Below, piece by piece: positions 1 through 64,000 of a stretch of DNA of 64,000 bases. Source of the DNA: Halostagnicola kamekurae (GTDB lineage: Archaea > Halobacteriota > Halobacteria > Halobacteriales > Natrialbaceae); assembly GCF_900116205.1 (NCBI RefSeq), contig NZ_FOZS01000001.1, forward strand, positions 744,001 through 808,000, in the 5' to 3' direction. The notes beneath the pieces were generated by a model. The model made no database searches, had not been told where the DNA came from, and saw only the letters and a program-made list of their open reading frames with translations. The position numbers and the translations under genes are program-made. How positions within the stretch are numbered: the first letter of the stretch is position 1; each line of letters begins with the position of its first letter.

Positions 1-540
1 GGGCGTCCACTCGACGAGCCGCCGGCGAACGAGCGCGTACGCGACCGAGACGGCGATGCCGACGACGATGACGGCGCTCACCCAGCCGTCGAAGACGAGT
101 AGCCCGGGCACCGCGAGCCCGACCGCCAGGGCGGCGTCTTCCGGAGCACCGTCGTATCGGATCCACCGACGCGGTCGGATCCACGTAGAGCGGACGTGAT
201 CGTAGACTGCGCGCTCGCTTCGGTGAGTCCACGGGTCCATCTCGGGACCCCCTCCGAGCGCGTCGCTAGCCGAGTGGAGCCAGGCGGCGACCGCGGCGGC
301 CGCGAGCGCGGCGGTGATCGCCGCCGGAACGAGCAGTGCGACGACGATACCGAGCGCGGCGAGGGGTGCGCCGAGCACGGGCGCGTGAAAGGTCCGCCGG
401 TGCTCGAGGAAGAGATCGAAGTCGGGGGCGAGTCCGCCACAGATCGCGCCGACGGCGAGCGGGGCCGCGAGTTCGGGACCGGCGTAGGCGACCGGGGCGA
501 CGACGGCCAGCCCCGCGAACACGTGCGTCGTCGCCATCAT
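1..540 (-). CDS. Membrane-bound metal-dependent hydrolase-like protein (DUF457/YdjM type), 3' end cut by window
   Basis: The reverse frame is open from an ATG pair (MM) at 540 down to base 1, so at least 180 residues are present and the C-terminus is missing. The layout fits the DUF457 membrane hydrolase family: His6, the pair Pro39-Asp40 followed by Asp42, His47-Arg48 and His52, then a hydrophobic stretch (about 58-88) and His89/Asp93. At least three hydrophobic segments are visible. Family members are predicted metal-binding inner-membrane hydrolases of unknown substrate. It is divergent from the gene starting at 716. The family call rests on motif spacing only, and no substrate can be inferred. 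Confidence 0.7.
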   Translation of the reverse strand, partial: MMATTHVFAGLAVVAPVAYAGPELAAPLAVGAICGGLAPDFDLFLEHRRTFHAPVLGAPLAALGIVVALLVPAAITAALAAAAVAAWLHSASDALGGGPEMDPWTHRSERAVYDHVRSTWIRPRRWIRYDGAPEDAALAVGLAVPGLLVFDGWVSAVIVVGIAVSVAYALVRRRLVEWTP

Positions 541-715
541 ACCGGGACGGACGCCCGCGAGCGGGAAAACTGTGTGCGAATCGGCGGACGATTCGACGCA
601 GCAATTATGGTTGCGTCCCGTCCTAGTCCGACCCGTCCGATGGCTGTCCGTCGCAGACGCGAACTCGCGTTCGAAATCTCGGTGGTGGAGCGATGACGTC
701 CGCGGTGATGGGGCG

Positions 716-1570
716 ATGACGTTGCGCGAGCGAGCCGGGAGCGGCGAGCCGACCCACCGGCTCGTCACTCGGTCCCTTCCTGGGGTCAAAGATTGGGACG
801 ACACCGGCCGCGTGACCGCCGAAAACCGGGTCGTCGATCTCCTCCTCGAGTACGGATCCGCTGTCCACCTTCGAATCGATTCGAAGCACGATCAGTTCGA
901 AACCGTCAGCGGCGAGTTAGCGCGGGTGCCGGAATCGGAGCAAGTCTTCGCCGGCTCCGGACGGGAGTACCGGGCGTCGCTACCGACGGATCGGCCGCTC
1001 GTCGAGTCGGTGCTGGAGATCGCTGTCGGTGATACCGACGGGTGGACCGACCGCACGTTCTCCCTCGAGGCCTTCGCGATCCTGACCGAGCAGTCGTGGC
1101 TGTATTACTCGGTCCCTCACGAGACGCATATCCGCGAGTGCAACGCGAGCGAGCTCGACAGACTCGTCGCGACGCTGAACGAAGCGCTGGAGCGGGTCCC
1201 CGGATCGGCCGTCGTTCCCGTCGATGGGGTCGCCGCGTGGACGAGCGACGGAGCGAACTACAAACTGACGTGGGATCGTCTGAAGCGCGATCCGAACGCC
1301 AACGGCTATGTTGCGTACGATCTCGAGCGCCTCCAGCGCGTTCGCGTGGCAACGACGGAATCCGTCCTTCGGTTCGACTGGAAACCGGCGTCTGCCGAAT
1401 CGGTGTTCCGCCGAGCATGGTGGTGGCTTCGCGACTCCGAATCGGCGAGGCCGCCGACCCGCGTTCGCGTTCCCGACGCAGTGCGGGCTCGTGAGATCCT
1501 CGACGCGTTTGATCGGCTCCGATCGTCGCTCGCGTATTCGTACGAAGTAGGGAATCCCGGCTCGAGGTAG
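716..1570 (+). CDS. Hypothetical haloarchaeal protein, 284 aa
   Basis: I do not recognise this protein. The ATG at 716 (MTLRERAG) is preferred over a longer in-frame start at 572, because the upstream residues read like translated non-coding DNA. The product is soluble, acidic to neutral and without transmembrane segments. Its middle (about 85-200) alternates short hydrophobic strands with charged residues, and a Trp-rich stretch (WWWLRDSES) lies near residue 240. The stop codon falls inside the first copy of a 20-bp tandem repeat. The neighbouring dUTPase gene is convergent, so there is no operon to suggest a role. Confidence 0.6.
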   Translation: MTLRERAGSGEPTHRLVTRSLPGVKDWDDTGRVTAENRVVDLLLEYGSAVHLRIDSKHDQFETVSGELARVPESEQVFAGSGREYRASLPTDRPLVESVLEIAVGDTDGWTDRTFSLEAFAILTEQSWLYYSVPHETHIRECNASELDRLVATLNEALERVPGSAVVPVDGVAAWTSDGANYKLTWDRLKRDPNANGYVAYDLERLQRVRVATTESVLRFDWKPASAESVFRRAWWWLRDSESARPPTRVRVPDAVRAREILDAFDRLRSSLAYSYEVGNPGSR

Positions 1571-1620
1571 CGGAGCTCGACTCAAGATAGCGGAGCTGGA
1601 CTCGAGGTAGTAGCGTTCGA
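1561..1620. repeat. Three imperfect 20-bp tandem repeats at a 3'-3' junction
   Basis: Copies lie at 1561-1580, 1581-1600 and 1601-1620. The first is CTCGAGGTAGCGGAGCTCGA and the next two differ at a few positions. The first copy contains the stop codon of the upstream gene. A partial fourth copy (CTCGAGGTGC) begins at 1621. Confidence 0.85.
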
Positions 1621-1626
1621 CTCGAG

Positions 1627-1740
1627 GTGCCGACGGGCGAGTCGGACGAAAATCCGCGGAAGTCGAACAAAACTCGGACGACGGTGCCGACGGGCGAGTC
1701 GGACGAAAATCCGCGGAAGTCGAACAAAACTCGGACGACG
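1627..1740. repeat. Two exact 57-bp tandem repeats
   Basis: Copies at 1627-1683 and 1684-1740 are identical. They begin GTGCCGACGGGCGAG and end with AACTCGGACGACG. They fill the space between the 20-bp repeats and the stop codon of the convergent dUTPase gene at 1748. Exact identity suggests a recent duplication. Confidence 0.9.
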
Positions 1741-1747
1741 GCGCCGA

Positions 1748-2236
1748 CTAGCGTCCCTCGAGGTTCTCGCCCTGATAGCTCCCGTCGTAGGTCTCTTCGT
1801 GGTCGGCCTCGACGAGCACCAGCTGGGCGATACGGGCGCCGCGCTGGATCTCGATGTCGTGGTGGACCTGCAGGAGTCCCTCGCCGCGGCCCTCGTAGCC
1901 GGCGTCCCAGACTGCCGTGTTGAGCATACAGGAGTTGCGCATGAGCGACGAGCGCGGATAGACGAACCCGATGTGGCCGTCGGGGATCTCGATCCGCTCG
2001 CCGTAGCGAGCGACGTAGGCTCCCTCGGGGAGGTAGTACGTCTGGGGCACCTTCTCCTCGAGTTCCTCGAGCGGGCGGGCGACCCGCTCGCCGACCGATT
2101 TGCCGTCTTTCGTGATGCGACCTGGCTCGAGTTGCTCGAAGACGATCTCGAGGGTGAGATCGACGCCGTTTGGCTGGATCTGCTCGTCGGTCGCCGGCGA
2201 AACGTGGTCGGCGACGAAGGCACCGGAACGGAACAT
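1748..2236 (-). CDS. dut: dUTP diphosphatase (dUTPase) of the dCTP deaminase/dUTPase fold
   Basis: This 162-residue trimeric-fold enzyme should hydrolyse dUTP to dUMP and pyrophosphate, keeping uracil out of DNA and supplying dUMP for dTMP synthesis. The start at 2236 (MFRSGAFV) matches the family length; a longer ORF to 2302 adds only an Arg-rich shadow. PRSSLMR is the phosphate-binding motif, and WDAGYEG matches the dUTPase motif carrying the water-activating Asp. At the position where dCTP deaminases have the catalytic Glu (LE in E. coli Dcd) this protein has LLQ, so Gln replaces Glu. I therefore favour dUTPase over dCTP deaminase, although the C-terminal P-loop-like motif of classical dUTPases is not obvious. 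The gene is divergent from aconitase. Confidence 0.82.
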   Translation of the reverse strand: MFRSGAFVADHVSPATDEQIQPNGVDLTLEIVFEQLEPGRITKDGKSVGERVARPLEELEEKVPQTYYLPEGAYVARYGERIEIPDGHIGFVYPRSSLMRNSCMLNTAVWDAGYEGRGEGLLQVHHDIEIQRGARIAQLVLVEADHEETYDGSYQGENLEGR

Positions 2237-2487
2237 ACGCTCGAGAACGGAACGGGACCGGGAAAAACGTGTCGCGTTCTTCCGGGTCAGTTCCGGTGTC
2301 ACATTCTCTCAGGAGGGATACCGCTCGTTCACGTCTGTCGTGGGTCGAACGCACACGGTGTAGCCGTCCCTCGTACGATGGGCTCGAAAACAGCTATAAA
2401 CGGACGTGTACTTCCGACGCAACATTTGCGCCAACAGTGGCCGTTTTTCCCGGAACTAGCATGGTCGACCCGGATAGAAACACGCTG

Positions 2488-2497
2488 GATTTATCAG
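2488..2497 (+). promoter_or_regulatory. Possible TATA element for aconitase
   Basis: A GATTTATCAG element is centred about 30 bp before the ATG at 2523, the spacing expected for a leaderless haloarchaeal transcript. A second candidate (GCTATAAAC, around 2393-2401) would give a leader of about 100 nt. Neither is preceded by a clear BRE, so the choice is tentative. Confidence 0.4.
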
Positions 2498-2522
2498 GAC
2501 GGAAAGCCGAGATCCGGACGCT

Positions 2523-4493
2523 ATGGGACAGACTCTTACCGAAAAGATTCTCGAGGATCACCTCGTCGAGGGCGAACTCGAAACTGGCGAGGAGATCGGC
2601 ATCGAGATCGATCAGGTTCTGACACAGGATACAACTGGGACGATGGTTTGGCTCCAGTTCGAAGCGATGGGACTGGACGAGGTCCAGACCGAGATCGCTG
2701 CCCAGTACTGCGACCACCAGACCTACCAGTTCGACTTCAAGAACACGGACGACCACCGCTTCCTGCGCTCTGCGGCCGGCACCTTCGGTGCCCACTTCTC
2801 CCGGCCCGGAAACGGTATCTGTCACAACGTCCACCGCGAGAACTTCGCCGCGCCCGGCAAGACGCTGCTCGGCTCGGACAGCCACACCCCGACCCCCGGC
2901 GGACTCGGTGAACTCGCGATCGGCGCCGGCGGTATCGACATCACCGTCGCGATGGGCGGCGCGCCCTACTACGTCGAGATGCCCGAAGTCGTCAACGTTC
3001 GCCTCGAGGGCGAGCTTCCAGAGTGGGCGACCGCGAAGGACGTCATCCTCGAGATGCTCCGACGGCTCACCGTCAAAGGCGGCGTCGGCAAGATTCTCGA
3101 GTACACCGGCCCCGGCGTCGAGACGCTCACCGCACCCGAGCGGATGACGATCACCAACATGGGGACGGAACTCGGTGCGACGACGTCGATCTTCCCGACC
3201 GACCACCAGACCGAGGACTACCTCGAACGGCTCGGTCGCGGAGACGAGTACGTCGAATTGCAGCCCGACGACGACGCGGAGTACGACGACGAGATCGTCG
3301 TCGACCTCTCGGACCTCGAGCCGCTGGTCGCCCAGCCATCGATGCCCGACAAGGTCGTTCCCGTCAGCGAGGTCGCCGGACAGGACGTCGAGCAGGTCAT
3401 CGTCGGCTCCTGTACCAACGGCGGCTACGAGGACATCCTCCCCGTCGCCAAGATGCTCGAAGGTCGCGAGGTCGCGATGGAAACCGAGACGATCGTCGCG
3501 CCCGGTTCCAAGCAGGCCTCCGAGATGCTCGCCCGAGACGGCTGGGTCGCCGAGATGATGGCGGCCGGCGTCAACTTCTCCGAGGCGACCTGCGGTGCCT
3601 GTATCGGGATCGGCCACGTGCCGGCCTCCGATTCGGTCTCCATGCGAACCTTCAACCGTAACTTCGAGGGCCGCTCGGGCATCGAGGACGACAACGTCTT
3701 CCTCTGCTCGCCCGAGGTCGCCGCCGCCGCGTCGATCGCCGGCGAAATCGTCGACCCGCGGGATCTCGAGGACGAACTCGACGACCTCGAGGCACCGGGC
3801 GTCGAACTCCCCGACGAGTACGACGGCTCCAAGACCGACCTCATCGCGCCCGACGAGGCGGTCGACGACGAACTCATCAAAGGACCGAACATCGGCGACG
3901 TCCCGATCCGAGACCAGCTCGGCTCGGACGTCTCCGGTGAGGCGCTCCTGAAGATGGAAGACAACATCACGACCGACCACATCATCCCTGCGACTCAGGA
4001 CATCCTGATGTACCGGTCGAACGTGCCGAAACTCTCCGAGTTCACCCTCTCGCGGGTCGACGACACGTTCGCCGAGCGCGCGCTCGAGGCCGACGGCGGC
4101 TTCCTCGTCGCTGGCGAGAACTACGGACAGGGCTCCTCGCGCGAACACGCGGCACTCTGTCCGATGTACCTCGGCATCGAGGGCGTCCTCGCACAGAGCT
4201 TCGCCCGGATCCACCGCGCGAACCTCTTTAACTTCGGTATCGTCCCGCTGACGATCGACGAGGACACCTACGAGAACATCGATCAGGGCGACGAGATCGA
4301 AGTCGTCGACGACGTCTACGAGGCCGTCTCGAGCGGACAGGAGGAGTTCACCGTCCGCGTCAACGACGACTACGAGATCACGGCGACGCTCGACGCCTCC
4401 CAGCGCGAACGCGACATTCTCGCCGCCGGCGGCAAGCTCTCCTGGACGCGAGATCAGGCCGAAGGAAGCGGCGCAGCGCCCGCCGACGACTGA
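2523..4493 (+). CDS. acn: Aconitate hydratase (Aquifex-type aconitase)
   Basis: This TCA-cycle enzyme interconverts citrate and isocitrate through cis-aconitate using a [4Fe-4S] cluster. The 656-residue length fits the compact Aquifex-type aconitase seen in haloarchaea. The cluster ligands are visible as Cys297 (GSCTNGG), Cys357 and Cys360 (TCGACIGIG). The substrate-binding motif GSDSHTPTPGGLG lies near residue 118. The C-terminal swivel domain carries DNITTDHI (about residue 480) and the active-site serine loop NYGQGSSREHA (about 535-545). A T-rich stretch follows the stop. The gene stands alone, divergent from dut, and its isolation suggests monocistronic housekeeping expression. Confidence 0.95.
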   Translation: MGQTLTEKILEDHLVEGELETGEEIGIEIDQVLTQDTTGTMVWLQFEAMGLDEVQTEIAAQYCDHQTYQFDFKNTDDHRFLRSAAGTFGAHFSRPGNGICHNVHRENFAAPGKTLLGSDSHTPTPGGLGELAIGAGGIDITVAMGGAPYYVEMPEVVNVRLEGELPEWATAKDVILEMLRRLTVKGGVGKILEYTGPGVETLTAPERMTITNMGTELGATTSIFPTDHQTEDYLERLGRGDEYVELQPDDDAEYDDEIVVDLSDLEPLVAQPSMPDKVVPVSEVAGQDVEQVIVGSCTNGGYEDILPVAKMLEGREVAMETETIVAPGSKQASEMLARDGWVAEMMAAGVNFSEATCGACIGIGHVPASDSVSMRTFNRNFEGRSGIEDDNVFLCSPEVAAAASIAGEIVDPRDLEDELDDLEAPGVELPDEYDGSKTDLIAPDEAVDDELIKGPNIGDVPIRDQLGSDVSGEALLKMEDNITTDHIIPATQDILMYRSNVPKLSEFTLSRVDDTFAERALEADGGFLVAGENYGQGSSREHAALCPMYLGIEGVLAQSFARIHRANLFNFGIVPLTIDEDTYENIDQGDEIEVVDDVYEAVSSGQEEFTVRVNDDYEITATLDASQRERDILAAGGKLSWTRDQAEGSGAAPADD

Positions 4494-4542
4494 TCGGACT
4501 CGACGGGTATCGGGCCTGCGGAGTTTCCGCCGTTCGGCTCGC

Positions 4543-4568
4543 GGTTTTGCGGTTTTCCTTTCTTTCGC
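4543..4568 (+). terminator. T-rich terminator after aconitase
   Basis: Three runs of three to four T residues occur within 25 bp, starting about 50 bp after the aconitase stop. Archaeal termination is typically at U-rich tracts without an obligatory hairpin. Position and composition are the only evidence. Confidence 0.45.
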
Positions 4569-4615
4569 TGTCGTTCCCCGAGCGGATAGGTTCCGATCTG
4601 GTCGCCCTCGAGCAG

Positions 4616-4623
4616 TTATTTAC
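4616..4623 (+). promoter_or_regulatory. TATA-like box for the LLM oxidoreductase
   Basis: TTATTTAC is centred 30 bp before the ATG at 4650, fitting a leaderless start. This supports 4650 over the in-frame TTG at 4638. Confidence 0.5.
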
Positions 4624-4649
4624 GAAGCTGAGCGCTATTGACTATCCGA

Positions 4650-5570
4650 ATGCCTGAATACGAGAACGCGGGCTACCGGCGACTGTTCGGGGGCGACGGA
4701 CTCACGTTCGGGACTGGATTTCCGCTTACGGGATCGAATCGCTCGAGGCCGGACGTCGACGAGGAGTTGCGACTCGCCGAGCGCGCCGAGTCGCTCGGAT
4801 TCGACGCGCTCTGGTGTCGAGACGTGCCGACCTACTGGCCGAAATTCGGCGACGCGGGCCAGACGTTCGACCCGTGGACGTGGCTCTCGCAGGTCGCCGC
4901 CGTCACCGACGAGATCGCGCTCGGCACGGCGAGTATCGTCCTCTCGCTTCGCCACCCCCTCCACGTCGCCAAGGCCGCGGCGAGCATCGATCGGCTCTCT
5001 TCGGGCCGGCTCGTCCTCGGCGTGGCGACCGGCGACAGGGACCCCGAGTTCCCCGCCTTCGGCGTCGATCCCGAGGATCGAGGCGCGCTCTTTCGGGACG
5101 CGATAGAGGTGCTCCGCGCGGTCTGGCGCGAGGACGCGCCCGAACTCGAGACCCGGTGGGGTCGGCTCGCGGGCGATCTCGAGATCGTTCCGAAGCCGAC
5201 GACAGAGACGCTTCCCCTGCTGCCGACGGGCCACGCCCGGCAGGACCTCGAGTGGATCGCCGACCGCGGCGACGGCTGGTTGTTCTATCACCTGCCGGAG
5301 CCGACCCTCGAGAGTTTCCTCTCGGACTGGCGCGACCTCGCGGGCGAGAAGCCGTTCTGCATGGCGATGGGCGTCGAGTTCGCCGACGATCCCAACGCCG
5401 ATCCGACGCCGATTCATCAGGGAATGCGGGCCGGATCCGAGTGGTTCCGCGAGTACTTTCGGGGTCTACGGGATATGGGCGTCGACCACGTCATCGTCAA
5501 TCTCGCCAACGAGGATCGAGAGCGGGCGCTCGAGACGTTCGAGGCCGAGATACTTGCCGAACTATCGTAA
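4650..5570 (+). CDS. LLM-class flavin/F420-dependent oxidoreductase (TIGR03571-like)
   Basis: The 306-residue product has the luciferase-like TIM-barrel signature: the N-terminal FGTGFPLT strand, SLGFDALWCRDVP near residue 50, RLSSGRLVLGVATGD around residue 125 (the conserved LS.GR..LGV(A)GD loop) and a substrate-region motif TGHARQDLEWIADRGDGW. Such proteins use FMN or reduced coenzyme F420; which one cannot be decided here. The opening GYRRLFGGDGLTFG resembles the TIGR03571 subgroup, whose substrates are unknown. The ATG at 4650 is chosen because a TATA-like box lies about 30 bp upstream. The gene appears monocistronic. Confidence 0.8.
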   Translation: MPEYENAGYRRLFGGDGLTFGTGFPLTGSNRSRPDVDEELRLAERAESLGFDALWCRDVPTYWPKFGDAGQTFDPWTWLSQVAAVTDEIALGTASIVLSLRHPLHVAKAAASIDRLSSGRLVLGVATGDRDPEFPAFGVDPEDRGALFRDAIEVLRAVWREDAPELETRWGRLAGDLEIVPKPTTETLPLLPTGHARQDLEWIADRGDGWLFYHLPEPTLESFLSDWRDLAGEKPFCMAMGVEFADDPNADPTPIHQGMRAGSEWFREYFRGLRDMGVDHVIVNLANEDRERALETFEAEILAELS

Positions 5571-5712
5571 CCCGATCACGTGATCTGACGGTCTTTCACG
5601 GTGGGCGTCCGCGGTTTCGTTCGCGGTTATCATTCGTGGCGGCCGTTCGCAGTGATCGTCCTTGTCGCCCGTCCGAGAACTAGTGTTCGAGAACCAGTTC
5701 GGGAGAATCAGC

Positions 5713-5976
5713 TCACTCCCTCTCTGTCGACTCGTCGGCGTCGGAGTCGGGTTCGCTCGCGACCGACCCGGCGACGCGTTTGGCGACCATCGTGGGTACG
5801 TCGGACGGCATCGTGAGCAGCCGATCGAAGAGGACGAGCCCGACCGCGAGGACGAGCAACGCGCCGCCGATGAGCGGTTCGTCGCGGACGAACACGAACT
5901 CGAGCCCGGCGAGGGCGGCGGGGATCGCGAAGACGAGAATGCCCGCGAATTTGATCGTGTCGATGATGCCGGCCAT
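5713..5976 (-). CDS. Small membrane protein, 87 aa
   Basis: The protein has two predicted membrane spans (roughly residues 6-27 and 36-52) with a short loop (VRDEPLIGG). A cytosolic tail of about 30 residues ends in an acidic Asp/Glu/Ser stretch. It is divergent from riboflavin synthase, with only 94 bp between the two starts, so they may share a promoter region. No catalytic motif is visible. It resembles the many uncharacterised two-span proteins of haloarchaea, and no function is proposed. Confidence 0.65.
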   Translation of the reverse strand: MAGIIDTIKFAGILVFAIPAALAGLEFVFVRDEPLIGGALLVLAVGLVLFDRLLTMPSDVPTMVAKRVAGSVASEPDSDADESTERE

Positions 5977-6070
5977 TGGATCGGGGTATGGCCGACAGCC
6001 TCAAAAAGACGCCGACGTCTACCGACCCGGAACGGCTTTGGCTCGCGACCCGCCTATCTCTAGTCAGGAC

Positions 6071-6673
6071 ATGTTCACGGGAATCGTCGAGGAGACCGGG
6101 GAGATACTCGCGCGCGAGCAGACCGACGACGGCCTCCGATACCGAATCGGTGCCGAGGCGGTCGCCGCGGGCCTCGAGCACGGCCAGAGCATCAGCGTCA
6201 GCGGGGCCTGTCTCACGGTCGAACGGTTCGAAGAGCGCTCGTGGTTCGAGGTCTTTCTCGCCAGCGAGACGGTCGAGCGGACCTACCTCGGCGACCTCGG
6301 TGAGGGCGACCTCGTCAATCTCGAGCGCGCGATGCCCGCCGACGGCCGGTTCGACGGCCACGTGGTCCAGGGCCACGTCGACGCCGTCGCGACGGTCGAG
6401 TCGATCGAATCCGTCGGCGAGGACTGGTACTTCGAGTTCGCGCTCCCCGAGGGGTACGACCGCTACGTCGTCGAGAAGGGGTCGATCACCCTCGACGGTA
6501 TCAGCCTCACGGTCGCGGATCTCGCCAGCGACGGGAACGTGACGGTTGCGATCATCCCGACCACCTACGACGAGACCGCCCTCTCCGAGAAATCGCCCGG
6601 CGACCCGGTCCACCTCGAGGTCGACGTGCTCGCGAAGTACGTCGAACGGTTGGTGGAATCGCACCTCGAGTAA
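6071..6673 (+). CDS. ribE: Riboflavin synthase alpha chain
   Basis: The enzyme dismutates two 6,7-dimethyl-8-ribityllumazine molecules to riboflavin. The 200-residue length and the tandem lumazine-binding barrels are diagnostic. MFTGIVEETG is the near-invariant N-terminus and fixes the start at 6071. Barrel 1 contains SGACLTVE, and barrel 2 begins near GHVVQGHVDAVA and repeats the motif as LDGISLTVAD. Haloarchaea use this bacterial-type trimeric synthase rather than the RibC type of methanogens, consistent with transfer from bacteria long ago. Lumazine synthase is not in the window, so it is a stand-alone rib gene here. The following gene is 91 bp downstream on the same strand. Confidence 0.95.
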   Translation: MFTGIVEETGEILAREQTDDGLRYRIGAEAVAAGLEHGQSISVSGACLTVERFEERSWFEVFLASETVERTYLGDLGEGDLVNLERAMPADGRFDGHVVQGHVDAVATVESIESVGEDWYFEFALPEGYDRYVVEKGSITLDGISLTVADLASDGNVTVAIIPTTYDETALSEKSPGDPVHLEVDVLAKYVERLVESHLE

Positions 6674-6764
6674 CCGTTCTCCACCGGAACTGACCGCCCT
6701 CCGACCCGACCGATCCCGTTCGCCGGCAGAAAGCTATTCCGACGCCGGGACCGAAACGAGACCC

Positions 6765-7394
6765 ATGCGAGTTCTCGTTGCGGGCGCTCACGGACAGGTC
6801 GGACAGCACGTCACGAGCATCGTGGCCGACAGTGCCCACGACGCGCGGGGCATGGTCAGAAGCGAGTCCCAAGTCGAGGACATCGAATCGCTCGGGGCCG
6901 AACCCGTGGTCGCGGACCTGACGGAGGAGGTCGGCCACGCCGTGGAGGGCTGTGACGCCATCGTGTTCGCCGCCGGCTCGGGGGGTGACGCCGTCTGGGA
7001 CGTCGACCGCGACGGGGCGATACGCCTCGTCGAAGCCGCCGAGCGCCGGGGCGTCGACCGGTTCGTCATGCTCAGTTCCCTCGGTGCGGACACGCCGTCT
7101 ATGGCCCCCGAGGCGCTTCGCGACTATCTGAACGCGAAAGCCGAGGCGGACGAGCGGCTTCGGGAGAGCGACCTCACGTACACCATCGTTCGCCCCGGCG
7201 AACTCACCACCGAGGAGGGGACGGGTCGCGTTCGGACGGCCGCGGATCTCGAGCGGAAAGACGGCGACATTTCGCGCGAAGATGTCGCGTGCGTGCTCGT
7301 GACCGCGATCCCAATGGAGAGCACGTACGACCGTACCTTCGAGGTGCTCTCGGGCGACGAGCCGATCGAAACGGCGCTCGAGAATCCGCTTTGA
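6765..7394 (+). CDS. Atypical SDR / NAD(P)H-binding protein
   Basis: This 209-residue Rossmann protein starts directly with the dinucleotide-binding strand and GAHGQVGQH loop (residues 7-15; GxxGxxG). An acidic strand end gives way to VVADL, and the segment DRFVMLSSLGAD holds the SDR-like Ser. The catalytic Tyr-Lys pair of classical SDRs is degenerate (YLNAKAEADE), which is typical of the NAD(P)H-binding PF13460 group related to NmrA and flavin-reductase-like proteins. YTIVRPGELT near residue 145 is another family hallmark. The substrate is unknown. It shares strand with ribE but is probably a separate unit. Confidence 0.8.
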   Translation: MRVLVAGAHGQVGQHVTSIVADSAHDARGMVRSESQVEDIESLGAEPVVADLTEEVGHAVEGCDAIVFAAGSGGDAVWDVDRDGAIRLVEAAERRGVDRFVMLSSLGADTPSMAPEALRDYLNAKAEADERLRESDLTYTIVRPGELTTEEGTGRVRTAADLERKDGDISREDVACVLVTAIPMESTYDRTFEVLSGDEPIETALENPL

Positions 7395-7493
7395 GGGGAG
7401 CGGCGCGCGAGGAGTGTGGCGTGCGAGGAGTAACTGGTGAACGTTCTCGCGAGCCGACGCCGCCCCGTCGCGGAGCCGACTCGAGAGAGCCGC

Positions 7494-8510
7494 CTACCGC
7501 TGGCTCGGCTCGAACTCCGTCTTCTCGGGCGTCAGATCCCGATTCCCCGCGTCGTCTCGAACTTCGCGGTAGGTCCGGCGGTAGCGGTCGATTTTTCGAT
7601 AGAGGTAGTAGCCGAAGACGGCGTTGAAGACGATAATGAAGCCCACGAACGCGACGCCGGGACCGATCGGGAGCAATGCCGTCCCCAGTCCGGGGACGAA
7701 CTGCACGCTGAAGTTGTACGTACCGTGGATGATGGCGGCGATGAGGATCCCCTTGACGACGAGGGGGCCGGCGTTGCGCGGGTTGAACTTCGCCAGCCCG
7801 AGGTAGAAGCCGGCGATCGTCGAGTAGATGACGTGGCCGGGACCCGCGAGCGCTCTGGTCGTCGCGATCTCGCTTGCGCCGACGAGGAGTCCGGTGCCGG
7901 CCTCGAGGTCGGCGAGGTAGCCGCCGATGTAGATGGCGTTTTCGATGGAGGCGAATCCGAGGCCCGCGATCGCGCCGTAGACCGCGCCGTCGATTACCGC
8001 GTCGAAGCTGTCGCTTCGATAGGCGTAGACGCGCACGGCGACCATCTTGATCGTCTCCTCGACGGGGCCGACGACCAGGAAGAAAAACAGGAAACTACCG
8101 AGGAGCGTCGCCTCACTGATGAACAGCCCAGCGCCGGAGTTGACGATCGCGGCGACAGGCGCGAGCAGGATTATGAGGACGTAGGTCGCGACGAGAAGTC
8201 CGAGCGGCTCTTTGGTCGTGATATCGGCGTACCAGACGTACGCCGCGAGCAGCGCGGCGGGGACAACCGAGAGCAGGAAGAAGACGCTCACGAGCGGTTC
8301 CTCGGCGACGACGATAGCCGGGGACAGCAAAATCGCGGCCGTGATGATCACCGCGGTCAGCAGGAGGATAGCGGGCAACCCGTAGCTGATACCGTCGTAA
8401 ACCCTGCAGGCGACCCTGTCGAGCACCGTTCGCGGTTCCCAGGTCGATATCTCCTGTAAGTCCCTCGAGTCTTCCGCGGACCGTTCGATCAGATCGCGTC
8501 GCCGTGCCAT
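7494..8510 (-). CDS. PrsW-family intramembrane metalloprotease
   Basis: The 338-residue polytopic protein (about eight membrane spans) carries the PrsW/glutamic-type intramembrane protease motifs. These are GPVEETIKM (the EExxK-like motif), a downstream ENAIYIGGY, GPGHVIYSTIAGF (His in a span) and IIHGTYNF (second His). PrsW in Bacillus cleaves the anti-sigma factor RsiW; the target in archaea is unknown. The ATG at 8510 (MARRRDLIER) begins a positively charged cytoplasmic N-terminus of about 45 residues, and the longer ORF to 8570 adds poor sequence. The gene is convergent with the SDR gene and divergent from the 8590 gene. Confidence 0.85.
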   Translation of the reverse strand: MARRRDLIERSAEDSRDLQEISTWEPRTVLDRVACRVYDGISYGLPAILLLTAVIITAAILLSPAIVVAEEPLVSVFFLLSVVPAALLAAYVWYADITTKEPLGLLVATYVLIILLAPVAAIVNSGAGLFISEATLLGSFLFFFLVVGPVEETIKMVAVRVYAYRSDSFDAVIDGAVYGAIAGLGFASIENAIYIGGYLADLEAGTGLLVGASEIATTRALAGPGHVIYSTIAGFYLGLAKFNPRNAGPLVVKGILIAAIIHGTYNFSVQFVPGLGTALLPIGPGVAFVGFIIVFNAVFGYYLYRKIDRYRRTYREVRDDAGNRDLTPEKTEFEPSQR

Positions 8511-8589
8511 ACCTATCGCATTACGGCCGCCCGGAAAGACGTTTTCGCCGTCTGAACACGGAATCCACAAAGGCCTGCCCGCCGAACGG

Positions 8590-8973
8590 ATGCGTATGCA
8601 CTTCGACCAACGAACCCAGCGCGCGCTTCGAGACGTCGGCCTCGAGACCGCGGACCTCCGCGAGGCGTCCGCGGCCGTCGTCGACGCCGTCGAGGCCGAC
8701 GCCGAGGCGCTCGAGTCCTTCTTCGAGGCACACGAGACGGTCTACTCCGATATGGACATGGCCCACTCGAGCGAGACGTACCCCGAACACGCCGTCGACT
8801 ATCTGGATCTGATGACCCACGCAGACGAGATGCGCGGCTGGCTCCGCTTCGATAGCTGGGGCGTCTACGTCGAGGACGGGCGGGTCCTCGAGGACGACTA
8901 CGTCGAGTTGACGCTCGGCCCGACGATCGACGGCCGGGTCAGATTCGCACCGGATCGCGACACGCTGCGATGA
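8590..8973 (+). CDS. Conserved haloarchaeal hypothetical protein, 127 aa
   Basis: This is a small acidic soluble protein with an Ala/Glu/Asp-rich helical N-terminal half and a more beta-rich C-terminus (RVLEDDYVELTLGPT). It contains the centre segment METAHSSE-like DMAHSSETYPEH and an aromatic patch GWLRFDSWGVYVED. I cannot name a family. It lies 49 bp before the FAU-1 gene on the same strand, so the two may be co-transcribed, and a role linked to RNA metabolism is possible but speculative. A second in-frame ATG at 8596 is an alternative start. Confidence 0.65.
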   Translation: MRMHFDQRTQRALRDVGLETADLREASAAVVDAVEADAEALESFFEAHETVYSDMDMAHSSETYPEHAVDYLDLMTHADEMRGWLRFDSWGVYVEDGRVLEDDYVELTLGPTIDGRVRFAPDRDTLR

Positions 8974-9022
8974 TCGGGGACGGTTCCGCGGCCGCCCAGC
9001 GGTCACGACCGGAGGGCGACCG

Positions 9023-10483
9023 ATGACGTCGGTTCGCGTTCGGGGCATCTACACGACGGCGCTCACCCGCCTGCTCACCGAGGCCGGGTTCGACGTCGTC
9101 CAGGCCTCCGAGCCGATCCGCGAGCGCTTCGACGACGAGTTCGCGGTCGCCCCCGCAGCGGTCGCCCTCGAGACGACCCGTGACAGACAGGGCGTCGGGA
9201 TCTCGGGTCCGCCGGCGGCCGTCGAGGCGGTCGCCGACGAACTCGAGGCCCTCGCGATCGACACCTTTCGGTGGGAGAGCGAGACACCCGAGGGTGCCGT
9301 CTTCGACGCCGAGGTTCTCGAGGCTGCGGGCGGCAGCGGCGCGGTCGTCGATCTCGGCGACGGGCGTCGGGGCTATCTCAACTACGACGACGCGGACGGC
9401 TACGTCGACTCCGGCGATCAGTACCGCCTGCAGGTTCGCGACTCGGCCCCGCCGTGGACCGACGACCGCCCGCGGGTCGTCTCGACTCGCCAGATTCGCG
9501 GCGGACTCTGTACCCTCTCCCGAGATCGGAACGGAATTTCGGCCGCGCTTTCGGGCGAGCGCGCGAACGAACTCGTCGGTATGACGGACCTGCTCTCGAC
9601 GGACGTTCCAGAGGGGTGGGGGCTCCGCTGGCACCACGCCGCCGCGGACGCGGACCTCGAGGCGCTGGGCGAGGCGCTCCAGCGGGTCGTCGACCGCGCC
9701 ACGGCGCTCGAGGACGAACTGGCCGACGCACCCGACGAACCGGGCGAGCCGTCGCAGCTGGTCGCGCCGCGGTCGACGGTCTGGCTGTGGTTCGGTCGGC
9801 GCTCTCGGTTCGCACTCGACGAGGCCCGTCGCGCCGTCGAGACGACGATGCCGGGCCATCACCGGACCAAGGCCGCCGACAGGGCGGCGAGTTCGGCGGT
9901 CGACTTCGCGGAGGCCGTCTGTGCCACTCCCGCGGCCGCGTTCGATGCGGGCGACGCGTCCGAGTCGGGTGCGGACGCCGGGTTCCCTTTCGCCGCCGTC
10001 GCCGAACAGTTCGGTCCCGTTTCGGGCGATCGGCTCGAGATCGGCCACGGGAAACCCGACGGGAGGCTGTTCTCGCTCGGCTCCGGCACCGTCACCGAGT
10101 GGGACCCTGAGGGTAAACTCACGCTCGAGCGCTCGATGAGCGCAGGCGGCAGCTACGACGCGCTCGGAACCCCCAAGGAGGACGGCGATACGGCCGTGAC
10201 GAAGTTCCGCGAGGGCCGCTGGTGGTACCCGACGACGTACAAGGCTGACGACGGTTCGACGAAGGGAACCTACGTCAACGTCTGTACCCCGGTCGAGCTC
10301 TTTCCCGGGGCGGCCCGGTACGTCGACCTCTATATCGACGTGATTCGTTCGCCCGAGGGGGACGTCGAAATCGTGGATGGAGCCGAACTCGAGGCCGCTG
10401 TCGAGGACGGACTCGTTTCGACGGCGCTCGCGGAGAAGGCGCGGAACGTCGCCGAGGCCGTCGAGCGCGCGCTCTCGAAGTAG
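9023..10483 (+). CDS. fau-1: FAU-1 family RNA-binding protein / probable ribonuclease
   Basis: FAU-1 binds AU-rich RNA, and the archaeal family has been linked to 5S rRNA processing. The 486-residue protein has an N-terminal segment, then an S1-like barrel (about residues 90-160, around VVDLGDGRRGYLNYDDADGY). A central helical region follows, with a C-terminal DUF402 domain (about 380-470). DUF402 is recognised by REGRWWYPTTY, TYVNVCTPVELFPG and ARYVDLYIDVI followed by the EIVDGAELE motif. The length and the S1-plus-DUF402 order match the archaeal FAU-1/RNase E/G-like family. The preceding small gene may be in the same operon, and the downstream Nudix gene is convergent. Confidence 0.87.
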   Translation: MTSVRVRGIYTTALTRLLTEAGFDVVQASEPIRERFDDEFAVAPAAVALETTRDRQGVGISGPPAAVEAVADELEALAIDTFRWESETPEGAVFDAEVLEAAGGSGAVVDLGDGRRGYLNYDDADGYVDSGDQYRLQVRDSAPPWTDDRPRVVSTRQIRGGLCTLSRDRNGISAALSGERANELVGMTDLLSTDVPEGWGLRWHHAAADADLEALGEALQRVVDRATALEDELADAPDEPGEPSQLVAPRSTVWLWFGRRSRFALDEARRAVETTMPGHHRTKAADRAASSAVDFAEAVCATPAAAFDAGDASESGADAGFPFAAVAEQFGPVSGDRLEIGHGKPDGRLFSLGSGTVTEWDPEGKLTLERSMSAGGSYDALGTPKEDGDTAVTKFREGRWWYPTTYKADDGSTKGTYVNVCTPVELFPGAARYVDLYIDVIRSPEGDVEIVDGAELEAAVEDGLVSTALAEKARNVAEAVERALSK

Positions 10484-10655
10484 CGGCGCAGTCTCTGTGG
10501 AGCGGGGCACAGTCACTACCGGTTACACCGCGCTCGAGAACAGCCCCCGTCGCAGTCTCTACCAAGTCACGTCGGCCTCGAGAAGATCTTGGCGCATTCG
10601 CGAACGATTCCGTCGCACTCGAGCCGCCTGTTTTCCGGCCGTCTCGAAACCGCCG

Positions 10656-11126
10656 TCAATCCGACGCCGAAACGATGTCACCTGCGTTCTCGACGGCGGA
10701 ATCCGCCGAGGGGAGAAGATGCACGTATTCGTCGAGGTCGAGTGCGAACTCGCGGGCAGCGTGCGGATCGATCCAGCGAAACTCGAACTCGGAGCCATGT
10801 TCCCCGCCGCCGTCAGTCACCGTGTGCGTCCATCTATCGCGCGGTTCGTGAACGCTCGAGTGAAAGAAGTGGCGCACGTACCGCTTCGGCGGCGACCGTC
10901 GTCGCGTCCAGACGTCGGTCGAGAGGTGGCGGGTCGCGCTGAGTGCCCCGAGGCCGCTCTCCTCAACGACCTCCCTGAACAGTGCCTCTCGAGGCGTTTC
11001 GCCGGGCTCGAGGGTCCCTTTCGGAATCTGGAGTCCGTCGTGACCCGGCCCCTCGAACACCAGCAACTCGCCCGTGTCGCGAGTGATGTAGGCGCAGGCT
11101 TTCTGGACGTACGTGACGTTTTCCAT
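10656..11126 (-). CDS. Nudix hydrolase
   Basis: The 156-residue protein contains a complete Nudix box, GX5EX7REUXEEXGU, read as GTLEPGETPREALFREVVEE followed by SGL (about residues 38-60). Nudix enzymes hydrolyse nucleoside diphosphates linked to another group, and the two Glu pairs bind the catalytic metal. The substrate cannot be read from the sequence. KACAYITRDTGELLVFEG at the N-terminus and a Trp/His-rich middle are typical of the MutT/ADP-ribose type. The gene is convergent with FAU-1, and its ATG at 11126 is unambiguous. Confidence 0.88.
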   Translation of the reverse strand: MENVTYVQKACAYITRDTGELLVFEGPGHDGLQIPKGTLEPGETPREALFREVVEESGLGALSATRHLSTDVWTRRRSPPKRYVRHFFHSSVHEPRDRWTHTVTDGGGEHGSEFEFRWIDPHAAREFALDLDEYVHLLPSADSAVENAGDIVSASD

Positions 11127-11273
11127 GATATAGACTCACACAACGGCCGGCGTGAAAAGCGTACCCTGAAAGACAATAAGTGTGATTAAGGGGATTTCGG
11201 TGTGAAATAGTCGTTCCACCCAGTTTGTGGTGATAGAAATAGGGCTGGATAGTGGCGACGCGACCGCTCCCGA

Positions 11274-12260
11274 TCAGTCTGCGGTCGATGCCGAATCGGC
11301 GTCCGCGACCGCCTGATCGGTTCGCCGCGCGAACGCGGTCGCGAGCGCCGGTCCGGAAATATTGTGCCAGACGCTAAACAGCGCCGGGATCAGCGCGGCG
11401 ACCGGGTCGAAAAACGCCGCCGCGAGCGCGACGGCGAGACCGCTGTTCTGGAGGCCGACCTCGAACGCACAGGCACGTGTTCGGTCCGTGCTCATGCCGG
11501 TCAGATAACCGGTACCGTAGCCGGCTCCGAGTCCGAGAGCATTGTGAACGATCACCGCGAGGAAGACGGTGGCGCTCGCGGTGAGGATCTCCTCGACGTT
11601 GAGCCCGACGATCGCCGCGACGATGAGGACGATCGTGAGCACGCTGACCGCGGGAAAAATGGAGAGTCCGGCGTTTGCGACCGCCGGTGCGTACCGATCG
11701 AGGATGATTCGCAGGAGGAGCCCCGCGACGACCGGAATCAGGACGATCAGTACGATTTCCTCGGCCATCGCGCCGAAGGTGACGGTGATCTCCTCACCCG
11801 CGAGCAGAACGATCCAGGCCGGCATGACCAGCGGTGCGGCGAGCGTCGTCACCGACGTGATCGTCACCGAGAGCGCAACGTCGCCGCGGCCGAGGTACGT
11901 CATCACGTTCGAGGCCGTTCCGCCCGGTGCGGCGCCGAGCAGAACCAGCCCCACGCCGATGTCTCTCGGAAGGCCGAGAAAGGCGACGAGCAGATAGGCA
12001 AATACCGGCATGAATACCCACTGTGCGGCCGCACCAATGAAAACGTCTCGAGGGCGCTCGACGATTCGACGGAAATCCGTGGGCGTAAGCGTGAGCCCCA
12101 TCCCGAGCATGATGACGCCCAGAAATACCGAAATGTAGTCGCCCAGGGGCGTAAACGTCGATGGAGAGTACAACGCGAGCGCCGAGCCGAGGAGAATCCA
12201 GACGACGAAGTACGTGCTCGTAACCGCGCCGATCCGTTCGAGTCGTTTGATCACGCCCAT
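11274..12260 (-). CDS. Bile acid:sodium symporter (BASS/SBF) family transporter
   Basis: This is a 328-residue protein of about nine to ten membrane spans. The diagnostic motif EVGLQNSGLAVAL near residue 265 matches the SBF-family ExGxQNxGLA signature. LGAAPGGTASNVMTYLGRGD (about residue 115) is the other conserved discontinuous helix that binds Na+. Family members import organic anions with Na+; in prokaryotes substrates include pantoate and pyruvate-like acids, so the substrate stays open. The ATG at 12260 (MGVIKRLERIG) is chosen because the longer ORF adds non-membrane filler. It is divergent from the SDR gene at 12404. Confidence 0.88.
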   Translation of the reverse strand: MGVIKRLERIGAVTSTYFVVWILLGSALALYSPSTFTPLGDYISVFLGVIMLGMGLTLTPTDFRRIVERPRDVFIGAAAQWVFMPVFAYLLVAFLGLPRDIGVGLVLLGAAPGGTASNVMTYLGRGDVALSVTITSVTTLAAPLVMPAWIVLLAGEEITVTFGAMAEEIVLIVLIPVVAGLLLRIILDRYAPAVANAGLSIFPAVSVLTIVLIVAAIVGLNVEEILTASATVFLAVIVHNALGLGAGYGTGYLTGMSTDRTRACAFEVGLQNSGLAVALAAAFFDPVAALIPALFSVWHNISGPALATAFARRTDQAVADADSASTAD

Positions 12261-12403
12261 CGATCTATCCACCCCTCGAGTGGCATATACTCCCACCCTC
12301 GAGCGATCGAGTATAAACTCCCTGATCACGCGCGACGGCGCTGGTAACTGGAGCGACGGCGAGGAGTACTGCTTTCTTGTTTGCCGCCAATCTTCCACTC
12401 AGG

Positions 12404-13198
12404 ATGACCGAATCAGTTCGGACGCTCCTCACCGGCGCGACGGGCTCGCTCGGGCGGGAGTTGCGGCCTCGGTTGCACCGTGCAGGTCACGACGTTCGAG
12501 CGACGAGTCGATCGCCGCCGTCGGGAACTGGTGATAACGCCGAGTGGGTTACACTCGATCTGAAAAACGGAACGGGCCTGTCGGAGGCCGTCACGGATAT
12601 CGATGTCGTCGTTCACGCCGCGTCCGCCCCGCAGGGAGACAGCGAAGCGGTCGACGTTCGCGGGACCGAGCGGCTCCTCGAGGCGGCCGACACCGCCGGC
12701 GTTTCGAACTTCGTGTACGTCTCTATCGTCGGCGTCGACGAGATTCCATACTCGTACTACGAGCACAAGCGAGCCGCCGAACGGATCGTCGAACGGTCTC
12801 CCGTTCCCGCGACGATCGTCCGTGTCACGCAGTTTCACGAGTTCGTTTTCGGATTACTCGACGGACTCTCGTGGGCGCCGATCTGGCCGCTCCCGACCGA
12901 TTTCCGGACGCAGCCGATCGAAACCGGCGAGGCAGCCGCGGCGATCGTCGACCGCACGACGCTCGAACCGGCTGGATGGGTACCACCTGTCGGCGGTCCC
13001 GAGGTCTGGACCGTCGGCGAACTCGCTCGAGCCTATCGCGACAGTCGATCCGCGTGGCGTCCGATCGTTCCCGTCCCGGTTCCGGGCGCCATTGCCCGCG
13101 GCTTCCGGGCCGGCGAGGCGACGTGTCCAGAGCGGACCGTGGGTTCGGTGACGTGGAAGCAGTGGCTCGAGAAGACGAGAATCGATTCAGAACCGTAA
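12404..13198 (+). CDS. NmrA-like / atypical SDR NAD(P)-binding protein
   Basis: The 264-residue product opens with the Rossmann motif LLTGATGSLGREL (residues 8-20) and has VVHAASAPQGD after the acidic second half-domain. NFVYVSIVGVDEIPYSYYEHKRAAE contains the Ser, Tyr and Lys positions of the SDR active site (YYEHK). PATIVRVTQFHEFVF is the substrate-pocket strand. Similar proteins are annotated as NAD-dependent epimerases or NmrA-like sensors. It lies divergent from the BASS carrier and convergent with the aldo/keto reductase, with only 38 bp between the stops. Confidence 0.8.
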   Translation: MTESVRTLLTGATGSLGRELRPRLHRAGHDVRATSRSPPSGTGDNAEWVTLDLKNGTGLSEAVTDIDVVVHAASAPQGDSEAVDVRGTERLLEAADTAGVSNFVYVSIVGVDEIPYSYYEHKRAAERIVERSPVPATIVRVTQFHEFVFGLLDGLSWAPIWPLPTDFRTQPIETGEAAAAIVDRTTLEPAGWVPPVGGPEVWTVGELARAYRDSRSAWRPIVPVPVPGAIARGFRAGEATCPERTVGSVTWKQWLEKTRIDSEP

Positions 13199-13236
13199 GC
13201 CGTCTCGGTCGGCTAGTCGGCCCGCAGGGTGGTCGA

Positions 13237-14316
13237 TTAGTCAGCTGCGAGCTTATCGAGCCCGGCCGACTCGATGTCAGCGCCGTCGACGGAGGTTCGA
13301 AGCGAGTCCATCCCGTCGTCGCGGTCGATACCGAAGTCGTTCTCGTACAGTTCCTCGACGCGGGCCATCTCCTCGTCGGTGAGTCTCGGCACGTCGCTGG
13401 CCGCCGCCCACTCGTCGATATCGGCTTTCGTGCGGAACGTCGGCGTCACGGACGCGACCGGATCGTGGGAGAGCAACCAGGCGATGGCGGCCTGTCCCAT
13501 CGTTCGCTCGCTCGAGCCGTCCCCAGCGCCGCCACCCGCACGCTCTAAGAACCGCAGCTTCTCGAGTTTCTCCCAGCCGGTCTCGTACCAGGCGTCGGGG
13601 CGGAAGCCGCGGTGGTCGCCCTCGCCGAGTTCCGTCTCGGGGGTGACCTGCTCGTTGAGGATGCCCGAGGAGTGGGGGACCCGCGGGATGAGACTCGTCG
13701 AGGAGCCGGTTCGCTCGATCGTCTCGAGGAAGTGGTCGCCGACCTCCTGTTCGAGTACGTTCCAGACGAGTTGCACCGAGTCGAACTCCCTTTCGATGGC
13801 GAAGTCGCCCTCCGCGAGCCAGCCGATCGAGGGGCCGAGCGCGAGCCCCGTCGCGTCGATCTTGCCTTCCTCCTCGAGTTCGTCGAGCAACTCGAGCACG
13901 TCCGGCGTGATCTCGGAGACGTCCGCGTTGTGGAGCTGGAGCAGATCGATCGAGTCCATCTCGAGGCGCTCGAGGCTCTTCTCGACGGCATCCCGGAGGT
14001 ACTCGGGGTTCATCTGCTTCGGAATCTCGCCGTGGCCGGCCTGGGGATTGTTGTAGAAGTCGTAGCCGACCTTGGTCGCGATCGTGACCTCGTCTCGGAC
14101 GTCGGACAGCGCTCGTCCCACGATCTCCTCGCTGCGGCCGTGGCCGTAGACGTCGCCCGTATCGACGTAGGTGACGCCCCGGTCGACGGCGTACCGGAGC
14201 ATCTCGATCGCGTCCTCCTCGGAGCGGTCGCCCCACCAGTCGGTGCCGACGGTCCACGCGCCGAAACCGACCTCGCTGACCTCGAGGCCGGAGTCGCCGA
14301 GTTCGCTGTATCGCAT
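13237..14316 (-). CDS. Aldo/keto reductase
   Basis: This is a 359-residue TIM-barrel NADPH-dependent oxidoreductase. The catalytic tetrad is visible: Asp and Tyr in YVDTGDVYGHGRSE (about residues 50-60), Lys in IATKVGYDF and His in DLLQLHNAD. GFGAWTVGTDWWG at the N-terminus is the usual cofactor-side loop. The protein resembles the YajO/Tas-like class that reduces aldehydes or ketones, and the substrate is unknown. The ATG at 14316 (MRYSELGDSG) is preferred to the GTG at 14322. The gene looks monocistronic. Confidence 0.9.
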   Translation of the reverse strand: MRYSELGDSGLEVSEVGFGAWTVGTDWWGDRSEEDAIEMLRYAVDRGVTYVDTGDVYGHGRSEEIVGRALSDVRDEVTIATKVGYDFYNNPQAGHGEIPKQMNPEYLRDAVEKSLERLEMDSIDLLQLHNADVSEITPDVLELLDELEEEGKIDATGLALGPSIGWLAEGDFAIEREFDSVQLVWNVLEQEVGDHFLETIERTGSSTSLIPRVPHSSGILNEQVTPETELGEGDHRGFRPDAWYETGWEKLEKLRFLERAGGGAGDGSSERTMGQAAIAWLLSHDPVASVTPTFRTKADIDEWAAASDVPRLTDEEMARVEELYENDFGIDRDDGMDSLRTSVDGADIESAGLDKLAAD

Positions 14317-14458
14317 ACGCACACGTTCGGAGCGAGGGGACTTAGGGTGTACGGAACGTCCCTACCCGGTGGGAATTTCACCGCGGTTCCCCCTACCAGG
14401 ACTGCTCTCGATTTCGAGACCGAACTGCTTACAGTATGGCTGCGTAAAGAACACGCAT

Positions 14459-14698
14459 ATGAATAAAATCCTCCGGCGTCGTGTGGGGCCGCTTCTCGCG
14501 TTTATCGTCTTCGTGACGCTAGTGTCCACAATCGTTCTCAGCCTGATCAGTGACGGCCCAGTGCTCGAGTCGATGGAAGTGATCGTCATCGTCTTCGCGG
14601 GGCTCATTGGGTTCGTCTTGGTGGTCGGGACTGTTCTACTCGTCGGCGTCGTGTTTGCGTTCGCTATCGCTCGTGTCTCCTCGTTTTTGTTTTCCTGA
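14459..14698 (+). CDS. Small two-span membrane protein, 79 aa
   Basis: The protein has a short basic N-terminus (MNKILRRRVG), one span at about residues 11-30, a polar loop (SDGPVLESME) and a second long hydrophobic segment at about 40-72. It is preceded by an AT-rich patch (CTTACAGTATGG) that may hold the promoter. It is not similar to anything I can name. It lies between the aldo/keto reductase and the acyltransferase, but 127 bp separate it from the latter's chosen start. Confidence 0.6.
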   Translation: MNKILRRRVGPLLAFIVFVTLVSTIVLSLISDGPVLESMEVIVIVFAGLIGFVLVVGTVLLVGVVFAFAIARVSSFLFS

Positions 14699-14825
14699 GT
14701 ACCACTTCAATCCCTGCTCTGTCCAGTATGTCCCCGAGCGGCCTATAATCGGCCGTATTGTCAGTCGTCCGGCAAGCCGATCGGACAACCGAACCCCTAT
14801 GACCTCCGCGACAGTATTCGATTCT

Positions 14826-15725
14826 ATGACAAAGCGGCACGTCTCGCTTCCCGAGGAGGCAGAGGCGGGAATGCGGGAGTTCGTAGCGGAGGTCGACGAA
14901 CGGCTCTCGAGCGACGAAGACACGTGCAGCGTCGTCGAAGACGTGCTGATCGATCTCTCCGGGGATCGAGAGGCCTACGACCGCTGGCAGGCCGGCGGCT
15001 CGGTGTCGACGGCAGAGCGCGTCCGATTGCAGAGCTACGACCCGTGTCATACGACCCTCGAGAGCGAGTATTACGCCGAGAAAGACGAGGAGAAGTTCCG
15101 CAGGTCCAAACACCTCCAGTGGCTCTGGCGGCAGTTCGACAGCCTTCCGATCGCGGACAACGTCGAGTTCGCGCTCCGATTCCGGCGGATGCTCGCCGAC
15201 CACCTCTTCGAGGAGTGCGGCGAGAACTGCCGATTCTTCAAGGGGATCTCCTTTACCTACGGCCACAACATCACGATCGGCGACAACACGGTCGTCCACG
15301 ACGACGCTCACTTGGACGACCGGGGGAAACTCACCATCGGCGATCGCGTCTCCGTTTCCGACGGCGTCCACGTCTACAGCCACGACCACGACGTCGTCGA
15401 TCAGACCTCAGTTCGAAACTTCCACACGATCATCGAGGACGACGTTCGGCTCACGTACGACTCGATGGTCCGTGCGGGCAACAAGGTCGGGGAGAACGCC
15501 ATCGTCGGCGCGCGCGGCATCGTCCAACACGACATCCCGGCCCATCACATCGCCGTCGGCATGCCGGCCAAGAGCGTGAAGATCAAACCCGGCTGGGAGT
15601 CCGTCGCCATACCGATCGAAGACGCGGGCGTCAACCGACAGGAGCAGCGACACCTCGAGTACGATCTCGACGACAATCTCGAGGTGTTCGACGAGTTCCA
15701 GCGCGACCTCGAGCCGCCAAACTGA
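14826..15725 (+). CDS. Left-handed beta-helix acyltransferase (hexapeptide repeat)
   Basis: The 299-residue protein belongs to the maltose/galactoside O-acetyltransferase-like group that transfers acyl groups from acyl-CoA. Residues 1-125 are helical and charged. From about residue 140 there are repeated hexapeptide turns ([LIV]-G-x-x) such as NITIGDNTVVHDDAHL, KLTIGDRVSVSD, NKVGENAIVGARGIV and HHIAVGMPAKSVK. HVYSHDHDV holds the catalytic-type His. The ATG at 14826 (MTKRHVSLPEEAE) is preferred, with an in-frame ATG at 14799 as an alternative. The long N-terminal region is unusual compared with the roughly 190-residue bacterial enzymes. The substrate is unknown. Confidence 0.83.
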   Translation: MTKRHVSLPEEAEAGMREFVAEVDERLSSDEDTCSVVEDVLIDLSGDREAYDRWQAGGSVSTAERVRLQSYDPCHTTLESEYYAEKDEEKFRRSKHLQWLWRQFDSLPIADNVEFALRFRRMLADHLFEECGENCRFFKGISFTYGHNITIGDNTVVHDDAHLDDRGKLTIGDRVSVSDGVHVYSHDHDVVDQTSVRNFHTIIEDDVRLTYDSMVRAGNKVGENAIVGARGIVQHDIPAHHIAVGMPAKSVKIKPGWESVAIPIEDAGVNRQEQRHLEYDLDDNLEVFDEFQRDLEPPN

Positions 15726-15802
15726 ACGGTTCCCCGAAACTGACTCTCCGGACGGCTGAACGCGGGGAATAGCCAAGTGTGTGGAGTGCGTTATGTTCAC
15801 AC

Positions 15803-16129
15803 ATGGACCCCTGGGGGTGGCTCGTCGGCTACGTGGTCCTGTTCGCCCTGCTTCACCTGCTGTTGTACTACCTGTACGTCCGTCGCGCGGACGACGACCC
15901 GTCGTCGTCTCCGTCGTTTTCCGAACCCGACCGCGGCCGACCGCGGACCTCGCCCCAGTCGCCACACGACCACTACGCGCCGCGCCAGGAGTTCGACGAC
16001 CCCGCGGAACTCGAGGCGACCCTCGAGTTCGACGGCGAAACGATCCAGTGTCCCCACTGCGGGGCTCGCAACGAGTCGGATCAGACGTTCAGTTACTGCT
16101 GGAACTGCGTCTCCTCGATCCACCGCTAA
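15803..16129 (+). CDS. Membrane-anchored zinc-ribbon protein, 108 aa
   Basis: There is one N-terminal membrane span (about residues 5-27, WLVGYVVLFALLHLLLYYLY), an acidic and Pro/Ser-rich linker, and a C-terminal zinc ribbon. The ribbon's ligands are Cys in CPHCGARN and CWNC about 17 residues later. It is probably a cytosolic-facing treble-clef or ribbon tethered to the membrane, of unknown partner. The last 41 bp overlap the 3' end of the opposite-strand TraB-like gene. Confidence 0.75.
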   Translation: MDPWGWLVGYVVLFALLHLLLYYLYVRRADDDPSSSPSFSEPDRGRPRTSPQSPHDHYAPRQEFDDPAELEATLEFDGETIQCPHCGARNESDQTFSYCWNCVSSIHR

Positions 16130-16868
16130 GCGAGTCGGACAGCCCGGCCTCGAGCGCGTCGAGGTGGTCCGCACCGACGACGGCGACGACCGAGCCGTCC
16201 GTCTGTCGCGCCCGCAATTGCTCGACCATGCATCGTTCGCGCGCGTCGTCGCGATACGCGGTCGGACGCTCGGCCTCGTCTTGCGTCCCGCCGAGCAGCG
16301 CCCGGACGCCGGCGACGTGTGCCCGCTCGTGAGCCGCTTGCGTCTCCGGATCGTCCGCGCGCGTACAGGAGTACGACACCGGCTCGTCGGCGGCGACGGT
16401 CAGTGACGTCGCATCGGTGACGGTCGCGGCGACTCGGCTGGTCAGCGCGTCTCTGGTCGCGTTCCCGAGACTCGAGAGAACGCGTCTGGCGGTCGACGGC
16501 GAGACGCGGTCGGCGACGAGCCGGGCGACGAGCCGGCGGACGAACGGCCAGTTCGGGGCGTCGATACCGACGACCTCGGCGCTCGAGACGGCGTCGATTG
16601 CCGCGCTCATCTCGCCGCCGAACCGGGGCGGAGATCGTTCGTCTCGGGCGTACGCGCGATACAGCGGGATCGCGGCCGCGGGCAACTCGAGGGCGAGCGT
16701 GTCGGGTTCGACCCGCTCTATGACCGTTCGCACGCGGCCGACGCTCGCCGGGTGGTCGTGGACGGCGCCGAGGAGCACGACTTCGCCGGCTTGGTGACGA
16801 ATCGAACGACAGAACTGGGCGGTGACTCGCGGGTCGTCGACGACGGTCTCGATCGAAGACGCGGCCAT
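16089..16868 (-). CDS. TraB-like domain protein
   Basis: The 259-residue protein shows the TraB/GumN-type paired motifs. Near the N-terminus VVLLGAVHDHPASVGRV is followed by TLALELPAA, and near the C-terminus is VVAVVGADHLDALEAGL, giving the GxxH...E...GxDH pattern seen in this superfamily. Related proteins are proposed metal-dependent proteases or pheromone-processing proteins, but the biochemical role in archaea is unknown. Unlike many archaeal TraB proteins, no clear C-terminal membrane bundle is present. The 3' end overlaps the zinc-ribbon gene on the other strand. Confidence 0.65.
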   Translation of the reverse strand: MAASSIETVVDDPRVTAQFCRSIRHQAGEVVLLGAVHDHPASVGRVRTVIERVEPDTLALELPAAAIPLYRAYARDERSPPRFGGEMSAAIDAVSSAEVVGIDAPNWPFVRRLVARLVADRVSPSTARRVLSSLGNATRDALTSRVAATVTDATSLTVAADEPVSYSCTRADDPETQAAHERAHVAGVRALLGGTQDEAERPTAYRDDARERCMVEQLRARQTDGSVVAVVGADHLDALEAGLSDSLSGGSRRRSSSSN

Positions 16869-17503
16869 CTGATGACGAATACCACTACGCGAGAGCGATC
16901 ATAACCGTTTCGTTATCACCGCAAGTAGATCGTTACCCGAACGAACCGTTCTGTTACTCGCGAAAGTCCGCCGTTTCTCGCGTGAAACGATCGGTGGATT
17001 CGAATAGCGAGGGTATTACTCCGGATCGGATCGATCGCGTCGACCGGCGCTCGCGACCGACGATCAGGTCTCGAGACCGGATACAGAGGCGATATAGCGC
17101 CCGTTCGGGCGTGTTGTGGGAAGTAATGGATCGTGAGCTTCGACAACGGTTTCGCCCGTTTATCCGACTCGAATCCGTTGTCGGAGGCGGATAGCCGGCA
17201 GTGAACACGCGTCTGGGCCGCCGATCGGCGATTCGGCGTGGTCAGGCCGATCGTTCGTCGTCGCTTGCCGTTTCCCGACTCGAGATTCGGCCGTCCCTCG
17301 AGATCGTCGCGGTCGCCCTTCTGGATCGTCGCCGTCCTCGTGCGACCGTTCACGATCTAGCGGACGAAGGCGCGCCCCTCGGACGAATCGACGAACGCCA
17401 GACCCTCGCTCAGACGACGAACGGCAGCCACCTCGGCTGGATCACGCGCGCTCGAGGGCGGCTGTGAGCGCTCGCGCCCGAATCACGCGACACCGGACAC
17501 ACT
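16869..17503. other. Long intergenic region without a convincing gene
   Basis: Open frames exist on both strands but read as Arg-rich shadow sequence. One plus-strand frame (17201-17467) has a short patch reminiscent of a winged-helix relic (LLDRRRPRATVHDLADEGAP), too weak to call. No hairpin, repeat or RNA gene was recognised. Confidence 0.5.
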
Positions 17504-17746
17504 ATGCGGGAGACACTCGAACCGTGGGACACCGGCAAGCGGGTATTGAACGCCGACGGGACCGTAGTCGGGCGTCTCTCCCACGTCGAAAACGGTCGCG
17601 GCTACGTCGTACTCGACCCGACCCTCCTCCAGACGATCAAAGCCAAACTCGGCTGGGGGTCGGTCACCGACGACGCACACCCGCTCGATTCGGGGAGCAT
17701 CGAGAAGGTCACGGACGATGCCGTCCACCTGCGCGGAACGCTGTGA
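17504..17746 (+). CDS. PRC-barrel-like domain protein, 80 aa
   Basis: The small protein reads as a single beta-barrel: KRVLNADGTVVGRLSHVENGRG is the usual first hairpin of PRC-barrel folds (a V-x-D-x-x-G-x-x-(I/V)-G pattern), followed by YVVLDPTLLQTI and a C-terminal strand VTDDAVHLRGTL. PRC-barrels occur in RimM and in photosynthetic reaction centre H subunits. Stand-alone haloarchaeal copies are probably small adaptor or RNA/protein-binding modules. It is convergent with the HTH regulator, with only 5 bp between stops. Confidence 0.7.
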   Translation: MRETLEPWDTGKRVLNADGTVVGRLSHVENGRGYVVLDPTLLQTIKAKLGWGSVTDDAHPLDSGSIEKVTDDAVHLRGTL

Positions 17747-17751
17747 CCGGC

Positions 17752-18555
17752 TCAGTCCGTCGCGCGCTGGTCGAACGCGGAAATCGGCCTCGCGGTCGCT
17801 CTGTACCGACGGAAGGCGTCGTGAGCCCACTCGAGCGCCGCCGTCGAATCGTTCCGGATCACGCCCCGGTAGGTCAGGTCGTCGTCGAACGGGACGACGT
17901 AGACGACCGACTCGGTCGGCGTCTCGACGATCGAGAGCTCGTAGGGGACCGTCGGCACCGTGTAGACGTCGATCTCCCCCTCGAGCGCGCCGTCTCCCAA
18001 CAGATCGGCGTGATCCGTCAGCGTCACTCGTGCCAGCGCCTCGGTGACGACGAGTTCGACGTCGAAGGCGTCGTCGATTGCGCGCTCGCGAAACTGCCGT
18101 CGGAACGCCGGCGTTCTGTCGGCCGCGGCGATGGCGCGAAGTCGCTCTGCGCGGTCGATCAGCTCGATGATCTCCTCGAACGGTTCGTTCGGCGCGTGTG
18201 CCGGGACTTCGAGCAGGGTGGCATCGCGGATCAGGTCCGTTGAGATGGGGGTCTCCGTGGGCAACTCGCGGAGCAGATCGCTCGTCCTCGAGATCGACTC
18301 GAACGTCTGCCGACTCCGGCGATGTGCCGTGAGCGCGAGTCGACCGGCGACGGTCAGCCGAAACCCGTCCTCACAGCGTCGTATACAATCGAGCGCCTCG
18401 AGTTCCCTGATGGCACGATCGATCGTCGATCGGGAGCAATCGAGGACCGCGATCAACTCGCGTTTTGTCGCCGGCCCGTCGTCGAGGTGCTCGAGCAGCG
18501 GCGAACGCTTGGCGACGGTCTGTAAAACGTCGTCTCCGGTACTCGAATGCCCCAT
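17752..18555 (-). CDS. Winged-helix HTH transcriptional regulator (possible FilR1-like C-terminus)
   Basis: Residues 10-85 form a winged helix: LLEHLDDGPATKRELIAVLD, then the recognition helix CSRSTIDRAIRELEALDCI and the wing FRLTVAGRLALTAH. The remaining 180 residues are an effector-like alpha/beta region whose order (DLLRELP, DAFDVELVVTEAL, YVVPFDDDLTYRGVI) resembles the FilR1/DUF1724 regulators of archaea; that assignment is tentative. The ATG at 18555 is preferred to the GTG at 18561. It sits directly downstream of aRF1 on the same strand (62 bp), but a functional link is not implied. Confidence 0.75.
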   Translation of the reverse strand: MGHSSTGDDVLQTVAKRSPLLEHLDDGPATKRELIAVLDCSRSTIDRAIRELEALDCIRRCEDGFRLTVAGRLALTAHRRSRQTFESISRTSDLLRELPTETPISTDLIRDATLLEVPAHAPNEPFEEIIELIDRAERLRAIAAADRTPAFRRQFRERAIDDAFDVELVVTEALARVTLTDHADLLGDGALEGEIDVYTVPTVPYELSIVETPTESVVYVVPFDDDLTYRGVIRNDSTAALEWAHDAFRRYRATARPISAFDQRATD

Positions 18556-18617
18556 CCTCACCTATTCGACGACGAGCGACGAGTAAAAAGTTCCCGATCA
18601 GGCAGTCGCGTCGACGC

Positions 18618-19877
18618 TTAGACGCCGGTACTGTACCGCAAGATGCCCGCAAAGCCGCCGAAGGCGTTGTACAGCTGTTCGCCCTTCTCGAAGTCCGTCG
18701 AGATGAACTTCGTCTCGGTCCCGCGCTGTTCGGCGATCTCGATGAGGTGGTCGATCGCGTCCTCGCGGTCGGCGTCGTCGGCCTCGATCGCGGTTCCACA
18801 CTCAGAACACTCGTGATCCGGCGTGGAATTACGCCGATCGATCACTTCGTAGTCGGTGTTCGAACACTCCGGACAGTCGAAGACGACGACGTCGGAGCGC
18901 AAGTCCTCGCTGATCAGCAGCGTCTCGACCGAGCCCATGATGAGGTTGTCGCGGGTCTGCTCGAAGCCGTAGGTCGCCCGCTCGCCCGCGTGGAGTTCCT
19001 CGAAAAACTCCTCCATCTCCTGTTTTTCCTTCATGACCTCCGCGTCGGCCAGCGCCTCCTCGGCGTTGTCGACGAGTTCCTTCAGACCGGATTCGTCGGT
19101 ATAGGAGACGTCGAACTTGCCGATGACGTTGTCCTGAATCTCGTGGTGGAGGTAATCGCCGTCGAGGAACTCGTCTTTCGTCGGCGAGGGGCCGCCGACG
19201 AGAATCCCGTCGAGTTCGTGGCGCTTCGGGACGAACAGATCGTTGCCCATTCCCGCGACTTCCTGATAGAAGTTGTCGATGGCCTCGAGGCGCAGTCGGG
19301 CGAACCGCTGTGCGGACTGGCCACCCTTTCGCTGCTTGCCGGGCACCAGCGAGGAGGCAGACTTGACCGGCTCGATGCGCTTACCACGCAGCCAGCCGAC
19401 GTTCGCTTCGCGCCGGTCGAGGACGATCAGCCCGTAGAGGCCGTTGTCCGCCAGCATGTGCTCTAACGGCTCGGTGAGAAAGTCCGAATCGCAGTGATAC
19501 CGGAAGGATTCGACGGGCTGGGGCGGGCTCTCGAGGACGTTCGTGACCATCTCCGTCTGGCCGCCGCCGGCGTCGACGGCCCCCGAGAACATGACGAGCC
19601 CGTTCTCCGGCGGGTACGTATCGTAGTACCGAAGCCGGTCTTTGATCGATGTCAACGCGTCCTGTACGTTGGTGCGGGTCTGCTTCGACTTGATGTTTGC
19701 CGCTTCGGAGTGTTCCTGGGTGACGTGTGCGACGACGTCACTGATCTGGCGATCGTCGGGAACGTAGATGGTCACGAGTTGCGTTCCCGACCCCTCGTAG
19801 TCCTTGAGATCCTCGATAACCTTCCGGAATTCGTACTTCTTCCGGTCGGATTGCTCCTGCTCGCCCTCCTGACTCAT
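18618..19877 (-). CDS. prf1: Peptide chain release factor aRF1
   Basis: aRF1 recognises all three stop codons and triggers peptidyl-tRNA hydrolysis. The 419-residue protein has the three eRF1 domains. Domain 1 carries NIKS (AANIKSKQTR) and the YxCxxxF element (YHCDSDF), which together read the stop codon. Domain 2 carries the universal GGQ motif (DAGGGQTEM), which enters the peptidyl-transferase centre. Domain 3 contains a zinc-ribbon-like insertion (VFDCPECSNTD...CSECG) typical of archaeal aRF1. The ATG at 19877 is supported by a TATA-like box about 30 bp upstream, and the ORF's extension to 20036 is rejected. Confidence 0.96.
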   Translation of the reverse strand: MSQEGEQEQSDRKKYEFRKVIEDLKDYEGSGTQLVTIYVPDDRQISDVVAHVTQEHSEAANIKSKQTRTNVQDALTSIKDRLRYYDTYPPENGLVMFSGAVDAGGGQTEMVTNVLESPPQPVESFRYHCDSDFLTEPLEHMLADNGLYGLIVLDRREANVGWLRGKRIEPVKSASSLVPGKQRKGGQSAQRFARLRLEAIDNFYQEVAGMGNDLFVPKRHELDGILVGGPSPTKDEFLDGDYLHHEIQDNVIGKFDVSYTDESGLKELVDNAEEALADAEVMKEKQEMEEFFEELHAGERATYGFEQTRDNLIMGSVETLLISEDLRSDVVVFDCPECSNTDYEVIDRRNSTPDHECSECGTAIEADDADREDAIDHLIEIAEQRGTETKFISTDFEKGEQLYNAFGGFAGILRYSTGV

Positions 19878-19903
19878 TGTTTGTCCACTAGCGGACCTGC
19901 GGG

Positions 19904-19912
19904 TAAGTATTT
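19904..19912 (-). promoter_or_regulatory. TATA-like box for prf1
   Basis: Read on the minus strand the element is AAATACTTA, 27-35 bp before the ATG at 19877. This spacing implies a leaderless transcript and decides the start. Confidence 0.55.
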
Positions 19913-20050
19913 GTTGACCTGCCGAGCGCGTGCACAACGGGCGTTTCAGGCCGTCTTCCGGCGGACTATCCGCCCCCAGTCCGTCGCTGTTCGAGTGATT
20001 TCTATGTTGGTATCGAAGCCGTTTTGGCTCGCGCACCCCTGGGTCCCTGC

Positions 20051-20461
20051 ATGAACGGCGATAGCGACATGACTCTGGCGTTCGAACTCGAGGCGTTGAA
20101 GGAAGTCGCCTCCCCCGAATCCGTCTTCGAGGACGCCCGGAGTTGGACCACCTACATCGGCGTCGTCTCCGAGAAACCGACCTACGTCGTGACGAACTTC
20201 ACGCGGAAAAATCGCGTGCGCCAGGACTTCTTCTCCGGCCCGCGTGGCGTTGACGAGAGCCTCGAGGGCGTCAAAGACCAGTTCGACACCGATCGGTACG
20301 TCTTCATCGGAACGACCGACGACGACGAAGCCCGCGCCGACGAGCTCGGCTGGGAGTACCTCGACATCGAGGACGCCGCCGAGGCCGCTGACTGGACGAT
20401 GGGGTCGGAGACGACGCCCGAGGAAATCGAGCCGGATACGTCTCGAGACGACTGGCCCTGA
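20051..20461 (+). CDS. Conserved haloarchaeal protein (DUF7124-like), 136 aa
   Basis: The protein is soluble and strongly acidic. Its core reads as an alpha/beta unit: SPESVFEDARSWTTYIGVVS, PTYVVTNFTRKNRVRQDFF, and DTDRYVFIGTTDDDEARADE, with a conserved-looking basic patch (TRKNRVRQ). The C-terminal 30 residues are acidic and probably disordered. It resembles a protein found across haloarchaea next to aRF1, which I recall as DUF7124, but the name is from memory. The ATG at 20051 (MNGDSDM) or the next at 20069 could be used. No function is proposed. Confidence 0.65.
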   Translation: MNGDSDMTLAFELEALKEVASPESVFEDARSWTTYIGVVSEKPTYVVTNFTRKNRVRQDFFSGPRGVDESLEGVKDQFDTDRYVFIGTTDDDEARADELGWEYLDIEDAAEAADWTMGSETTPEEIEPDTSRDDWP

Positions 20462-20523
20462 GAGTCTCGAGTGATTCTATTCCCCTCGAGACCTCCGGTG
20501 TAAACTGATCGCATCGGACAACA

Positions 20524-20748
20524 TCACACCTCGTCTTTCTCGTCTGCCTGCAGTTCGCTGACCTGCTTCTCTAATTCGTGACGCCGGTAAAACTGCTCAC
20601 CCATCGCAAATCCGATTACTAACCCGAATGCGGCTCCTATCATATTGTAAATCAACCCGAATTCGGCCCCTAGGACATTGAAAAGGGAAAATCCGATACC
20701 CATGCAAATGATTCCAGGAATGAGAATCGAACTGGCTTTCGACGTCAT
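20524..20748 (-). CDS. Small two-span membrane protein, 74 aa
   Basis: The protein has two hydrophobic helices (about residues 6-25 and 32-50) joined by a short turn, with Gly/Met-rich GxxxG-like faces. A charged tail of 24 residues (YRRHELEKQVSELQADEKDE) has heptad character and could form a short coiled coil. The GC content is clearly below the neighbours. It lies 34 bp downstream of another tiny membrane gene on the same strand (20783-20962), so the two probably form one transcript. Confidence 0.6.
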   Translation of the reverse strand: MTSKASSILIPGIICMGIGFSLFNVLGAEFGLIYNMIGAAFGLVIGFAMGEQFYRRHELEKQVSELQADEKDEV

Positions 20749-20782
20749 ATCTCCATTTTAATTGTTCATACATTTACAATTT

Positions 20783-20962
20783 TCACCGATGTCGAATACG
20801 AAGCAGGAGTATCAGACCCGCTACTGGAAGTAGGGTGGCAAGCAAAACCACTCCGAGAGTTAGCAATTCCAGAGGGAGAAAAAAGATAATCATTAGTACG
20901 ATGTTACTAATCAAAAGCGCGATTATCAGATTGAGGCGGAAGATGACTGGGTTCCCGTTCAT
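20783..20962 (-). CDS. Very small membrane protein, 59 aa
   Basis: The minus-strand frame starts with ATG at 20962 and ends with TGA at 20783, giving 59 residues. It starts MNGNPVIFRLNLI and contains two almost continuous hydrophobic segments (about residues 11-29 and 33-54) ending RIRHR, a positive-inside C-terminus. The codons are AT-richer than the genome average, as in the adjacent 20524-20748 gene. The hydrophobic pattern with charged ends is unlikely to arise by chance, and spacing to the downstream gene supports an operon. Function unknown. Confidence 0.55.
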   Translation of the reverse strand: MNGNPVIFRLNLIIALLISNIVLMIIFFLPLELLTLGVVLLATLLPVAGLILLLRIRHR

Positions 20963-21150
20963 GATCTCGTGTTCTCACCTACTCTCAAATATATGTCTTG
21001 TGTGTTTATTACTTGGCCTATATTGATCGCAAAGGATTCCAAATCGGTCGGTCTCTGTTCATTTTGCGCGATCACGCCCTCGAGCTAAACTCATCACCGC
21101 TCTCGCCTCGAGGCGTCGCGCTTATCCCCGCGCCGGCCGAACGTGGCACA

Positions 21151-21684
21151 ATGGCTACACCCCGCGTTCCGGGTGACGACGTCGGCAGTTTCGAGCTACC
21201 CTGCGGCACCGAGATCGACCCACGCGACATCGACCTGGGGATGCGCGAGTACAGTTGTTCCTGCGGCGAGACCCACGCCGTCGTGACGGACGCCCATCCC
21301 CCGTCGCGATTTTTCCCCGAGTCGTTCGTCACGGTGCTCGAGGAGACCATCGAGACCGAAGACGAGTTCGACAGCTTCGGCACGCCGCACTTGCTCGGTG
21401 TGACAATGGAGGAGTTCCCAGAGCAGGTCGCCTCCTACGACGCGGCCGACGACGGCAGCGTCGGCTACACGCTCGTCTGGGTCACGGGGTTCGACTCGAG
21501 ACGGCTGCACGAGATCGTCGTCGAACTGGTCATCGAACTCATGGAGCACGCGATGAGCCACGCCGGCGACGATCAGGCGGTTTCGCAGTTCGAACGACAG
21601 ATGCTCGAGTTCGACGTCGAGGCGTTCGTCGAGGAGTATCGGCAGGCTCGAGAGTTCGAGACCGAGCACGACCAGGCGCTGTGA
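21151..21684 (+). CDS. DUF5815 family protein
   Basis: The 177-residue acidic soluble protein begins MATPRVPGDD and has a CSCGETHAVV motif near residue 34, preceded by LPCGTEIDPRDIDLGMREY; this opening is characteristic of the haloarchaeal DUF5815 family. The Cys-x-Cys and neighbouring Cys/His could bind a metal. The C-terminal half is helical (VVELVIELMEHAMSHAGDD...). The upstream extension of the frame to 20998 is non-coding in character. The gene is monocistronic, with unknown function. Confidence 0.72.
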   Translation: MATPRVPGDDVGSFELPCGTEIDPRDIDLGMREYSCSCGETHAVVTDAHPPSRFFPESFVTVLEETIETEDEFDSFGTPHLLGVTMEEFPEQVASYDAADDGSVGYTLVWVTGFDSRRLHEIVVELVIELMEHAMSHAGDDQAVSQFERQMLEFDVEAFVEEYRQAREFETEHDQAL

Positions 21685-21825
21685 GTTCGAGGGGCGCTGT
21701 TGGGGCCTCGTCGCCCGAAGCACGTGTCAGTGCGGTCGCGTACCTCCGTCGGGGAGCTACATGCTGGCGGTATCTGCGAGTCGTCTGTTCGAACCCCGCC
21801 TGGATGTCTCCCGAAGTGTGAAAAA

Positions 21826-21835
21826 AGTATTATAT
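21826..21835 (+). promoter_or_regulatory. TATA box for the 58-residue gene at 21860
   Basis: AGTATTATAT lies 25-34 bp before the ATG at 21860 and is preceded by a run of six A residues (BRE-like purines). This is one of the clearest leaderless promoters in the window and supports the tiny gene being real. Confidence 0.6.
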
Positions 21836-21859
21836 CGAGGCAGCCTCAAGTAAATCGTA

Positions 21860-22036
21860 ATGACCGAATCCGGTGAGTGTGACGCCGCTCCGTCTAGCAC
21901 CGAACAGGATCCGGCGCGGTTCGTCTACCCCGTCGGTGTCCTCGGATCGCTCCTCCTTCTCGCGAGCGGTAACATTCTGCTCTTCGTTGCCGGTATCGCG
22001 CTCACACTAGCCGTGGCAAAGCAAGTCGCGGAATAG
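21860..22036 (+). CDS. Very small membrane protein, 58 aa
   Basis: The frame starts ATG at 21860 and stops TAG at 22034-22036. The first 20 residues are polar (MTESGECDAAPSSTEQDPAR). The rest form two short hydrophobic helices split by Ser-Gly-Asn (LGSLLLLASGNILLFVAGIALTLA in part), ending KQVAE. A strong TATA box sits at the leaderless spacing. Codon choice is GC-rich, like ordinary genes here. No family is recognised. Confidence 0.6.
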   Translation: MTESGECDAAPSSTEQDPARFVYPVGVLGSLLLLASGNILLFVAGIALTLAVAKQVAE

Positions 22037-22156
22037 CTAGTTTTCATCAGCCAGTTCGCGTGGTGCATTGGTGTGGGACGAACTCGAGTCTGATCGCAGA
22101 GATGGTGCGAAGCCGCGAACTCGAGTACACCACAAACGCTGGCAACGTGGATTTCC

Positions 22157-22185
22157 GGCTCTGTTGAAATCCTCTTCTTCAGAGG
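22157..22185. mobile_element. Possible solo end of an IS6-like insertion sequence
   Basis: GGCTCTGTTGAAATCC at 22157-22172 resembles, from memory, the terminal repeats of haloarchaeal IS6-family elements (ISH14/15/29 group). It overlaps a short inverted repeat, CCTCT-TCTTC-AGAGG (22171-22185). No transposase is nearby. It is best treated as a weak relic. Confidence 0.25.
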
Positions 22186-22250
22186 AATTTGAATGTGAAA
22201 CACACACTATGGATATGAGCTTACCAGCACAGTCGGTTAGTCCGAAGTGA

Positions 22251-22258
22251 CATATATC
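22251..22258 (+). promoter_or_regulatory. TATA box for the gene at 22279
   Basis: CATATATC lies 21-28 bp before the ATG at 22279, close to the leaderless spacing. Confidence 0.5.
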
Positions 22259-22278
22259 GAAACGACCTACGGCAATTT

Positions 22279-22494
22279 ATGTCGACCAATGGAATTGATT
22301 CTAGCGGGGGCCTGTATGCCCGACTACCGCGGAGTGTGAAACTCGGCGTTGCACTGTTAGGTGTAGTGTACGCTGTGGCGATACTGACCGACAGTATCAA
22401 CGACCCGATTCCAAATGATGTCTGGGCAATCGTCTGGTTCGCGGTGGCTGTTGGCCTGCTCGTACGTGCGGTTCGTCTGCACAGACAGTCGTGA
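22279..22494 (+). CDS. Small two-span membrane protein, 71 aa
   Basis: After a short polar N-terminus (MSTNGIDSSGGLYARLP) there are two hydrophobic helices: VKLGVALLGVVYAVAILT at about residues 20-37 and VWAIVWFAVAVGLLVRAV at about 47-64. A short acidic loop lies between them, and the tail is basic. It belongs to the cluster of tiny membrane genes at 20.5-22.8 kb. No family is recognised. Confidence 0.6.
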   Translation: MSTNGIDSSGGLYARLPRSVKLGVALLGVVYAVAILTDSINDPIPNDVWAIVWFAVAVGLLVRAVRLHRQS

Positions 22495-22597
22495 TAGATT
22501 CACGCTCTGTACTGAACGGCAACTACAGATGCTTCTTGTCTGCTTCAGTGGTTCTACAAGCAGCAGTTCTATTTATCATCAATGCGTTATATGAGAC

Positions 22598-22804
22598 GTG
22601 ACTGACATTGGTAACCCGTTTGGGTTCGACGTTGCAACAGTTCTCACCGGGTCGGGGCTGACACTCTTGGTATCTGCGGGGATAATGAGATATGGCGGTC
22701 AATTCGAGTATACCACAGGAGAGCTCTATGGGATCAGCGGTGGTGTGTTTATCATACTCGGTGTTCTCTATGGACTCCTCCTCATCGTCAGTGGATACCG
22801 TTGA
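22598..22804 (+). CDS. Small two-span membrane protein with GTG start, 68 aa
   Basis: The start is GTG at 22598, preceded by an ATTTATC box at 22571-22577 at the leaderless spacing. The product begins MTDIGNPFGFDVATVL. It has two hydrophobic helices (about 14-30 and 46-65) separated by a polar loop with YGGQFEYTTGELYG. Its codons are AT-richer than the surrounding metabolic genes. No family is recognised. Confidence 0.55.
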   Translation: MTDIGNPFGFDVATVLTGSGLTLLVSAGIMRYGGQFEYTTGELYGISGGVFIILGVLYGLLLIVSGYR

Positions 22805-23293
22805 GTGCCCAAGCGAACACGTAACACTCTGTGACGACCGATCTTTCTATTCCTGTACTTACCGATCCCTCTCGAAATTTGTTAGCCGCTGATGGTTTCC
22901 ACAGAGCCGATTTCCACACTCTCCCCAGCCGATTCCCTCGCTCACAGGCTCACGGTGGCTCGAGAGGCCGCCGACTTTCGTCATCAAGTGAACGTATCCC
23001 GTTCGCGGGCATCGCGAATCTCCGATCCACTCAGTCACGAAACGGCAGACCGTTTCGAATGACTTCGCCGTTCGCTGTTCCGCGACGCTTCTCGTTGGTC
23101 TCCGTGATAGAGGACCTCGCACACCCCTCCGCACAGTTCATTGTTCGCTTACCGTGCGTGAGCGCCGCCCGTTACTCGAGTGCGTTCGAGCGCGGTCGAA
23201 ATCGAGCGAGTTCGAAATTCGAAATTCGATTTCGAGAATCGTACTGTTTCGTGGGGCTTATTACGATGTGCGAATTTTGGATGAACAAGACCA
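22805..23293. other. Intergenic region before carB
   Basis: No convincing gene was found. Frames on both strands are short or read as shadows. The last 100 bp hold a cluster of TCGAAAT/ATTTCGA words (about 23196-23236), including TCGAAATTCGAAATTCGA. A TATA-like GCTTATTACG lies about 30 bp before the carB ATG. Confidence 0.5.
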
Positions 23294-26464
<3,171 letters not shown>

Positions 26465-26545
26465 CCGACCGTTTCCCCCTTCGCCCTTTCTCGCGTTCGT
26501 CGTGGCGCTGCAGGCTGTAGACTAATACGCTGAGAGCCCGGAGCG

Positions 26546-28132
26546 ATGACCATGCCGACAGCATCCGATCTGCTCGTCACCTGCCTCGAGGCCGAGGGGG
26601 TCGACCGCGTGTTCGGTCTGCCGGGCGAAGAAATCGAGGACCTGCTGTTCTCGCTCCGAGATTCCGAGATCGATTTCGTTCCGACGCGCCACGAGCAGGG
26701 CGCGGCGTTTATGGCCGACGTTCACGGTCGGTTGACCGGCGAGGCCGGCGTCTGTTTGTCGACGCTCGGCCCCGGCGCGACGAACCTCATCACCGGCGTC
26801 GCCGACGCGCAACTGGACAAGAGCCCCGTCGTCGCGATCACTGGCCAGGGGGACCGCGAGCGGTTACACAAGGAGAGTCATCAGGCCCTCGACGTGGTCG
26901 ACGTGTTCGAGCCGATCGTCACCTGGAATACGCAGGTCGCGGATCCCGAAACCGTCCCGGAGTCGGTGCGCAAAGCGTTCAAACTCGCGGAGTACGAGAA
27001 ACCGGGCGCGACCCACCTCGAGTTTCCGGAAGACGTCGCCCGCGAAGAGATCGAATCCGCGCCGATCTCGAGTCGCGAACGAGTTCGGCGTCCGGACCCC
27101 GATGACGACTCGGTCGAACGGGCCGCGGCGCTGATCGAATCCGCAGCGCGCCCGATCGTCCTCGCCGGCAACGGAGCGGTTCGAACGCGTAGCTCCGACA
27201 GCATCCGCGCGCTCGTCGATCGACTCGGGATTCCCGTCGTCGCGACGTACATGGGGAAGGGCGCGCTTTCCGACCGGCACGCCGCGTCGCTGATGACGCT
27301 CGATTCGGGGCCGAACGGCGAAGCCGCGACGGCCATCGAGCAGGCCGATTGCGTGGTCGCGGTCGGGTACGATATCGCCGAGCACGACCCCGCCGGCTGG
27401 AATCCGGATCTCGAGAAGTCGATCGTTCACATCGATATCGAGCCCGCGGAGGTGTATCGTCACTACGCGCCCGACGTGGAGATCGTCGCCGACACCGGTG
27501 CGTCGCTCGCCGCGATCGCGGATCGAGTCGCCGCCGACGCGTGTTCGCTGTGGTGTGAAGACGACCACGATCGCATCCTCGAGGCGGCGACGGCGAAACC
27601 GACCGACGACGATCCGATCACCGTCGAAAACGTCATCCCGTTGTTGCGCGAGGCGATGGCCGACGCGGACGTGCTCGTCTCCGACGTCGGCACGCACAAG
27701 ATGAAAATCGCCCGGGGGTTCCCGACCTACGAACCGAACACCTGCATCGTTTCGAACGGGCTGGCGAGCATGGGAATCGCGGTTCCGGGAGCGCTCGCCG
27801 CCGACTTCGCGGTCGACGCGAACGTCGTCGCCGGCACCGGCGACGGCGGCTTCCTCATGAACGCCGCGGAACTCGAGACGGCGACCCGACTCGAGTGTTC
27901 GTTCACGGTTGTCGTGTTCGTCGACGACGATTACGGGTTGATCTCCGCCCAGCAACGGGCGACACGCGGCGAGCACTTCGGGACGACGCTCACGAATCCG
28001 GACTTCGTCGCGTTCGCAGAATCGTTCGGAATCGACGCCTCCCGTCCCGAGACGTGGGACGAAATCGAACGCGCGTTCGACGAGGCGATTCCGTCCGACG
28101 AACTCGAGCTACTGGCGATCCAACTCGATTGA
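26546..28132 (+). CDS. Thiamine-diphosphate enzyme of the acetolactate synthase large-subunit type
   Basis: The 528-residue enzyme has the three domains of the pyruvate decarboxylase/acetolactate synthase family. The catalytic Glu lies in TRHEQGAAFMADVHGRLTG (residue about 50), and GPGATNLITGVADAQLDKSP is the ALS-like loop. The ThDP motif is GDGGFLMNAAELETA. Where most family members end this motif with Asn residues, here the chain reads VVFVDDDYG. The middle resembles catabolic, FAD-independent AlsS (SNGLASMGIAVPGALA) more than anabolic IlvB, and no ilvN or ilvC gene follows. Acetolactate, acetoin or another 2-keto acid product is possible. ATGs at 26546 and 26552 are both usable. Confidence 0.82.
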   Translation: MTMPTASDLLVTCLEAEGVDRVFGLPGEEIEDLLFSLRDSEIDFVPTRHEQGAAFMADVHGRLTGEAGVCLSTLGPGATNLITGVADAQLDKSPVVAITGQGDRERLHKESHQALDVVDVFEPIVTWNTQVADPETVPESVRKAFKLAEYEKPGATHLEFPEDVAREEIESAPISSRERVRRPDPDDDSVERAAALIESAARPIVLAGNGAVRTRSSDSIRALVDRLGIPVVATYMGKGALSDRHAASLMTLDSGPNGEAATAIEQADCVVAVGYDIAEHDPAGWNPDLEKSIVHIDIEPAEVYRHYAPDVEIVADTGASLAAIADRVAADACSLWCEDDHDRILEAATAKPTDDDPITVENVIPLLREAMADADVLVSDVGTHKMKIARGFPTYEPNTCIVSNGLASMGIAVPGALAADFAVDANVVAGTGDGGFLMNAAELETATRLECSFTVVVFVDDDYGLISAQQRATRGEHFGTTLTNPDFVAFAESFGIDASRPETWDEIERAFDEAIPSDELELLAIQLD

Positions 28133-28277
28133 TACGTCTCGACGACGGGCGAACGGATCCATGGATACGCCCCGGATCGGCGATCCACCGAACTCTCTCG
28201 GAGTAACGAATATGTCGGTCTAACGCCCGCTGTCGATCCAGCAACCCCCTATCGATCCGTTCCGCTCCCCGATTCGA

Positions 28278-28538
28278 TTACGTGGCGTATTCGCCCGGAT
28301 CGACCGCCTCGCCGTCGATTTCGACATCCGTGCTACCGCCGGTGACGGTGATGTCCGTGACTTCGCCGGAGAACTGAAACTCGAGGTGGTCGGAGTCAAC
28401 GGCCCCCTCGACGGTCGTTCCCGACGCGATGATCGCGTCCTCGAAGGAGTCCCCGGTGGTCGGTTCGATCGTTCCATCCACGGTGATTTCGAAGTTAGAC
28501 GGCGTTTCGGATCCGCCAATCGTGAGTAACTGCGTCAT
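28278..28538 (-). CDS. Hypothetical beta-rich protein, 86 aa
   Basis: The small acidic protein consists almost entirely of short alternating strands with Thr/Ser/Gly turns (for example NFEITVDGTIEPTTGDS and VTDITVTGGSTDVEIDGEAV). There is no signal peptide or membrane span. The start is ATG at 28538 (MTQLLTIGGSE); the ORF extends further upstream only as shadow. It is divergent from folCP with about 180 bp between starts. I do not recognise a family; it reads like a small jelly-roll or Ig-like module. Confidence 0.55.
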   Translation of the reverse strand: MTQLLTIGGSETPSNFEITVDGTIEPTTGDSFEDAIIASGTTVEGAVDSDHLEFQFSGEVTDITVTGGSTDVEIDGEAVDPGEYAT

Positions 28539-28716
28539 ACACGGGACAGATTCGAACACCAGATCATAAGTTTTCCCTCTCAGGTAACGGTAAGAAAGTC
28601 CGAACGTCGGTCGAACCTGACCATCAATCGATCCGAAACGGCTCGTTCGACGACACGTAGTGTCGTGGCAAATGCCGTTGCGCAACCCTAAAGCGGACGG
28701 ACTCTGTGGATCAGAT

Positions 28717-31248
28717 ATGGAGTATCACGAGGCAGCGGATTTCCTCTTTGGTCTGCGGCGGTTCCGTCCGAAACCGGGGACGGAGTCGACGGCCGACCTC
28801 CTGGCCCACCTCGAGAACCCGCACAAGGGCGTCGATTTCGTGCAGGTCGCGGGCTCGAACGGCAAGGGGTCGACCGCGCGGATGTTAGAGCGGACGCTTC
28901 GCGAAGCCGGTCTCTCCGTCGGACTCTACACCTCGCCACACCTCGAGGACCTGCGCGAACGGGTCCGAGTCGACGGCCGGAAAATCCCCCGAAGTGCAGT
29001 GCGTTCGTTCGTCGAAGCGAGTCGCCCCTACGTTACCAGTCGGGGTGCCGAGGGCGAATCCCCGACGTTTTTCGAGGCGATGACCGGGCTCGCGCTCTGG
29101 TATTTCGGTCGCGAAAACGTCGATATCGCGATTCTCGAGGTCGGCATCGGCGGCAAGTTCGACGCGACGAGCGTCGTCGATCCGGTCGCGAGCGCGGTGA
29201 CCAGCGTCAGCCTCGAGCACACCGGCATCATCGGCGAGACGAAAGCGGAGATCGCCCGCGACAAGGCCCACGTCGCCCCCGCGGACGCGCCGCTCGTGAC
29301 GGGCGTCACCGACGAGACGCTCGAGTCTATCCGCGCGGTCGCGGGTGACGTGCTGACGGTCGGCCACGACGGCGAGACGGTCGAGTACGGGGCGAGTGAC
29401 CGTCAGACGGGCGACCGATCGTCGTCCGCGGTCCGACCCGACGTTCGAGTCACCTACGACGGTCGGGCGAACCACATCGAAGCCGACATCGAACTCGTCG
29501 GCGACGGCTGGGCCCTCGAGACGCGGATTCCGCTGCCGGGCGAACACCAGGCCGAAAACGCGGGTATCGCGGCGGCGCTCGCCCGACAGGTCGCGGACGT
29601 GACCGACGCCGAGATTGCACGCGGCTTGCGAAACGCCCACTGGCCCGGCCGGTTCGAGGTGCTCGACACCGACCCGCTGATCGTCCTCGACGGCGCGCAC
29701 AACCCCGGCGCGTGCGAGCGGGTCGCCGAAACCCTCTCGACGTACGAGTACGACGACCTCCACCTCGTGTTCGGCGCGATGCACGACAAGGATCACCGCG
29801 AGATGGCTGCCGCGCTGCCGACGCCCGACTCGGTCGTTACCTGCGAACCGACGGTCGACCGCGCCGAAGACCGTGCGGTCCTCGCGGAGGTGTTCGCCGA
29901 CGCCGGCGTCGACCCCGACGACGTTCACACGGACTCGGCCGTGCAGGACGCCCTCTCGAGCGCGCTCGAGCGGGCGGACGACGGCGACGCGGTCGTCGTC
30001 ACCGGGTCGCTCTTCGCGGTCGCCGAAGCCCGGTCCCGGTGGACCTCGGCGGACGTGCCGAAGCGAATCCGGTCGCTCGAGGACGCCCGCGAGACGCTCG
30101 AGGGGGCCGACGTCACCGAAAAGGGCGTCTACCGGATGCGCGGCAAGGCCGTCCACCGCGTCGTCAAGACGAACCTGCAGTACAGACAGGCTTCCTACCT
30201 GAAACAGGAGCTTCTGAGCCTCGGCGGCGAGTGTGCCCTCTCGGGACTCCAGCGCGAGGACGAGCGAACCGACGCCGTCCTGATGGGGACGCTTTCCCAG
30301 TTCAAGCGCCTGACCGACAAACTCGAGGCCCAGCCCTACGGGTTGGCCGAGGTGGCACGCGAACTGCGCGAGACGCTCGACATCGGCGGGTCCGAGCCCG
30401 ATAGCGAGTACCCGTGGCAGGACCGAACGGCGGTGATGGGCATCCTGAACGTGACGCCCGATAGCTTCCACGACGGCGGCGAGTACGGCACTCTCGAGGA
30501 CGCGGTGGCCCGCGCCGAGTCGATGATCGAGGCCGGCGTCGACGTGATCGACATCGGCGGCGAGTCCACCCGCCCCGGTGCCGACCCGGTCTCGCTCGAG
30601 GAGGAGATCGACCGCGTCGTCCCCGTCGTCGAACGACTCGAGGAGCGCTCGCTCGCCGAGGACGTGCTCATTTCCATCGATACGCGAAAAGCGGCCGTCG
30701 CCGAGGCCGCCCTCGAGGCCGGCGCGGACATCCTGAACGACGTCTCGGGACTCGAGGACCCCGAAATGCGGTTCGTCGCCGCCGAGTACGACGCGCCGCT
30801 GATCGTGATGCACAGCATCGACGCGCCCGTCGTTCCGGACCGAGACGTCGACTACGACGACGTCGTCGAGGACGTGATCGACGAACTCGCGGAACTCGTG
30901 TTGCTCGCCGAGAAAGCGGGTCTCGACCGCGAACAGATCATCGTCGATCCGGGGCTCGGCTTCGGCAAGTCGCCTCGAGACGGCTTCGAGATTCTGCGCC
31001 GAACGGACGAGTTTCGGGCGCTCGGCTCGCCGGTCCTCATCGGTCACTCCCACAAGTCGATGTTCGACCCGATCGCTGACGAGTCCGGTGATCGGTTCGT
31101 TCCGACCGTCGCGGCGAGCGCGCTCGCGGCCGATCGGGGTGCCGATATCGTTCGCGTCCACGACGTGCCCGAAACCGTCGCCGCGGTGAAGACCGCGCTC
31201 GCCACGGCGAACCCGGATCGCGTGGTCGAGGACGACCTCGAGTGGTAG
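28717..31248 (+). CDS. folCP: Bifunctional folylpolyglutamate/dihydrofolate synthase - dihydropteroate synthase (FolC-FolP)
   Basis: This 843-residue fusion joins two folate steps and is known from Haloferax volcanii. Residues 1-450 are FolC (Mur-ligase-like ATPase): P-loop GSNGKGST (46-53), TSPHLEDLRERV, and HNPGACERV around 328. Residues 571-843 are FolP: GILNVTPDSFHDGG (pterin-binding), DIGGESTRPGA, SIDTRKAAVAE, DILNDVSG, VDPGLGFGKSP and IGHSHKSM. Between them lies a stretch of about 100 residues (roughly 465-570) belonging to neither catalytic core. It would add a pterin to p-aminobenzoate and then glutamate, making folates in the cytosol. The ATG at 28717 (MEYHEAADF) matches the FolC N-terminus. 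Confidence 0.95.
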   Translation: MEYHEAADFLFGLRRFRPKPGTESTADLLAHLENPHKGVDFVQVAGSNGKGSTARMLERTLREAGLSVGLYTSPHLEDLRERVRVDGRKIPRSAVRSFVEASRPYVTSRGAEGESPTFFEAMTGLALWYFGRENVDIAILEVGIGGKFDATSVVDPVASAVTSVSLEHTGIIGETKAEIARDKAHVAPADAPLVTGVTDETLESIRAVAGDVLTVGHDGETVEYGASDRQTGDRSSSAVRPDVRVTYDGRANHIEADIELVGDGWALETRIPLPGEHQAENAGIAAALARQVADVTDAEIARGLRNAHWPGRFEVLDTDPLIVLDGAHNPGACERVAETLSTYEYDDLHLVFGAMHDKDHREMAAALPTPDSVVTCEPTVDRAEDRAVLAEVFADAGVDPDDVHTDSAVQDALSSALERADDGDAVVVTGSLFAVAEARSRWTSADVPKRIRSLEDARETLEGADVTEKGVYRMRGKAVHRVVKTNLQYRQASYLKQELLSLGGECALSGLQREDERTDAVLMGTLSQFKRLTDKLEAQPYGLAEVARELRETLDIGGSEPDSEYPWQDRTAVMGILNVTPDSFHDGGEYGTLEDAVARAESMIEAGVDVIDIGGESTRPGADPVSLEEEIDRVVPVVERLEERSLAEDVLISIDTRKAAVAEAALEAGADILNDVSGLEDPEMRFVAAEYDAPLIVMHSIDAPVVPDRDVDYDDVVEDVIDELAELVLLAEKAGLDREQIIVDPGLGFGKSPRDGFEILRRTDEFRALGSPVLIGHSHKSMFDPIADESGDRFVPTVAASALAADRGADIVRVHDVPETVAAVKTALATANPDRVVEDDLEW

Positions 31249-31331
31249 CCCGTAGTCACCTGCCGGCCCACCTTTCAACCATCTCGAGCGAGTAGCCCCC
31301 TCGATGCGGGCTCTCCCCGTTATCGGATACA

Positions 31332-32192
31332 ATGACCGATGATTCTCTTTCCGACGCCGCGGACGAACTGGGACTCGAGACGAACGGTGGCGACGACGAT
31401 ACCGACCGATCGGCGCTCGAGACGCTCCTTCAGACGGGTGCGAGCGACGGCTCGCTGGCGCTCGCGGGCGGTGGCGCGTTCGTTTTGGCGGGCGCTCGTT
31501 CCCTCGCTCGAGGCAGGTTTCGGGCGATCGCACAACTCGCTCTGGGCGGCGGGCTCCTCAAATTCGGCCAGTACCAGCGACAACAACGCGGTGGAACGGC
31601 GATCGAACGGGCACTCGGTCGTCGCGGAGGAGACGAGACGACGGCGAACGAAACGGACGGGAAAGCGCTGTCCGACGAGGCACACACTGCGGCCGAGCGC
31701 CACGATCTCGGCCGCACGGCCCAGACCGACGAGGACGGCGACGTGAGCGCCGACGCCGAACTCGGCGCGTCGCGAAACGACGATCCGGATTCGGACGTCG
31801 ACTTTTCCGAGGACACTGACGAGCTATCCCGCTCTCGTCCGGGGGTCGAAGGGGAAGGCGATCCGCGGCGGAGTACGGACGACGACGCCGTCGAAATCGA
31901 CGTTTCAGACTCGGCGCTCGCAGAAGAGCCCTCCGAAGCGACCGGACCGGACCCGGAGCAAGCCCAGCCGTCGCAGACGGAAGGGACCGAACCCGAGGGA
32001 ACCGTCGAAGCGGACGCCTCCCACATGCGAGCCGACACCCCGGACGAACCTCGCGCCGACGGTGAAAGCGAGGGACCTCACGCCGATGCCGGCGGTGAGA
32101 ACGAAGACTCCCACGCTGATACTGGCGATGTGGCCGACGAAACCACCGAACGTGGTGTCGACTCCGAGGACGACGGCGAAGGCGACCAGTAA
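31332..32192 (+). CDS. Acidic, low-complexity protein with one hydrophobic segment, 286 aa
   Basis: Residues 1-35 are acidic. Residues about 40-80 form a Gly/Ala/Leu-rich hydrophobic region ([20 protein letters not shown], then [17 protein letters not shown]), followed by a basic patch (RRGG). The remaining 190 residues are Asp/Glu/Ser/Thr-rich and almost certainly disordered. The pattern suggests a membrane-attached protein with a long acidic cytosolic or external tail. It is common in haloarchaea, and no function is known. It sits between folCP and trpB on the same strand. Confidence 0.65.
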
Positions 32193-32277
32193 GTCCCGTC
32201 TCGAGAGCCGATTTTCCACTCCGGTCGGCAACTATCACAAACATACATTACGACGAGGTCACAACTGGCGGGCAGAG

Positions 32278-33429
32278 ATGTCTTCCGGAGACTTCGACGG
32301 ATACGGCGGTCGACACGTCCCCGAGCCGCTCGAGGAGCCGCTCGAGAAACTCGCGGCCGCGTACGACGAGATCGGAACGAGCGACGAGTTTCAAGCCGAT
32401 CTGCGCGCGCTGCTCGAGGAGTTCGCGGGCCGGCCGACGCCGCTTTACTACGCGAGCAACCTGAGCGAGCGCTACGGGGCCGAGATCTACCTCAAACGCG
32501 AGGATCTGCTCCACGGCGGCGCACACAAGATCAACAACGCGCTGGGCCAGGCGCTTCTGGCCAAACGCGCCGGCAAGGATCGGCTGATCGCCGAGACGGG
32601 CGCGGGCCAGCACGGCACTGCGACGGCGATGGTCGGCGCCTTGCTCGGCCTCGAGACGGAGATCTACATGGGGAAAAAGGACGTCGAACGTCAGGAGATG
32701 AACGTCTTCCGGATGCGACTGATGGGGGCCGAGGTCAACGAAGTGACCCGCGGGGACGAGGGGCTGGCCGACGCCGTCGACGCCGCCCTCGAGGACTTCG
32801 CCCAGAACGTCGACGACACGCACTACCTCGTCGGCAGCGTCGTCGGTCCGGACCCGTTTCCGCGGATGGTCCGGGACTTCCAGAGTGTCATCGGCCGGGA
32901 GGCTCGCGAGCAGTTCGTCGACCGGACGGGCGAACTGCCCGACGCCGCGGTCGCCTGTGTCGGCGGCGGCTCGAACGCCATCGGGCTCTTTCACGCCTTC
33001 CGGGACGACCCCGTCGACTTCTACGGGGCCGAAGGCGGCGGCGAGGGCTCGAACTCGAGTCGCCACGCGGCGCCACTCTCGAGCGGCGCGGACGACGTCC
33101 TTCACGGGATGAAAACCCGCGTCATCGACGAGGACGTCGAGGTTCACTCGGTCTCGGCAGGTCTCGACTATCCCGGCGTCGGCCCCGAACACGCCATGTT
33201 CCGCGCCGTCGGCCGCTGTGAGTACAGCGGTGTCACCGACGAGGCGGCTCTCGCCGCGTTCCGTGAACTCAGCGAGACGGAGGGGATCATCCCCGCCCTC
33301 GAGTCGAGCCACGGGCTCGCTCGAGCGATTCAACTGGCCGAGGAGACCGATCACGAGCGCATCCTCGTCAACCTCTCTGGGCGCGGGGACAAGGACATGG
33401 AAACCGCGGCCGAGAAGTTCGATCTCTGA
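32278..33429 (+). CDS. trpB: Tryptophan synthase beta chain
   Basis: This PLP enzyme condenses indole with serine to give tryptophan. The PLP Schiff-base lysine is Lys84 in [22 protein letters not shown] precedes it. [11 protein letters not shown] and [10 protein letters not shown] (phosphate-binding loop) follow, and [16 protein letters not shown] with [10 protein letters not shown] completes the signature. At 383 residues it matches the standard TrpB1 type that pairs with TrpA, rather than the longer TrpB2. No trpA or other trp gene is nearby, so this is either the main copy separated from its partner or a second copy. The ATG at 32278 ([10 protein letters not shown]) is the family start. 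Confidence 0.95.
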
Positions 33430-33509
33430 CCGGCCGCCGGACCGCACGAGCGCCGTCGTGTATCCAATCTATTTGTCGGCGTACATAAATTCACGACTAC
33501 TGATAGAAG

Positions 33510-33669
33510 ATGCGATCGTTCGCCGCCTCAACCTCGTCATCGTCCTTCTGGTCGCCGTCCTCGCGCTTCTCGTCCTGCCCGTTCTCCCGAACCTCCTCGT
33601 CCTGGTCGGCGTCGGAGCTTTCTCGTCCTCGGCGGCACGCTCGCCTGGGCGCTGGCCCAGGGGCTGTAG
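33510..33669 (+). pseudogene. Broken small membrane protein gene (frame disrupted)
   Basis: A TATA-like box (TACATAAAT, 33482-33490) precedes an ATG at 33510 at the leaderless spacing. That frame soon becomes Ser-rich nonsense. The next frame (from 33515) reads IVRRLNLVIVLLVAVLAL and continues through LPVLPNLLVLVGVGAF. The third frame from about 33627 then reads LVLGGTLAWALAQGL and ends at TAG (33667-33669). Joined, these make one convincing hydrophobic mini-protein of about 50 residues. Two single-base deletions (or sequencing errors) near 33514 and 33625 would explain it. Confidence 0.45.
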
Positions 33670-33712
33670 CCGTTCCTGCGGAACTGTTGGTACCGAAGAG
33701 TCAGTCGATGCC

Positions 33713-34774
33713 CTACAACACGCCAGACTGGTCCTGTAGCGTCCGATAGAGCTCGAGGTACCGATCGCTGACCGCGCTTCGATCGAACGCAGTAAAGCGG
33801 TCGTCGAAGTCGCGATACTTGAGGTCGCCCGCGCTGATGATCGCGTTCGTCAGCTCCTGTTCGCTGGTGGTGCGAAAACCGCGGTCCCAGCCCTCGACGA
33901 GTTCGTGAGCGCTCGAGTCGGCGTGGTATTCGACGATCCCGACACAGCCCGAGGCGAGCGCCCAGAGCATCTCCGTCGGGAAGACACAGCGTTCGGCCGT
34001 CTGTGCGAAGACGTGTGCGCCCCGGTAGACGGCGATTCGCTCCTCGCGGGAGCATTCGCCGGCAAAGCGGACGCGGTCGTCGATCCGCAGGTCGCTCGCC
34101 AACTCCTCGTAGCGCTCGCGTTCGGGACCGTCGCCGATGACGACGGCGTTCCAGCCCCGCTGGCGGATCTCCGCCAGTGCGAGCAGGAGACTCTCTAAGT
34201 TCGCGCCCTCGTCGAGCCGTCGGGCGTAGACGACTTCCACCTGTTCTGCCGGCACGACGTCCCGTATCAGATCGGTATCGATTCGGTTCGGGATCGTCGT
34301 CACCTGCTCGGTCTCGGCACCGATCTCCTGTACCCAGGTGCCGACGAGTTCCGAGGGCGCCACGATCCGGTCGGGCTGGCTCGTCGCCCACCGGGTGAGT
34401 CTGTCCTCGGCGACGCCGCCGTCGCCGTACCACTCGAGGACGAACGGACAGCGGGCCAGCCTCGAGCCCCAGTTGGCGGCGATCACCTGCCCCGGCGGCG
34501 TCGCGCTCGCGTGGATGACGTCCGGTCGAGCGGACGCGAGGACGAACGGGAGTCGAAGCAGAAAGGACGCGCGCGCGTCGAGGCCCGTGGCGACGGCGTG
34601 ATAGGTGATATCCTCGCGTTCGTAGACCGACTTCTCCTCGGTCCAGAACTGCGCACAGAAGACGTGGACGTCGTGTCCGCCGTCGCGGAGTCCCTCGACG
34701 ACGTCGCGAAATCGCCGGTTCGTCTCGGTCTCTCGGTGCTCGAGCGTTTCGAACGAGACGAACGCGACCTGCAT
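33713..34774 (-). CDS. Family 4 glycosyltransferase
   Basis: The 353-residue GT-B protein should transfer a sugar from an activated donor to a lipid- or protein-linked glycan. The N-terminal Rossmann half begins MQVAFVSFETLEHRETETNRR and contains DVIHASATPPGQVIA, typical of GT4. The C-terminal half has IPNRID, VVYARRLDEGANLESLL (donor-binding loop) and the GT4 EX7E-like region FPTEMLWALASGCVGIVEY. It is a likely contributor to cell-surface glycosylation, for which the S-layer gene at 59 kb would be one substrate; that link is inference. It lies convergent to the broken small gene. Confidence 0.85.
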   Translation of the reverse strand: MQVAFVSFETLEHRETETNRRFRDVVEGLRDGGHDVHVFCAQFWTEEKSVYEREDITYHAVATGLDARASFLLRLPFVLASARPDVIHASATPPGQVIAANWGSRLARCPFVLEWYGDGGVAEDRLTRWATSQPDRIVAPSELVGTWVQEIGAETEQVTTIPNRIDTDLIRDVVPAEQVEVVYARRLDEGANLESLLLALAEIRQRGWNAVVIGDGPERERYEELASDLRIDDRVRFAGECSREERIAVYRGAHVFAQTAERCVFPTEMLWALASGCVGIVEYHADSSAHELVEGWDRGFRTTSEQELTNAIISAGDLKYRDFDDRFTAFDRSAVSDRYLELYRTLQDQSGVL

Positions 34775-34923
34775 ATGCCGTCGGGACGCAGCCCCGGATT
34801 AAAAAATCACCTAAGTTATCTGATCCGCGGGCGGTCGGTACGACTCGAGGGCCGAACGTCCACAGCACTGTACTCTCACGCGCCTCTGTGCAGAAATGAC
34901 CGTAATCGCGCCTATCGTTCAGC

Positions 34924-35568
34924 TCACTCGTCGTCCGACATCGCGTCCTCGATGGTTCCGTCGATGAACTCGTCGAGTCCGTCGAGCGGGCCATCTTCCC
35001 CGTCGTCTCCACCTCCAGTCTCGTCGTCGCCTTCGCTCTCTTCGTCGTCTTCTGCTTCGTCAGTCTCCTCGCTCTCGTCGGCTTCCCCTGCCCCCTCGTC
35101 GACGCCCTCGCCCTCTCGCTCGCCGTCGGCATCGGTCTCTTCCTCGTCATCGCCTCCGTCTTCGCCGTCTTCGCCGTCAGAGCCGTCCGTGTCGTCCGAT
35201 CCGTCTTCCTCGCCGTCTTCGTCGCTTTCGTCGTCTGAGTCTTCGTCGTCCGTTTCCTCCTCCCCTGAACTATTCTCTATAGCGTTTGTTGGTTCATCGT
35301 CACTCTCGTCGCTTTCGCCGTCGCTGGACGACTCACCGTCGCTTGCCGTCTCGTTGGTCGCACTATCCGTCGAATTGACGTTCGAGGACCCCTCGAGATC
35401 GCCGAGCGATTCCGGATCGTTGTCGCCGGCCATTCCCTCGTCGAAGAACCCCGGGCCGATCACCGCGACCGTCAGCCCGAACGCGACGAGGACGACCAGC
35501 ACCGTGAGGAGGACCGTCGTGACTGCTGCGGGCTGTTCTTCGCCGCCGGATTCGGCCTCGTCTGGCAT
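34924..35568 (-). CDS. Membrane-anchored acidic low-complexity protein, 214 aa
   Basis: One membrane span lies near the N-terminus (about 16-40, VTTVLLTVLVVLVAFGLTVAVI). It is followed by about 160 residues made almost entirely of Asp, Glu, Ser, Gly and Thr. A short non-repetitive end (LDGLDEFIDGTIEDAMSDDE) closes the protein. The topology suggests a short cytosolic N-terminus and a long acidic extracellular or cytosolic tail. The N-x-S/T sites around 63-75 could be glycosylated if the tail is outside. No enzyme motif is present. It is divergent from the S9 peptidase. Confidence 0.65.
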   Translation of the reverse strand: MPDEAESGGEEQPAAVTTVLLTVLVVLVAFGLTVAVIGPGFFDEGMAGDNDPESLGDLEGSSNVNSTDSATNETASDGESSSDGESDESDDEPTNAIENSSGEEETDDEDSDDESDEDGEEDGSDDTDGSDGEDGEDGGDDEEETDADGEREGEGVDEGAGEADESEETDEAEDDEESEGDDETGGGDDGEDGPLDGLDEFIDGTIEDAMSDDE

Positions 35569-35796
35569 CGTCCGTTACTGTTCTGGATTCCTGTATTTCG
35601 TTAACCGCACCCAACACGCGTTCGGGCTATGCAGCCGGCAACCCGACCAGCTGATCGCCCCATCGCGACCGCGCGACGGACCGTTGATCTCGGCGGGACG
35701 AACTAGGCCGGACCTACGGGCGAGTTTCGCCGCGGCACGCCCGCGGTCTCGAGGGGAAACGGTTACTGACTCGACCCGAGATAGTCGAGGTAGCCG

Positions 35797-37707
35797 ATGT
35801 ACGATATCGAACGCTATCTCAACATCCGAAGCGCCTACGGCGCGTCGTTCGGGCCCGACGGCGAGTCCCTCTCGTTTCTGATGAACACGACCGGCGTCCC
35901 GCAGGTCTGGACGCTCGAGGAACCCCTTTCCTGGCCCGAACAGCGCACGTTTACGGACGAACAGGTGAGCTTCGCCTCGTGGTCGCCCGAGCGGCCCGAA
36001 TTGATCTTCGGGATGGACGAGGGCGGTAACGAACGCGCCCAACTGTTCCGACTCGACGCCGAAACCGGCCTCGTGCAGAACCAGACCCGAGCGCCCGACG
36101 CGAAACACCGCTGGGGCGGCTGGAGCCACGACGGCGAGTGGTTCGCGTTCACCTCGAACCGGCGCGACGAGGCCGTTTTCGACGTTTACGTGCAACCGCG
36201 GGCGGCGGACGAAGCCGGCGAGGGGCGAGATCCGACCGCTCGAGAACCGTCGGCCCCCGCCGACGCGACCCTCGTCTTCGAAGGCGACGGCTGGCTCACG
36301 CTCGCGGGCTGGAGCCCCGACGATTCGAAACTGCTCGTCTCGAAGGCCTACTCGAACTTCGATCAGGATCTGTACGTGCTCGATCTCGAGCAGGGCGACG
36401 GCGAAACTGACCTCGAGTCGATCGACCCCGACTCGACCGAACTCGAGCACCTCACGCCACACGAGGGCGACGTTCGCTATCAGAGCGCGAGCTGGGCACC
36501 GATACCGCCGGGCGCCGAGGAGAGTCCGGGACTTTACCTGATCACGGATCGCGAGTCCGACACGCTCGAGCTCGCGTATCTGGACCTCGAGACGAAGGCG
36601 CTCGAGACGGTCGAATCGGGCGGCGAGTGGAACGTCGACGGTATCGCGGTCGACGACCAGACGGGTCGGTTCGTCTTCTCCCGAAACGTCGAGGGCTACA
36701 CCGACCTCACGGTCGGAGAGTTCAATCCCGACGCGCCGACGAACTTCGAGACGTTTCCCGAACCGGACCTGCCGGGCGGCATCGCCGGCGGCGTGAGTTT
36801 CGGCCCGGACGCGGAGCGGTTCGCGGTTTCGACGTCCGGCGATACGATCAACACGAACGTCTTCGTCGTCGACGTAGAGACCGGCGAGGCCGAACGGTGG
36901 ACGGCGGCACCGACGGCCGGCATTCCGCGCGAGAGCTTCCGCGAATCGACCATCGAACACGTCGAGAGCTTCGACGAGTTGGCGGTACCGGGCTATCTTA
37001 CCCTCCCCGAGTCGACTGAGGAAGGACAAACGCCGGTCATCGTCGACATCCACGGCGGGCCCGAGAGCCAGCGTCGGCCCTCGTTCTCGAGCGTCAAGCA
37101 GTACTTCCTCGATCGCGGCTACGCCTACTTCGAACCCAACGTTCGCGGTTCGGCGGGCTACGGCGGCGAGTACGCGAGCCTCGACGACGTCGAAAAGCGC
37201 ATGGATTCGGTCGCCGATATCCGCGCCTGCGTCGAGTGGCTACGGGATCACCCGGCGATCGATCCCGACCGGATTGCATGCAAGGGCGGCTCTTACGGCG
37301 GCTTCATGGTACTCGCCGCGCTGACGGAGTACCCCGACCTCTGGGCGGCCGGGATCGACATCGTCGGTATCGCCAACTTCGTCACCTTCCTCGAGAACAC
37401 CGGCGACTGGCGGCGGGAACTCCGGGAGGCGGAGTACGGCTCACTCGCCGACGACCGGGAGTTCTTAGCGGAAATCTCGCCGATCAACAACGTCGAATCG
37501 CTCGAGGCACCGCTTTTCGTCCTCCACGGCGAGAACGATCCGCGGGTGCCCGTCGGCGAGGCGGAGCAGATCGTCGACCAGGCTCGAGAGCAGGGCGTAC
37601 CCGTCCGAAAGCTACTCTTCGACGACGAGGGTCACGGCTTCTCGAAACTCGACAACCGGATCGAGGCCTACGCCGAAATCGCGGATTTCCTCGACGAGCA
37701 CGTCTGA
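35797..37707 (+). CDS. S9 family peptidase (acylaminoacyl/dipeptidyl peptidase type)
   Basis: The 636-residue protein has an N-terminal seven-bladed beta-propeller-like region (about 20-350, with repeated SWSP/AGWSPDDSKLL blades) and a C-terminal alpha/beta hydrolase domain. The catalytic triad is visible: Ser499 (GGSYGGF), Asp581 (HGENDPRVPV) and His613 (DEGHGFSK). GGPESQRRPSF forms the oxyanion side. Such enzymes cleave short peptides or acylated N-termini in the cytosol. There is no signal peptide. The ATG at 35797 follows an AT-poor region without a clear TATA box. Confidence 0.92.
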   Translation: MYDIERYLNIRSAYGASFGPDGESLSFLMNTTGVPQVWTLEEPLSWPEQRTFTDEQVSFASWSPERPELIFGMDEGGNERAQLFRLDAETGLVQNQTRAPDAKHRWGGWSHDGEWFAFTSNRRDEAVFDVYVQPRAADEAGEGRDPTAREPSAPADATLVFEGDGWLTLAGWSPDDSKLLVSKAYSNFDQDLYVLDLEQGDGETDLESIDPDSTELEHLTPHEGDVRYQSASWAPIPPGAEESPGLYLITDRESDTLELAYLDLETKALETVESGGEWNVDGIAVDDQTGRFVFSRNVEGYTDLTVGEFNPDAPTNFETFPEPDLPGGIAGGVSFGPDAERFAVSTSGDTINTNVFVVDVETGEAERWTAAPTAGIPRESFRESTIEHVESFDELAVPGYLTLPESTEEGQTPVIVDIHGGPESQRRPSFSSVKQYFLDRGYAYFEPNVRGSAGYGGEYASLDDVEKRMDSVADIRACVEWLRDHPAIDPDRIACKGGSYGGFMVLAALTEYPDLWAAGIDIVGIANFVTFLENTGDWRRELREAEYGSLADDREFLAEISPINNVESLEAPLFVLHGENDPRVPVGEAEQIVDQAREQGVPVRKLLFDDEGHGFSKLDNRIEAYAEIADFLDEHV

Positions 37708-37777
37708 GCGTCTCACTCGGCCGGCGGTGGTCTCTCGACGCAGTCGTCGAATGGTGGCGTTTCGATCGAGTGCTATT

Positions 37778-37846
37778 CGAGGGTGTAGGTGAATCACAGT
37801 CGAGGGCGTAGGTGAATCACAGTCGAGGACGTAGATGAGTTACAGG
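37778..37846. repeat. Three 23-bp tandem repeats at a 3'-3' junction
   Basis: Copies start at 37778, 37801 and 37824. The first two are CGAGGG(T/C)GTAGGTGAATCACAG plus T, and the third diverges at about five positions. The third copy covers the stop codon of the Yip1-like gene at 37840. Confidence 0.85.
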
Positions 37847-38445
37847 AGGATGGTTACAGCACCGACGATGACGGCGGGGGCGAGCGTTTCGGTTCGGCCA
37901 ACGTCGTAGGCTGCTGCCGCGCCGTCTAGAACGATGTACACCGTCCACGCGGCCACGATCAGGGCGAGCGGAATCGCTATCGTTTCGATCGTTCCGCCGA
38001 GGGCTGTTTGCTGTGCGCTCAACGCCGCGTCGTCCGAGAAGACGAACTGCCGACCCCGAAGGACGTACCACGAAACGGTGAAATCGATCGGAAGCGCGAC
38101 AATCTGCGGGGCGAAACTCCAGCCAGCGACACACAGCGCATCGGCGCGAGTGCCATCCGTTTCGTCCCACCCGCTCAGAAAATGAATCACGGCGGCGATG
38201 AGTGCCAGGAGCACGACCGAGCGCAGAACGAACCTCAGATTCGACGCGTTGATCGCATCGAATACGACCCTTTCACCATCTGCCGGGAGTCCCCACGTCC
38301 GCTCGAGCAGGAGGGACGTGACGGCGTACAGCGTCCCGATCGAGCCGGCGAGATAGAGCGAGAACACGCCGACTGCAGTTCCGATCGGACGGGGTCGCGT
38401 TTCGAAGTACGACCGGGGTCGGACCAGCGGAGTGTAGGGGGCCAT
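37840..38445 (-). CDS. Yip1-domain membrane protein
   Basis: The 201-residue protein has five predicted membrane spans after an N-terminal segment MAPYTPLVRPRSYFETRPRP, which is the typical Yip1-family lead (an aromatic/Pro-rich stretch before span 1). The middle includes a soluble loop (WDETDGTRADALCVAGWSFAP) leading into a conserved-looking pair of helices. Yip1-domain proteins in archaea have no established function. Its stop codon lies within the third copy of a 23-bp repeat. It is convergent with the S9 peptidase. Confidence 0.72.
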   Translation of the reverse strand: MAPYTPLVRPRSYFETRPRPIGTAVGVFSLYLAGSIGTLYAVTSLLLERTWGLPADGERVVFDAINASNLRFVLRSVVLLALIAAVIHFLSGWDETDGTRADALCVAGWSFAPQIVALPIDFTVSWYVLRGRQFVFSDDAALSAQQTALGGTIETIAIPLALIVAAWTVYIVLDGAAAAYDVGRTETLAPAVIVGAVTILL

Positions 38446-38584
38446 TACGTGACCCTCCGTACGGATCCTGCAAAAACTTTAGGTAGTTGAAATTTCAGTG
38501 CGGCGAGTACGTCCCAGTGCTAGCGACCGGACAGTCTCGGCTTCGCTTCGGGGGTCGCGCGTTTCCCTCGCCCTTCGAGCCGCG

Positions 38585-39646
38585 TCAGGAGATGACGCCG
38601 GTCGTCGTGGCGACCTCTCGAGCGGCCTCCTCGTTCATGCCGTCGCCGAGGATGGTGTACCGGTCGCGGATCGCGTGACAGGTCGTCAGCGCCTCTATGA
38701 CGGTCTCGTCGTCGATGCCGAGTTCTGCCGCGGTCGTCGGCGCGTCGATGCTGTCGAGCGCGTCCCTGATGTCCTGCCAGAGACCGCGCTCGCCGTCGTG
38801 GAGGTAGGCGGTCATGATCGAGCCGACGCCGACTTGGTGGCCGTGGAGGGCGGCGTCGGGAGCGAGCCTGTCGAGCTGGTGGGAAAAGAGGTGTTCGGCG
38901 CCGCTTGCGGGTCTCGAGGAGCCGGCGATGGACATCGCTACGCCCGAGGAGACCAGCGCCTTGGTGACGATCCAGGCCGACTCCTCGAGGCCGGGGCGGA
39001 CGTGATCAGCGTTGTCGACGAGGATCTCTGCGGTCATCTCCGCGAGCGCGCCGGCGAAGCCCGAGTACTCGACGTTCTTGAGCCGGTGGGCGAGCCGCCA
39101 GTCCATCACGGCGGTGTAGTTCGAGATGATGTCCGCACAACCGGCGGTCGTGAGCTCCCAGGGGGCGTCCGCGAGGAGTTCGGTGTCGGCGACGACCGCG
39201 AGCGGCGGTTCGGCGGCGACGCTGTGGCGCGTATCGCCGTCCGGCACCGAGCCGCGGTTGCTGACGATGCCGTCGTGGCTCGCCGCCGTCGGAACCGAGC
39301 AAAAACCCATCTCGAGGTGGTGGCTGGCCATCTTCGCGATATCGATCGCCTTTCCGCCGCCGATGCCGACGAGGTAGGCGGCTTCCTCGGCTTCGGCCGT
39401 CTCGATAACTTCCTCGACGGCTTCGAAGCTCGCCCGCTCGACGGTCACGACGGCCGGCTCGATCCCCGCCGCCTCGAGGTCGGCGGCGATCGGTTCCGCA
39501 GCGATCGAACGCGGCGTCGGACTCGTCACGAAAAGCGGCCGACCCCGGAGGTGGAGGTCGTCGACGACCTCGAGAAACTGCGAGCGAACGCCCTTGCCGA
39601 CGACGACGTTTCGCGGCAGGCGAATCCACGTCGACTTATCGAACAT
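38585..39646 (-). CDS. egsA: sn-Glycerol-1-phosphate dehydrogenase
   Basis: This enzyme reduces dihydroxyacetone phosphate to sn-glycerol-1-phosphate, setting the stereochemistry of archaeal membrane lipids. The 353-residue length matches archaeal EgsA. The NAD(P)-binding motif is VGIGGGKAIDIAKM (about residue 93). VPTAASHDGIVSNRGSV binds phosphate. The metal site is formed by Asp in AGCADIISNY and His in GAEHLFSHQLD and HGHQVGVGS. It is a member of the iron/zinc alcohol dehydrogenase superfamily. It follows the FkbM gene by 57 bp on the same strand, but the functional link is weak. Confidence 0.94.
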   Translation of the reverse strand: MFDKSTWIRLPRNVVVGKGVRSQFLEVVDDLHLRGRPLFVTSPTPRSIAAEPIAADLEAAGIEPAVVTVERASFEAVEEVIETAEAEEAAYLVGIGGGKAIDIAKMASHHLEMGFCSVPTAASHDGIVSNRGSVPDGDTRHSVAAEPPLAVVADTELLADAPWELTTAGCADIISNYTAVMDWRLAHRLKNVEYSGFAGALAEMTAEILVDNADHVRPGLEESAWIVTKALVSSGVAMSIAGSSRPASGAEHLFSHQLDRLAPDAALHGHQVGVGSIMTAYLHDGERGLWQDIRDALDSIDAPTTAAELGIDDETVIEALTTCHAIRDRYTILGDGMNEEAAREVATTTGVIS

Positions 39647-39703
39647 ATCTCTGTGGAGGGTGGCCGCGATATAAAGGCGTTCTCGTCGCGAACGAAGTCC
39701 GGC

Positions 39704-40492
39704 TCACTCGAGGGCCGTCGCTTTGACGTGAAAGTCGGGGCCTCGATCCGCGAGCGTCTCGACGGCGAAGCCGAGGTCGCGGAACGACTCGAGGAATCCA
39801 TCGACCGAGGAGCCGTGGTCCTCGACCGACGGCCGCGTGTCCGCGGGACGGTGAACCTCACAGTAGACGATCCGGCAGCGATCGTCGGCCAGCGTTTCGG
39901 CCATCCCGTCGACCACGCGCGGTTCGGCTCCTTCCACGTCGATCTTTGCGACGGTCGGCTGTGGTAGCCCCTCGTCGACGAGGCCGTCGCCAGTGCGGGC
40001 GGGCACCGATATCGCACCGCCGCCGGTCGCGGAGCTGTCGGGATCGAGCGTGAGCGTTTCGTCGGCGTCCCACACCGCACACTCGTGTACCTGACCGTCG
40101 ACCTCGTTTCGTTCGAGGTTCGCCCGACCCTGCCGGACGGTGTGTGGGGTCGGCTCGAACGCCTCGACGCGGCGGGCCCGCTGGCCGGCGAGACTCGAGT
40201 GAAACCCGATGTGCGCGCCGACGTCCCAGAACACGTCCGACGCCTCGAGTTCCGAGAGCAGGTCCCGAACCATGATTCGCTCGCCCCTATCGAAGATCCG
40301 GAGCGATCGCGCGGCGCGACCGCGGGTGTCGAAGGTCGCTTCGACGCCGTCGATCTCGAACGTCCGCGACTTGCGAGCGCGCCAGTACGCCGTCGCGGCC
40401 CGCCTGCGGAGGCTGCGAAACGCCGTTGCCGAGAGCGCCGCGAGGCCGTCGTTCCGGTACGTATCGACGGCACGGTGGATCGGCGATGCCAT
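39704..40492 (-). CDS. FkbM-type SAM-dependent methyltransferase
   Basis: The 262-residue protein has motif I VFWDVGAHIGFHSSLAG (about residue 90), RVEAFEPTPHTVRQGRANLE (motif II) and VAKIDVEGAEPRVVDGMAE (the FkbM KxDVEGxE signature). FkbM proteins usually O-methylate sugars or polyketides, and in haloarchaea they commonly act on S-layer or lipid-linked glycans. The adjacent epimerase on the same strand, 247 bp upstream, is consistent with glycan modification. The ATG at 40492 is preferred to the GTG at 40498. Confidence 0.82.
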   Translation of the reverse strand: MASPIHRAVDTYRNDGLAALSATAFRSLRRRAATAYWRARKSRTFEIDGVEATFDTRGRAARSLRIFDRGERIMVRDLLSELEASDVFWDVGAHIGFHSSLAGQRARRVEAFEPTPHTVRQGRANLERNEVDGQVHECAVWDADETLTLDPDSSATGGGAISVPARTGDGLVDEGLPQPTVAKIDVEGAEPRVVDGMAETLADDRCRIVYCEVHRPADTRPSVEDHGSSVDGFLESFRDLGFAVETLADRGPDFHVKATALE

Positions 40493-40739
40493 GCTCACCC
40501 CACGCTCAAACGCTGCAATAAGGGTTTTCGTATCAATTCAATTATCTATATGTTAAGTGAGTTGTGAACGCGTAAACGTTCGATCCCTCGATCGCGGGTC
40601 GTTGAGAGAATCGGAATCGACATCGCACGTTCGCTGCCGATTCCCATGTAGGCGTCGGTGTGCCGCGGTATCTGGGCGATATCGCCCGAGTTCGAGAAGC
40701 CGGATCGTCCGCCCCGGCTCGAGTCGCCACCGATCCCTC

Positions 40740-41729
40740 TCACATCGTCTCGAGAATCCCGAGGACCCGTTCTTCCGCTTCTCGCCCCGGGTCGTGGTCC
40801 GCTCCGTCGCGATCGCTCTCGCGGTGGTCGGCGACTGACCGGTCGATCGCGGTCGAAAGCGGCGTCGACTCCCAACCCAGACCGGCGAGTTTCGCCGTCG
40901 AAAGGACGTGGGGATAGGATCGATAGAACGGGAAGTCGGCGGGTTCGAGTTCGCCGGCCTCGAGTTCACGGCGACCCGCGTCGACGACCTCGACCGACGT
41001 GTCCAGCGCCGACGCGATCAGCTCGATCGATTCCCCGAGTGTGACGAGTCGCCGGTCACCGACGTTGTAGGCCTCGCCCGGCTCGCCGCGCTCGGCGACG
41101 ATCCGCAGCGCGCTGGCGACGTCTTCGACGTAGGCCCGGTGCCAGACGTTCGTCCCGTCGCCGGGGACGAGGACCCGATCGTACTCGTTCACGCGGTCGA
41201 TCCAGAAGTCCAGCCGTTCGGTGTAATCGTGGGGCCCGTAGACGATGCAGGGTCTGACCGACATGGCGTTGACGCCGCGCTCTGCGGCCGCGAACACCGC
41301 CCGGTCGCCCTCGGCCTTTCGATTCCCGTATGTTTCGCTCGAGTCGTCGGTCTCCTGATCGGTCGTGCAGGGCTCGAGGGCCGTCTCGCCCTCTCGCTTC
41401 GGAATCTCCTCGCTCCCGTAGGCCGCGCCGCTCGAGACGTAGACGTACGCGTCGACGTCGGCGAACAGCCGCGTCGCCGCGCGCACGTCCTTCGGGTGGT
41501 AGGCGACGCAATCGAAGACGGCGTCGGGGTCGACGTCCGCAGCAGCGGCCTCGAGCGCCGAATCGTTCGTCCGGTCGCCCTCGCGATGGGTGACCCGGTC
41601 GTCGTCCGCGAACGGGTCGTCGCGAGTCCCGCGAGTGAATATCGTCACGTCGTAGTGGTGCTCGAGCAGTTCCTCGACGAGGTGGCGGCCGATAAAGCGA
41701 GTGCCGCCGATAACGAGTGCGCGTTCCAT
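40740..41729 (-). CDS. NAD-dependent epimerase/dehydratase (extended SDR)
   Basis: The 329-residue Rossmann protein begins MERALVIGGTRFIGRHLVEE (GxxGxxG). YVYVSSGAAYG holds the active-site Ser, ETYGNRKAEGD has the Tyr-x-x-x-Lys pair, and VRPCIVYGPHDYTERLDFW is the sugar-nucleotide-binding segment. It probably acts on a nucleoside diphosphate sugar. The last 35 residues are acidic. The ATG at 41729 is clear; the longer ORF to 41831 is shadow. It lies upstream of the FkbM gene. Confidence 0.85.
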   Translation of the reverse strand: MERALVIGGTRFIGRHLVEELLEHHYDVTIFTRGTRDDPFADDDRVTHREGDRTNDSALEAAAADVDPDAVFDCVAYHPKDVRAATRLFADVDAYVYVSSGAAYGSEEIPKREGETALEPCTTDQETDDSSETYGNRKAEGDRAVFAAAERGVNAMSVRPCIVYGPHDYTERLDFWIDRVNEYDRVLVPGDGTNVWHRAYVEDVASALRIVAERGEPGEAYNVGDRRLVTLGESIELIASALDTSVEVVDAGRRELEAGELEPADFPFYRSYPHVLSTAKLAGLGWESTPLSTAIDRSVADHRESDRDGADHDPGREAEERVLGILETM

Positions 41730-41885
41730 GGGTTTTCTCAGGGCCGTCACCGGGAAAACAGTAGTGAAGGCCGCCGACGAGGTGTGAGGATTTGGGTTAA
41801 CGCCACTGGTTTCCCCAGAGGTGACAAACATTCACATCCATGTTCCTGCGAGCGAATGTCCCGTCTGAACATGGTGGGACTTTCT

Positions 41886-42245
41886 ATGAACGTCAACACG
41901 CAGACCATCTCGACCGAGACAGTACTCCATTTGGTCGCCGACCCCCGGCGACGAACCATCCTCCACCAACTCCGCGAGAACGGTGGTGTCATCGAAATCG
42001 AAGCCCTCGCCGACGTCGTCGCCGAGCGGACCGCTCGGTCGAGTCCGATCGAGGAGACCGACCCGCCGACTGCGAGAACAGATGACCAGCGACTCACTCG
42101 AGCCGAACTCCATCACACCCACCTGCCGAAGTTAGCCGATGCCGGCGTTATAGAGTACGATAGCCGAACCGGGACCGTCAGGTACCGCTCTCACGACCGG
42201 GTCGAAGCGCTCCTCGGATTCGTCTCGAGGCGACTCGAAGAGTAG
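41886..42245 (+). CDS. Winged-helix regulator, DUF7344-like, 119 aa
   Basis: The protein has a small winged-helix pattern: VLHLVADPRRRTILHQLREN, then VIEIEALADVVAE as helix 2, a charged linker, and AELHHTHLPKLADAGVIEY as the recognition helix plus a wing (SRTGTVRYR). The DPRRRTIL and LPKL.DAG.I elements match the haloarchaeal DUF7344/ArsR-like family. Three ATGs are in frame (41856, 41871, 41886), and 41886 is chosen only as the shortest that keeps the domain. Effector-binding residues are absent, so it is probably a simple repressor. The stop abuts a set of 27-bp repeats. Confidence 0.68.
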   Translation: MNVNTQTISTETVLHLVADPRRRTILHQLRENGGVIEIEALADVVAERTARSSPIEETDPPTARTDDQRLTRAELHHTHLPKLADAGVIEYDSRTGTVRYRSHDRVEALLGFVSRRLEE

Positions 42246-42256
42246 TTGCTGCGGTA

Positions 42257-42365
42257 GTGACCTCGAAGCGTAGTCGTCGCGTTGGTGACTCGAGTAGTAG
42301 CGGCTGAGTTCGTGGCTCGAGTACCAGCGGCTGAGTCAGTGACTCGAATAGTAGTTGGCGAGTTA
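42257..42365. repeat. Four imperfect 27-bp tandem repeats at a 3'-3' junction
   Basis: Copies begin at 42257 (28 bp), 42285, 42312 and 42339. The consensus starts GTGACTCGAGTAGTAGCGGC and ends TGAGTN. They lie between the stop of the 41886 gene and the stop of the convergent TrmB-like gene at 42403. Confidence 0.8.
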
Positions 42366-42402
42366 GTGCTCCCACAGCGCCAACCGTGTCTTCGACGGTG
42401 AC

Positions 42403-43200
42403 TCAATCGTCTCTGTTTCCGTCGAGTTGCCACGTGAATATCGCCTTCAGAACCATTACCAGACTGTTCGTCTCACCCATCCCCCAGATCGCCGTCTCGT
42501 CGCGACGTTCGGACGTCTCTGTCCCGTCTTCGTCCACGAGGACGCTCGCCAGCGTCTTCTCTTGATCGATCATCGAAAGGCGTCCGGCGGGCATATCCGA
42601 CCAGTCCCACAGCGAGTCGAACGGTTCGGCGTTCGGAATCGACTGGCGAATCTCAGCGGTCGCAGCCGGCGACATCCCCGCAACCCGAATCGTAACGCCC
42701 CGATCAGACGCCGCCCGAAGCGCGTCGGTGAGCTTCTCACAGAGAAGGGCTTCGACGGTCATGTACACGATTTCGTCCGTCGCCTCCTCGATGAACGACA
42801 GGAGCCGTTCGGTGATCGTTTCCCGTCCCGTCACGGTCCAGACGCCTCGTTGTTCCGACGACAGCGTTTTCGGCTCGAGCGAATCGAGCGCGTCCGTCAA
42901 TTCGTTCGCTCGGTGGACGTAGTCCTGCTTGAACCGCCGGCCGGCGGTCTCCGCGGAGATGGCGACGAATCGTTTGGGACTCGAGTGCTGTACGTCGACG
43001 AGGCCGCGGTCGCGCAACTCCGCGGCTGCATCGTACACGCGGGTTCGTGGGACCTCGGAGACGTCGCTTACGTCTTGAGCCGTTCCGTCGCCGAGGCTGA
43101 CGAGCGCGACGAACGTCCGGGCCGCGTAGGTGCTCAGTCCGAACGCCTCGAGTTGCGTCGTGGCGCGAGACGCCGGTTCGTCTCCCGTATTATGGGACAT
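42403..43200 (-). CDS. TrmB-family transcriptional regulator A
   Basis: Residues 15-90 form the TrmB winged helix: EAFGLSTYAARTFVALVSLG, then the recognition region SEVPRTRVYDAAAELRDRGL and the wing VQHSSPKRF. A short coiled coil (about 95-115) leads to a 150-residue effector/PLD-like domain (GVWTVTGRETITERLLSFIE, EIVYMTVEALL). TrmB regulators often bind sugars, but the sugar residues of the canonical domain are not evident. It is divergent from a paralogue at 43569 with 368 bp between starts. The start is ATG at 43200. Confidence 0.85.
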   Translation of the reverse strand: MSHNTGDEPASRATTQLEAFGLSTYAARTFVALVSLGDGTAQDVSDVSEVPRTRVYDAAAELRDRGLVDVQHSSPKRFVAISAETAGRRFKQDYVHRANELTDALDSLEPKTLSSEQRGVWTVTGRETITERLLSFIEEATDEIVYMTVEALLCEKLTDALRAASDRGVTIRVAGMSPAATAEIRQSIPNAEPFDSLWDWSDMPAGRLSMIDQEKTLASVLVDEDGTETSERRDETAIWGMGETNSLVMVLKAIFTWQLDGNRDD

Positions 43201-43568
43201 AATCGAAATGGGTCGTCAGTACGGAAATCTCCCCGAGGGGAGTCCGGTACACGGCGACAGCGTGGTTGGGACCCTGCTTGAAGCCGCGTACCGGTTCCCA
43301 CTTCACAGTCACTCCGTAAATATCTGTTGTGATTATCTGAGTGAAACCGCTGACCGATTCGTTCGATCGCCGCACACTCGAGGCCCATGTCGAGTTCGCA
43401 CGTTGTATCAAGACCGTCGCTTGGGCCCGGAAACGGATCGTCTCTGGGGTTCGTAGCAGACCGGACCAAAATGGCTATTCCGTGAGACCGTGCCAAGCGG
43501 AAGGTGTTTTCACGTGGAGCGGTAAACGGTACTCAGCTACTGGGCGACCGGTGGCGGGGTTGGGACCC
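43201..43568. other. Divergent promoter region between two TrmB paralogues
   Basis: There are 368 bp without a convincing gene. A minus-strand frame (43190-43411) overlaps regulator A's start, but its codon use is mixed and it is not accepted. An AT-rich centre (GTAAATATCTG, about 43316-43326) is the best TATA candidate. Confidence 0.45.
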
Positions 43569-44399
43569 ATGGATGAGCTATCGAACCACGAAGAGGCAGT
43601 CGAACTGCTCCAACAGCTCGGGCTACAGGAGTACGAAGCGAAGGCTTTCGTAGCATTGACCCGTCTCCAGCAGGGGACTGCAAAGGAGATCAGCGAAGTT
43701 TCGGACGTTCCCCGCACTCGAGTGTACGATGCGGTGCGAGTACTCGAATCGAGCGGACTGGTCGAGATCCAACACTCGAACCCGCAGCGATTTCGGGCCG
43801 TTTCCGTCGGCGAAGCGGCCGACACGCTCCAGCAAAAATACGACTCGCGGACGGACTCGCTTCGAGACACGCTCGAGGCGATCGATTCGGTGTCCACGAA
43901 CGCCGAAACGGACGTCACCCACGAGGTGTGGTCGCTGTCGGGAACGGCCGGGATCACGAGTCGGACACAGCAACTGATCGACGACGCCGATCAGGAACTG
44001 GTCTTCGTCCTCGGGGACGAGGACATTTTCACCGAACAACTCATCGGGCGGCTCCGAGCGGCCCAGCAACGCGGTGTCACCGTCATTATCGGGACGACGG
44101 CGGAGTCGATCCGCGAACGGGTACAGGATGAACTACCGGGAACCCAGGTCTTCGTTTCGGGTCTCGCGTGGCTTTCGGGCTCTCTCTGGTCGGGCGACGA
44201 TACCGAAATCAGCCGGCTACTTCTGGTCGATCAGAGTTCGATTCTGGTGAGTACCTTCCACGAGTCGTCGTCGGGCGAACACGAACGCGAGCAGGCGGTC
44301 TTCGGCCGCGGGTTCGATAACGGACTCGTCGCGATCGCTCGCCGCCTGATGGCGACCGGGTTGCCCGCCGTCGAGGACCCCGGTACCGGCGAGACGTAA
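43569..44399 (+). CDS. TrmB-family transcriptional regulator B
   Basis: This 276-residue paralogue of the 42403 gene shares QLGLQEYEAKAFVALTRLQ, the signature PRTRVYDAVRVLESSGLVE and wing IQHSNPQRFRAVS. It has a coiled-coil linker and a C-terminal domain beginning HEVWSLSGTAGITSRTQQLI with ADQELVFVLGDE. Shared order and motifs make local duplication likely. No transporter or sugar gene is adjacent, so its target is unknown. The ATG at 43569 is the domain-consistent start; the frame continues upstream as shadow. Confidence 0.85.
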   Translation: MDELSNHEEAVELLQQLGLQEYEAKAFVALTRLQQGTAKEISEVSDVPRTRVYDAVRVLESSGLVEIQHSNPQRFRAVSVGEAADTLQQKYDSRTDSLRDTLEAIDSVSTNAETDVTHEVWSLSGTAGITSRTQQLIDDADQELVFVLGDEDIFTEQLIGRLRAAQQRGVTVIIGTTAESIRERVQDELPGTQVFVSGLAWLSGSLWSGDDTEISRLLLVDQSSILVSTFHESSSGEHEREQAVFGRGFDNGLVAIARRLMATGLPAVEDPGTGET

Positions 44400-44472
44400 C
44401 CCATCGCCCGAACCGGGACTCGACCGAACCGACTCCGTTTTTGCCGTCGGAACCGACCGTCGACTCGAACGC

Positions 44473-44907
44473 ATGCGTGGAACCTACGTTCTCGTTCTCG
44501 CCCTCGAGCGGCCGACGACTCTCGAGGTCGGGTCGCTGGGATCGCTCGCGTTCGACGCCGGAACCTACGCCTACGTCGGCAGCGCGTTCGGCCCCGGCGG
44601 GTTCGCTCGCGTGGATCGCCACGCCGAACTCGCCCGGGGTGAGCGCGAGACGCGCCACTGGCACGTCGACTATCTGCTCGGGTGCCCCGACGCGAGCCTC
44701 GAGAACCCCGTCTTCTTTCCGGACGAACGACGAGAGTGCGAACTCGCCCGATCGATCCCCGGCGATCAGGTTCGGGGGTTCGGTTCGTCGGACTGTGAGT
44801 GTGCGGGACATCTCATCGACGCGCCGCCTGATCGCGACGTTCTCGAAGCGTTACTCGAGAGCGGTGGGTGTCTCGAGGCTCCGTCGAGCGAATCCGACGC
44901 CTCCTGA
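44473..44907 (+). CDS. DUF123 / GIY-YIG-like nuclease domain protein
   Basis: The 144-residue protein begins MRGTYVLVLALERPTTLEVG and then has AGTYAYVGSAFGPGGFARVDRHA, the GxYxYvGSA... pattern of the DUF123 branch of GIY-YIG nucleases. RETRHWHVDYLLG follows, and C-terminal CECAGHLID may add a metal or structural Cys pair. DUF123 domains are often fused to endonuclease III; here it stands alone. It may cut DNA, but the catalytic residues are not all certain. Confidence 0.82.
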   Translation: MRGTYVLVLALERPTTLEVGSLGSLAFDAGTYAYVGSAFGPGGFARVDRHAELARGERETRHWHVDYLLGCPDASLENPVFFPDERRECELARSIPGDQVRGFGSSDCECAGHLIDAPPDRDVLEALLESGGCLEAPSSESDAS

Positions 44908-44942
44908 CGGTCCGGGCGACGGTGTGGTGTCCTGACTGTGAT

Positions 44943-45001
44943 GGCGGGAGATGGACCTCCTCGACCCTATGGCGGAGGCGGCGGGAGATGGACCTCCTCG
45001 A
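44943..45001. repeat. Duplicated 22-bp segment at the 3' end of a response regulator gene
   Basis: GGCGGGAGATGGACCTCCTC plus GA occurs at 44943-44964 and again at 44980-45001 (period 37). The second copy is inside the coding region and the first just beyond the stop, so the gene's 3' end has been copied. Confidence 0.8.
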
Positions 45002-45413
45002 ACCAGAACGACTCGATCGTTTCGACCATCTCAATGAACTCCTCGGGGCAGTCCGGTTTCGTGAGGTACGCGTTGGCGGACAGTTCGTAGCTCCTGAGGA
45101 CGTCCTCGTCGGCGTTCGAACTCGTGAGGACGAGGACCGGAATCCGAGGGCGCTCGTCGTTCCGTCTGAGTTCCTCGAGGACCGCGAACCCGTCTGTCTT
45201 CGGGAGGTTGAGATCGAGCAACAGCAGTTGCGGGTACGGCCTCGAGTCGCCACACCCGTCCAGATACGACAGGGTTTCGTCGCCGTTTTTCACGCACTCT
45301 ATCGTCGCATCGAACGTGGACCGCTCGAACGCTTCCCGCGTCAGCCGCACGTCTCCGGGATTGTCTTCGACGAGGAGGATCGTCGGTGGCTGCGGCGGGT
45401 ACGAGTCCTTCAC
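44967..45413 (-). CDS. Receiver-only response regulator
   Basis: The 148-residue protein is a single REC domain. Acidic pocket residues lie in VEDNPG (16-20), the phospho-acceptor is Asp67 (LLLLDLNLPKTDG), and Thr in VLVLTSSNADE and Lys in AYLTKPDCPEEF complete the site. There is no output domain; haloarchaeal receiver-only proteins usually pass phosphoryl groups to other signal proteins. The start is GTG at 45413. The tail is unusual: VHLPPPPP, created by a Pro-coding segment that is duplicated just past the stop. Confidence 0.88.
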   Translation of the reverse strand: MKDSYPPQPPTILLVEDNPGDVRLTREAFERSTFDATIECVKNGDETLSYLDGCGDSRPYPQLLLLDLNLPKTDGFAVLEELRRNDERPRIPVLVLTSSNADEDVLRSYELSANAYLTKPDCPEEFIEMVETIESFWFEEVHLPPPPP

Positions 45414-45637
45414 ACCGATCGTTCGGTCGGTATGGACCTAAGAGTGACTACTACATACTTTGGAGAATTCGAATTCCGCTCTCGAAACAGTCGCTGACGA
45501 CTCTCACGAGTCGTGTTGCTGTTTCTCTATCCGTGTTACACTTCCGTACACAAACGAGCGCGTGGCTGTAACGCTCCGCGCTCGAGAGCACGATCGCTGA
45601 GCCGGCGTCTATCGGCTGTAATACGGTGATTGGGGAC

Positions 45638-47251
45638 CTACCCGGATGCAACTGCCGGTCGTGCGCCGATCGACGCCGGGGTCTCGGTCTGGGTGGTGCT
45701 CGTCGAGCCGTCCGATTCCTCGATGATGTACCGCTGGCCGACCATCGGATCGAGAAGCCTGTCGACGGGGGCGTGGTCGTCCGTCAACACCGGCGTATCG
45801 CCGGTTTCGGGTTCGTCCATGTAGTTGTCGATGGCCGGCTCGAGGTCGACGGGCAGATCGCGCTCGTCATTTCGACGCTGTAACTCCGCCTGCGTGAAGT
45901 CGGTTTCCTCGTTCGTCGCGACGAGTTCGATGTTCTGTATACTGTTCGAGCTCGACGTTCGGAAGCTATAGACGTCGGGGAAGGCCTGCTCGGCCGTCTT
46001 GTACTGGGCCCGGTAGAACTCCCCCGCGGAGCCGCTCGGCCCGGAGATGACGTTCGCGAGGAGGATACCGTCGTCGGTCAGCCGATCGGAGATCAGTTCC
46101 ATGAACTCGACGGTCGTCAGGTGGAAGGGGACCTGCTCTTTCTTGTAGGCGTCGAGGACGATCACGTCGTATTTGTCGTCGGGTGCATCCTTGAGGAAGC
46201 GTCGGCCATCCTCCTCGTAGCTGGTCATGTTCTCGCCGTGCTCGAGTCGGAAGTACTCCTCTGCGGCATCGGTCACTTCGCCGTCTATTTCGACGACATC
46301 GACGTCGACGTCGTACTCGTCTTTAAACTCCTTCGGACCGGTATACCCGCCCCCGCCGATGAACAGGACATTGTCTACTTCGTCCATGTCGTCGGTCATC
46401 GCCATCGGGAGGTTGAAGTACTTCGTGTACTCGAAGACGTGTCGATCCGGCTCCTCGAGGTCCATCGCGCTGTGTCTGGCCCCGTCTAGGTACATGGTTC
46501 GGATCTCCCCGTCGTCGATCACCTCGAGTTGCTGCTGGTCGGTCTGGGTCTGGTAGACCACGTCGCCCCTGTGGTCGAACGCGCTCACGCTGCCGACCAG
46601 CGAGCCGACCAGCAGCAGGGAGACGACCACCGCCGTGCCGGTCGTGGATCGGGAGACGTCGGGGAGCGTGATCGCGAACGCGGTCGCGACGAGGAGAAAG
46701 CCAAACAGCAGGCTGATCGTCTCGATACTGAACTCGGGAATCAACACGAACGTCGTGGCCGTGCTCCCGAGGATACTCCCGATGGTGCCGACGGCGTAGA
46801 CGTGTCCCGAGGCTTCGCCGATCCCCTCTTTGTGGCTGAGTTCCGCCGCGTACGGGCTGATAAAGCCGAGCAGGTACGTCGGCGGACCGAACAGAGCGGT
46901 GACCGCCGGCAGGGACGCGTAGCGCGCGCCGAGCGGTATCGTCGACGTGTAGGTCAAGAGCAGATCGCTCCCGTAGATCAACACGGCGATATAGATCGCG
47001 GTCCCGAAGAGGATCCACGACATCTCTCGAGTGGTCGCACGCTTTGCTCGCCTCCCGCCCTGCCAGTAGCCGAGACTGAGCGCGGCCAGACAGACGGTGA
47101 TGATGCTGCCCCAGGTGTAAATGCTGCTTCCGAACTGGGGAGCGATAACTCGGCCCGCGAGGATCTCGATACCCATACTCACGATACCCGAGACGAAAAC
47201 CGCGATCTCGGGTTTCGACAACCGGTACGGCGCGAGCGACCGAACGTCCAT
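45638..47251 (-). CDS. Membrane protein fused to spermidine-synthase-like domain
   Basis: Residues 1-220 carry about seven membrane spans (for example EIAVFVSGIVSMGIEILAGR, then SIIYTWG-like SSIYTWGSIITVCLAALS). Residues 245-470 form a Rossmann methyltransferase-like spermidine synthase domain. That domain contains NVLFIGGGGYTGPKEF (motif I), VEIDGEVTDAAEEYF and YDVIVLDAYKKEQVPFHL (the usual DxYD/E region). The C-terminal 65 residues are a Thr/Ser-rich tail. Such fusions are widespread; whether they transfer aminopropyl groups is unproven. The ATG at 47251 (MDVRSLAPYR) is preferred over the TTG at 47257. Confidence 0.85.
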   Translation of the reverse strand: MDVRSLAPYRLSKPEIAVFVSGIVSMGIEILAGRVIAPQFGSSIYTWGSIITVCLAALSLGYWQGGRRAKRATTREMSWILFGTAIYIAVLIYGSDLLLTYTSTIPLGARYASLPAVTALFGPPTYLLGFISPYAAELSHKEGIGEASGHVYAVGTIGSILGSTATTFVLIPEFSIETISLLFGFLLVATAFAITLPDVSRSTTGTAVVVSLLLVGSLVGSVSAFDHRGDVVYQTQTDQQQLEVIDDGEIRTMYLDGARHSAMDLEEPDRHVFEYTKYFNLPMAMTDDMDEVDNVLFIGGGGYTGPKEFKDEYDVDVDVVEIDGEVTDAAEEYFRLEHGENMTSYEEDGRRFLKDAPDDKYDVIVLDAYKKEQVPFHLTTVEFMELISDRLTDDGILLANVISGPSGSAGEFYRAQYKTAEQAFPDVYSFRTSSSNSIQNIELVATNEETDFTQAELQRRNDERDLPVDLEPAIDNYMDEPETGDTPVLTDDHAPVDRLLDPMVGQRYIIEESDGSTSTTQTETPASIGARPAVASG

Positions 47252-47390
47252 TGTCAATTCTCACTCGCCCCGTCGTTGTGTACTTGTTGGAAGTGGCATC
47301 CGCGAGGTACCTCTGCGATCGGGGCTGCCGTCGCTCACGAACCGGTGGAGTGGGGCTGCGATGAGAACCTATCGTGCGGCTCGAGGCCGG

Positions 47391-48359
47391 CTACCGTCGC
47401 CGCTCCGAGAGCGCGCGTTTGGGCAGGATCTGGATCTCGGGATCGTACCGGACGCTCGCTTCGACGCCGAAGACGTCGGCCAGCAGCTGTTCGGTCACGA
47501 TCTCTTCGGGCGGCCCCCAGTCGTAGAGGACGCCGTCGTGGAGCGCGATCAGGTAGTCTGCAAAGCGCGCGGCCTGTGAGATGTCGTGTAAGACCACCGC
47601 GACGGTGACGTCCTTTTGCTCGTTGAGCTGGCGAACCGTCTCGAGGACGCGAAACTGGTGGTGGAGGTCGAGAAACGTGGTCGGCTCGTCGAGCAACAGG
47701 ATGTCGGTATCCTGGGCCAGCACCATCGCGATCCAGGCGAGCTGTTTCTGTCCGCCGCTGAGCTGGCCCAGTTCGGTGTCTCGAAGGTGGTCGACGCCGG
47801 CGAGATCGATCGCCCGGTCGACCGCCTCGCGGTCTTCCGCGGAGATGCCCTCGAAGAACCCGCGGTGTGGGTACCGGCCGTAGTAGGCCAGATCTTCGAC
47901 GGTGATGCTTCCGACCGGATCGTTCTCCTGGGAGAGCAGTCCCAGCTTGCGCGCGAGTTCTTTCTGCCCGAACGACTGGAGCTCGTCGCCGCGGAGTCTG
48001 ACGACGCCTTCCTCGGGCTCGAGGTGGCTCGAGAGCGCCTTCAACAGCGTGCTCTTGCCGCTTCCGTTGGGGCCGACGAGCGCGGTGACCTCCCCTTCGG
48101 GGATGTCGAGGCGCTCGCAGTCGACGATCGTCTCGTCGGCCGTCGGGTAGCTCAACTCGAGTCGGTCGCCGACGAGGGCGCTGTCGACGACGACGCCGTC
48201 CTCGTCGATCGCCTGCTCGCGCGTGGGTTCGTACTCCTCGGACGACACGTCCGGCATCGAGTTCGAGTCTGTCGCGGTCGTCGGTCGGTCGTCGGCCGCC
48301 TGTGCGTCTGTCGACTCGGAGGTCGCGGTCCGTCCGTCGTTTGCGTTGTCTCGGTTCAT
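47391..48359 (-). CDS. ABC transporter ATP-binding protein, iron-siderophore/cobalamin type
   Basis: The 322-residue ATPase powers the permease encoded just upstream. Walker A is GPNGSGKSTLL, the signature is LSGGQKQLAWIAM, Walker B is DILLLDEPTTFLD, with the H-loop in VVLHDISQAARFA. The subfamily match is FecE/FhuC/BtuD. An acidic N-terminal extension of about 65 residues precedes the domain. The ATG at 48359 overlaps the permease stop codon by one base (TAATG), so the genes are translationally coupled. The substrate-binding protein is not in the window. Confidence 0.92.
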   Translation of the reverse strand: MNRDNANDGRTATSESTDAQAADDRPTTATDSNSMPDVSSEEYEPTREQAIDEDGVVVDSALVGDRLELSYPTADETIVDCERLDIPEGEVTALVGPNGSGKSTLLKALSSHLEPEEGVVRLRGDELQSFGQKELARKLGLLSQENDPVGSITVEDLAYYGRYPHRGFFEGISAEDREAVDRAIDLAGVDHLRDTELGQLSGGQKQLAWIAMVLAQDTDILLLDEPTTFLDLHHQFRVLETVRQLNEQKDVTVAVVLHDISQAARFADYLIALHDGVLYDWGPPEEIVTEQLLADVFGVEASVRYDPEIQILPKRALSERRR

Positions 48360-49468
48360 TAGAGCTCACCCATCGAACGCTGTTTTCGCATCAGATAGAG
48401 GAAGTACGGCCCGCCGATCAGGCCGGTGACGACGCCGACCGGCATCTGGGTCCCACCGAGCGCGAGGCGTGCACCGACATCGGCGGTGACCATCAGCGCC
48501 GGGCCGGCGAACAGACAGCCGATCATCAGCTGTCGGTAGTCGCCGCCGATCGTGTTTCGGACGATGTGGGGGACGACGAGCCCGAAGAAACTGACGATTC
48601 CCGCGACGGAGATGGCGACGCTGGCCGCCAAGATCGCGACGGCCGACAGCAAAAACCGGACTAACTCGATGCGCATGCCGAGCGAGCGAGCCGTCTGCTC
48701 GCCGAGCAACAGGAGGTTGAGCTGTCTCGAGCCGGCGAGCGCGATCGCGATCGCTAACACGGCCGGAAGGATCGCGATTCTGACCTCCGGCCAGCCGGTT
48801 CCGGTGAGCGAGCCGGTGAGCCACGAGATCGCGGTCTGGACGATGCCGAGATCGTCGGCGAAGAAGAACAATCCCTGCTGGAGGGACTGAAAGACCATGT
48901 TGACGATGACGCCGGCGAGGACGAGCCGAACCGGGCTCGTTCCGTTCTTCCACGCGATCACGTAGACGATCAGGAACGCGACCGTTCCGCCGATAGCCGC
49001 GATGAACGGGAGAAACGGCGCCAGCCCGCTGAAGACGACGAGCGTCGCGAGGACGGCGAATCCGGCGCCGGCACTGACCCCGAGAATGAACGGACTCGCG
49101 AGTTCGTTGCGCGTGACCGCCTGAAAGATCGCACCCGAGACCGCGAGCGTCGCGCCGGCGATGATCGCGACGAACACGCGCGGGAGGCGGATGCTCCAGA
49201 CGATGAGTTCGCCCGCTTCCATCTCGGGAAGTTCGGTCCCGAACAGAAAGCCGGTCCAGGCGTCGAGGTTGAACAGGATCGTCGGTTCGGTCACCGCTCG
49301 AGCGACCTCGAGCGTCGTCATCGAGTACGTTCCGAAGTTGACCTGAGCGAACCCGGCGACGATGGTGATCAGCGTGCTCGTCAGACAAAAGAGGACGAGC
49401 GGCCTGGTCACCCACCCGTCACGGTCGCGGACGATCGGCCCCGTTTCAGCCGAATTCGATCCTGCCAT
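48359..49468 (-). CDS. FecCD-type ABC transporter permease, iron-siderophore/cobalamin type
   Basis: The 369-residue permease has nine to ten membrane spans. LPRVFVAIIAGATLAVSGAI (about residue 90) is the conserved FecCD entry, and GIVSFFGLVVPHIVR and GVVTGLIGGPYFLYLM are the C-terminal coupling segments. The ATG at 49468 (MAGSNSAETG) is placed 7 bp after a palindromic operator (49475-49490), whereas the longer ORF to 49558 would run through it. It heads a two-gene operon. Substrate is probably Fe3+-siderophore or cobalamin; operator type favours iron. Confidence 0.92.
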   Translation of the reverse strand: MAGSNSAETGPIVRDRDGWVTRPLVLFCLTSTLITIVAGFAQVNFGTYSMTTLEVARAVTEPTILFNLDAWTGFLFGTELPEMEAGELIVWSIRLPRVFVAIIAGATLAVSGAIFQAVTRNELASPFILGVSAGAGFAVLATLVVFSGLAPFLPFIAAIGGTVAFLIVYVIAWKNGTSPVRLVLAGVIVNMVFQSLQQGLFFFADDLGIVQTAISWLTGSLTGTGWPEVRIAILPAVLAIAIALAGSRQLNLLLLGEQTARSLGMRIELVRFLLSAVAILAASVAISVAGIVSFFGLVVPHIVRNTIGGDYRQLMIGCLFAGPALMVTADVGARLALGGTQMPVGVVTGLIGGPYFLYLMRKQRSMGEL

Positions 49469-49474
49469 TTCATC

Positions 49475-49500
49475 TTTAGGGATGCCTAAAACATCCTTAA
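49475..49500. promoter_or_regulatory. DtxR/Idr-like operator at the start of the iron ABC operon
   Basis: TTTAGGGATGCCTAAA (49475-49490) is a perfect inverted repeat with 6-bp arms (TTTAGG/CCTAAA) and a 4-bp centre. A further half-site CCTTAA follows at 49495-49500. The arm TTAGG..CCTAA is the core of DtxR/IdeR-type sites, and haloarchaeal Idr regulators belong to that family. It lies just upstream of the permease ATG, where binding would block a leaderless start. Confidence 0.7.
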
Positions 49501-49618
49501 CAGTTGCGATTCGGACCGAAATCGGCAAGCCAGTATCACGGTATCCGGTGGCATACATCGCGTGGAACGACGACTCACTGTGGCTGCGAATTTTGTCGAT
49601 GGCGGTGGACGAACGCGC

Positions 49619-50236
49619 ATGGTTCAGGTTCGTATGCTCGAGGGCGACCGAACGGATCGCCTCGAGGCGCTGAGCGACGGCGTGTTCGCGATCGTTCTCA
49701 CGCTGTTGGTGCTGCAGTTTCGCGTTCCGAACATCCCGGCGGACCGCGTCGGGGCCGAGTTACCGGGTGCACTCGAAGCCCAGCAGACGGTGTTTTTCAG
49801 CTATCTGCTCTCGTTTTTCGTCGTCGGCATCTACTGGATCATCCACCACAACCTGTTTCAGGAGATCGTGCGTCACGATCGGCTGTTGCTGTACGCGAAC
49901 CTGCTATTCTTGCTTGCGATCTCGTTTCTGCCGTTTCCGACCGAACTCCTCGGCGTCTACAGCACTCGGCTCACCTGGACGCTGTACGCGCTCAACCTCG
50001 CCATGGTCGGATTCGCCCTGACGGCGCTGTGGTGGTACGCCGACCGACGCGGGTTCACCAGCGACGCTATCGACGAGCGAACCGCATTTCTGGTCACCGT
50101 TCGCGGTCTCATCACGCCCGCCGTGTTCGTGTGTTCGATCGGCGTCGCCGCGGTGAACCTCTCGGTCGCGTTTTACACGCCGTTTCTGATCGTCCCGTTA
50201 CAGATCCTCTGGGTCAGACGCTATCAAAAACGCTGA
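49619..50236 (+). CDS. TMEM175-like (DUF1211) membrane protein
   Basis: The 205-residue protein starts MVQVRMLEGDRTDRLEALSDG; RLEALSDGVFAIVLTLLV matches the RxxxFSD-like first helix of the TMEM175/DUF1211 potassium channel family, here with Leu in place of Phe. Five more spans follow, including FFVVGIYWIIHHNLF (the conserved HHNLF-like segment) and LLYANLLFLLAISFLPFPT. Bacterial and archaeal homologues form tetrameric K+-selective channels. The ATG at 49619 is used, with 49634 as an alternative. Confidence 0.83.
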   Translation: MVQVRMLEGDRTDRLEALSDGVFAIVLTLLVLQFRVPNIPADRVGAELPGALEAQQTVFFSYLLSFFVVGIYWIIHHNLFQEIVRHDRLLLYANLLFLLAISFLPFPTELLGVYSTRLTWTLYALNLAMVGFALTALWWYADRRGFTSDAIDERTAFLVTVRGLITPAVFVCSIGVAAVNLSVAFYTPFLIVPLQILWVRRYQKR

Positions 50237-50314
50237 ACGACCCGATCCTCGACGGTGCGACCGCGGTGGTCGACTCCGATCAGGATCGCTCACCGACAGT
50301 ACGCCCGCTGTCCG

Positions 50315-51412
50315 TCACTCCTGAACCGATTCGTTTCCGCCGTCTCCGCCACCGTCGATCCAGGTCGCCGTCGCTCGAACGCGATGCTCCTCGGGGTTCA
50401 CCGTGACCGACCGCTCGCTCGCGCTCGATGCGAGTCGTCCCCTGAGCGCGGCCGCGTAGCTGTCGTCGATCGTATCGTACTGATAGTCGATCGCCAGTTC
50501 CGCGCTCGTCGTCGCGTCGTTCTCGAACGTAAGCGAGCCCACGGCCCCTTTCGCGTCGACGAACTGGCTGAACGACTCGGCGATCGGATCGGTGTTCCCC
50601 CAGTGTTCGCGTGGGTCCGGCGGAAAACTCGTCGATTCGCCGTACCCTCCGAAGACGACATGCCCCTCGCCAGCGTGGCTCAGTAGCCACTCGAAGGCGT
50701 CAATCTCCTCGACCGCCCGGTCCCCGTCGTCGGTTACCGTCTCGAGTGCCGGCGTCTCCGACTCGATCCCGCGCTCGCCGCCGGCGGCGAGTATGACCTC
50801 CTCGCCGACCGCGAGCGCGGGCGTTCCGAGCGAGGGGTCGCTCTCGACCGGAACGAACACGTCGTATCCGCTCCGTTCGCCGCTCCGTTCGTACTCGCGG
50901 CGGACGGTGTCTCCCTCGACGGATTCGGTGACGAGGGCGGCGATCTCCTCGACGTCGATCGAACCGCGGACGAGCAGCGATTCGTTGACGGTCATGACTG
51001 CGTCGACCGTCGAGTCGAACGACGTCGAGTCTTCACGGTCGGGGTGATCGGCGTTGAGCCCCTCCAGAACCGGGTACGGTCGGAGTAGGTCGTCGAGGCC
51101 CGAGCCGGCGAGTTCGACCCTCAGTCGGTCGGTGAGCGCGAGCACCCCCTCGAGGGGATAGCCGTGCATCACCTCGGCGGCGGCGAGTTCGATGGTGTAC
51201 TCGCGTTCGCCCGCGCCGGCACCGCTTATCGACGTCAGTTCGTCCCAGTCGACGTAGCCGAACCCGACCCAGCCGTCCTCGTCGGTGACGATGTGATCTC
51301 TGTACGCGGGCGGCTGTTCCTCGGACGCCGACGCGAGGATCTCGAGACAGCCCGCCGTCCCAACCGTCGCCACCGCACCGGTGAGTTTCAACACGTCGCG
51401 ACGATCCACCAT
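50315..51412 (-). CDS. Tat-exported lipoprotein of unknown function
   Basis: The N-terminus MVDRRDVLKLTGAVATVGTA carries the twin-arginine motif (RRDVLK) and a hydrophobic stretch ending in the lipobox TAGC, with Cys22 as the lipidated residue. The remaining 340 residues are acidic and mixed alpha/beta (VGFGYVDWDELTSI, then EYTIELAAAEVMHG) and belong to no family I can name. It lies 104 bp downstream of the RND transporter on the same strand and is probably co-expressed. Lipoproteins of this kind often support a membrane export complex, but that is inference. Confidence 0.78.
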   Translation of the reverse strand: MVDRRDVLKLTGAVATVGTAGCLEILASASEEQPPAYRDHIVTDEDGWVGFGYVDWDELTSISGAGAGEREYTIELAAAEVMHGYPLEGVLALTDRLRVELAGSGLDDLLRPYPVLEGLNADHPDREDSTSFDSTVDAVMTVNESLLVRGSIDVEEIAALVTESVEGDTVRREYERSGERSGYDVFVPVESDPSLGTPALAVGEEVILAAGGERGIESETPALETVTDDGDRAVEEIDAFEWLLSHAGEGHVVFGGYGESTSFPPDPREHWGNTDPIAESFSQFVDAKGAVGSLTFENDATTSAELAIDYQYDTIDDSYAAALRGRLASSASERSVTVNPEEHRVRATATWIDGGGDGGNESVQE

Positions 51413-51516
51413 GTGATGTTCGATCTCGTTTTTCCAGTCGCAAAGCACTTCCTTTTCGTTCGAACGTGCTGCCCGACGATCGGGTGAGGGGACGGGATAC
51501 GCATCGGCCCAGAACC

Positions 51517-54159
51517 TCAGCCCAGCGAAGGGATGCTCATCGTTCCGTTCTCGAGGCGATCCCAGACGACGATCACGGAGGGGAGCACGAGCAGGGACGT
51601 AAAGCAGGCGTAGAACACGCCCAGCGCGAGCAGCAGGCCGAACTCCATGATCAGCGGGATCAAGGCGAGGTAGAGCACGCCGAGCCCGCAGACGGTCGTG
51701 AGCATGCTTCCGGTGAGCGCACCGCCGGTCCCGCGGACGGTGGTGAGCAACGCCTCGTGGGCGCCGTTTCCGTCCTCGAACTCGTCGACGAACCGGTGCA
51801 TGAAGTGTACCGTGTAGTCCACTCCCAGCCCGATCGAGACCGAGAGGATCGGCGCGTTGATCGGGCTCAATGGAATGTCGAACAGTCGCATCGACCCGGC
51901 GAGCAACGCGACCGTGATCAACACCGGCACGAGGTTGAGCACCCCGTAGATCGCCCGCCCCTCGAGCCACCAGTAGGCGAGCACGAGGAAGATCGTGGTC
52001 AGGAGGAACGCGACAACGAGGCTGTTGATCGACGACTGAGTCGTGTCCTCGATGACGGACTCGAAGATGACCAGCTGCCCCGTCGCCGTCGCGTCCATCT
52101 CCATGTCGCTTGCGGTCTGCTGGGCGGCGTCGACGGCTTCCGCCTGATCTGCGTCGACGTCGATCCTGATGTTGATCTGGCTCGAGCCGCGGTCGCTCGT
52201 GAGATACTGGCTCGCCTCGCCGCCTGCGTCGGAGGCGAACAGTTCGTCGTAGACGGCGTCGACGTTCCGGTCGGGGATGCCGTCTCCGTTCGAGTCGTAC
52301 CGGGTGACGACCGCGTCGAACTCGGGATCCTGCGCGGCCTGGGTCTCGATGACCGAGACGATGCTGTCCGCGTCAGCCGTCCGTCCGTCGCGCTGGAACT
52401 CGTCGGGCGGGTTCTCTAGCGCGCGGTCGATATCCCTGAGTGCGGTATCGGATCGTAAATCCCCGTCCTCGATGTAGATCGTCACCGAACTCTGCATGCC
52501 TCGATCGAAGTCCTCCTCCATGTAATCGAGGACCGTCATGAAGGTGTAATCGGCGGGTGCGAGCGGGCCGGGTAGTTTCTCGTACTGATCGAGCCGATCC
52601 TGTTCGGGGAAAAAGGCCTCCTGATCGAACTCGGTGTCGACGCCGGTCCCATAGGCGGCCACGCCGCCACCGACGACGAGCATGGCGATCAGAAAGACCA
52701 CGGGCGCGACTCGAGCGATCCGGACGCCGACGGGGAGTATCTTGCCCAACACGGACCCCTCGCTGCCCATCGGCGTAGTTCCGAACTGCGGGAAGCGGGT
52801 CCCCTCTCTCAGCCGGTCGAAGGCGACCTTGCAAGCGGGGAGGAAGACGCCGAAGATGAGGAACGTAAAGAGCATCCCGGCGGAGGCGACGATGGCGAAA
52901 TCGCGCATCCCGCTCATGGAACTGACGAGGTTCGACGCGAAACCGAAGACGGTCGTCAGCGTCACGATGAGAAACGCCGCCGTCAACTGCTTCGTCGTCA
53001 GCGTCATCGACTCGCCGATCGGTACGCCCTCGGCACGTTCCTCGCGGTAGCGATTGATGATGTGTATCCCGAAGTCGATCCCGACCGCTAACAGTAAGGG
53101 AAAGACCACCAGCAGCGACTGGGAGAACGCGATCCCAGAGAAGCCCATGAACCCGAACGTCCAGATCATCGCCATCAGCAGTGAGACGAGTCCGAGCCCG
53201 AGATCGATCGGGTCCCGGTAGGCCACCAGCAGGAAGAACAGGATGAGCACGATCGCGGCCGGGAAGACGACGATCGCGGTATCGTTCAACAGCTGGACGG
53301 TCTCTTCCTCGATGATCGCGTTCCCGAAGACGATCACGTTCTCGCCGCTCTCGAAGCCGTCGATTTCGTCGGCGACGGCTTCTGTCTCTTGTTGTAACTC
53401 CGCGGTGTCGTCCGTGTCGACCATCGACGGGGTGTCGTAGGTGATCGCGACCTGCGCGACGTCAGCCTCGGCCGACTCCGGGGTGAAGTCCGTGCTCACC
53501 GGAAGCCCGGCCGCCTCGTCGGCGTCCGCGATCGCCCGCTCGAGTTGGCTGGCCGAGGCGCGGTCGACCGCTCGATACTGCTGCTCGGCGGTCGTCGCCT
53601 CGGGATCGAGCTGTCGGGCGATCAGCGAGGCGGGACTGGTCGAGGACTCGACGCGGAGTTCCTCTCGGGTCCCGATTTTCTCCTGAAACTCGAGCATCCG
53701 CAGGAGGTTCGGTCGCGAGAGGACGTTTCGCTCGTCTTCGATGAACAACTGAGCGGTCGTCCCACCCCCCTGATGGCCCGATTCGCGGAACTCGTCTTGA
53801 ATGTCCTCGTAGGCTTCCGACTCCGCGGTGTCGTCTGCGAACTGGTCGGTGCCGGCTTCGGACCCGCCGCCGCCCATGCCCGCACCGGCCAGGAAGACGC
53901 CGGTCAGCAGGAGAAAGACGACGACGACCGTCCACGGACGCTTCGAGATGAGGGGATTGATTCGTCTGGTGAACGGATCCAGTTCGTCGTCGTCCGAACC
54001 GCCGCTCCCGAGTCGGTCGGTTAGCGAGCCAACGAGTCCGCTCGCGCGGCTCGCGGCGTCGTCCCCCTCGCCGGAGCGGCCGCCATCGCTGGCGAGCGCG
54101 TCCGTTCGGTCGCCGGAGTCGTCGCTGGCGCGGTCGTCGGGGCGATCGGACTCACTCAT
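51517..54159 (-). CDS. RND/MMPL-family transporter
   Basis: The 880-residue protein has the duplicated RND topology. After an acidic N-terminus (about 65 residues) comes span 1 (WTVVVVFLLLTGVFLAGAG), a large extracytoplasmic loop (about 100-260), a bundle of spans (about 275-425, with LLLAVGIDFGIHIINRYREE as the GxDxxxH-like motif), and a mirrored second half. The second half has a loop at about 480-690 and LSVSIGLGVDYTVHFMHRF. The GIDF/GVDYT motifs are proton-relay positions. Start ATG at 54159 is 5 bp after the stop of the upstream gene. It may export lipids, pigments or drugs. Confidence 0.9.
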   Translation of the reverse strand: MSESDRPDDRASDDSGDRTDALASDGGRSGEGDDAASRASGLVGSLTDRLGSGGSDDDELDPFTRRINPLISKRPWTVVVVFLLLTGVFLAGAGMGGGGSEAGTDQFADDTAESEAYEDIQDEFRESGHQGGGTTAQLFIEDERNVLSRPNLLRMLEFQEKIGTREELRVESSTSPASLIARQLDPEATTAEQQYRAVDRASASQLERAIADADEAAGLPVSTDFTPESAEADVAQVAITYDTPSMVDTDDTAELQQETEAVADEIDGFESGENVIVFGNAIIEEETVQLLNDTAIVVFPAAIVLILFFLLVAYRDPIDLGLGLVSLLMAMIWTFGFMGFSGIAFSQSLLVVFPLLLAVGIDFGIHIINRYREERAEGVPIGESMTLTTKQLTAAFLIVTLTTVFGFASNLVSSMSGMRDFAIVASAGMLFTFLIFGVFLPACKVAFDRLREGTRFPQFGTTPMGSEGSVLGKILPVGVRIARVAPVVFLIAMLVVGGGVAAYGTGVDTEFDQEAFFPEQDRLDQYEKLPGPLAPADYTFMTVLDYMEEDFDRGMQSSVTIYIEDGDLRSDTALRDIDRALENPPDEFQRDGRTADADSIVSVIETQAAQDPEFDAVVTRYDSNGDGIPDRNVDAVYDELFASDAGGEASQYLTSDRGSSQINIRIDVDADQAEAVDAAQQTASDMEMDATATGQLVIFESVIEDTTQSSINSLVVAFLLTTIFLVLAYWWLEGRAIYGVLNLVPVLITVALLAGSMRLFDIPLSPINAPILSVSIGLGVDYTVHFMHRFVDEFEDGNGAHEALLTTVRGTGGALTGSMLTTVCGLGVLYLALIPLIMEFGLLLALGVFYACFTSLLVLPSVIVVWDRLENGTMSIPSLG

Positions 54160-54163
54160 CGAG

Positions 54164-56050
54164 TTACCCTCGTCGCCACCAGATCGTGATTCCGACGCCC
54201 GCGACGGCGAGCGCGCCCAGCACGCCGACGAGCGTTCCCGTGATTCCGCCGCCATCGTCCTCGCTCTCGGTGACCTCGATCGGATGCTGGTAGGTGTCGG
54301 AGACGATGGTCTCGCCGCCTTCGGTGTCGTACTGGAAGTCCAGTTCGACCGGCTGGGTCTTCGCTGACGCGGCGCTCGTCGCCGAGACGTCGAAGGTGAT
54401 CTCCGTGGACTCGCCGGGCGCGAGTTCGTCGACGAACGCCTCGTCGTCGTCGGTATTCAGCTCGCCGCTGGTGTACAGCATCGCGTTGATGTTCGAGAGC
54501 GTCTCCGAGCGCTCGTTGGTGATCTCGAGGGCGACCTCGTTGCTCCCGCCCTGTTCGACCGAAGCGTTCTCGCCGCTGATCGCGAACTCGTCCTGGCTAT
54601 CGTCGACGACCACGCGCTCGGAGAACGGGCCGTCCTCGAGCGGCGTATTGTCGCCGCCCATGTATTCGACGGTGAATCGAAGCTGGCGAGCGCCGCCGTC
54701 GGCTTCGCCGCTGACGTCGGTCGGATAGCTGAAGTCGGCGCTCTCACCGGGCGCGATCTCGGGAAGTGCGTAGCGAGTGTCCTCGACGAACACCGTTTCG
54801 CTCATCGGCTCGATGACCAGCACGGCGCCGTCGACCGTCTGTGGCCCGTCGTTGTGGACCTGTCCGCTGATGTCGCCCTCGTAGCCGACCGTGAGATCGC
54901 TCTCAAGATTCTCGATGGAGAACTCCTGTTCGTCCGCGGGGGCGAGACTCGCGGTTACGGGCTCGGCATCCCGCTGGACGCCGTACTCGTCGCGGTATTT
55001 GATATTCTCGAAGGAGAGCGGTTTCGCACCGCCGCTAGCCGCCTCGTTGACCTGGACGTTGACGACCGCAGTGGCCGTCTCGCCGGGTTCGATATCACCG
55101 AGAACCTCTCGTGCATCTCCACCGTTGACGATGACGCCGCCACCACCGGAGATGGTCGCTCGAGTGTCGTTCGCGGCCTGCGTTCCCGTGTTCTCGATCT
55201 CGATCGCCGCATCGCCGCTGGCACCGGGTTCGACGTCGGTATCGACGTCCACGACCTCGAAGCGGGGTTCGTCGGGGACCTCGACGGTGACGTCGACGGA
55301 TTCGGTTTCGCGCTCGCGGTCGACGCTGCCGTCGGTTCCGATCGTCTCGGCGTACGTGTAGCTGATGTCGAGGGTCACCTCGTACTCGCCGGGTTCGATG
55401 TCGTCGGGGACGGCCACCGGGAACACCGCTTCGCCAAAGCTGCCGTCCTGAACGGTTCCGATCGAGCGCTCGTCGATCTGGGCCTCGAACGGCCCGTCGT
55501 CGTCCATCTCGACGCTGACGCTTTGGGCTTTGGTGACACCCTGTCCCGAACCAGAGATGATCTCCCCATCGTTTGTAATCTTGAATTGGAGTTCTTCTAT
55601 CGTTCCCGTCCCGACCTCGTTATCCGGGAGGGTCGCGGACAGATCCGGCTCACCCCGATCAGGAGGAACGTATCCTCCACCGCTGCTACCCCGTGTTGGC
55701 ACTTCTGCGCTCGTTTCATCTTGTATCAGGTATTTCTTAAACACCGGATCCGAAAGATCGTCTCTGAAACTGTCGTCGCTTTCGTTGGCAATGTAATTGC
55801 CGTTGCTATCGTTGGCGGTGTAATTTTGAAGTTCTAGAGCGGACTCCAGGTTCTTCTTGTTTACGTCATATACGCCGTACTCAATATTTCCATTATTATT
55901 CTCTTCATTGATAATATCCACAGCTGTTTCCATGGATAGCGAATCTCCCTCTTTCACGTCGCCAAGGGCCCCCATCGGAGTGAGGCAGAGCCCCACCCCG
56001 ACGAGAACGACCAGTAGTACCGAAACGACCGAGTGGCGCGTCCTCGTCAT
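54164..56050 (-). CDS. COG1361-type Ig-fold surface protein with C-terminal membrane anchor
   Basis: The 628-residue protein starts with a signal peptide (MTRTRHSVVSVLLVVLVGVG). It contains four or more CARDB/NEW3-like Ig modules, recognised by repeats such as VEPGASGDAAIEIENTGTQ, LTVGYEGDISGQVHNDGP and VEQGGSNEVALEITNE. A C-terminal span (GVLGALAVAGVGITIWW) ends RRG. Such COG1361 proteins are commonly encoded with RND exporters. Here it is first in the operon. Residues about 40-125 use AT-richer codons (Asn, Ile, Lys, Tyr) than the rest, which hints at a recombined N-terminal part. Confidence 0.85.
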   Translation of the reverse strand: MTRTRHSVVSVLLVVLVGVGLCLTPMGALGDVKEGDSLSMETAVDIINEENNNGNIEYGVYDVNKKNLESALELQNYTANDSNGNYIANESDDSFRDDLSDPVFKKYLIQDETSAEVPTRGSSGGGYVPPDRGEPDLSATLPDNEVGTGTIEELQFKITNDGEIISGSGQGVTKAQSVSVEMDDDGPFEAQIDERSIGTVQDGSFGEAVFPVAVPDDIEPGEYEVTLDISYTYAETIGTDGSVDRERETESVDVTVEVPDEPRFEVVDVDTDVEPGASGDAAIEIENTGTQAANDTRATISGGGGVIVNGGDAREVLGDIEPGETATAVVNVQVNEAASGGAKPLSFENIKYRDEYGVQRDAEPVTASLAPADEQEFSIENLESDLTVGYEGDISGQVHNDGPQTVDGAVLVIEPMSETVFVEDTRYALPEIAPGESADFSYPTDVSGEADGGARQLRFTVEYMGGDNTPLEDGPFSERVVVDDSQDEFAISGENASVEQGGSNEVALEITNERSETLSNINAMLYTSGELNTDDDEAFVDELAPGESTEITFDVSATSAASAKTQPVELDFQYDTEGGETIVSDTYQHPIEVTESEDDGGGITGTLVGVLGALAVAGVGITIWWRRG

Positions 56051-56340
56051 ACTCTCACTACCTTCGTTCCCGAGCAATCACTTCGCGCCGTGTTTCTCTC
56101 CGAGAAACCCCCCAATCGAACTATATTCTCTCGGTGAATGTCTGTCATTACAGAATACTCACAACAGCGTGGTTATAGGCCTTGTGATTGAACGTTCAAT
56201 CAACTCCTTTTTGGACTCCTATCTCGTCTACGGTGATATGGATTACAGGGAACAGCCACGAACCGCCGCTCGAGGGGGTCAACCTCTTCAGATGGTGGGT
56301 CGAGGCTTCCACGCAGATCCCCTCCATCGGGGGGATCTCG
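56051..56340. promoter_or_regulatory. Divergent promoter region between export operon and TetR gene
   Basis: This AT-richer 290-bp region separates the divergent starts at 56050 and 56341. It contains GGTTATAGG (about 56171-56179), a good TATA element, and an 18-bp palindrome at 56185-56202, annotated separately. Confidence 0.6.
56185..56202. promoter_or_regulatory. 18-bp perfect palindrome, likely TetR operator
   Basis: TGATTGAACGTTCAATCA is its own reverse complement over all 18 bases. It sits between a TetR-type regulator and the RND operon, about 6 bp beyond the TATA element, which is the usual geometry for autoregulated repression of both directions. TGAACGTTCA-type half-sites are typical for TetR dimers. 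Confidence 0.75.
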
Positions 56341-56943
56341 ATGGCAGATGACATCCTCGAGAACCCCTCGAACACCCGCGAGGAGATCATGGCCGCGACG
56401 CTCTCGACGCTGCTCGAGCACGGATACGCCGACCTGACGATCGACAAAATCGGCGACGAGTTCGCGAAGAGCCAGTCGCTGATCTACCACCACTACGACG
56501 GGAAGGACGACTTGGTTCTCGAGACCCTCGAGTTCATGCTCGAGTCGTTTCGCACGGAGACGCTCGAGGGGCCGATCGAGGAGCCGCGGGAGGCGCTCGA
56601 GGAGGTGGTCGACCGCCTTTTCGAGCGGAGCATCGACGACGACGAGCGCCAGTCGTTGGCCGCGCTGTTCGAACTCCGAGCGCAGGCGACCCACGACGAG
56701 GCCTACCGATCGCACTTCAACCGGAGCGACGACGTGTTCGAGGACCTGCTCGTCGACATCGTCGAGGCGGGGATCGAACGGGGTGTCTTCCAGCCGTGTT
56801 CTCCCGAGGGGGTCGCGGCAACGATTATCACGCTGATAAACGGGACGATCATGCGCCGCTCGACGAGCGAGGATGACGAGTGGGTCGCGGACGTTCGCTC
56901 GGAAGTCGAGTCGTATCTCGAGGCCTGCGTGTACGCGGACTAA
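56341..56943 (+). CDS. TetR/AcrR-family transcriptional regulator
   Basis: The 200-residue protein has an N-terminal HTH: TREEIMAATLSTLLEHGYAD, LTIDKIGDEFAKSQSLIYHHYDGKDDLVLET (the TetR recognition helix and helix 4). A C-terminal ligand/dimer domain includes LAALFELRAQATHDEAY and VFQPCSPEGVAATIITLING. It is divergent from the RND export operon, so it probably represses it until an effector binds. The ATG at 56341 (MADDILENPSN) is family-consistent; the frame continues upstream across the operator as shadow. Confidence 0.93.
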   Translation: MADDILENPSNTREEIMAATLSTLLEHGYADLTIDKIGDEFAKSQSLIYHHYDGKDDLVLETLEFMLESFRTETLEGPIEEPREALEEVVDRLFERSIDDDERQSLAALFELRAQATHDEAYRSHFNRSDDVFEDLLVDIVEAGIERGVFQPCSPEGVAATIITLINGTIMRRSTSEDDEWVADVRSEVESYLEACVYAD

Positions 56944-57016
56944 TATTTTGCCACCGACCAGACATCGAGGGCCGGTGAGTGCCCACGAATGGATAAATAA
57001 TATTTTCACACCAAAG

Positions 57017-57024
57017 ATATTTTA
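57017..57024 (+). promoter_or_regulatory. TATA box for the TA-like module
   Basis: ATATTTTA lies about 24-31 bp before the ATG at 57048, giving a leaderless start for the two-gene unit. Confidence 0.55.
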
Positions 57025-57047
57025 TCTGCCGTCTCGTTAGTCGCGTT

Positions 57048-57545
57048 ATGACCGATATAAACGAGCGAGCGAAAGCCCACTGGAAGGAGGAGACGACGAG
57101 TAGAGAGCGTCTAAAGGAGGTACTCGAAGAGACGACAGTATACAGCTCAGTTAGTACAATCGCTTCGAAGGCACTCGTCAGCGAGCCGACGACGAGAAAA
57201 TATCTGAACGAGTTCGTCGAATCGGGTCTCGCGGTTTCGATGCAAAACGGGCGCACGACAGAGTACAAACGGGACGAGGGACGGGTTATTACCCAACGAA
57301 TCGAAGAACTCCGTACGACACACACTCACTCGGAGTTACTGGAAGGCATTCGGGAGATGAACGGCGACATTCGAGACTTCCGGCGCAAATACGATGTGGA
57401 CAGCGTCGAGGATCTCGCGACGAGGCTCGAGCCCGAAGATGACGGGTGGGGGGACCTCAACGAGTGGCGTTCGACGCGCAAAAACCTCGCACTCGCGAAA
57501 GCAGCCCTCCAAGTGGACGAAGCACACCGCGTTGCAGAGGTTTGA
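57048..57545 (+). CDS. HTH protein (DUF7342-like), possible antitoxin/regulator, 165 aa
   Basis: The first half reads as a winged helix: RLKEVLEETTVYSSVSTIASKALVSEP, then TTRKYLNEFVESGL as recognition helix and VSMQNGRTTEYKRD as wing. The second half is helical and charged (ELLEGIREMNGDIRDFRRKY...). The layout fits the haloarchaeal DUF7342 family as I recall it. Its stop TGA shares bases with a TTG start of the next gene (TTGA at 57542-57545), so the two are translationally coupled. In such pairs the first gene is usually the DNA-binding antitoxin. A TATA box gives a leaderless start. Confidence 0.7.
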   Translation: MTDINERAKAHWKEETTSRERLKEVLEETTVYSSVSTIASKALVSEPTTRKYLNEFVESGLAVSMQNGRTTEYKRDEGRVITQRIEELRTTHTHSELLEGIREMNGDIRDFRRKYDVDSVEDLATRLEPEDDGWGDLNEWRSTRKNLALAKAALQVDEAHRVAEV

Positions 57546-57994
57546 GAGGCGATACCGATTGGGAATGGGCCGATACCGGTGCTCCAGATCAACAGCTATT
57601 GACTCGAGCACGGACAATCGCTGAAACGTACGAACCGCTCATCGTCGATTCGGAATTCGATTCGTCACTCAATCCGCAGGAGCTTCATCTCTTCGTTTCC
57701 GACGGGATCGTTTCAGAGTCGGGCCGCTTCGATATCGTCTGGACCGAGGAACTCAACTACCGGTATCATTACACTGAAGGCCCGGAGTTTAACTACCGGT
57801 ACGACCTTCATCCGCGTCTCGACGTCCCAGATACTCATTTTCATCCACCACCAGCGGCTAGTCACGATGATGCTGTGGCGTCGTGTATTGAAGTCGAAAC
57901 GGTGCGACTCGTTACGTTTGCCGTCCTGCAACTCTGGCGGGATACGCTCGAGTCAGGAACGTTGTCTTTTCTCCAGCAACCGAACCCGCCATAG
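57542..57994 (+). CDS. Possible TumE-like toxin partner with TTG start, 150 aa
   Basis: The frame overlaps the upstream stop as TTGA and runs 150 residues from the TTG at 57542. The middle contains an aromatic-rich strand pair, ELNYRYHYTEGPEFNYRYDL, then PDTHFHPPPAA. This resembles the YhY...fRYDN...PhHkH core of TumE/DUF6516 toxins, which are ribonuclease-like or otherwise uncharacterised. The C-terminus is helical (VTFAVLQLWRDTLESG). No ATG or GTG start is available in frame nearby. It is a candidate, not a firm toxin call. Confidence 0.55.
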   Translation: MRGDTDWEWADTGAPDQQLLTRARTIAETYEPLIVDSEFDSSLNPQELHLFVSDGIVSESGRFDIVWTEELNYRYHYTEGPEFNYRYDLHPRLDVPDTHFHPPPAASHDDAVASCIEVETVRLVTFAVLQLWRDTLESGTLSFLQQPNPP

Positions 57995-58022
57995 TTCAAG
58001 AAAACGTGTTTGACAACGCTAT

Positions 58023-58184
58023 TTACTCGAGCAGGTTACCCCGAACCGCACAGCCGCAGGGATAAGCGTGGTAGGCCGACGGGATGAGTTGAATCACGGC
58101 CGTCACGGGCGCGCCGCAGTGGGGACAGGGCTCGGGTTCCGGCGGCGGGCCGCCGGTTCCGTCTCCTGACTCCGCCCCGGTCAT
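58023..58184 (-). CDS. Very small zinc-ribbon protein, 53 aa
   Basis: The 53-residue protein begins MTGAESGDGTGGPPPEPEP. CPHCGAPVTAV and, after about 18 residues, YPCGCAVRGN supply four Cys for one zinc. The ATG at 58184 overlaps the stop of the upstream gene as ATGA, so it is translated by coupling. Such mini-ribbons in haloarchaea often act in regulation or biofilm and motility, though this one is unassigned. Confidence 0.65.
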   Translation of the reverse strand: MTGAESGDGTGGPPPEPEPCPHCGAPVTAVIQLIPSAYHAYPCGCAVRGNLLE

Positions 58185-58396
58185 TCCTCGAGCACCCGGA
58201 TTTCCTCGTCGGTGACGACCAGTCCGACCCCTTCGACCTCGAGTCGGACCTCGATCGGGTCCGCGGCGGAGGCCACCAGCCGCTCGAGGGCGTCGGGATC
58301 GAACGCGTCGGCGAGTCGGTACTCCTCGCACCCGAGGCCGTTGGCCTCGAGCGCACGGACGACGGCCACGGTCAGGCTCGGCTCGAGCGCGCTCAC
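58181..58396 (-). CDS. HalOD1 output-domain-like protein, 71 aa
   Basis: The protein reads VAVVRALEANGLGCEEYRL, then DAFDPDALERLVASAADP and VRLEVEGVGLVVTDEEIRVL. The Y-x-L-x-D-x-x-DPDALDxL core and the V-x-F/L-x-V-x-G ending match the HalOD1 domain of haloarchaeal signalling proteins. It stands alone and overlaps the zinc-ribbon gene by four bases (ATGA). The pair could act in a signalling output step. Confidence 0.7.
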   Translation of the reverse strand: MSALEPSLTVAVVRALEANGLGCEEYRLADAFDPDALERLVASAADPIEVRLEVEGVGLVVTDEEIRVLEE

Positions 58397-58482
58397 GCGA
58401 CGGTCACCCCCGCTCGAGCGGCGGCGCGGGACGGCGTGGGCCTCGAGTGCGGTCGGGTTCGATTCGTCTGTCGGACGGGATG

Positions 58483-58642
58483 TTTAAGCCCGCGGAGAAG
58501 ATATCCAATCATGGCAACCACCCTCCATAGGGTTGGAAGCCACGTCTCGGGTGCTATGACCACCCGGGGCATTTCAACGGAAACGCCCACACGCGCTGTT
58601 CGGTGGCTTCCGTTCGGCTCATTGACCTGTAGTGACATATAA
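58483..58642 (+). other. Candidate leaderless mini-ORF or structured small RNA
   Basis: A TTTAA element (58483-58487) precedes an ATG at 58511 at the leaderless spacing, opening a 43-codon frame (MATTLHRVGSHVSGAM...) that stops at 58642. The first 35 bases of the frame also fold as CAACC...GGTTG around CCCT-CCAT-AGGG. The peptide is Thr/Ser/Arg-rich with no domain, so an sRNA reading is equally possible. Confidence 0.35.
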
Positions 58643-59219
58643 TTACTGTTTCGAGGCGGAAATTATGGTCGGAGAGTGTGTTCGTCTCATCTGGTGTCTG
58701 CGCTTCCGCAGTCCCAGTATAGGTACCCACTCAGTACTTTCACAGCGTGCAACCGTCGTTGTACACGCCTTATCGCGGTAGCGTCCGTCAATTTCGATAT
58801 TGCCAATTCGAGTAACTCGCAGGTCGACGCCTCGAGTTTCACCAGTCGAAAAGACGTGTTATTGCGTTTAACAGATCGCAATCCGGTGTAACTCAAGTGA
58901 ACGGTTCTGTCCCACGCGTGCGAACAATCATTAGTACCCGATTTAGTCACGGGATCGAACGACCAATTGCGACCTGTCTCGAGAGGCGCGCGTGAGACGA
59001 GGTGAACAGAACAGCCGTTGTGGCGGTTCTACCGCCTATTTTGCATTCCCTTTCGTCGCACTCAATATATTACCAACGGTGGTAGTCAGCATTGCCAGAC
59101 ACTCGCATGAAAATATAGTTGCTTTTCGTGTATCGGCGCTCGAGGGCTCGAGACGCCGTTTGAAACGGTTTAACCGCTACTTACAACGCTCCCGAAATCG
59201 GACCTATAGGACAAGAAGA
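58643..59219. other. AT-richer intergenic region upstream of the S-layer gene
   Basis: About 580 bp without a convincing gene. Short frames exist on both strands but show no domain or codon bias. The region is clearly AT-richer than average. CCTATAGGAC (about 59201-59210) and CGGTTTAACCG (59167-59177) are possible promoter or operator words. Confidence 0.5.
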
Positions 59220-59228
59220 CTTATTACG
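59220..59228 (+). promoter_or_regulatory. TATA box for the S-layer glycoprotein gene
   Basis: CTTATTACG lies about 140 bp before the ATG at 59367. With a start site near 59247 the transcript would have a leader of about 120 nt, comparable to the long leader of the Haloferax csg gene. The leader holds a hairpin CGGTC-GCCT-GACCG at 59307-59320. Confidence 0.5.
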
Positions 59229-59306
59229 AACCATCGAAATTCCCCATATACCCCTACCCGGTAGGCTGAGTCGTGCACCGATGACATGTAGGTCGGAAGC
59301 CGGTAA

Positions 59307-59320
59307 CGGTCGCCTGACCG
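59307..59320 (+). promoter_or_regulatory. Hairpin in the S-layer mRNA leader
   Basis: CGGTC and GACCG flank the loop GCCT as a perfect 5-bp stem, about 47 bases before the start codon. Hairpins in long leaders of abundant surface-protein mRNAs may stabilise the message. Confidence 0.4.
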
Positions 59321-59366
59321 GTGAATCGCGCGCTAACCAACAAATCGAAACAACAAGATAACATAA

Positions 59367-61994
59367 ATGACGAACGACACAACGTATCGCGAAAAGGGAC
59401 GTTCACTGTTCCTTGCCGCGATGTTGGTCCTCTCGGTTGTTGCCGCGTCCGCAGCGTTTGCGGGCGGTGCAGCAGCACATGCAGCGACCAACAGCGACAA
59501 TTACAATGAAGGACCCGCTTATACAAACTCCACGTCCTTCTCAGAGGTATGGATCGGTCAACAAGTCGAATTCACTGACTTCGATGACGGACAAGCAGGT
59601 GTTAAAGTCTTCCAAGGGTTAGGCGAAACCGGAGGACAAGACAGTGATGCAGAGCCTGTGACGACACTCCGCGTTGACAGCGAAGATAATAACGCAACCC
59701 TCGATACGTCAGAACTCGAGTCTGGGGAGCCATATACAATCGTCTGGGGTGAAAATGAATATACCAGCTTCTGGGCAGAAGAAGAGAACCTCAACACTGA
59801 ATTCACCAGTGACACTGTCGCAGAGGACGGCGAAGTCGACATCGACTTCAATTCTGACCGGGATACCCAGACGGTGAACGTCACGTCTGACTCCCTCAAC
59901 GGTAACGAACTCTTTGACCTCTTCGACCCGGGACAGAACGAAGAGTTGGCTGATGGTGACGTTAACTTTGAAGGGCTCTACTCCACTGAGAACACCTACA
60001 CGAACGGTGAAAATACAGAAGACAGTGACATTAACGTTGACAACACCCTTCACGATGATGACGATGTCTTGACGATCGTCGGACTCGACGAAGGCGATGA
60101 AGCCCTCACGGCTAACTTCGATGGCGAACTCTCCGCAGGTGACGAAGCAGAGTTCACCTTCTCGAACACGGACTCGCACGCATCTGACAACGCCTCCGTT
60201 GAAATTACGGATGACAGTCAGCAGCGCGAGATCATCAATGTTGACACCATCGAAGAGGGAGACATCGGCAACATCACGATCGATGTTGCAAACTCGGACG
60301 AGACCGCCGTCTCGATCGGTGACGACTCTGAAGGGTACGTCGCAAACCTGACCCTCGGTGACTACGACACCGATAACGACGAAGTCGTCCTCGAGTTCAA
60401 CACCTACAAAGCTGGAGCAGCTGATGGCGGCCAATTCAACGCGGCTGGCGATAACGCTGACGAGATTGGCTTCACCGCTCACAACGCAACCATCACTGGC
60501 TACGATCTAAACACCGAACTCGACGACAATGAGGCGCTCCCAGCTGCAACCTGGGACATCGAAGTCGGTTCCTTCGACACGGACTACGCCGCTGACTTCA
60601 TTGACGAAAGCGATGACCGCGCTTCCCTCGTGATTCAGGATCGAGGCGCACCGGGCGATGTAATCGTCCAGACTGCACCAACCGGTGACTCGTTCACCGA
60701 CTTCGGTGACTTCGAAGACGGCGATGTCTCCGAAACAGATACTATCGCAACGGAATCTGCGACCAATGGAGATCACCTCTTCGTGACTATCGAGGACTTC
60801 GGTGCAAACGGCTCGGTCGACGCCCTCACGGGAGATGGAAGCGCGATCAATAATGCCTTCTTCGATAGGACTGGTGTCTCGCTGAATATCAGTGAGCAGG
60901 ATGCAGGTGTCATTGGTTCCGCCAATTACTGGAACACCAGCATCCTCGAAGGTGAGGGGCCCGATAATGCCAACAACATCACCGTCACGCCACTCATCGA
61001 CGCCGATGAGTACGACAGCCACGAAGAGTACGCTGGCGACCTGATCCTCAAGGTTGACTACCAGTCGCTTGAAGGAGACGCACAGCTTGATGTCGATGAC
61101 AAGGCTTACGACGTCAACTTCTCCGTCGACTCGGATAAGAGCAACATCCTCGACGAGGACTTCTCCACTGAGAGCGATGTGACCTTCGAGGAGGCTGAGC
61201 TCGAGTGGGACGATGTCAGCGAGATGCCTGCAAACGCGGAATCGAACGCAACGGGTACGACCAACCTCGCGCCTGGCACAGAGATCGACACGACCGCTGA
61301 CTCGCCAAGCGAGGAAGGCTCGTTCGTCGACACCGCCACCGCAGAAGTGAACGATGACGGTACCTTCGAGGCCTCCCACAACCTCGAGGGCGAAATGGTT
61401 GGGTCGCTTTTCGACCTCGAAGCATCCGGCTCGCTCGGAACTTCGGACACCGCTGAGGATGTCGAACTCGTCGAAAGCACTGAGCCCGACGAAGAAGGAC
61501 TCGGCCTCGACGTTGAGGCTGGCGACATCACTGTCAACGAAACCGCTACGTTCGACGTGACTGTCAGCAACTACGAAGGCTCGAGCACCACCGCAGACCT
61601 CACGCTCGAGAACGCCGACGGTGAGGAAGTCGACACCGGATCGGTCGATATCGACGCTGACGGCACGGCAGACGCGACGCTCGAAGCGTCGGGTCTCTCG
61701 GCAGGCGACCACACCTTCACCGTCACCGCAGACGACGGTGACTTCGAGGCCAGCGAAGAGGTTACGCTGACCGTCAACGAAGAAGGTAGTGGTGGCGACG
61801 ACGGTAGCTCCGACGACGGTAGCTCCGACGACGGTAGCTCCGACGACGGTAGCTCCGACGACGGTAGCTCCGACGACGGTAGCTCCGACGACGGTGGCGA
61901 CGGCGAAGGCGACGGAGCACCTGGCTTCGGCGTTGCTGTCGCACTCGTCGCACTCGTCAGTGCCGCGATGCTCGCACTCCGACGTCAGAACTAA
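59367..61994 (+). CDS. csg: S-layer glycoprotein (PGF-CTERM anchored)
   Basis: The 875-residue protein is the likely main cell-wall subunit. Residues 1-38 are a signal peptide (GRSLFLAAMLVLSVVAASAA). The long acidic body has many N-x-S/T sites (for example NVTS, NATI, NISE). A CARDB-like module lies near residues 710-805 (VEAGDITVNETATFDVTVSN). A DDGSS repeat, 15 bp six times, follows, then APGFGVAVALVALVSAAMLA and RRQN: the PGF-CTERM signal processed by archaeosortase and lipid-anchored. Codons are less GC-rich than in neighbours, as is common for highly expressed surface proteins. The gene has its own long leader and no operon partners. Confidence 0.9.
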   Translation: MTNDTTYREKGRSLFLAAMLVLSVVAASAAFAGGAAAHAATNSDNYNEGPAYTNSTSFSEVWIGQQVEFTDFDDGQAGVKVFQGLGETGGQDSDAEPVTTLRVDSEDNNATLDTSELESGEPYTIVWGENEYTSFWAEEENLNTEFTSDTVAEDGEVDIDFNSDRDTQTVNVTSDSLNGNELFDLFDPGQNEELADGDVNFEGLYSTENTYTNGENTEDSDINVDNTLHDDDDVLTIVGLDEGDEALTANFDGELSAGDEAEFTFSNTDSHASDNASVEITDDSQQREIINVDTIEEGDIGNITIDVANSDETAVSIGDDSEGYVANLTLGDYDTDNDEVVLEFNTYKAGAADGGQFNAAGDNADEIGFTAHNATITGYDLNTELDDNEALPAATWDIEVGSFDTDYAADFIDESDDRASLVIQDRGAPGDVIVQTAPTGDSFTDFGDFEDGDVSETDTIATESATNGDHLFVTIEDFGANGSVDALTGDGSAINNAFFDRTGVSLNISEQDAGVIGSANYWNTSILEGEGPDNANNITVTPLIDADEYDSHEEYAGDLILKVDYQSLEGDAQLDVDDKAYDVNFSVDSDKSNILDEDFSTESDVTFEEAELEWDDVSEMPANAESNATGTTNLAPGTEIDTTADSPSEEGSFVDTATAEVNDDGTFEASHNLEGEMVGSLFDLEASGSLGTSDTAEDVELVESTEPDEEGLGLDVEAGDITVNETATFDVTVSNYEGSSTTADLTLENADGEEVDTGSVDIDADGTADATLEASGLSAGDHTFTVTADDGDFEASEEVTLTVNEEGSGGDDGSSDDGSSDDGSSDDGSSDDGSSDDGSSDDGGDGEGDGAPGFGVAVALVALVSAAMLALRRQN
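61797..61886 (+). repeat. Six 15-bp tandem repeats in the S-layer gene
   Basis: GACGACGGTAGCTCC repeats six times exactly, encoding DDGSS. It forms the flexible spacer before the PGF-CTERM anchor and could vary in copy number between strains. Confidence 0.92.
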
Positions 61995-62007
61995 CGACCA
62001 CTAACTA

Positions 62008-62022
62008 CCGGACTTCGTCCGG
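62008..62022 (+). terminator. Hairpin terminator after the S-layer gene
   Basis: CCGGAC-TTC-GTCCGG is a perfect 6-bp stem with a 3-base loop, 14 bp after the stop, followed by T-rich sequence (CTTTCTTTC around 62039-62047). It would end the abundant S-layer message. Confidence 0.65.
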
Positions 62023-62165
62023 CTTTCGCAGCACTTCACTTTCTTTCGAGCGCTATCCCACACAGCGACAGCGCCCGCGCTATCTCGAGTGTCGACCCGC
62101 CAGCAGACGCCACGCCGTGCGGGCTCGGTATGGGACGGGGACGCACATGCTCAACTGATGAATAG

Positions 62166-62227
62166 TTTAAAATAATCCCGCCAGAAAGTGGCGGCTGCCG
62201 GGGGAATCCCTGCCACCAGGGGCGGCA
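62166..62227 (+). ncRNA. Structured intergenic region, possible small RNA
   Basis: A TATA-like TTTAAAATA (62166-62174) is followed by a hairpin CCGCCA-GAAAG-TGGCGG (62178-62194) and a nested hairpin TGCCG...CGGCA (62196-62227) with inner stem CCCTG-CCAC-CAGGG. The AT-rich element followed by strong GC stems is unlike the surrounding sequence. No known RNA family is recognised, and the first hairpin would overlap the expected start site. Confidence 0.3.
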
Positions 62228-62489
62228 CATTGTCGTTAGTACCCTACGCACACCTACCAGGGCGTACCACCCGCCCTTTTCGCGACCGGCTATACTCGAG
62301 GAGCCCCGCCTCTCGAGTGCCGTTGGGCCCGCCGATACGTCACCCGATCGCCCGCTGGTGAACACGGGTGTCGGCCTCGCTCGCGGTCCCGTCGCTGGCG
62401 AGTCTGTCACGTCAGAATCATCGAATCGTGCGCTTTAGAATGGAAGTTCCACGCGTCGCGGGTCAGTACTCGAACACTCCCGGAGCCGC

Positions 62490-63803
62490 TCAGTCGTCGG
62501 CGGCGGCCGCCTCGACGTCAGCGGTCGCGGCGGTTTGCTCGAGGTTTTCTAAGTACTCGTCGACGTCGAGGGCGGCTTTCGAGCCCATGCCGGCGGCGGT
62601 GACGGCCTGCTGGTAGTGGTAGTCGACGACGTCGCCCGCGCCGAAGATGCCGGGGACGGCGGTTTCGGTCTGGCCGGCGCCGTCGCCGCCCTGGGTTTTG
62701 AGGTAGCCGTCGGCGTCCAGTTCGACGCCGGTCCCCTCGAGGTAGTCAGTGTTGGGGGTGTGGCCGATGGCGAAGAAGACCGCCCCGACGTCGAACTCGA
62801 ACTGCTCGGTGTCGGGGTCTGCGAGGTTCTCGCTCGGGTATCCCTCCTCGTTCTGGGCGAGGGTGACGTGGTCGACGCCCTCTTCCTGGGAGCCGTGGAT
62901 CTCGAGGAGTTCGGTGTTTTTCATGATCTCGATATCGCCGGCCTCGACCTGCTCGTGGACGCGGTCGACCCAGTACTGCTCGGCGCGGAACTCCTCGCGC
63001 CGGTGGGCGATGTAGACGGTGTCGGCGAATTTCGTGAGGAAGGAGGCTTCTTCCATGGCGGCGTCGCCCCCGCCGACGACGAGCATGTCCTCGCCGCGGA
63101 AGAACGCGCCGTCACAGGTCGCACACGTCGAGAGGCCGTATCCCATCAGTTCCTCCTCGCCGGGGATTCCCAGGGTGCGTGCGCTCGCGCCCGAGGCGGC
63201 GATCACGGCGTCTGCGGTGTAGACGTCGCCATTGGTCAACTCCACCCGGAACGGCCGGCTCGAGGCGTCGACGTCGGCGATGATCCCGTTTTTGAGCTCG
63301 GCACCGAACTGTTTGGCCTGTTCTTTCATGTTGTTGACCAGCTCGGGACCGCCGATGCCCTCGGGGAAGCCCGGATAGTTCGCGACGTCGGTCGTCAGCG
63401 TGAGCTGACCGCCGGGCTCGTCGCCCTCGATGACCAGCGGATCGTTGTCGCCACGTCCGGCGTAGATCGCGGCGGTCAGGCCGGCGATGCCCGTCCCCGC
63501 GATGATCAGCGGCCGGTGTTCGACCGCGCTGTCGGTTTCGATCCCCAGCTTTTCGTCGAGTTCGCCGGTCTCGTCGAGCGCGCTGGTCTCGTCCCAGCCG
63601 CCGATGAGTTCGTCGTCGATGAACACTTCGGGGGCCGTCTTGCGACCGTCCGCGCGTTCGACCATCTCCTCGAAGAGTTCCTCGTCGCCAGTGACGTTGT
63701 AGGTCTCGTACTCGACGCCTTTCGCGTCGAGGAGGTCCTTTGCCTTCTCGCAATAGGGGCAGTTCTCCTTGGTGTAGACTTCGACTCGAGGCTGGTCGCT
63801 CAT
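62490..63803 (-). CDS. trxB: Thioredoxin reductase with N-terminal glutaredoxin domain
   Basis: The 437-residue protein fuses a glutaredoxin-like domain (residues 1-95, active site Cys15-Pro-Tyr-Cys18) to a thioredoxin-reductase-like flavoprotein. The flavoprotein has FAD motif GTGIAGLTAAIYAGRGD (about 112-128), active site Cys227-Ala-Thr-Cys230, NAD(P) motif VVGGGDAAMEE and GIFGAGDVVDYHYQQA. Electrons could pass from NAD(P)H and FAD through Cys227/Cys230 to the attached glutaredoxin. The HRRxxxR-type NADPH residues are present as HRREEFR. The ATG at 63803 (MSDQPRVEVY) begins the glutaredoxin strand, so the longer ORF is rejected. Confidence 0.93.
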   Translation of the reverse strand: MSDQPRVEVYTKENCPYCEKAKDLLDAKGVEYETYNVTGDEELFEEMVERADGRKTAPEVFIDDELIGGWDETSALDETGELDEKLGIETDSAVEHRPLIIAGTGIAGLTAAIYAGRGDNDPLVIEGDEPGGQLTLTTDVANYPGFPEGIGGPELVNNMKEQAKQFGAELKNGIIADVDASSRPFRVELTNGDVYTADAVIAASGASARTLGIPGEEELMGYGLSTCATCDGAFFRGEDMLVVGGGDAAMEEASFLTKFADTVYIAHRREEFRAEQYWVDRVHEQVEAGDIEIMKNTELLEIHGSQEEGVDHVTLAQNEEGYPSENLADPDTEQFEFDVGAVFFAIGHTPNTDYLEGTGVELDADGYLKTQGGDGAGQTETAVPGIFGAGDVVDYHYQQAVTAAGMGSKAALDVDEYLENLEQTAATADVEAAAADD

Positions 63804-63854
63804 GGGAACGTGTTGGGACACAACGCCTAAAACGCCTTCTGTTTCCCGGCTTTC

Positions 63855-63880
63855 GTGCCGCGAGACCGGCTTCGCGGCAC
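63855..63880 (-). terminator. Strong hairpin between the last two genes
   Basis: GTGCCGCGA and TCGCGGCAC form a perfect 9-bp stem around the 8-base loop GACCGGCT. Both flanking genes run on the minus strand, so it lies after the stop at 63956 and before the trxB start at 63803, the position for a terminator or a leader structure. Confidence 0.45.
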
Positions 63881-63955
63881 TGACTGCCGACATTCCGTGG
63901 TCGGCCCGCCATCGTCGCGTTCCCTCGAGATCGGAGGGTCCGCTCGCGGGTGCCG

Positions 63956-64000
63956 TCAGGACGTGTCGCTGCTCCGGCGGTCGACGAACTCGACCGTCAC
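63956..64000 (-). CDS. C-terminal end of an unidentified protein, cut by window
   Basis: The minus strand has an open frame from base 64000 to TGA at 63956-63958, with 14 codons ending VTVEFVDRRSSDTS. Codon choice and spacing to the following trxB gene suggest a real gene continuing beyond the window, but 14 residues cannot identify it. Confidence 0.35.
   Translation of the reverse strand: MTVEFVDRRSSDTS

Follow-up and report, generated by a model that had tools for sequence, protein, structure and literature searches.

The palindrome TTTAGGGATGCCTAAA, which lies directly in front of a gene for a FecCD-type permease in Halostagnicola kamekurae, raises the question of which regulator it might serve and what the transporter behind it imports. 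It occupies exactly positions 49475-49490 of the window, by which we mean the whole 64,000-nucleotide stretch of DNA that was analysed. The features of the locus are the following.

49475..49490, strand not applicable: operator palindrome (predicted) TTTAGG-GATG-CCTAAA, exact match, with its 14-bp core at 49476-49489
49495..49500, minus strand: TTAAGG, the probable fecCD TATA box
49503..49508, minus strand: CGCAAC block, probably a BRE-like element, whose A, C and A vary little or not at all across 48 distinct promoters
48359..49468, minus strand: FecCD-type permease of 369 aa, probably leaderless (PF01032, E 1.8e-83)
47391..48359, minus strand: importer ABC ATPase of 322 aa (PF00005, E 1.2e-31), which has one base in common with the permease gene

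The best overall explanation, to which we assign a probability of roughly 0.85, is that the palindrome is the predicted operator of a haloarchaeal DtxR/IdeR-type metalloregulator, a dimer site through which the FecCD-ATPase operon would respond to iron.

The earlier note on this DNA had described a perfect TTTAGG-N4-CCTAAA palindrome, and the match is indeed exact. On the minus strand it runs from -22 to -7 of the FecCD start codon (the A of the ATG is 49468), with six intervening bases; the distance of 7 bp previously given is right within the counting convention. Each of the other three matches within the window departs from the palindrome at three positions, and four matches in all is the level of shuffled sequence (mean 3.87). 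A scan of the genome (4.11 Mb in 16 contigs), proposed at the time as a check, returned 14 exact sites, 14 with one mismatch and 18 with two, and the motif recurs at other iron genes; about 0.05-0.11 exact copies are expected in 4.1 Mb from the base composition, and the reversed control pattern gave none. Once two mismatches are allowed, the control gives more matches than the motif (97 vs 46), which is why two-mismatch sites were treated as background, except for two that pair with a better site. When spacer lengths of 0-12 were scanned, N4 alone gave matches; most of these stretches had been chosen for the N4 motif, and the scan is therefore not an independent control. Among 106 sampled haloarchaeal genomes of at least 90% completeness, 105 carry between 1 and 21 exact sites, 861 in total, vs 14 matches (added by hand) to the reversed control: a motif with almost no chance background.

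Conservation was followed over 87 FecCD loci, made up of two overlapping sets of 30 (this genome included) and 57 named loci. Fifty-four of them are close, their permeases being at least 73% identical to that of the window, and the exact palindrome stands at the start codon in 53. The exception (L118) has a split alignment that starts at residue 106, and one-mismatch sites only. Omitting that locus and six identical promoter sequences, and adding one at 66.6% identity (L117), leaves 48 distinct promoters, in which the four central bases vary (22 spacer forms); the invariance of the half-sites in this set arises partly by selection, exact sites having been required, and 53 of 54 is the unselected figure. 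Among the 33 more distant loci, 13 have a site with at most one mismatch within 260 bp, one has a site with three mismatches and 19 have none. Several of the 33 carry a binding-protein gene in front of FecCD, and their promoter would therefore lie further upstream. That the palindrome is a product of chance, or has no regulatory role, is contradicted by this conservation as well as by the counts in this genome and in the 106, and by the reversed control; its probability is close to nil.

The same alignments bear on the start codon. The start taken in the earlier note, 49468 and not that of the longer open reading frame from 49558, is supported: the close relatives align from residue 1 at 49468, and DNA beyond the promoter block is not conserved among them. 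The permease shares 98% identity with its counterpart in Halostagnicola sp. A56, a close relative.

The genes that carry the motif are mostly genes of siderophore synthesis and uptake. Eleven of the 14 exact sites are in siderophore or iron-regulator loci. Eight are so placed by gene family: the window FecCD operon, a diaminobutyrate aminotransferase, a gamma-glutamylputrescine-synthetase-like gene, two IucA/IucC genes, two Peripla_BP_2 genes, and an operon of DUF7260 and a DtxR-type regulator. Three are placed by neighbourhood: a DUF7551 gene next to one of the binding-protein genes, a 394-aa protein in the iron cluster of contig C3, and a further site in that cluster whose target is ambiguous. 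The remaining three are at genes with no evident iron role, namely a methyltransferase/DUF7090 pair, an asparagine-synthase-like/S24e pair and a sugar transferase/Wzy pair. Among the one-mismatch sites, 11 of 14 are distributed as follows: two at a GNAT and lysine/ornithine monooxygenase operon, one at an SBP_bac_8/BPD ABC system, six at four further binding-protein genes and two at a second FecCD gene. A ferritin-family gene and a Macro-domain gene flank another, and the last two are at an integrase and a ParA-like gene. Counted from the genes, sites are found at six of eight Peripla_BP_2 genes (one of the six scoring below the Pfam cut-off); of the two without a site, one is beside a BtuC-type permease and the other at C2:92586. 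Two of the three FecCD genes have sites, and the third is BtuC.

Two observations on these sites may be recorded here. At the sugar transferase, which is of bacterial type and part of a polysaccharide locus, the exact motif is 7 bp before the gene (L024:5056-5071; C1:494055 of the genome), and iron control of exopolysaccharide is possible. At the second FecCD gene (L031:13583-13908, contig C4), a short ORF of 57-86 aa lies between operator and permease, with its ATG 4-9 nt after the site and its end close to FecCD. Short ORFs of the same type precede FecCD in L096, L103, L105, L106, L123, L124, L125 and L127; by eye they resemble the Tat-lipoprotein N-terminus of binding proteins and may be remnants of a lost binding-protein gene.

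The relatives of the permease in the PDB are FhuB, HmuU and BtuC; it falls below all NCBIfam equivalog cut-offs, and the best NCBIfam score of the ATPase (FecE, 256.7 bits) is under the cut-off of 375. Against the haloarchaeal BtuC equivalog PRK09535 (cut-off 461) the window permease scores 201.8 bits and the other FecCD copy in the genome 571 bits, which identifies the latter as BtuC. Vitamin B12 was rejected as the substrate, there being this separate BtuC-type permease, with no site in the stretch fetched around it. The iron-siderophore class that the earlier note had favoured is supported by the sequence data, the motif marking siderophore synthesis and uptake genes and being absent from the BtuC-type FecCD.

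The window operon contains permease and ATPase; a binding-protein gene is absent there and in L072. Among the 24 close named loci (L072-L093, L118 and L120), 22 have FecCD and ATPase followed by a binding-protein gene. A relative of that binding protein is encoded elsewhere in this genome (C1:873-874 kb), with its own exact site three bases before the called start, and two loci with the same predicted operator probably supply the parts of the importer. Behind the ATPase, at 45638-47254, is the gene of a long protein with a spermine-synthase domain (PF01564) in its second half; it is found at this place in L072 also and in none of the other 56 named loci. The divergent gene at 49619-50236 encodes a TMEM175-family channel (PF06736). 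No TMEM175 relative (E 1e-15) was found beside FecCD in the 57 named loci, for which flanks of up to 4 kb, some of them shorter, had been fetched, and regulation of this divergent gene (start about 49619) by the site thus finds no support.

The position of the palindrome within the promoter is fixed. In the alignment of the 48 distinct promoters, the CGCAAC block and a CTAAAC/CTATAC element stand at a fixed distance upstream of it, and we read the order as BRE, TATA box, operator and ATG. The first ATG follows the site after 5 nt in 33 promoters, 4 nt in 12, 6 nt in one and 1 nt in two, the last being the window and L072, where that ATG is out of frame and the in-frame one is at 6. Other promoters of the regulon have the same TATA-operator-ATG layout, e.g., ctataatgt-TTTAGGCTGGCCTAAA-aatATG.

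The sequence TTAAGG (CCTTAA on the forward strand) at 49495-49500 had been noticed before as an extra operator half-site. The letters are present, and they coincide with the TATA position: under a loose pattern that includes TTAA, 45 of the 48 promoters are TATA-like there (42 under a strict pattern), vs 0-2 of 48 in eight control windows further upstream. The promoter alignment and these controls led us to reject the half-site reading, in which a second dimer or an extended site would be used, and we hold it to be improbable. In its favour, TTAAGG and the first half of the palindrome are one helical turn (10 bp) apart, an exact TTTAGG occurs in this stretch in two relatives (L065 and L117), and seven of the 48 promoters come within one mismatch of it, where the control windows give 0-3 of 48. 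The sequence of an A/T-rich TATA box, however, is in itself close to TTTAGG. Six promoters of this genome do carry two sites, but the spacing here is unlike their 26-36 bp and unlike that of the 19-bp IdeR site.

The six two-site promoters (C1:502328, C3:119077, C4:143851, C4:150856, C4:204265 and C1:1391510, their site starts being 26-36 bp apart) have in most cases an A/T-rich stretch between the paired sites, and in two of these promoters the pair includes a site with two mismatches. They suggest that two-dimer promoters exist besides the one-dimer type.

One of the closest known counterparts of the palindrome is the IdeR/DtxR operator of Actinobacteria. IdeR binds half sites as one dimer, and TTAGGNNNNCCTAA has been proposed as its redefined consensus, according to the available excerpt of PMC8464063; the window's 14-bp core, TTAGG-N4-CCTAA at 49476-49489, is letter-for-letter identical to this single-dimer consensus. 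The full 19-bp two-dimer site, TTAGGTTAGSCTAACCTAA in the same excerpt, is not present at the window operator, which has the inner 14-bp form only. Siderophore genes are targets there (PMC8464063, same excerpt) and predicted targets here. Unlike the actinobacterial sites described there, the operator here is part of an archaeal promoter, between TATA box and a probably leaderless ATG, and one additional outer T/A pair is conserved. The consensus core and the recurrence at iron genes favour the DtxR/Idr-type class put forward in the earlier note, as a prediction.

Such an operator would work as follows. With ample metal co-repressor, most likely iron, a single metal-loaded dimer would occupy the site, which lies between TATA box and the probably leaderless start of the FecCD-ATPase operon, and would prevent polymerase loading or initiation. 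On iron starvation the dimer would leave and the siderophore importer would be made. We infer repression rather than activation from the position of the site. The binder would be a 226-aa FeoA-domain DtxR protein (C1:1091611-1092288), the best candidate among the three proteins of the genome with a match to the DtxR dimerisation domain; for one of the three the match scores under the Pfam cut-off.

In IdeR, the metal ligands of the primary site are Met10, Cys102, Glu105 and His106. The FeoA-domain candidate keeps the residues at the positions of Glu105, His106, His79, Glu83 and His98; unlike IdeR, it has Asp at those of Met10 and Cys102 and so lacks the complete primary-site set. Because of these two residues Fe(II) and Mn(II) are both possible as the co-repressor, and the best NCBIfam family of the protein is MntR (209.7 bits, vs 115.4 for DtxR, both below cut-off). 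A regulator responsive to manganese or to the balance of Mn and Fe, and not to iron alone, is nevertheless rather unlikely, given that the genes marked by the motif are those of siderophore synthesis and import and that a haloarchaeal siderophore permease is iron-responsive, as stated in the excerpt of PMC11349517.

It is likewise a minority possibility that the operator is bound by one of the other two DtxR-type proteins, of 126 aa (C3:143425-143802) and 142 aa (C2:652103-652528). The 126-aa protein is encoded in an iron cluster behind an exact site, and TroR is said to be the main iron regulator of Haloferax; relatives of the 142-aa protein are found in 106 of 106 genomes, as are those of the FeoA-domain protein. 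Close relatives of the 126-aa protein, however, were counted by us in 34 of the 106 genomes (E up to 2e-21), vs 105 with the motif. As for the 142-aa protein, G191, the one genome of the 106 that has no exact motif, retains it at 65% identity, and in three genomes with 2-3 sites (G121, G125 and G138) the similarity is just 48-52%. By eye, both proteins are without most residues at the metal positions of IdeR. The 142-aa protein (L040:3104-3532) also has a cysteine-rich C-terminus (CPDC...CC...C) and may sense something else.

The genome without the motif is informative about the FeoA-domain protein as well. The best match to it in G191 is a 40% relative, which groups in the tree, with full support (100/99), with a second paralogue; G057, G095 and G124 have this paralogue as well as a closer relative. 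G201, of the same genus, has a 55% relative in addition to the paralogue, and five exact sites; when one mismatch is permitted, the counts are 5 vs 4 for the control in G191 and 11 vs 2 in G201. This contrast, a single pair from the two genomes of that genus in the sample, supports the FeoA-domain protein as the binder without proving it. A wider scheme appears to us doubtful, if worth stating: one MntR-like regulator would run much of the haloarchaeal siderophore regulon from a one-dimer operator held in fixed register between TATA box and leaderless ATG, acting after TBP/TFB binding to block polymerase entry and reading the Mn/Fe balance instead of iron alone.

Another close system is the TroR/Idr/SirR network of Haloferax volcanii, which like the present genome combines three DtxR-type proteins with iron uptake genes. 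Work by Martinez Pastor in 2024 reportedly places the motif of that species about 100 nt upstream of start codons, vs 4-6 nt before the in-frame ATG here. According to the excerpt of PMC11349517, which cites Leyn and Rodionov 2015 on this point, a DtxR-family regulon signal precedes all fhu genes and operons of H. volcanii; a paralogous siderophore permease there rises 12.7-fold in iron starvation (same excerpt). As here, the signal stands before siderophore ABC genes and operons, with an iron-responsive permease among them; compared by description rather than by motif letters, it is likely the same as TTTAGG-N4-CCTAAA. In that excerpt the abundance of SirR and TroR, both DtxR-type, is unchanged on iron starvation, which does not bear on their activity. 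A three-domain DtxR protein with a FeoA domain has been assigned as SirR in Haloferax mediterranei (excerpt of PMC11218638).

A DtxR-family signal before haloarchaeal siderophore importers is thus already in print (PMC11349517, in the part available), and with the general system described the gain is one of detail: what is added here is the register of the operator, the genes that carry it in this genome and a candidate for the regulator. For H. kamekurae, the analysis gives the start codon and a promoter map for fecCD, would fix the substrate class of the transporter as iron-siderophore and not vitamin B12, and makes both the regulator and its metal directly testable.
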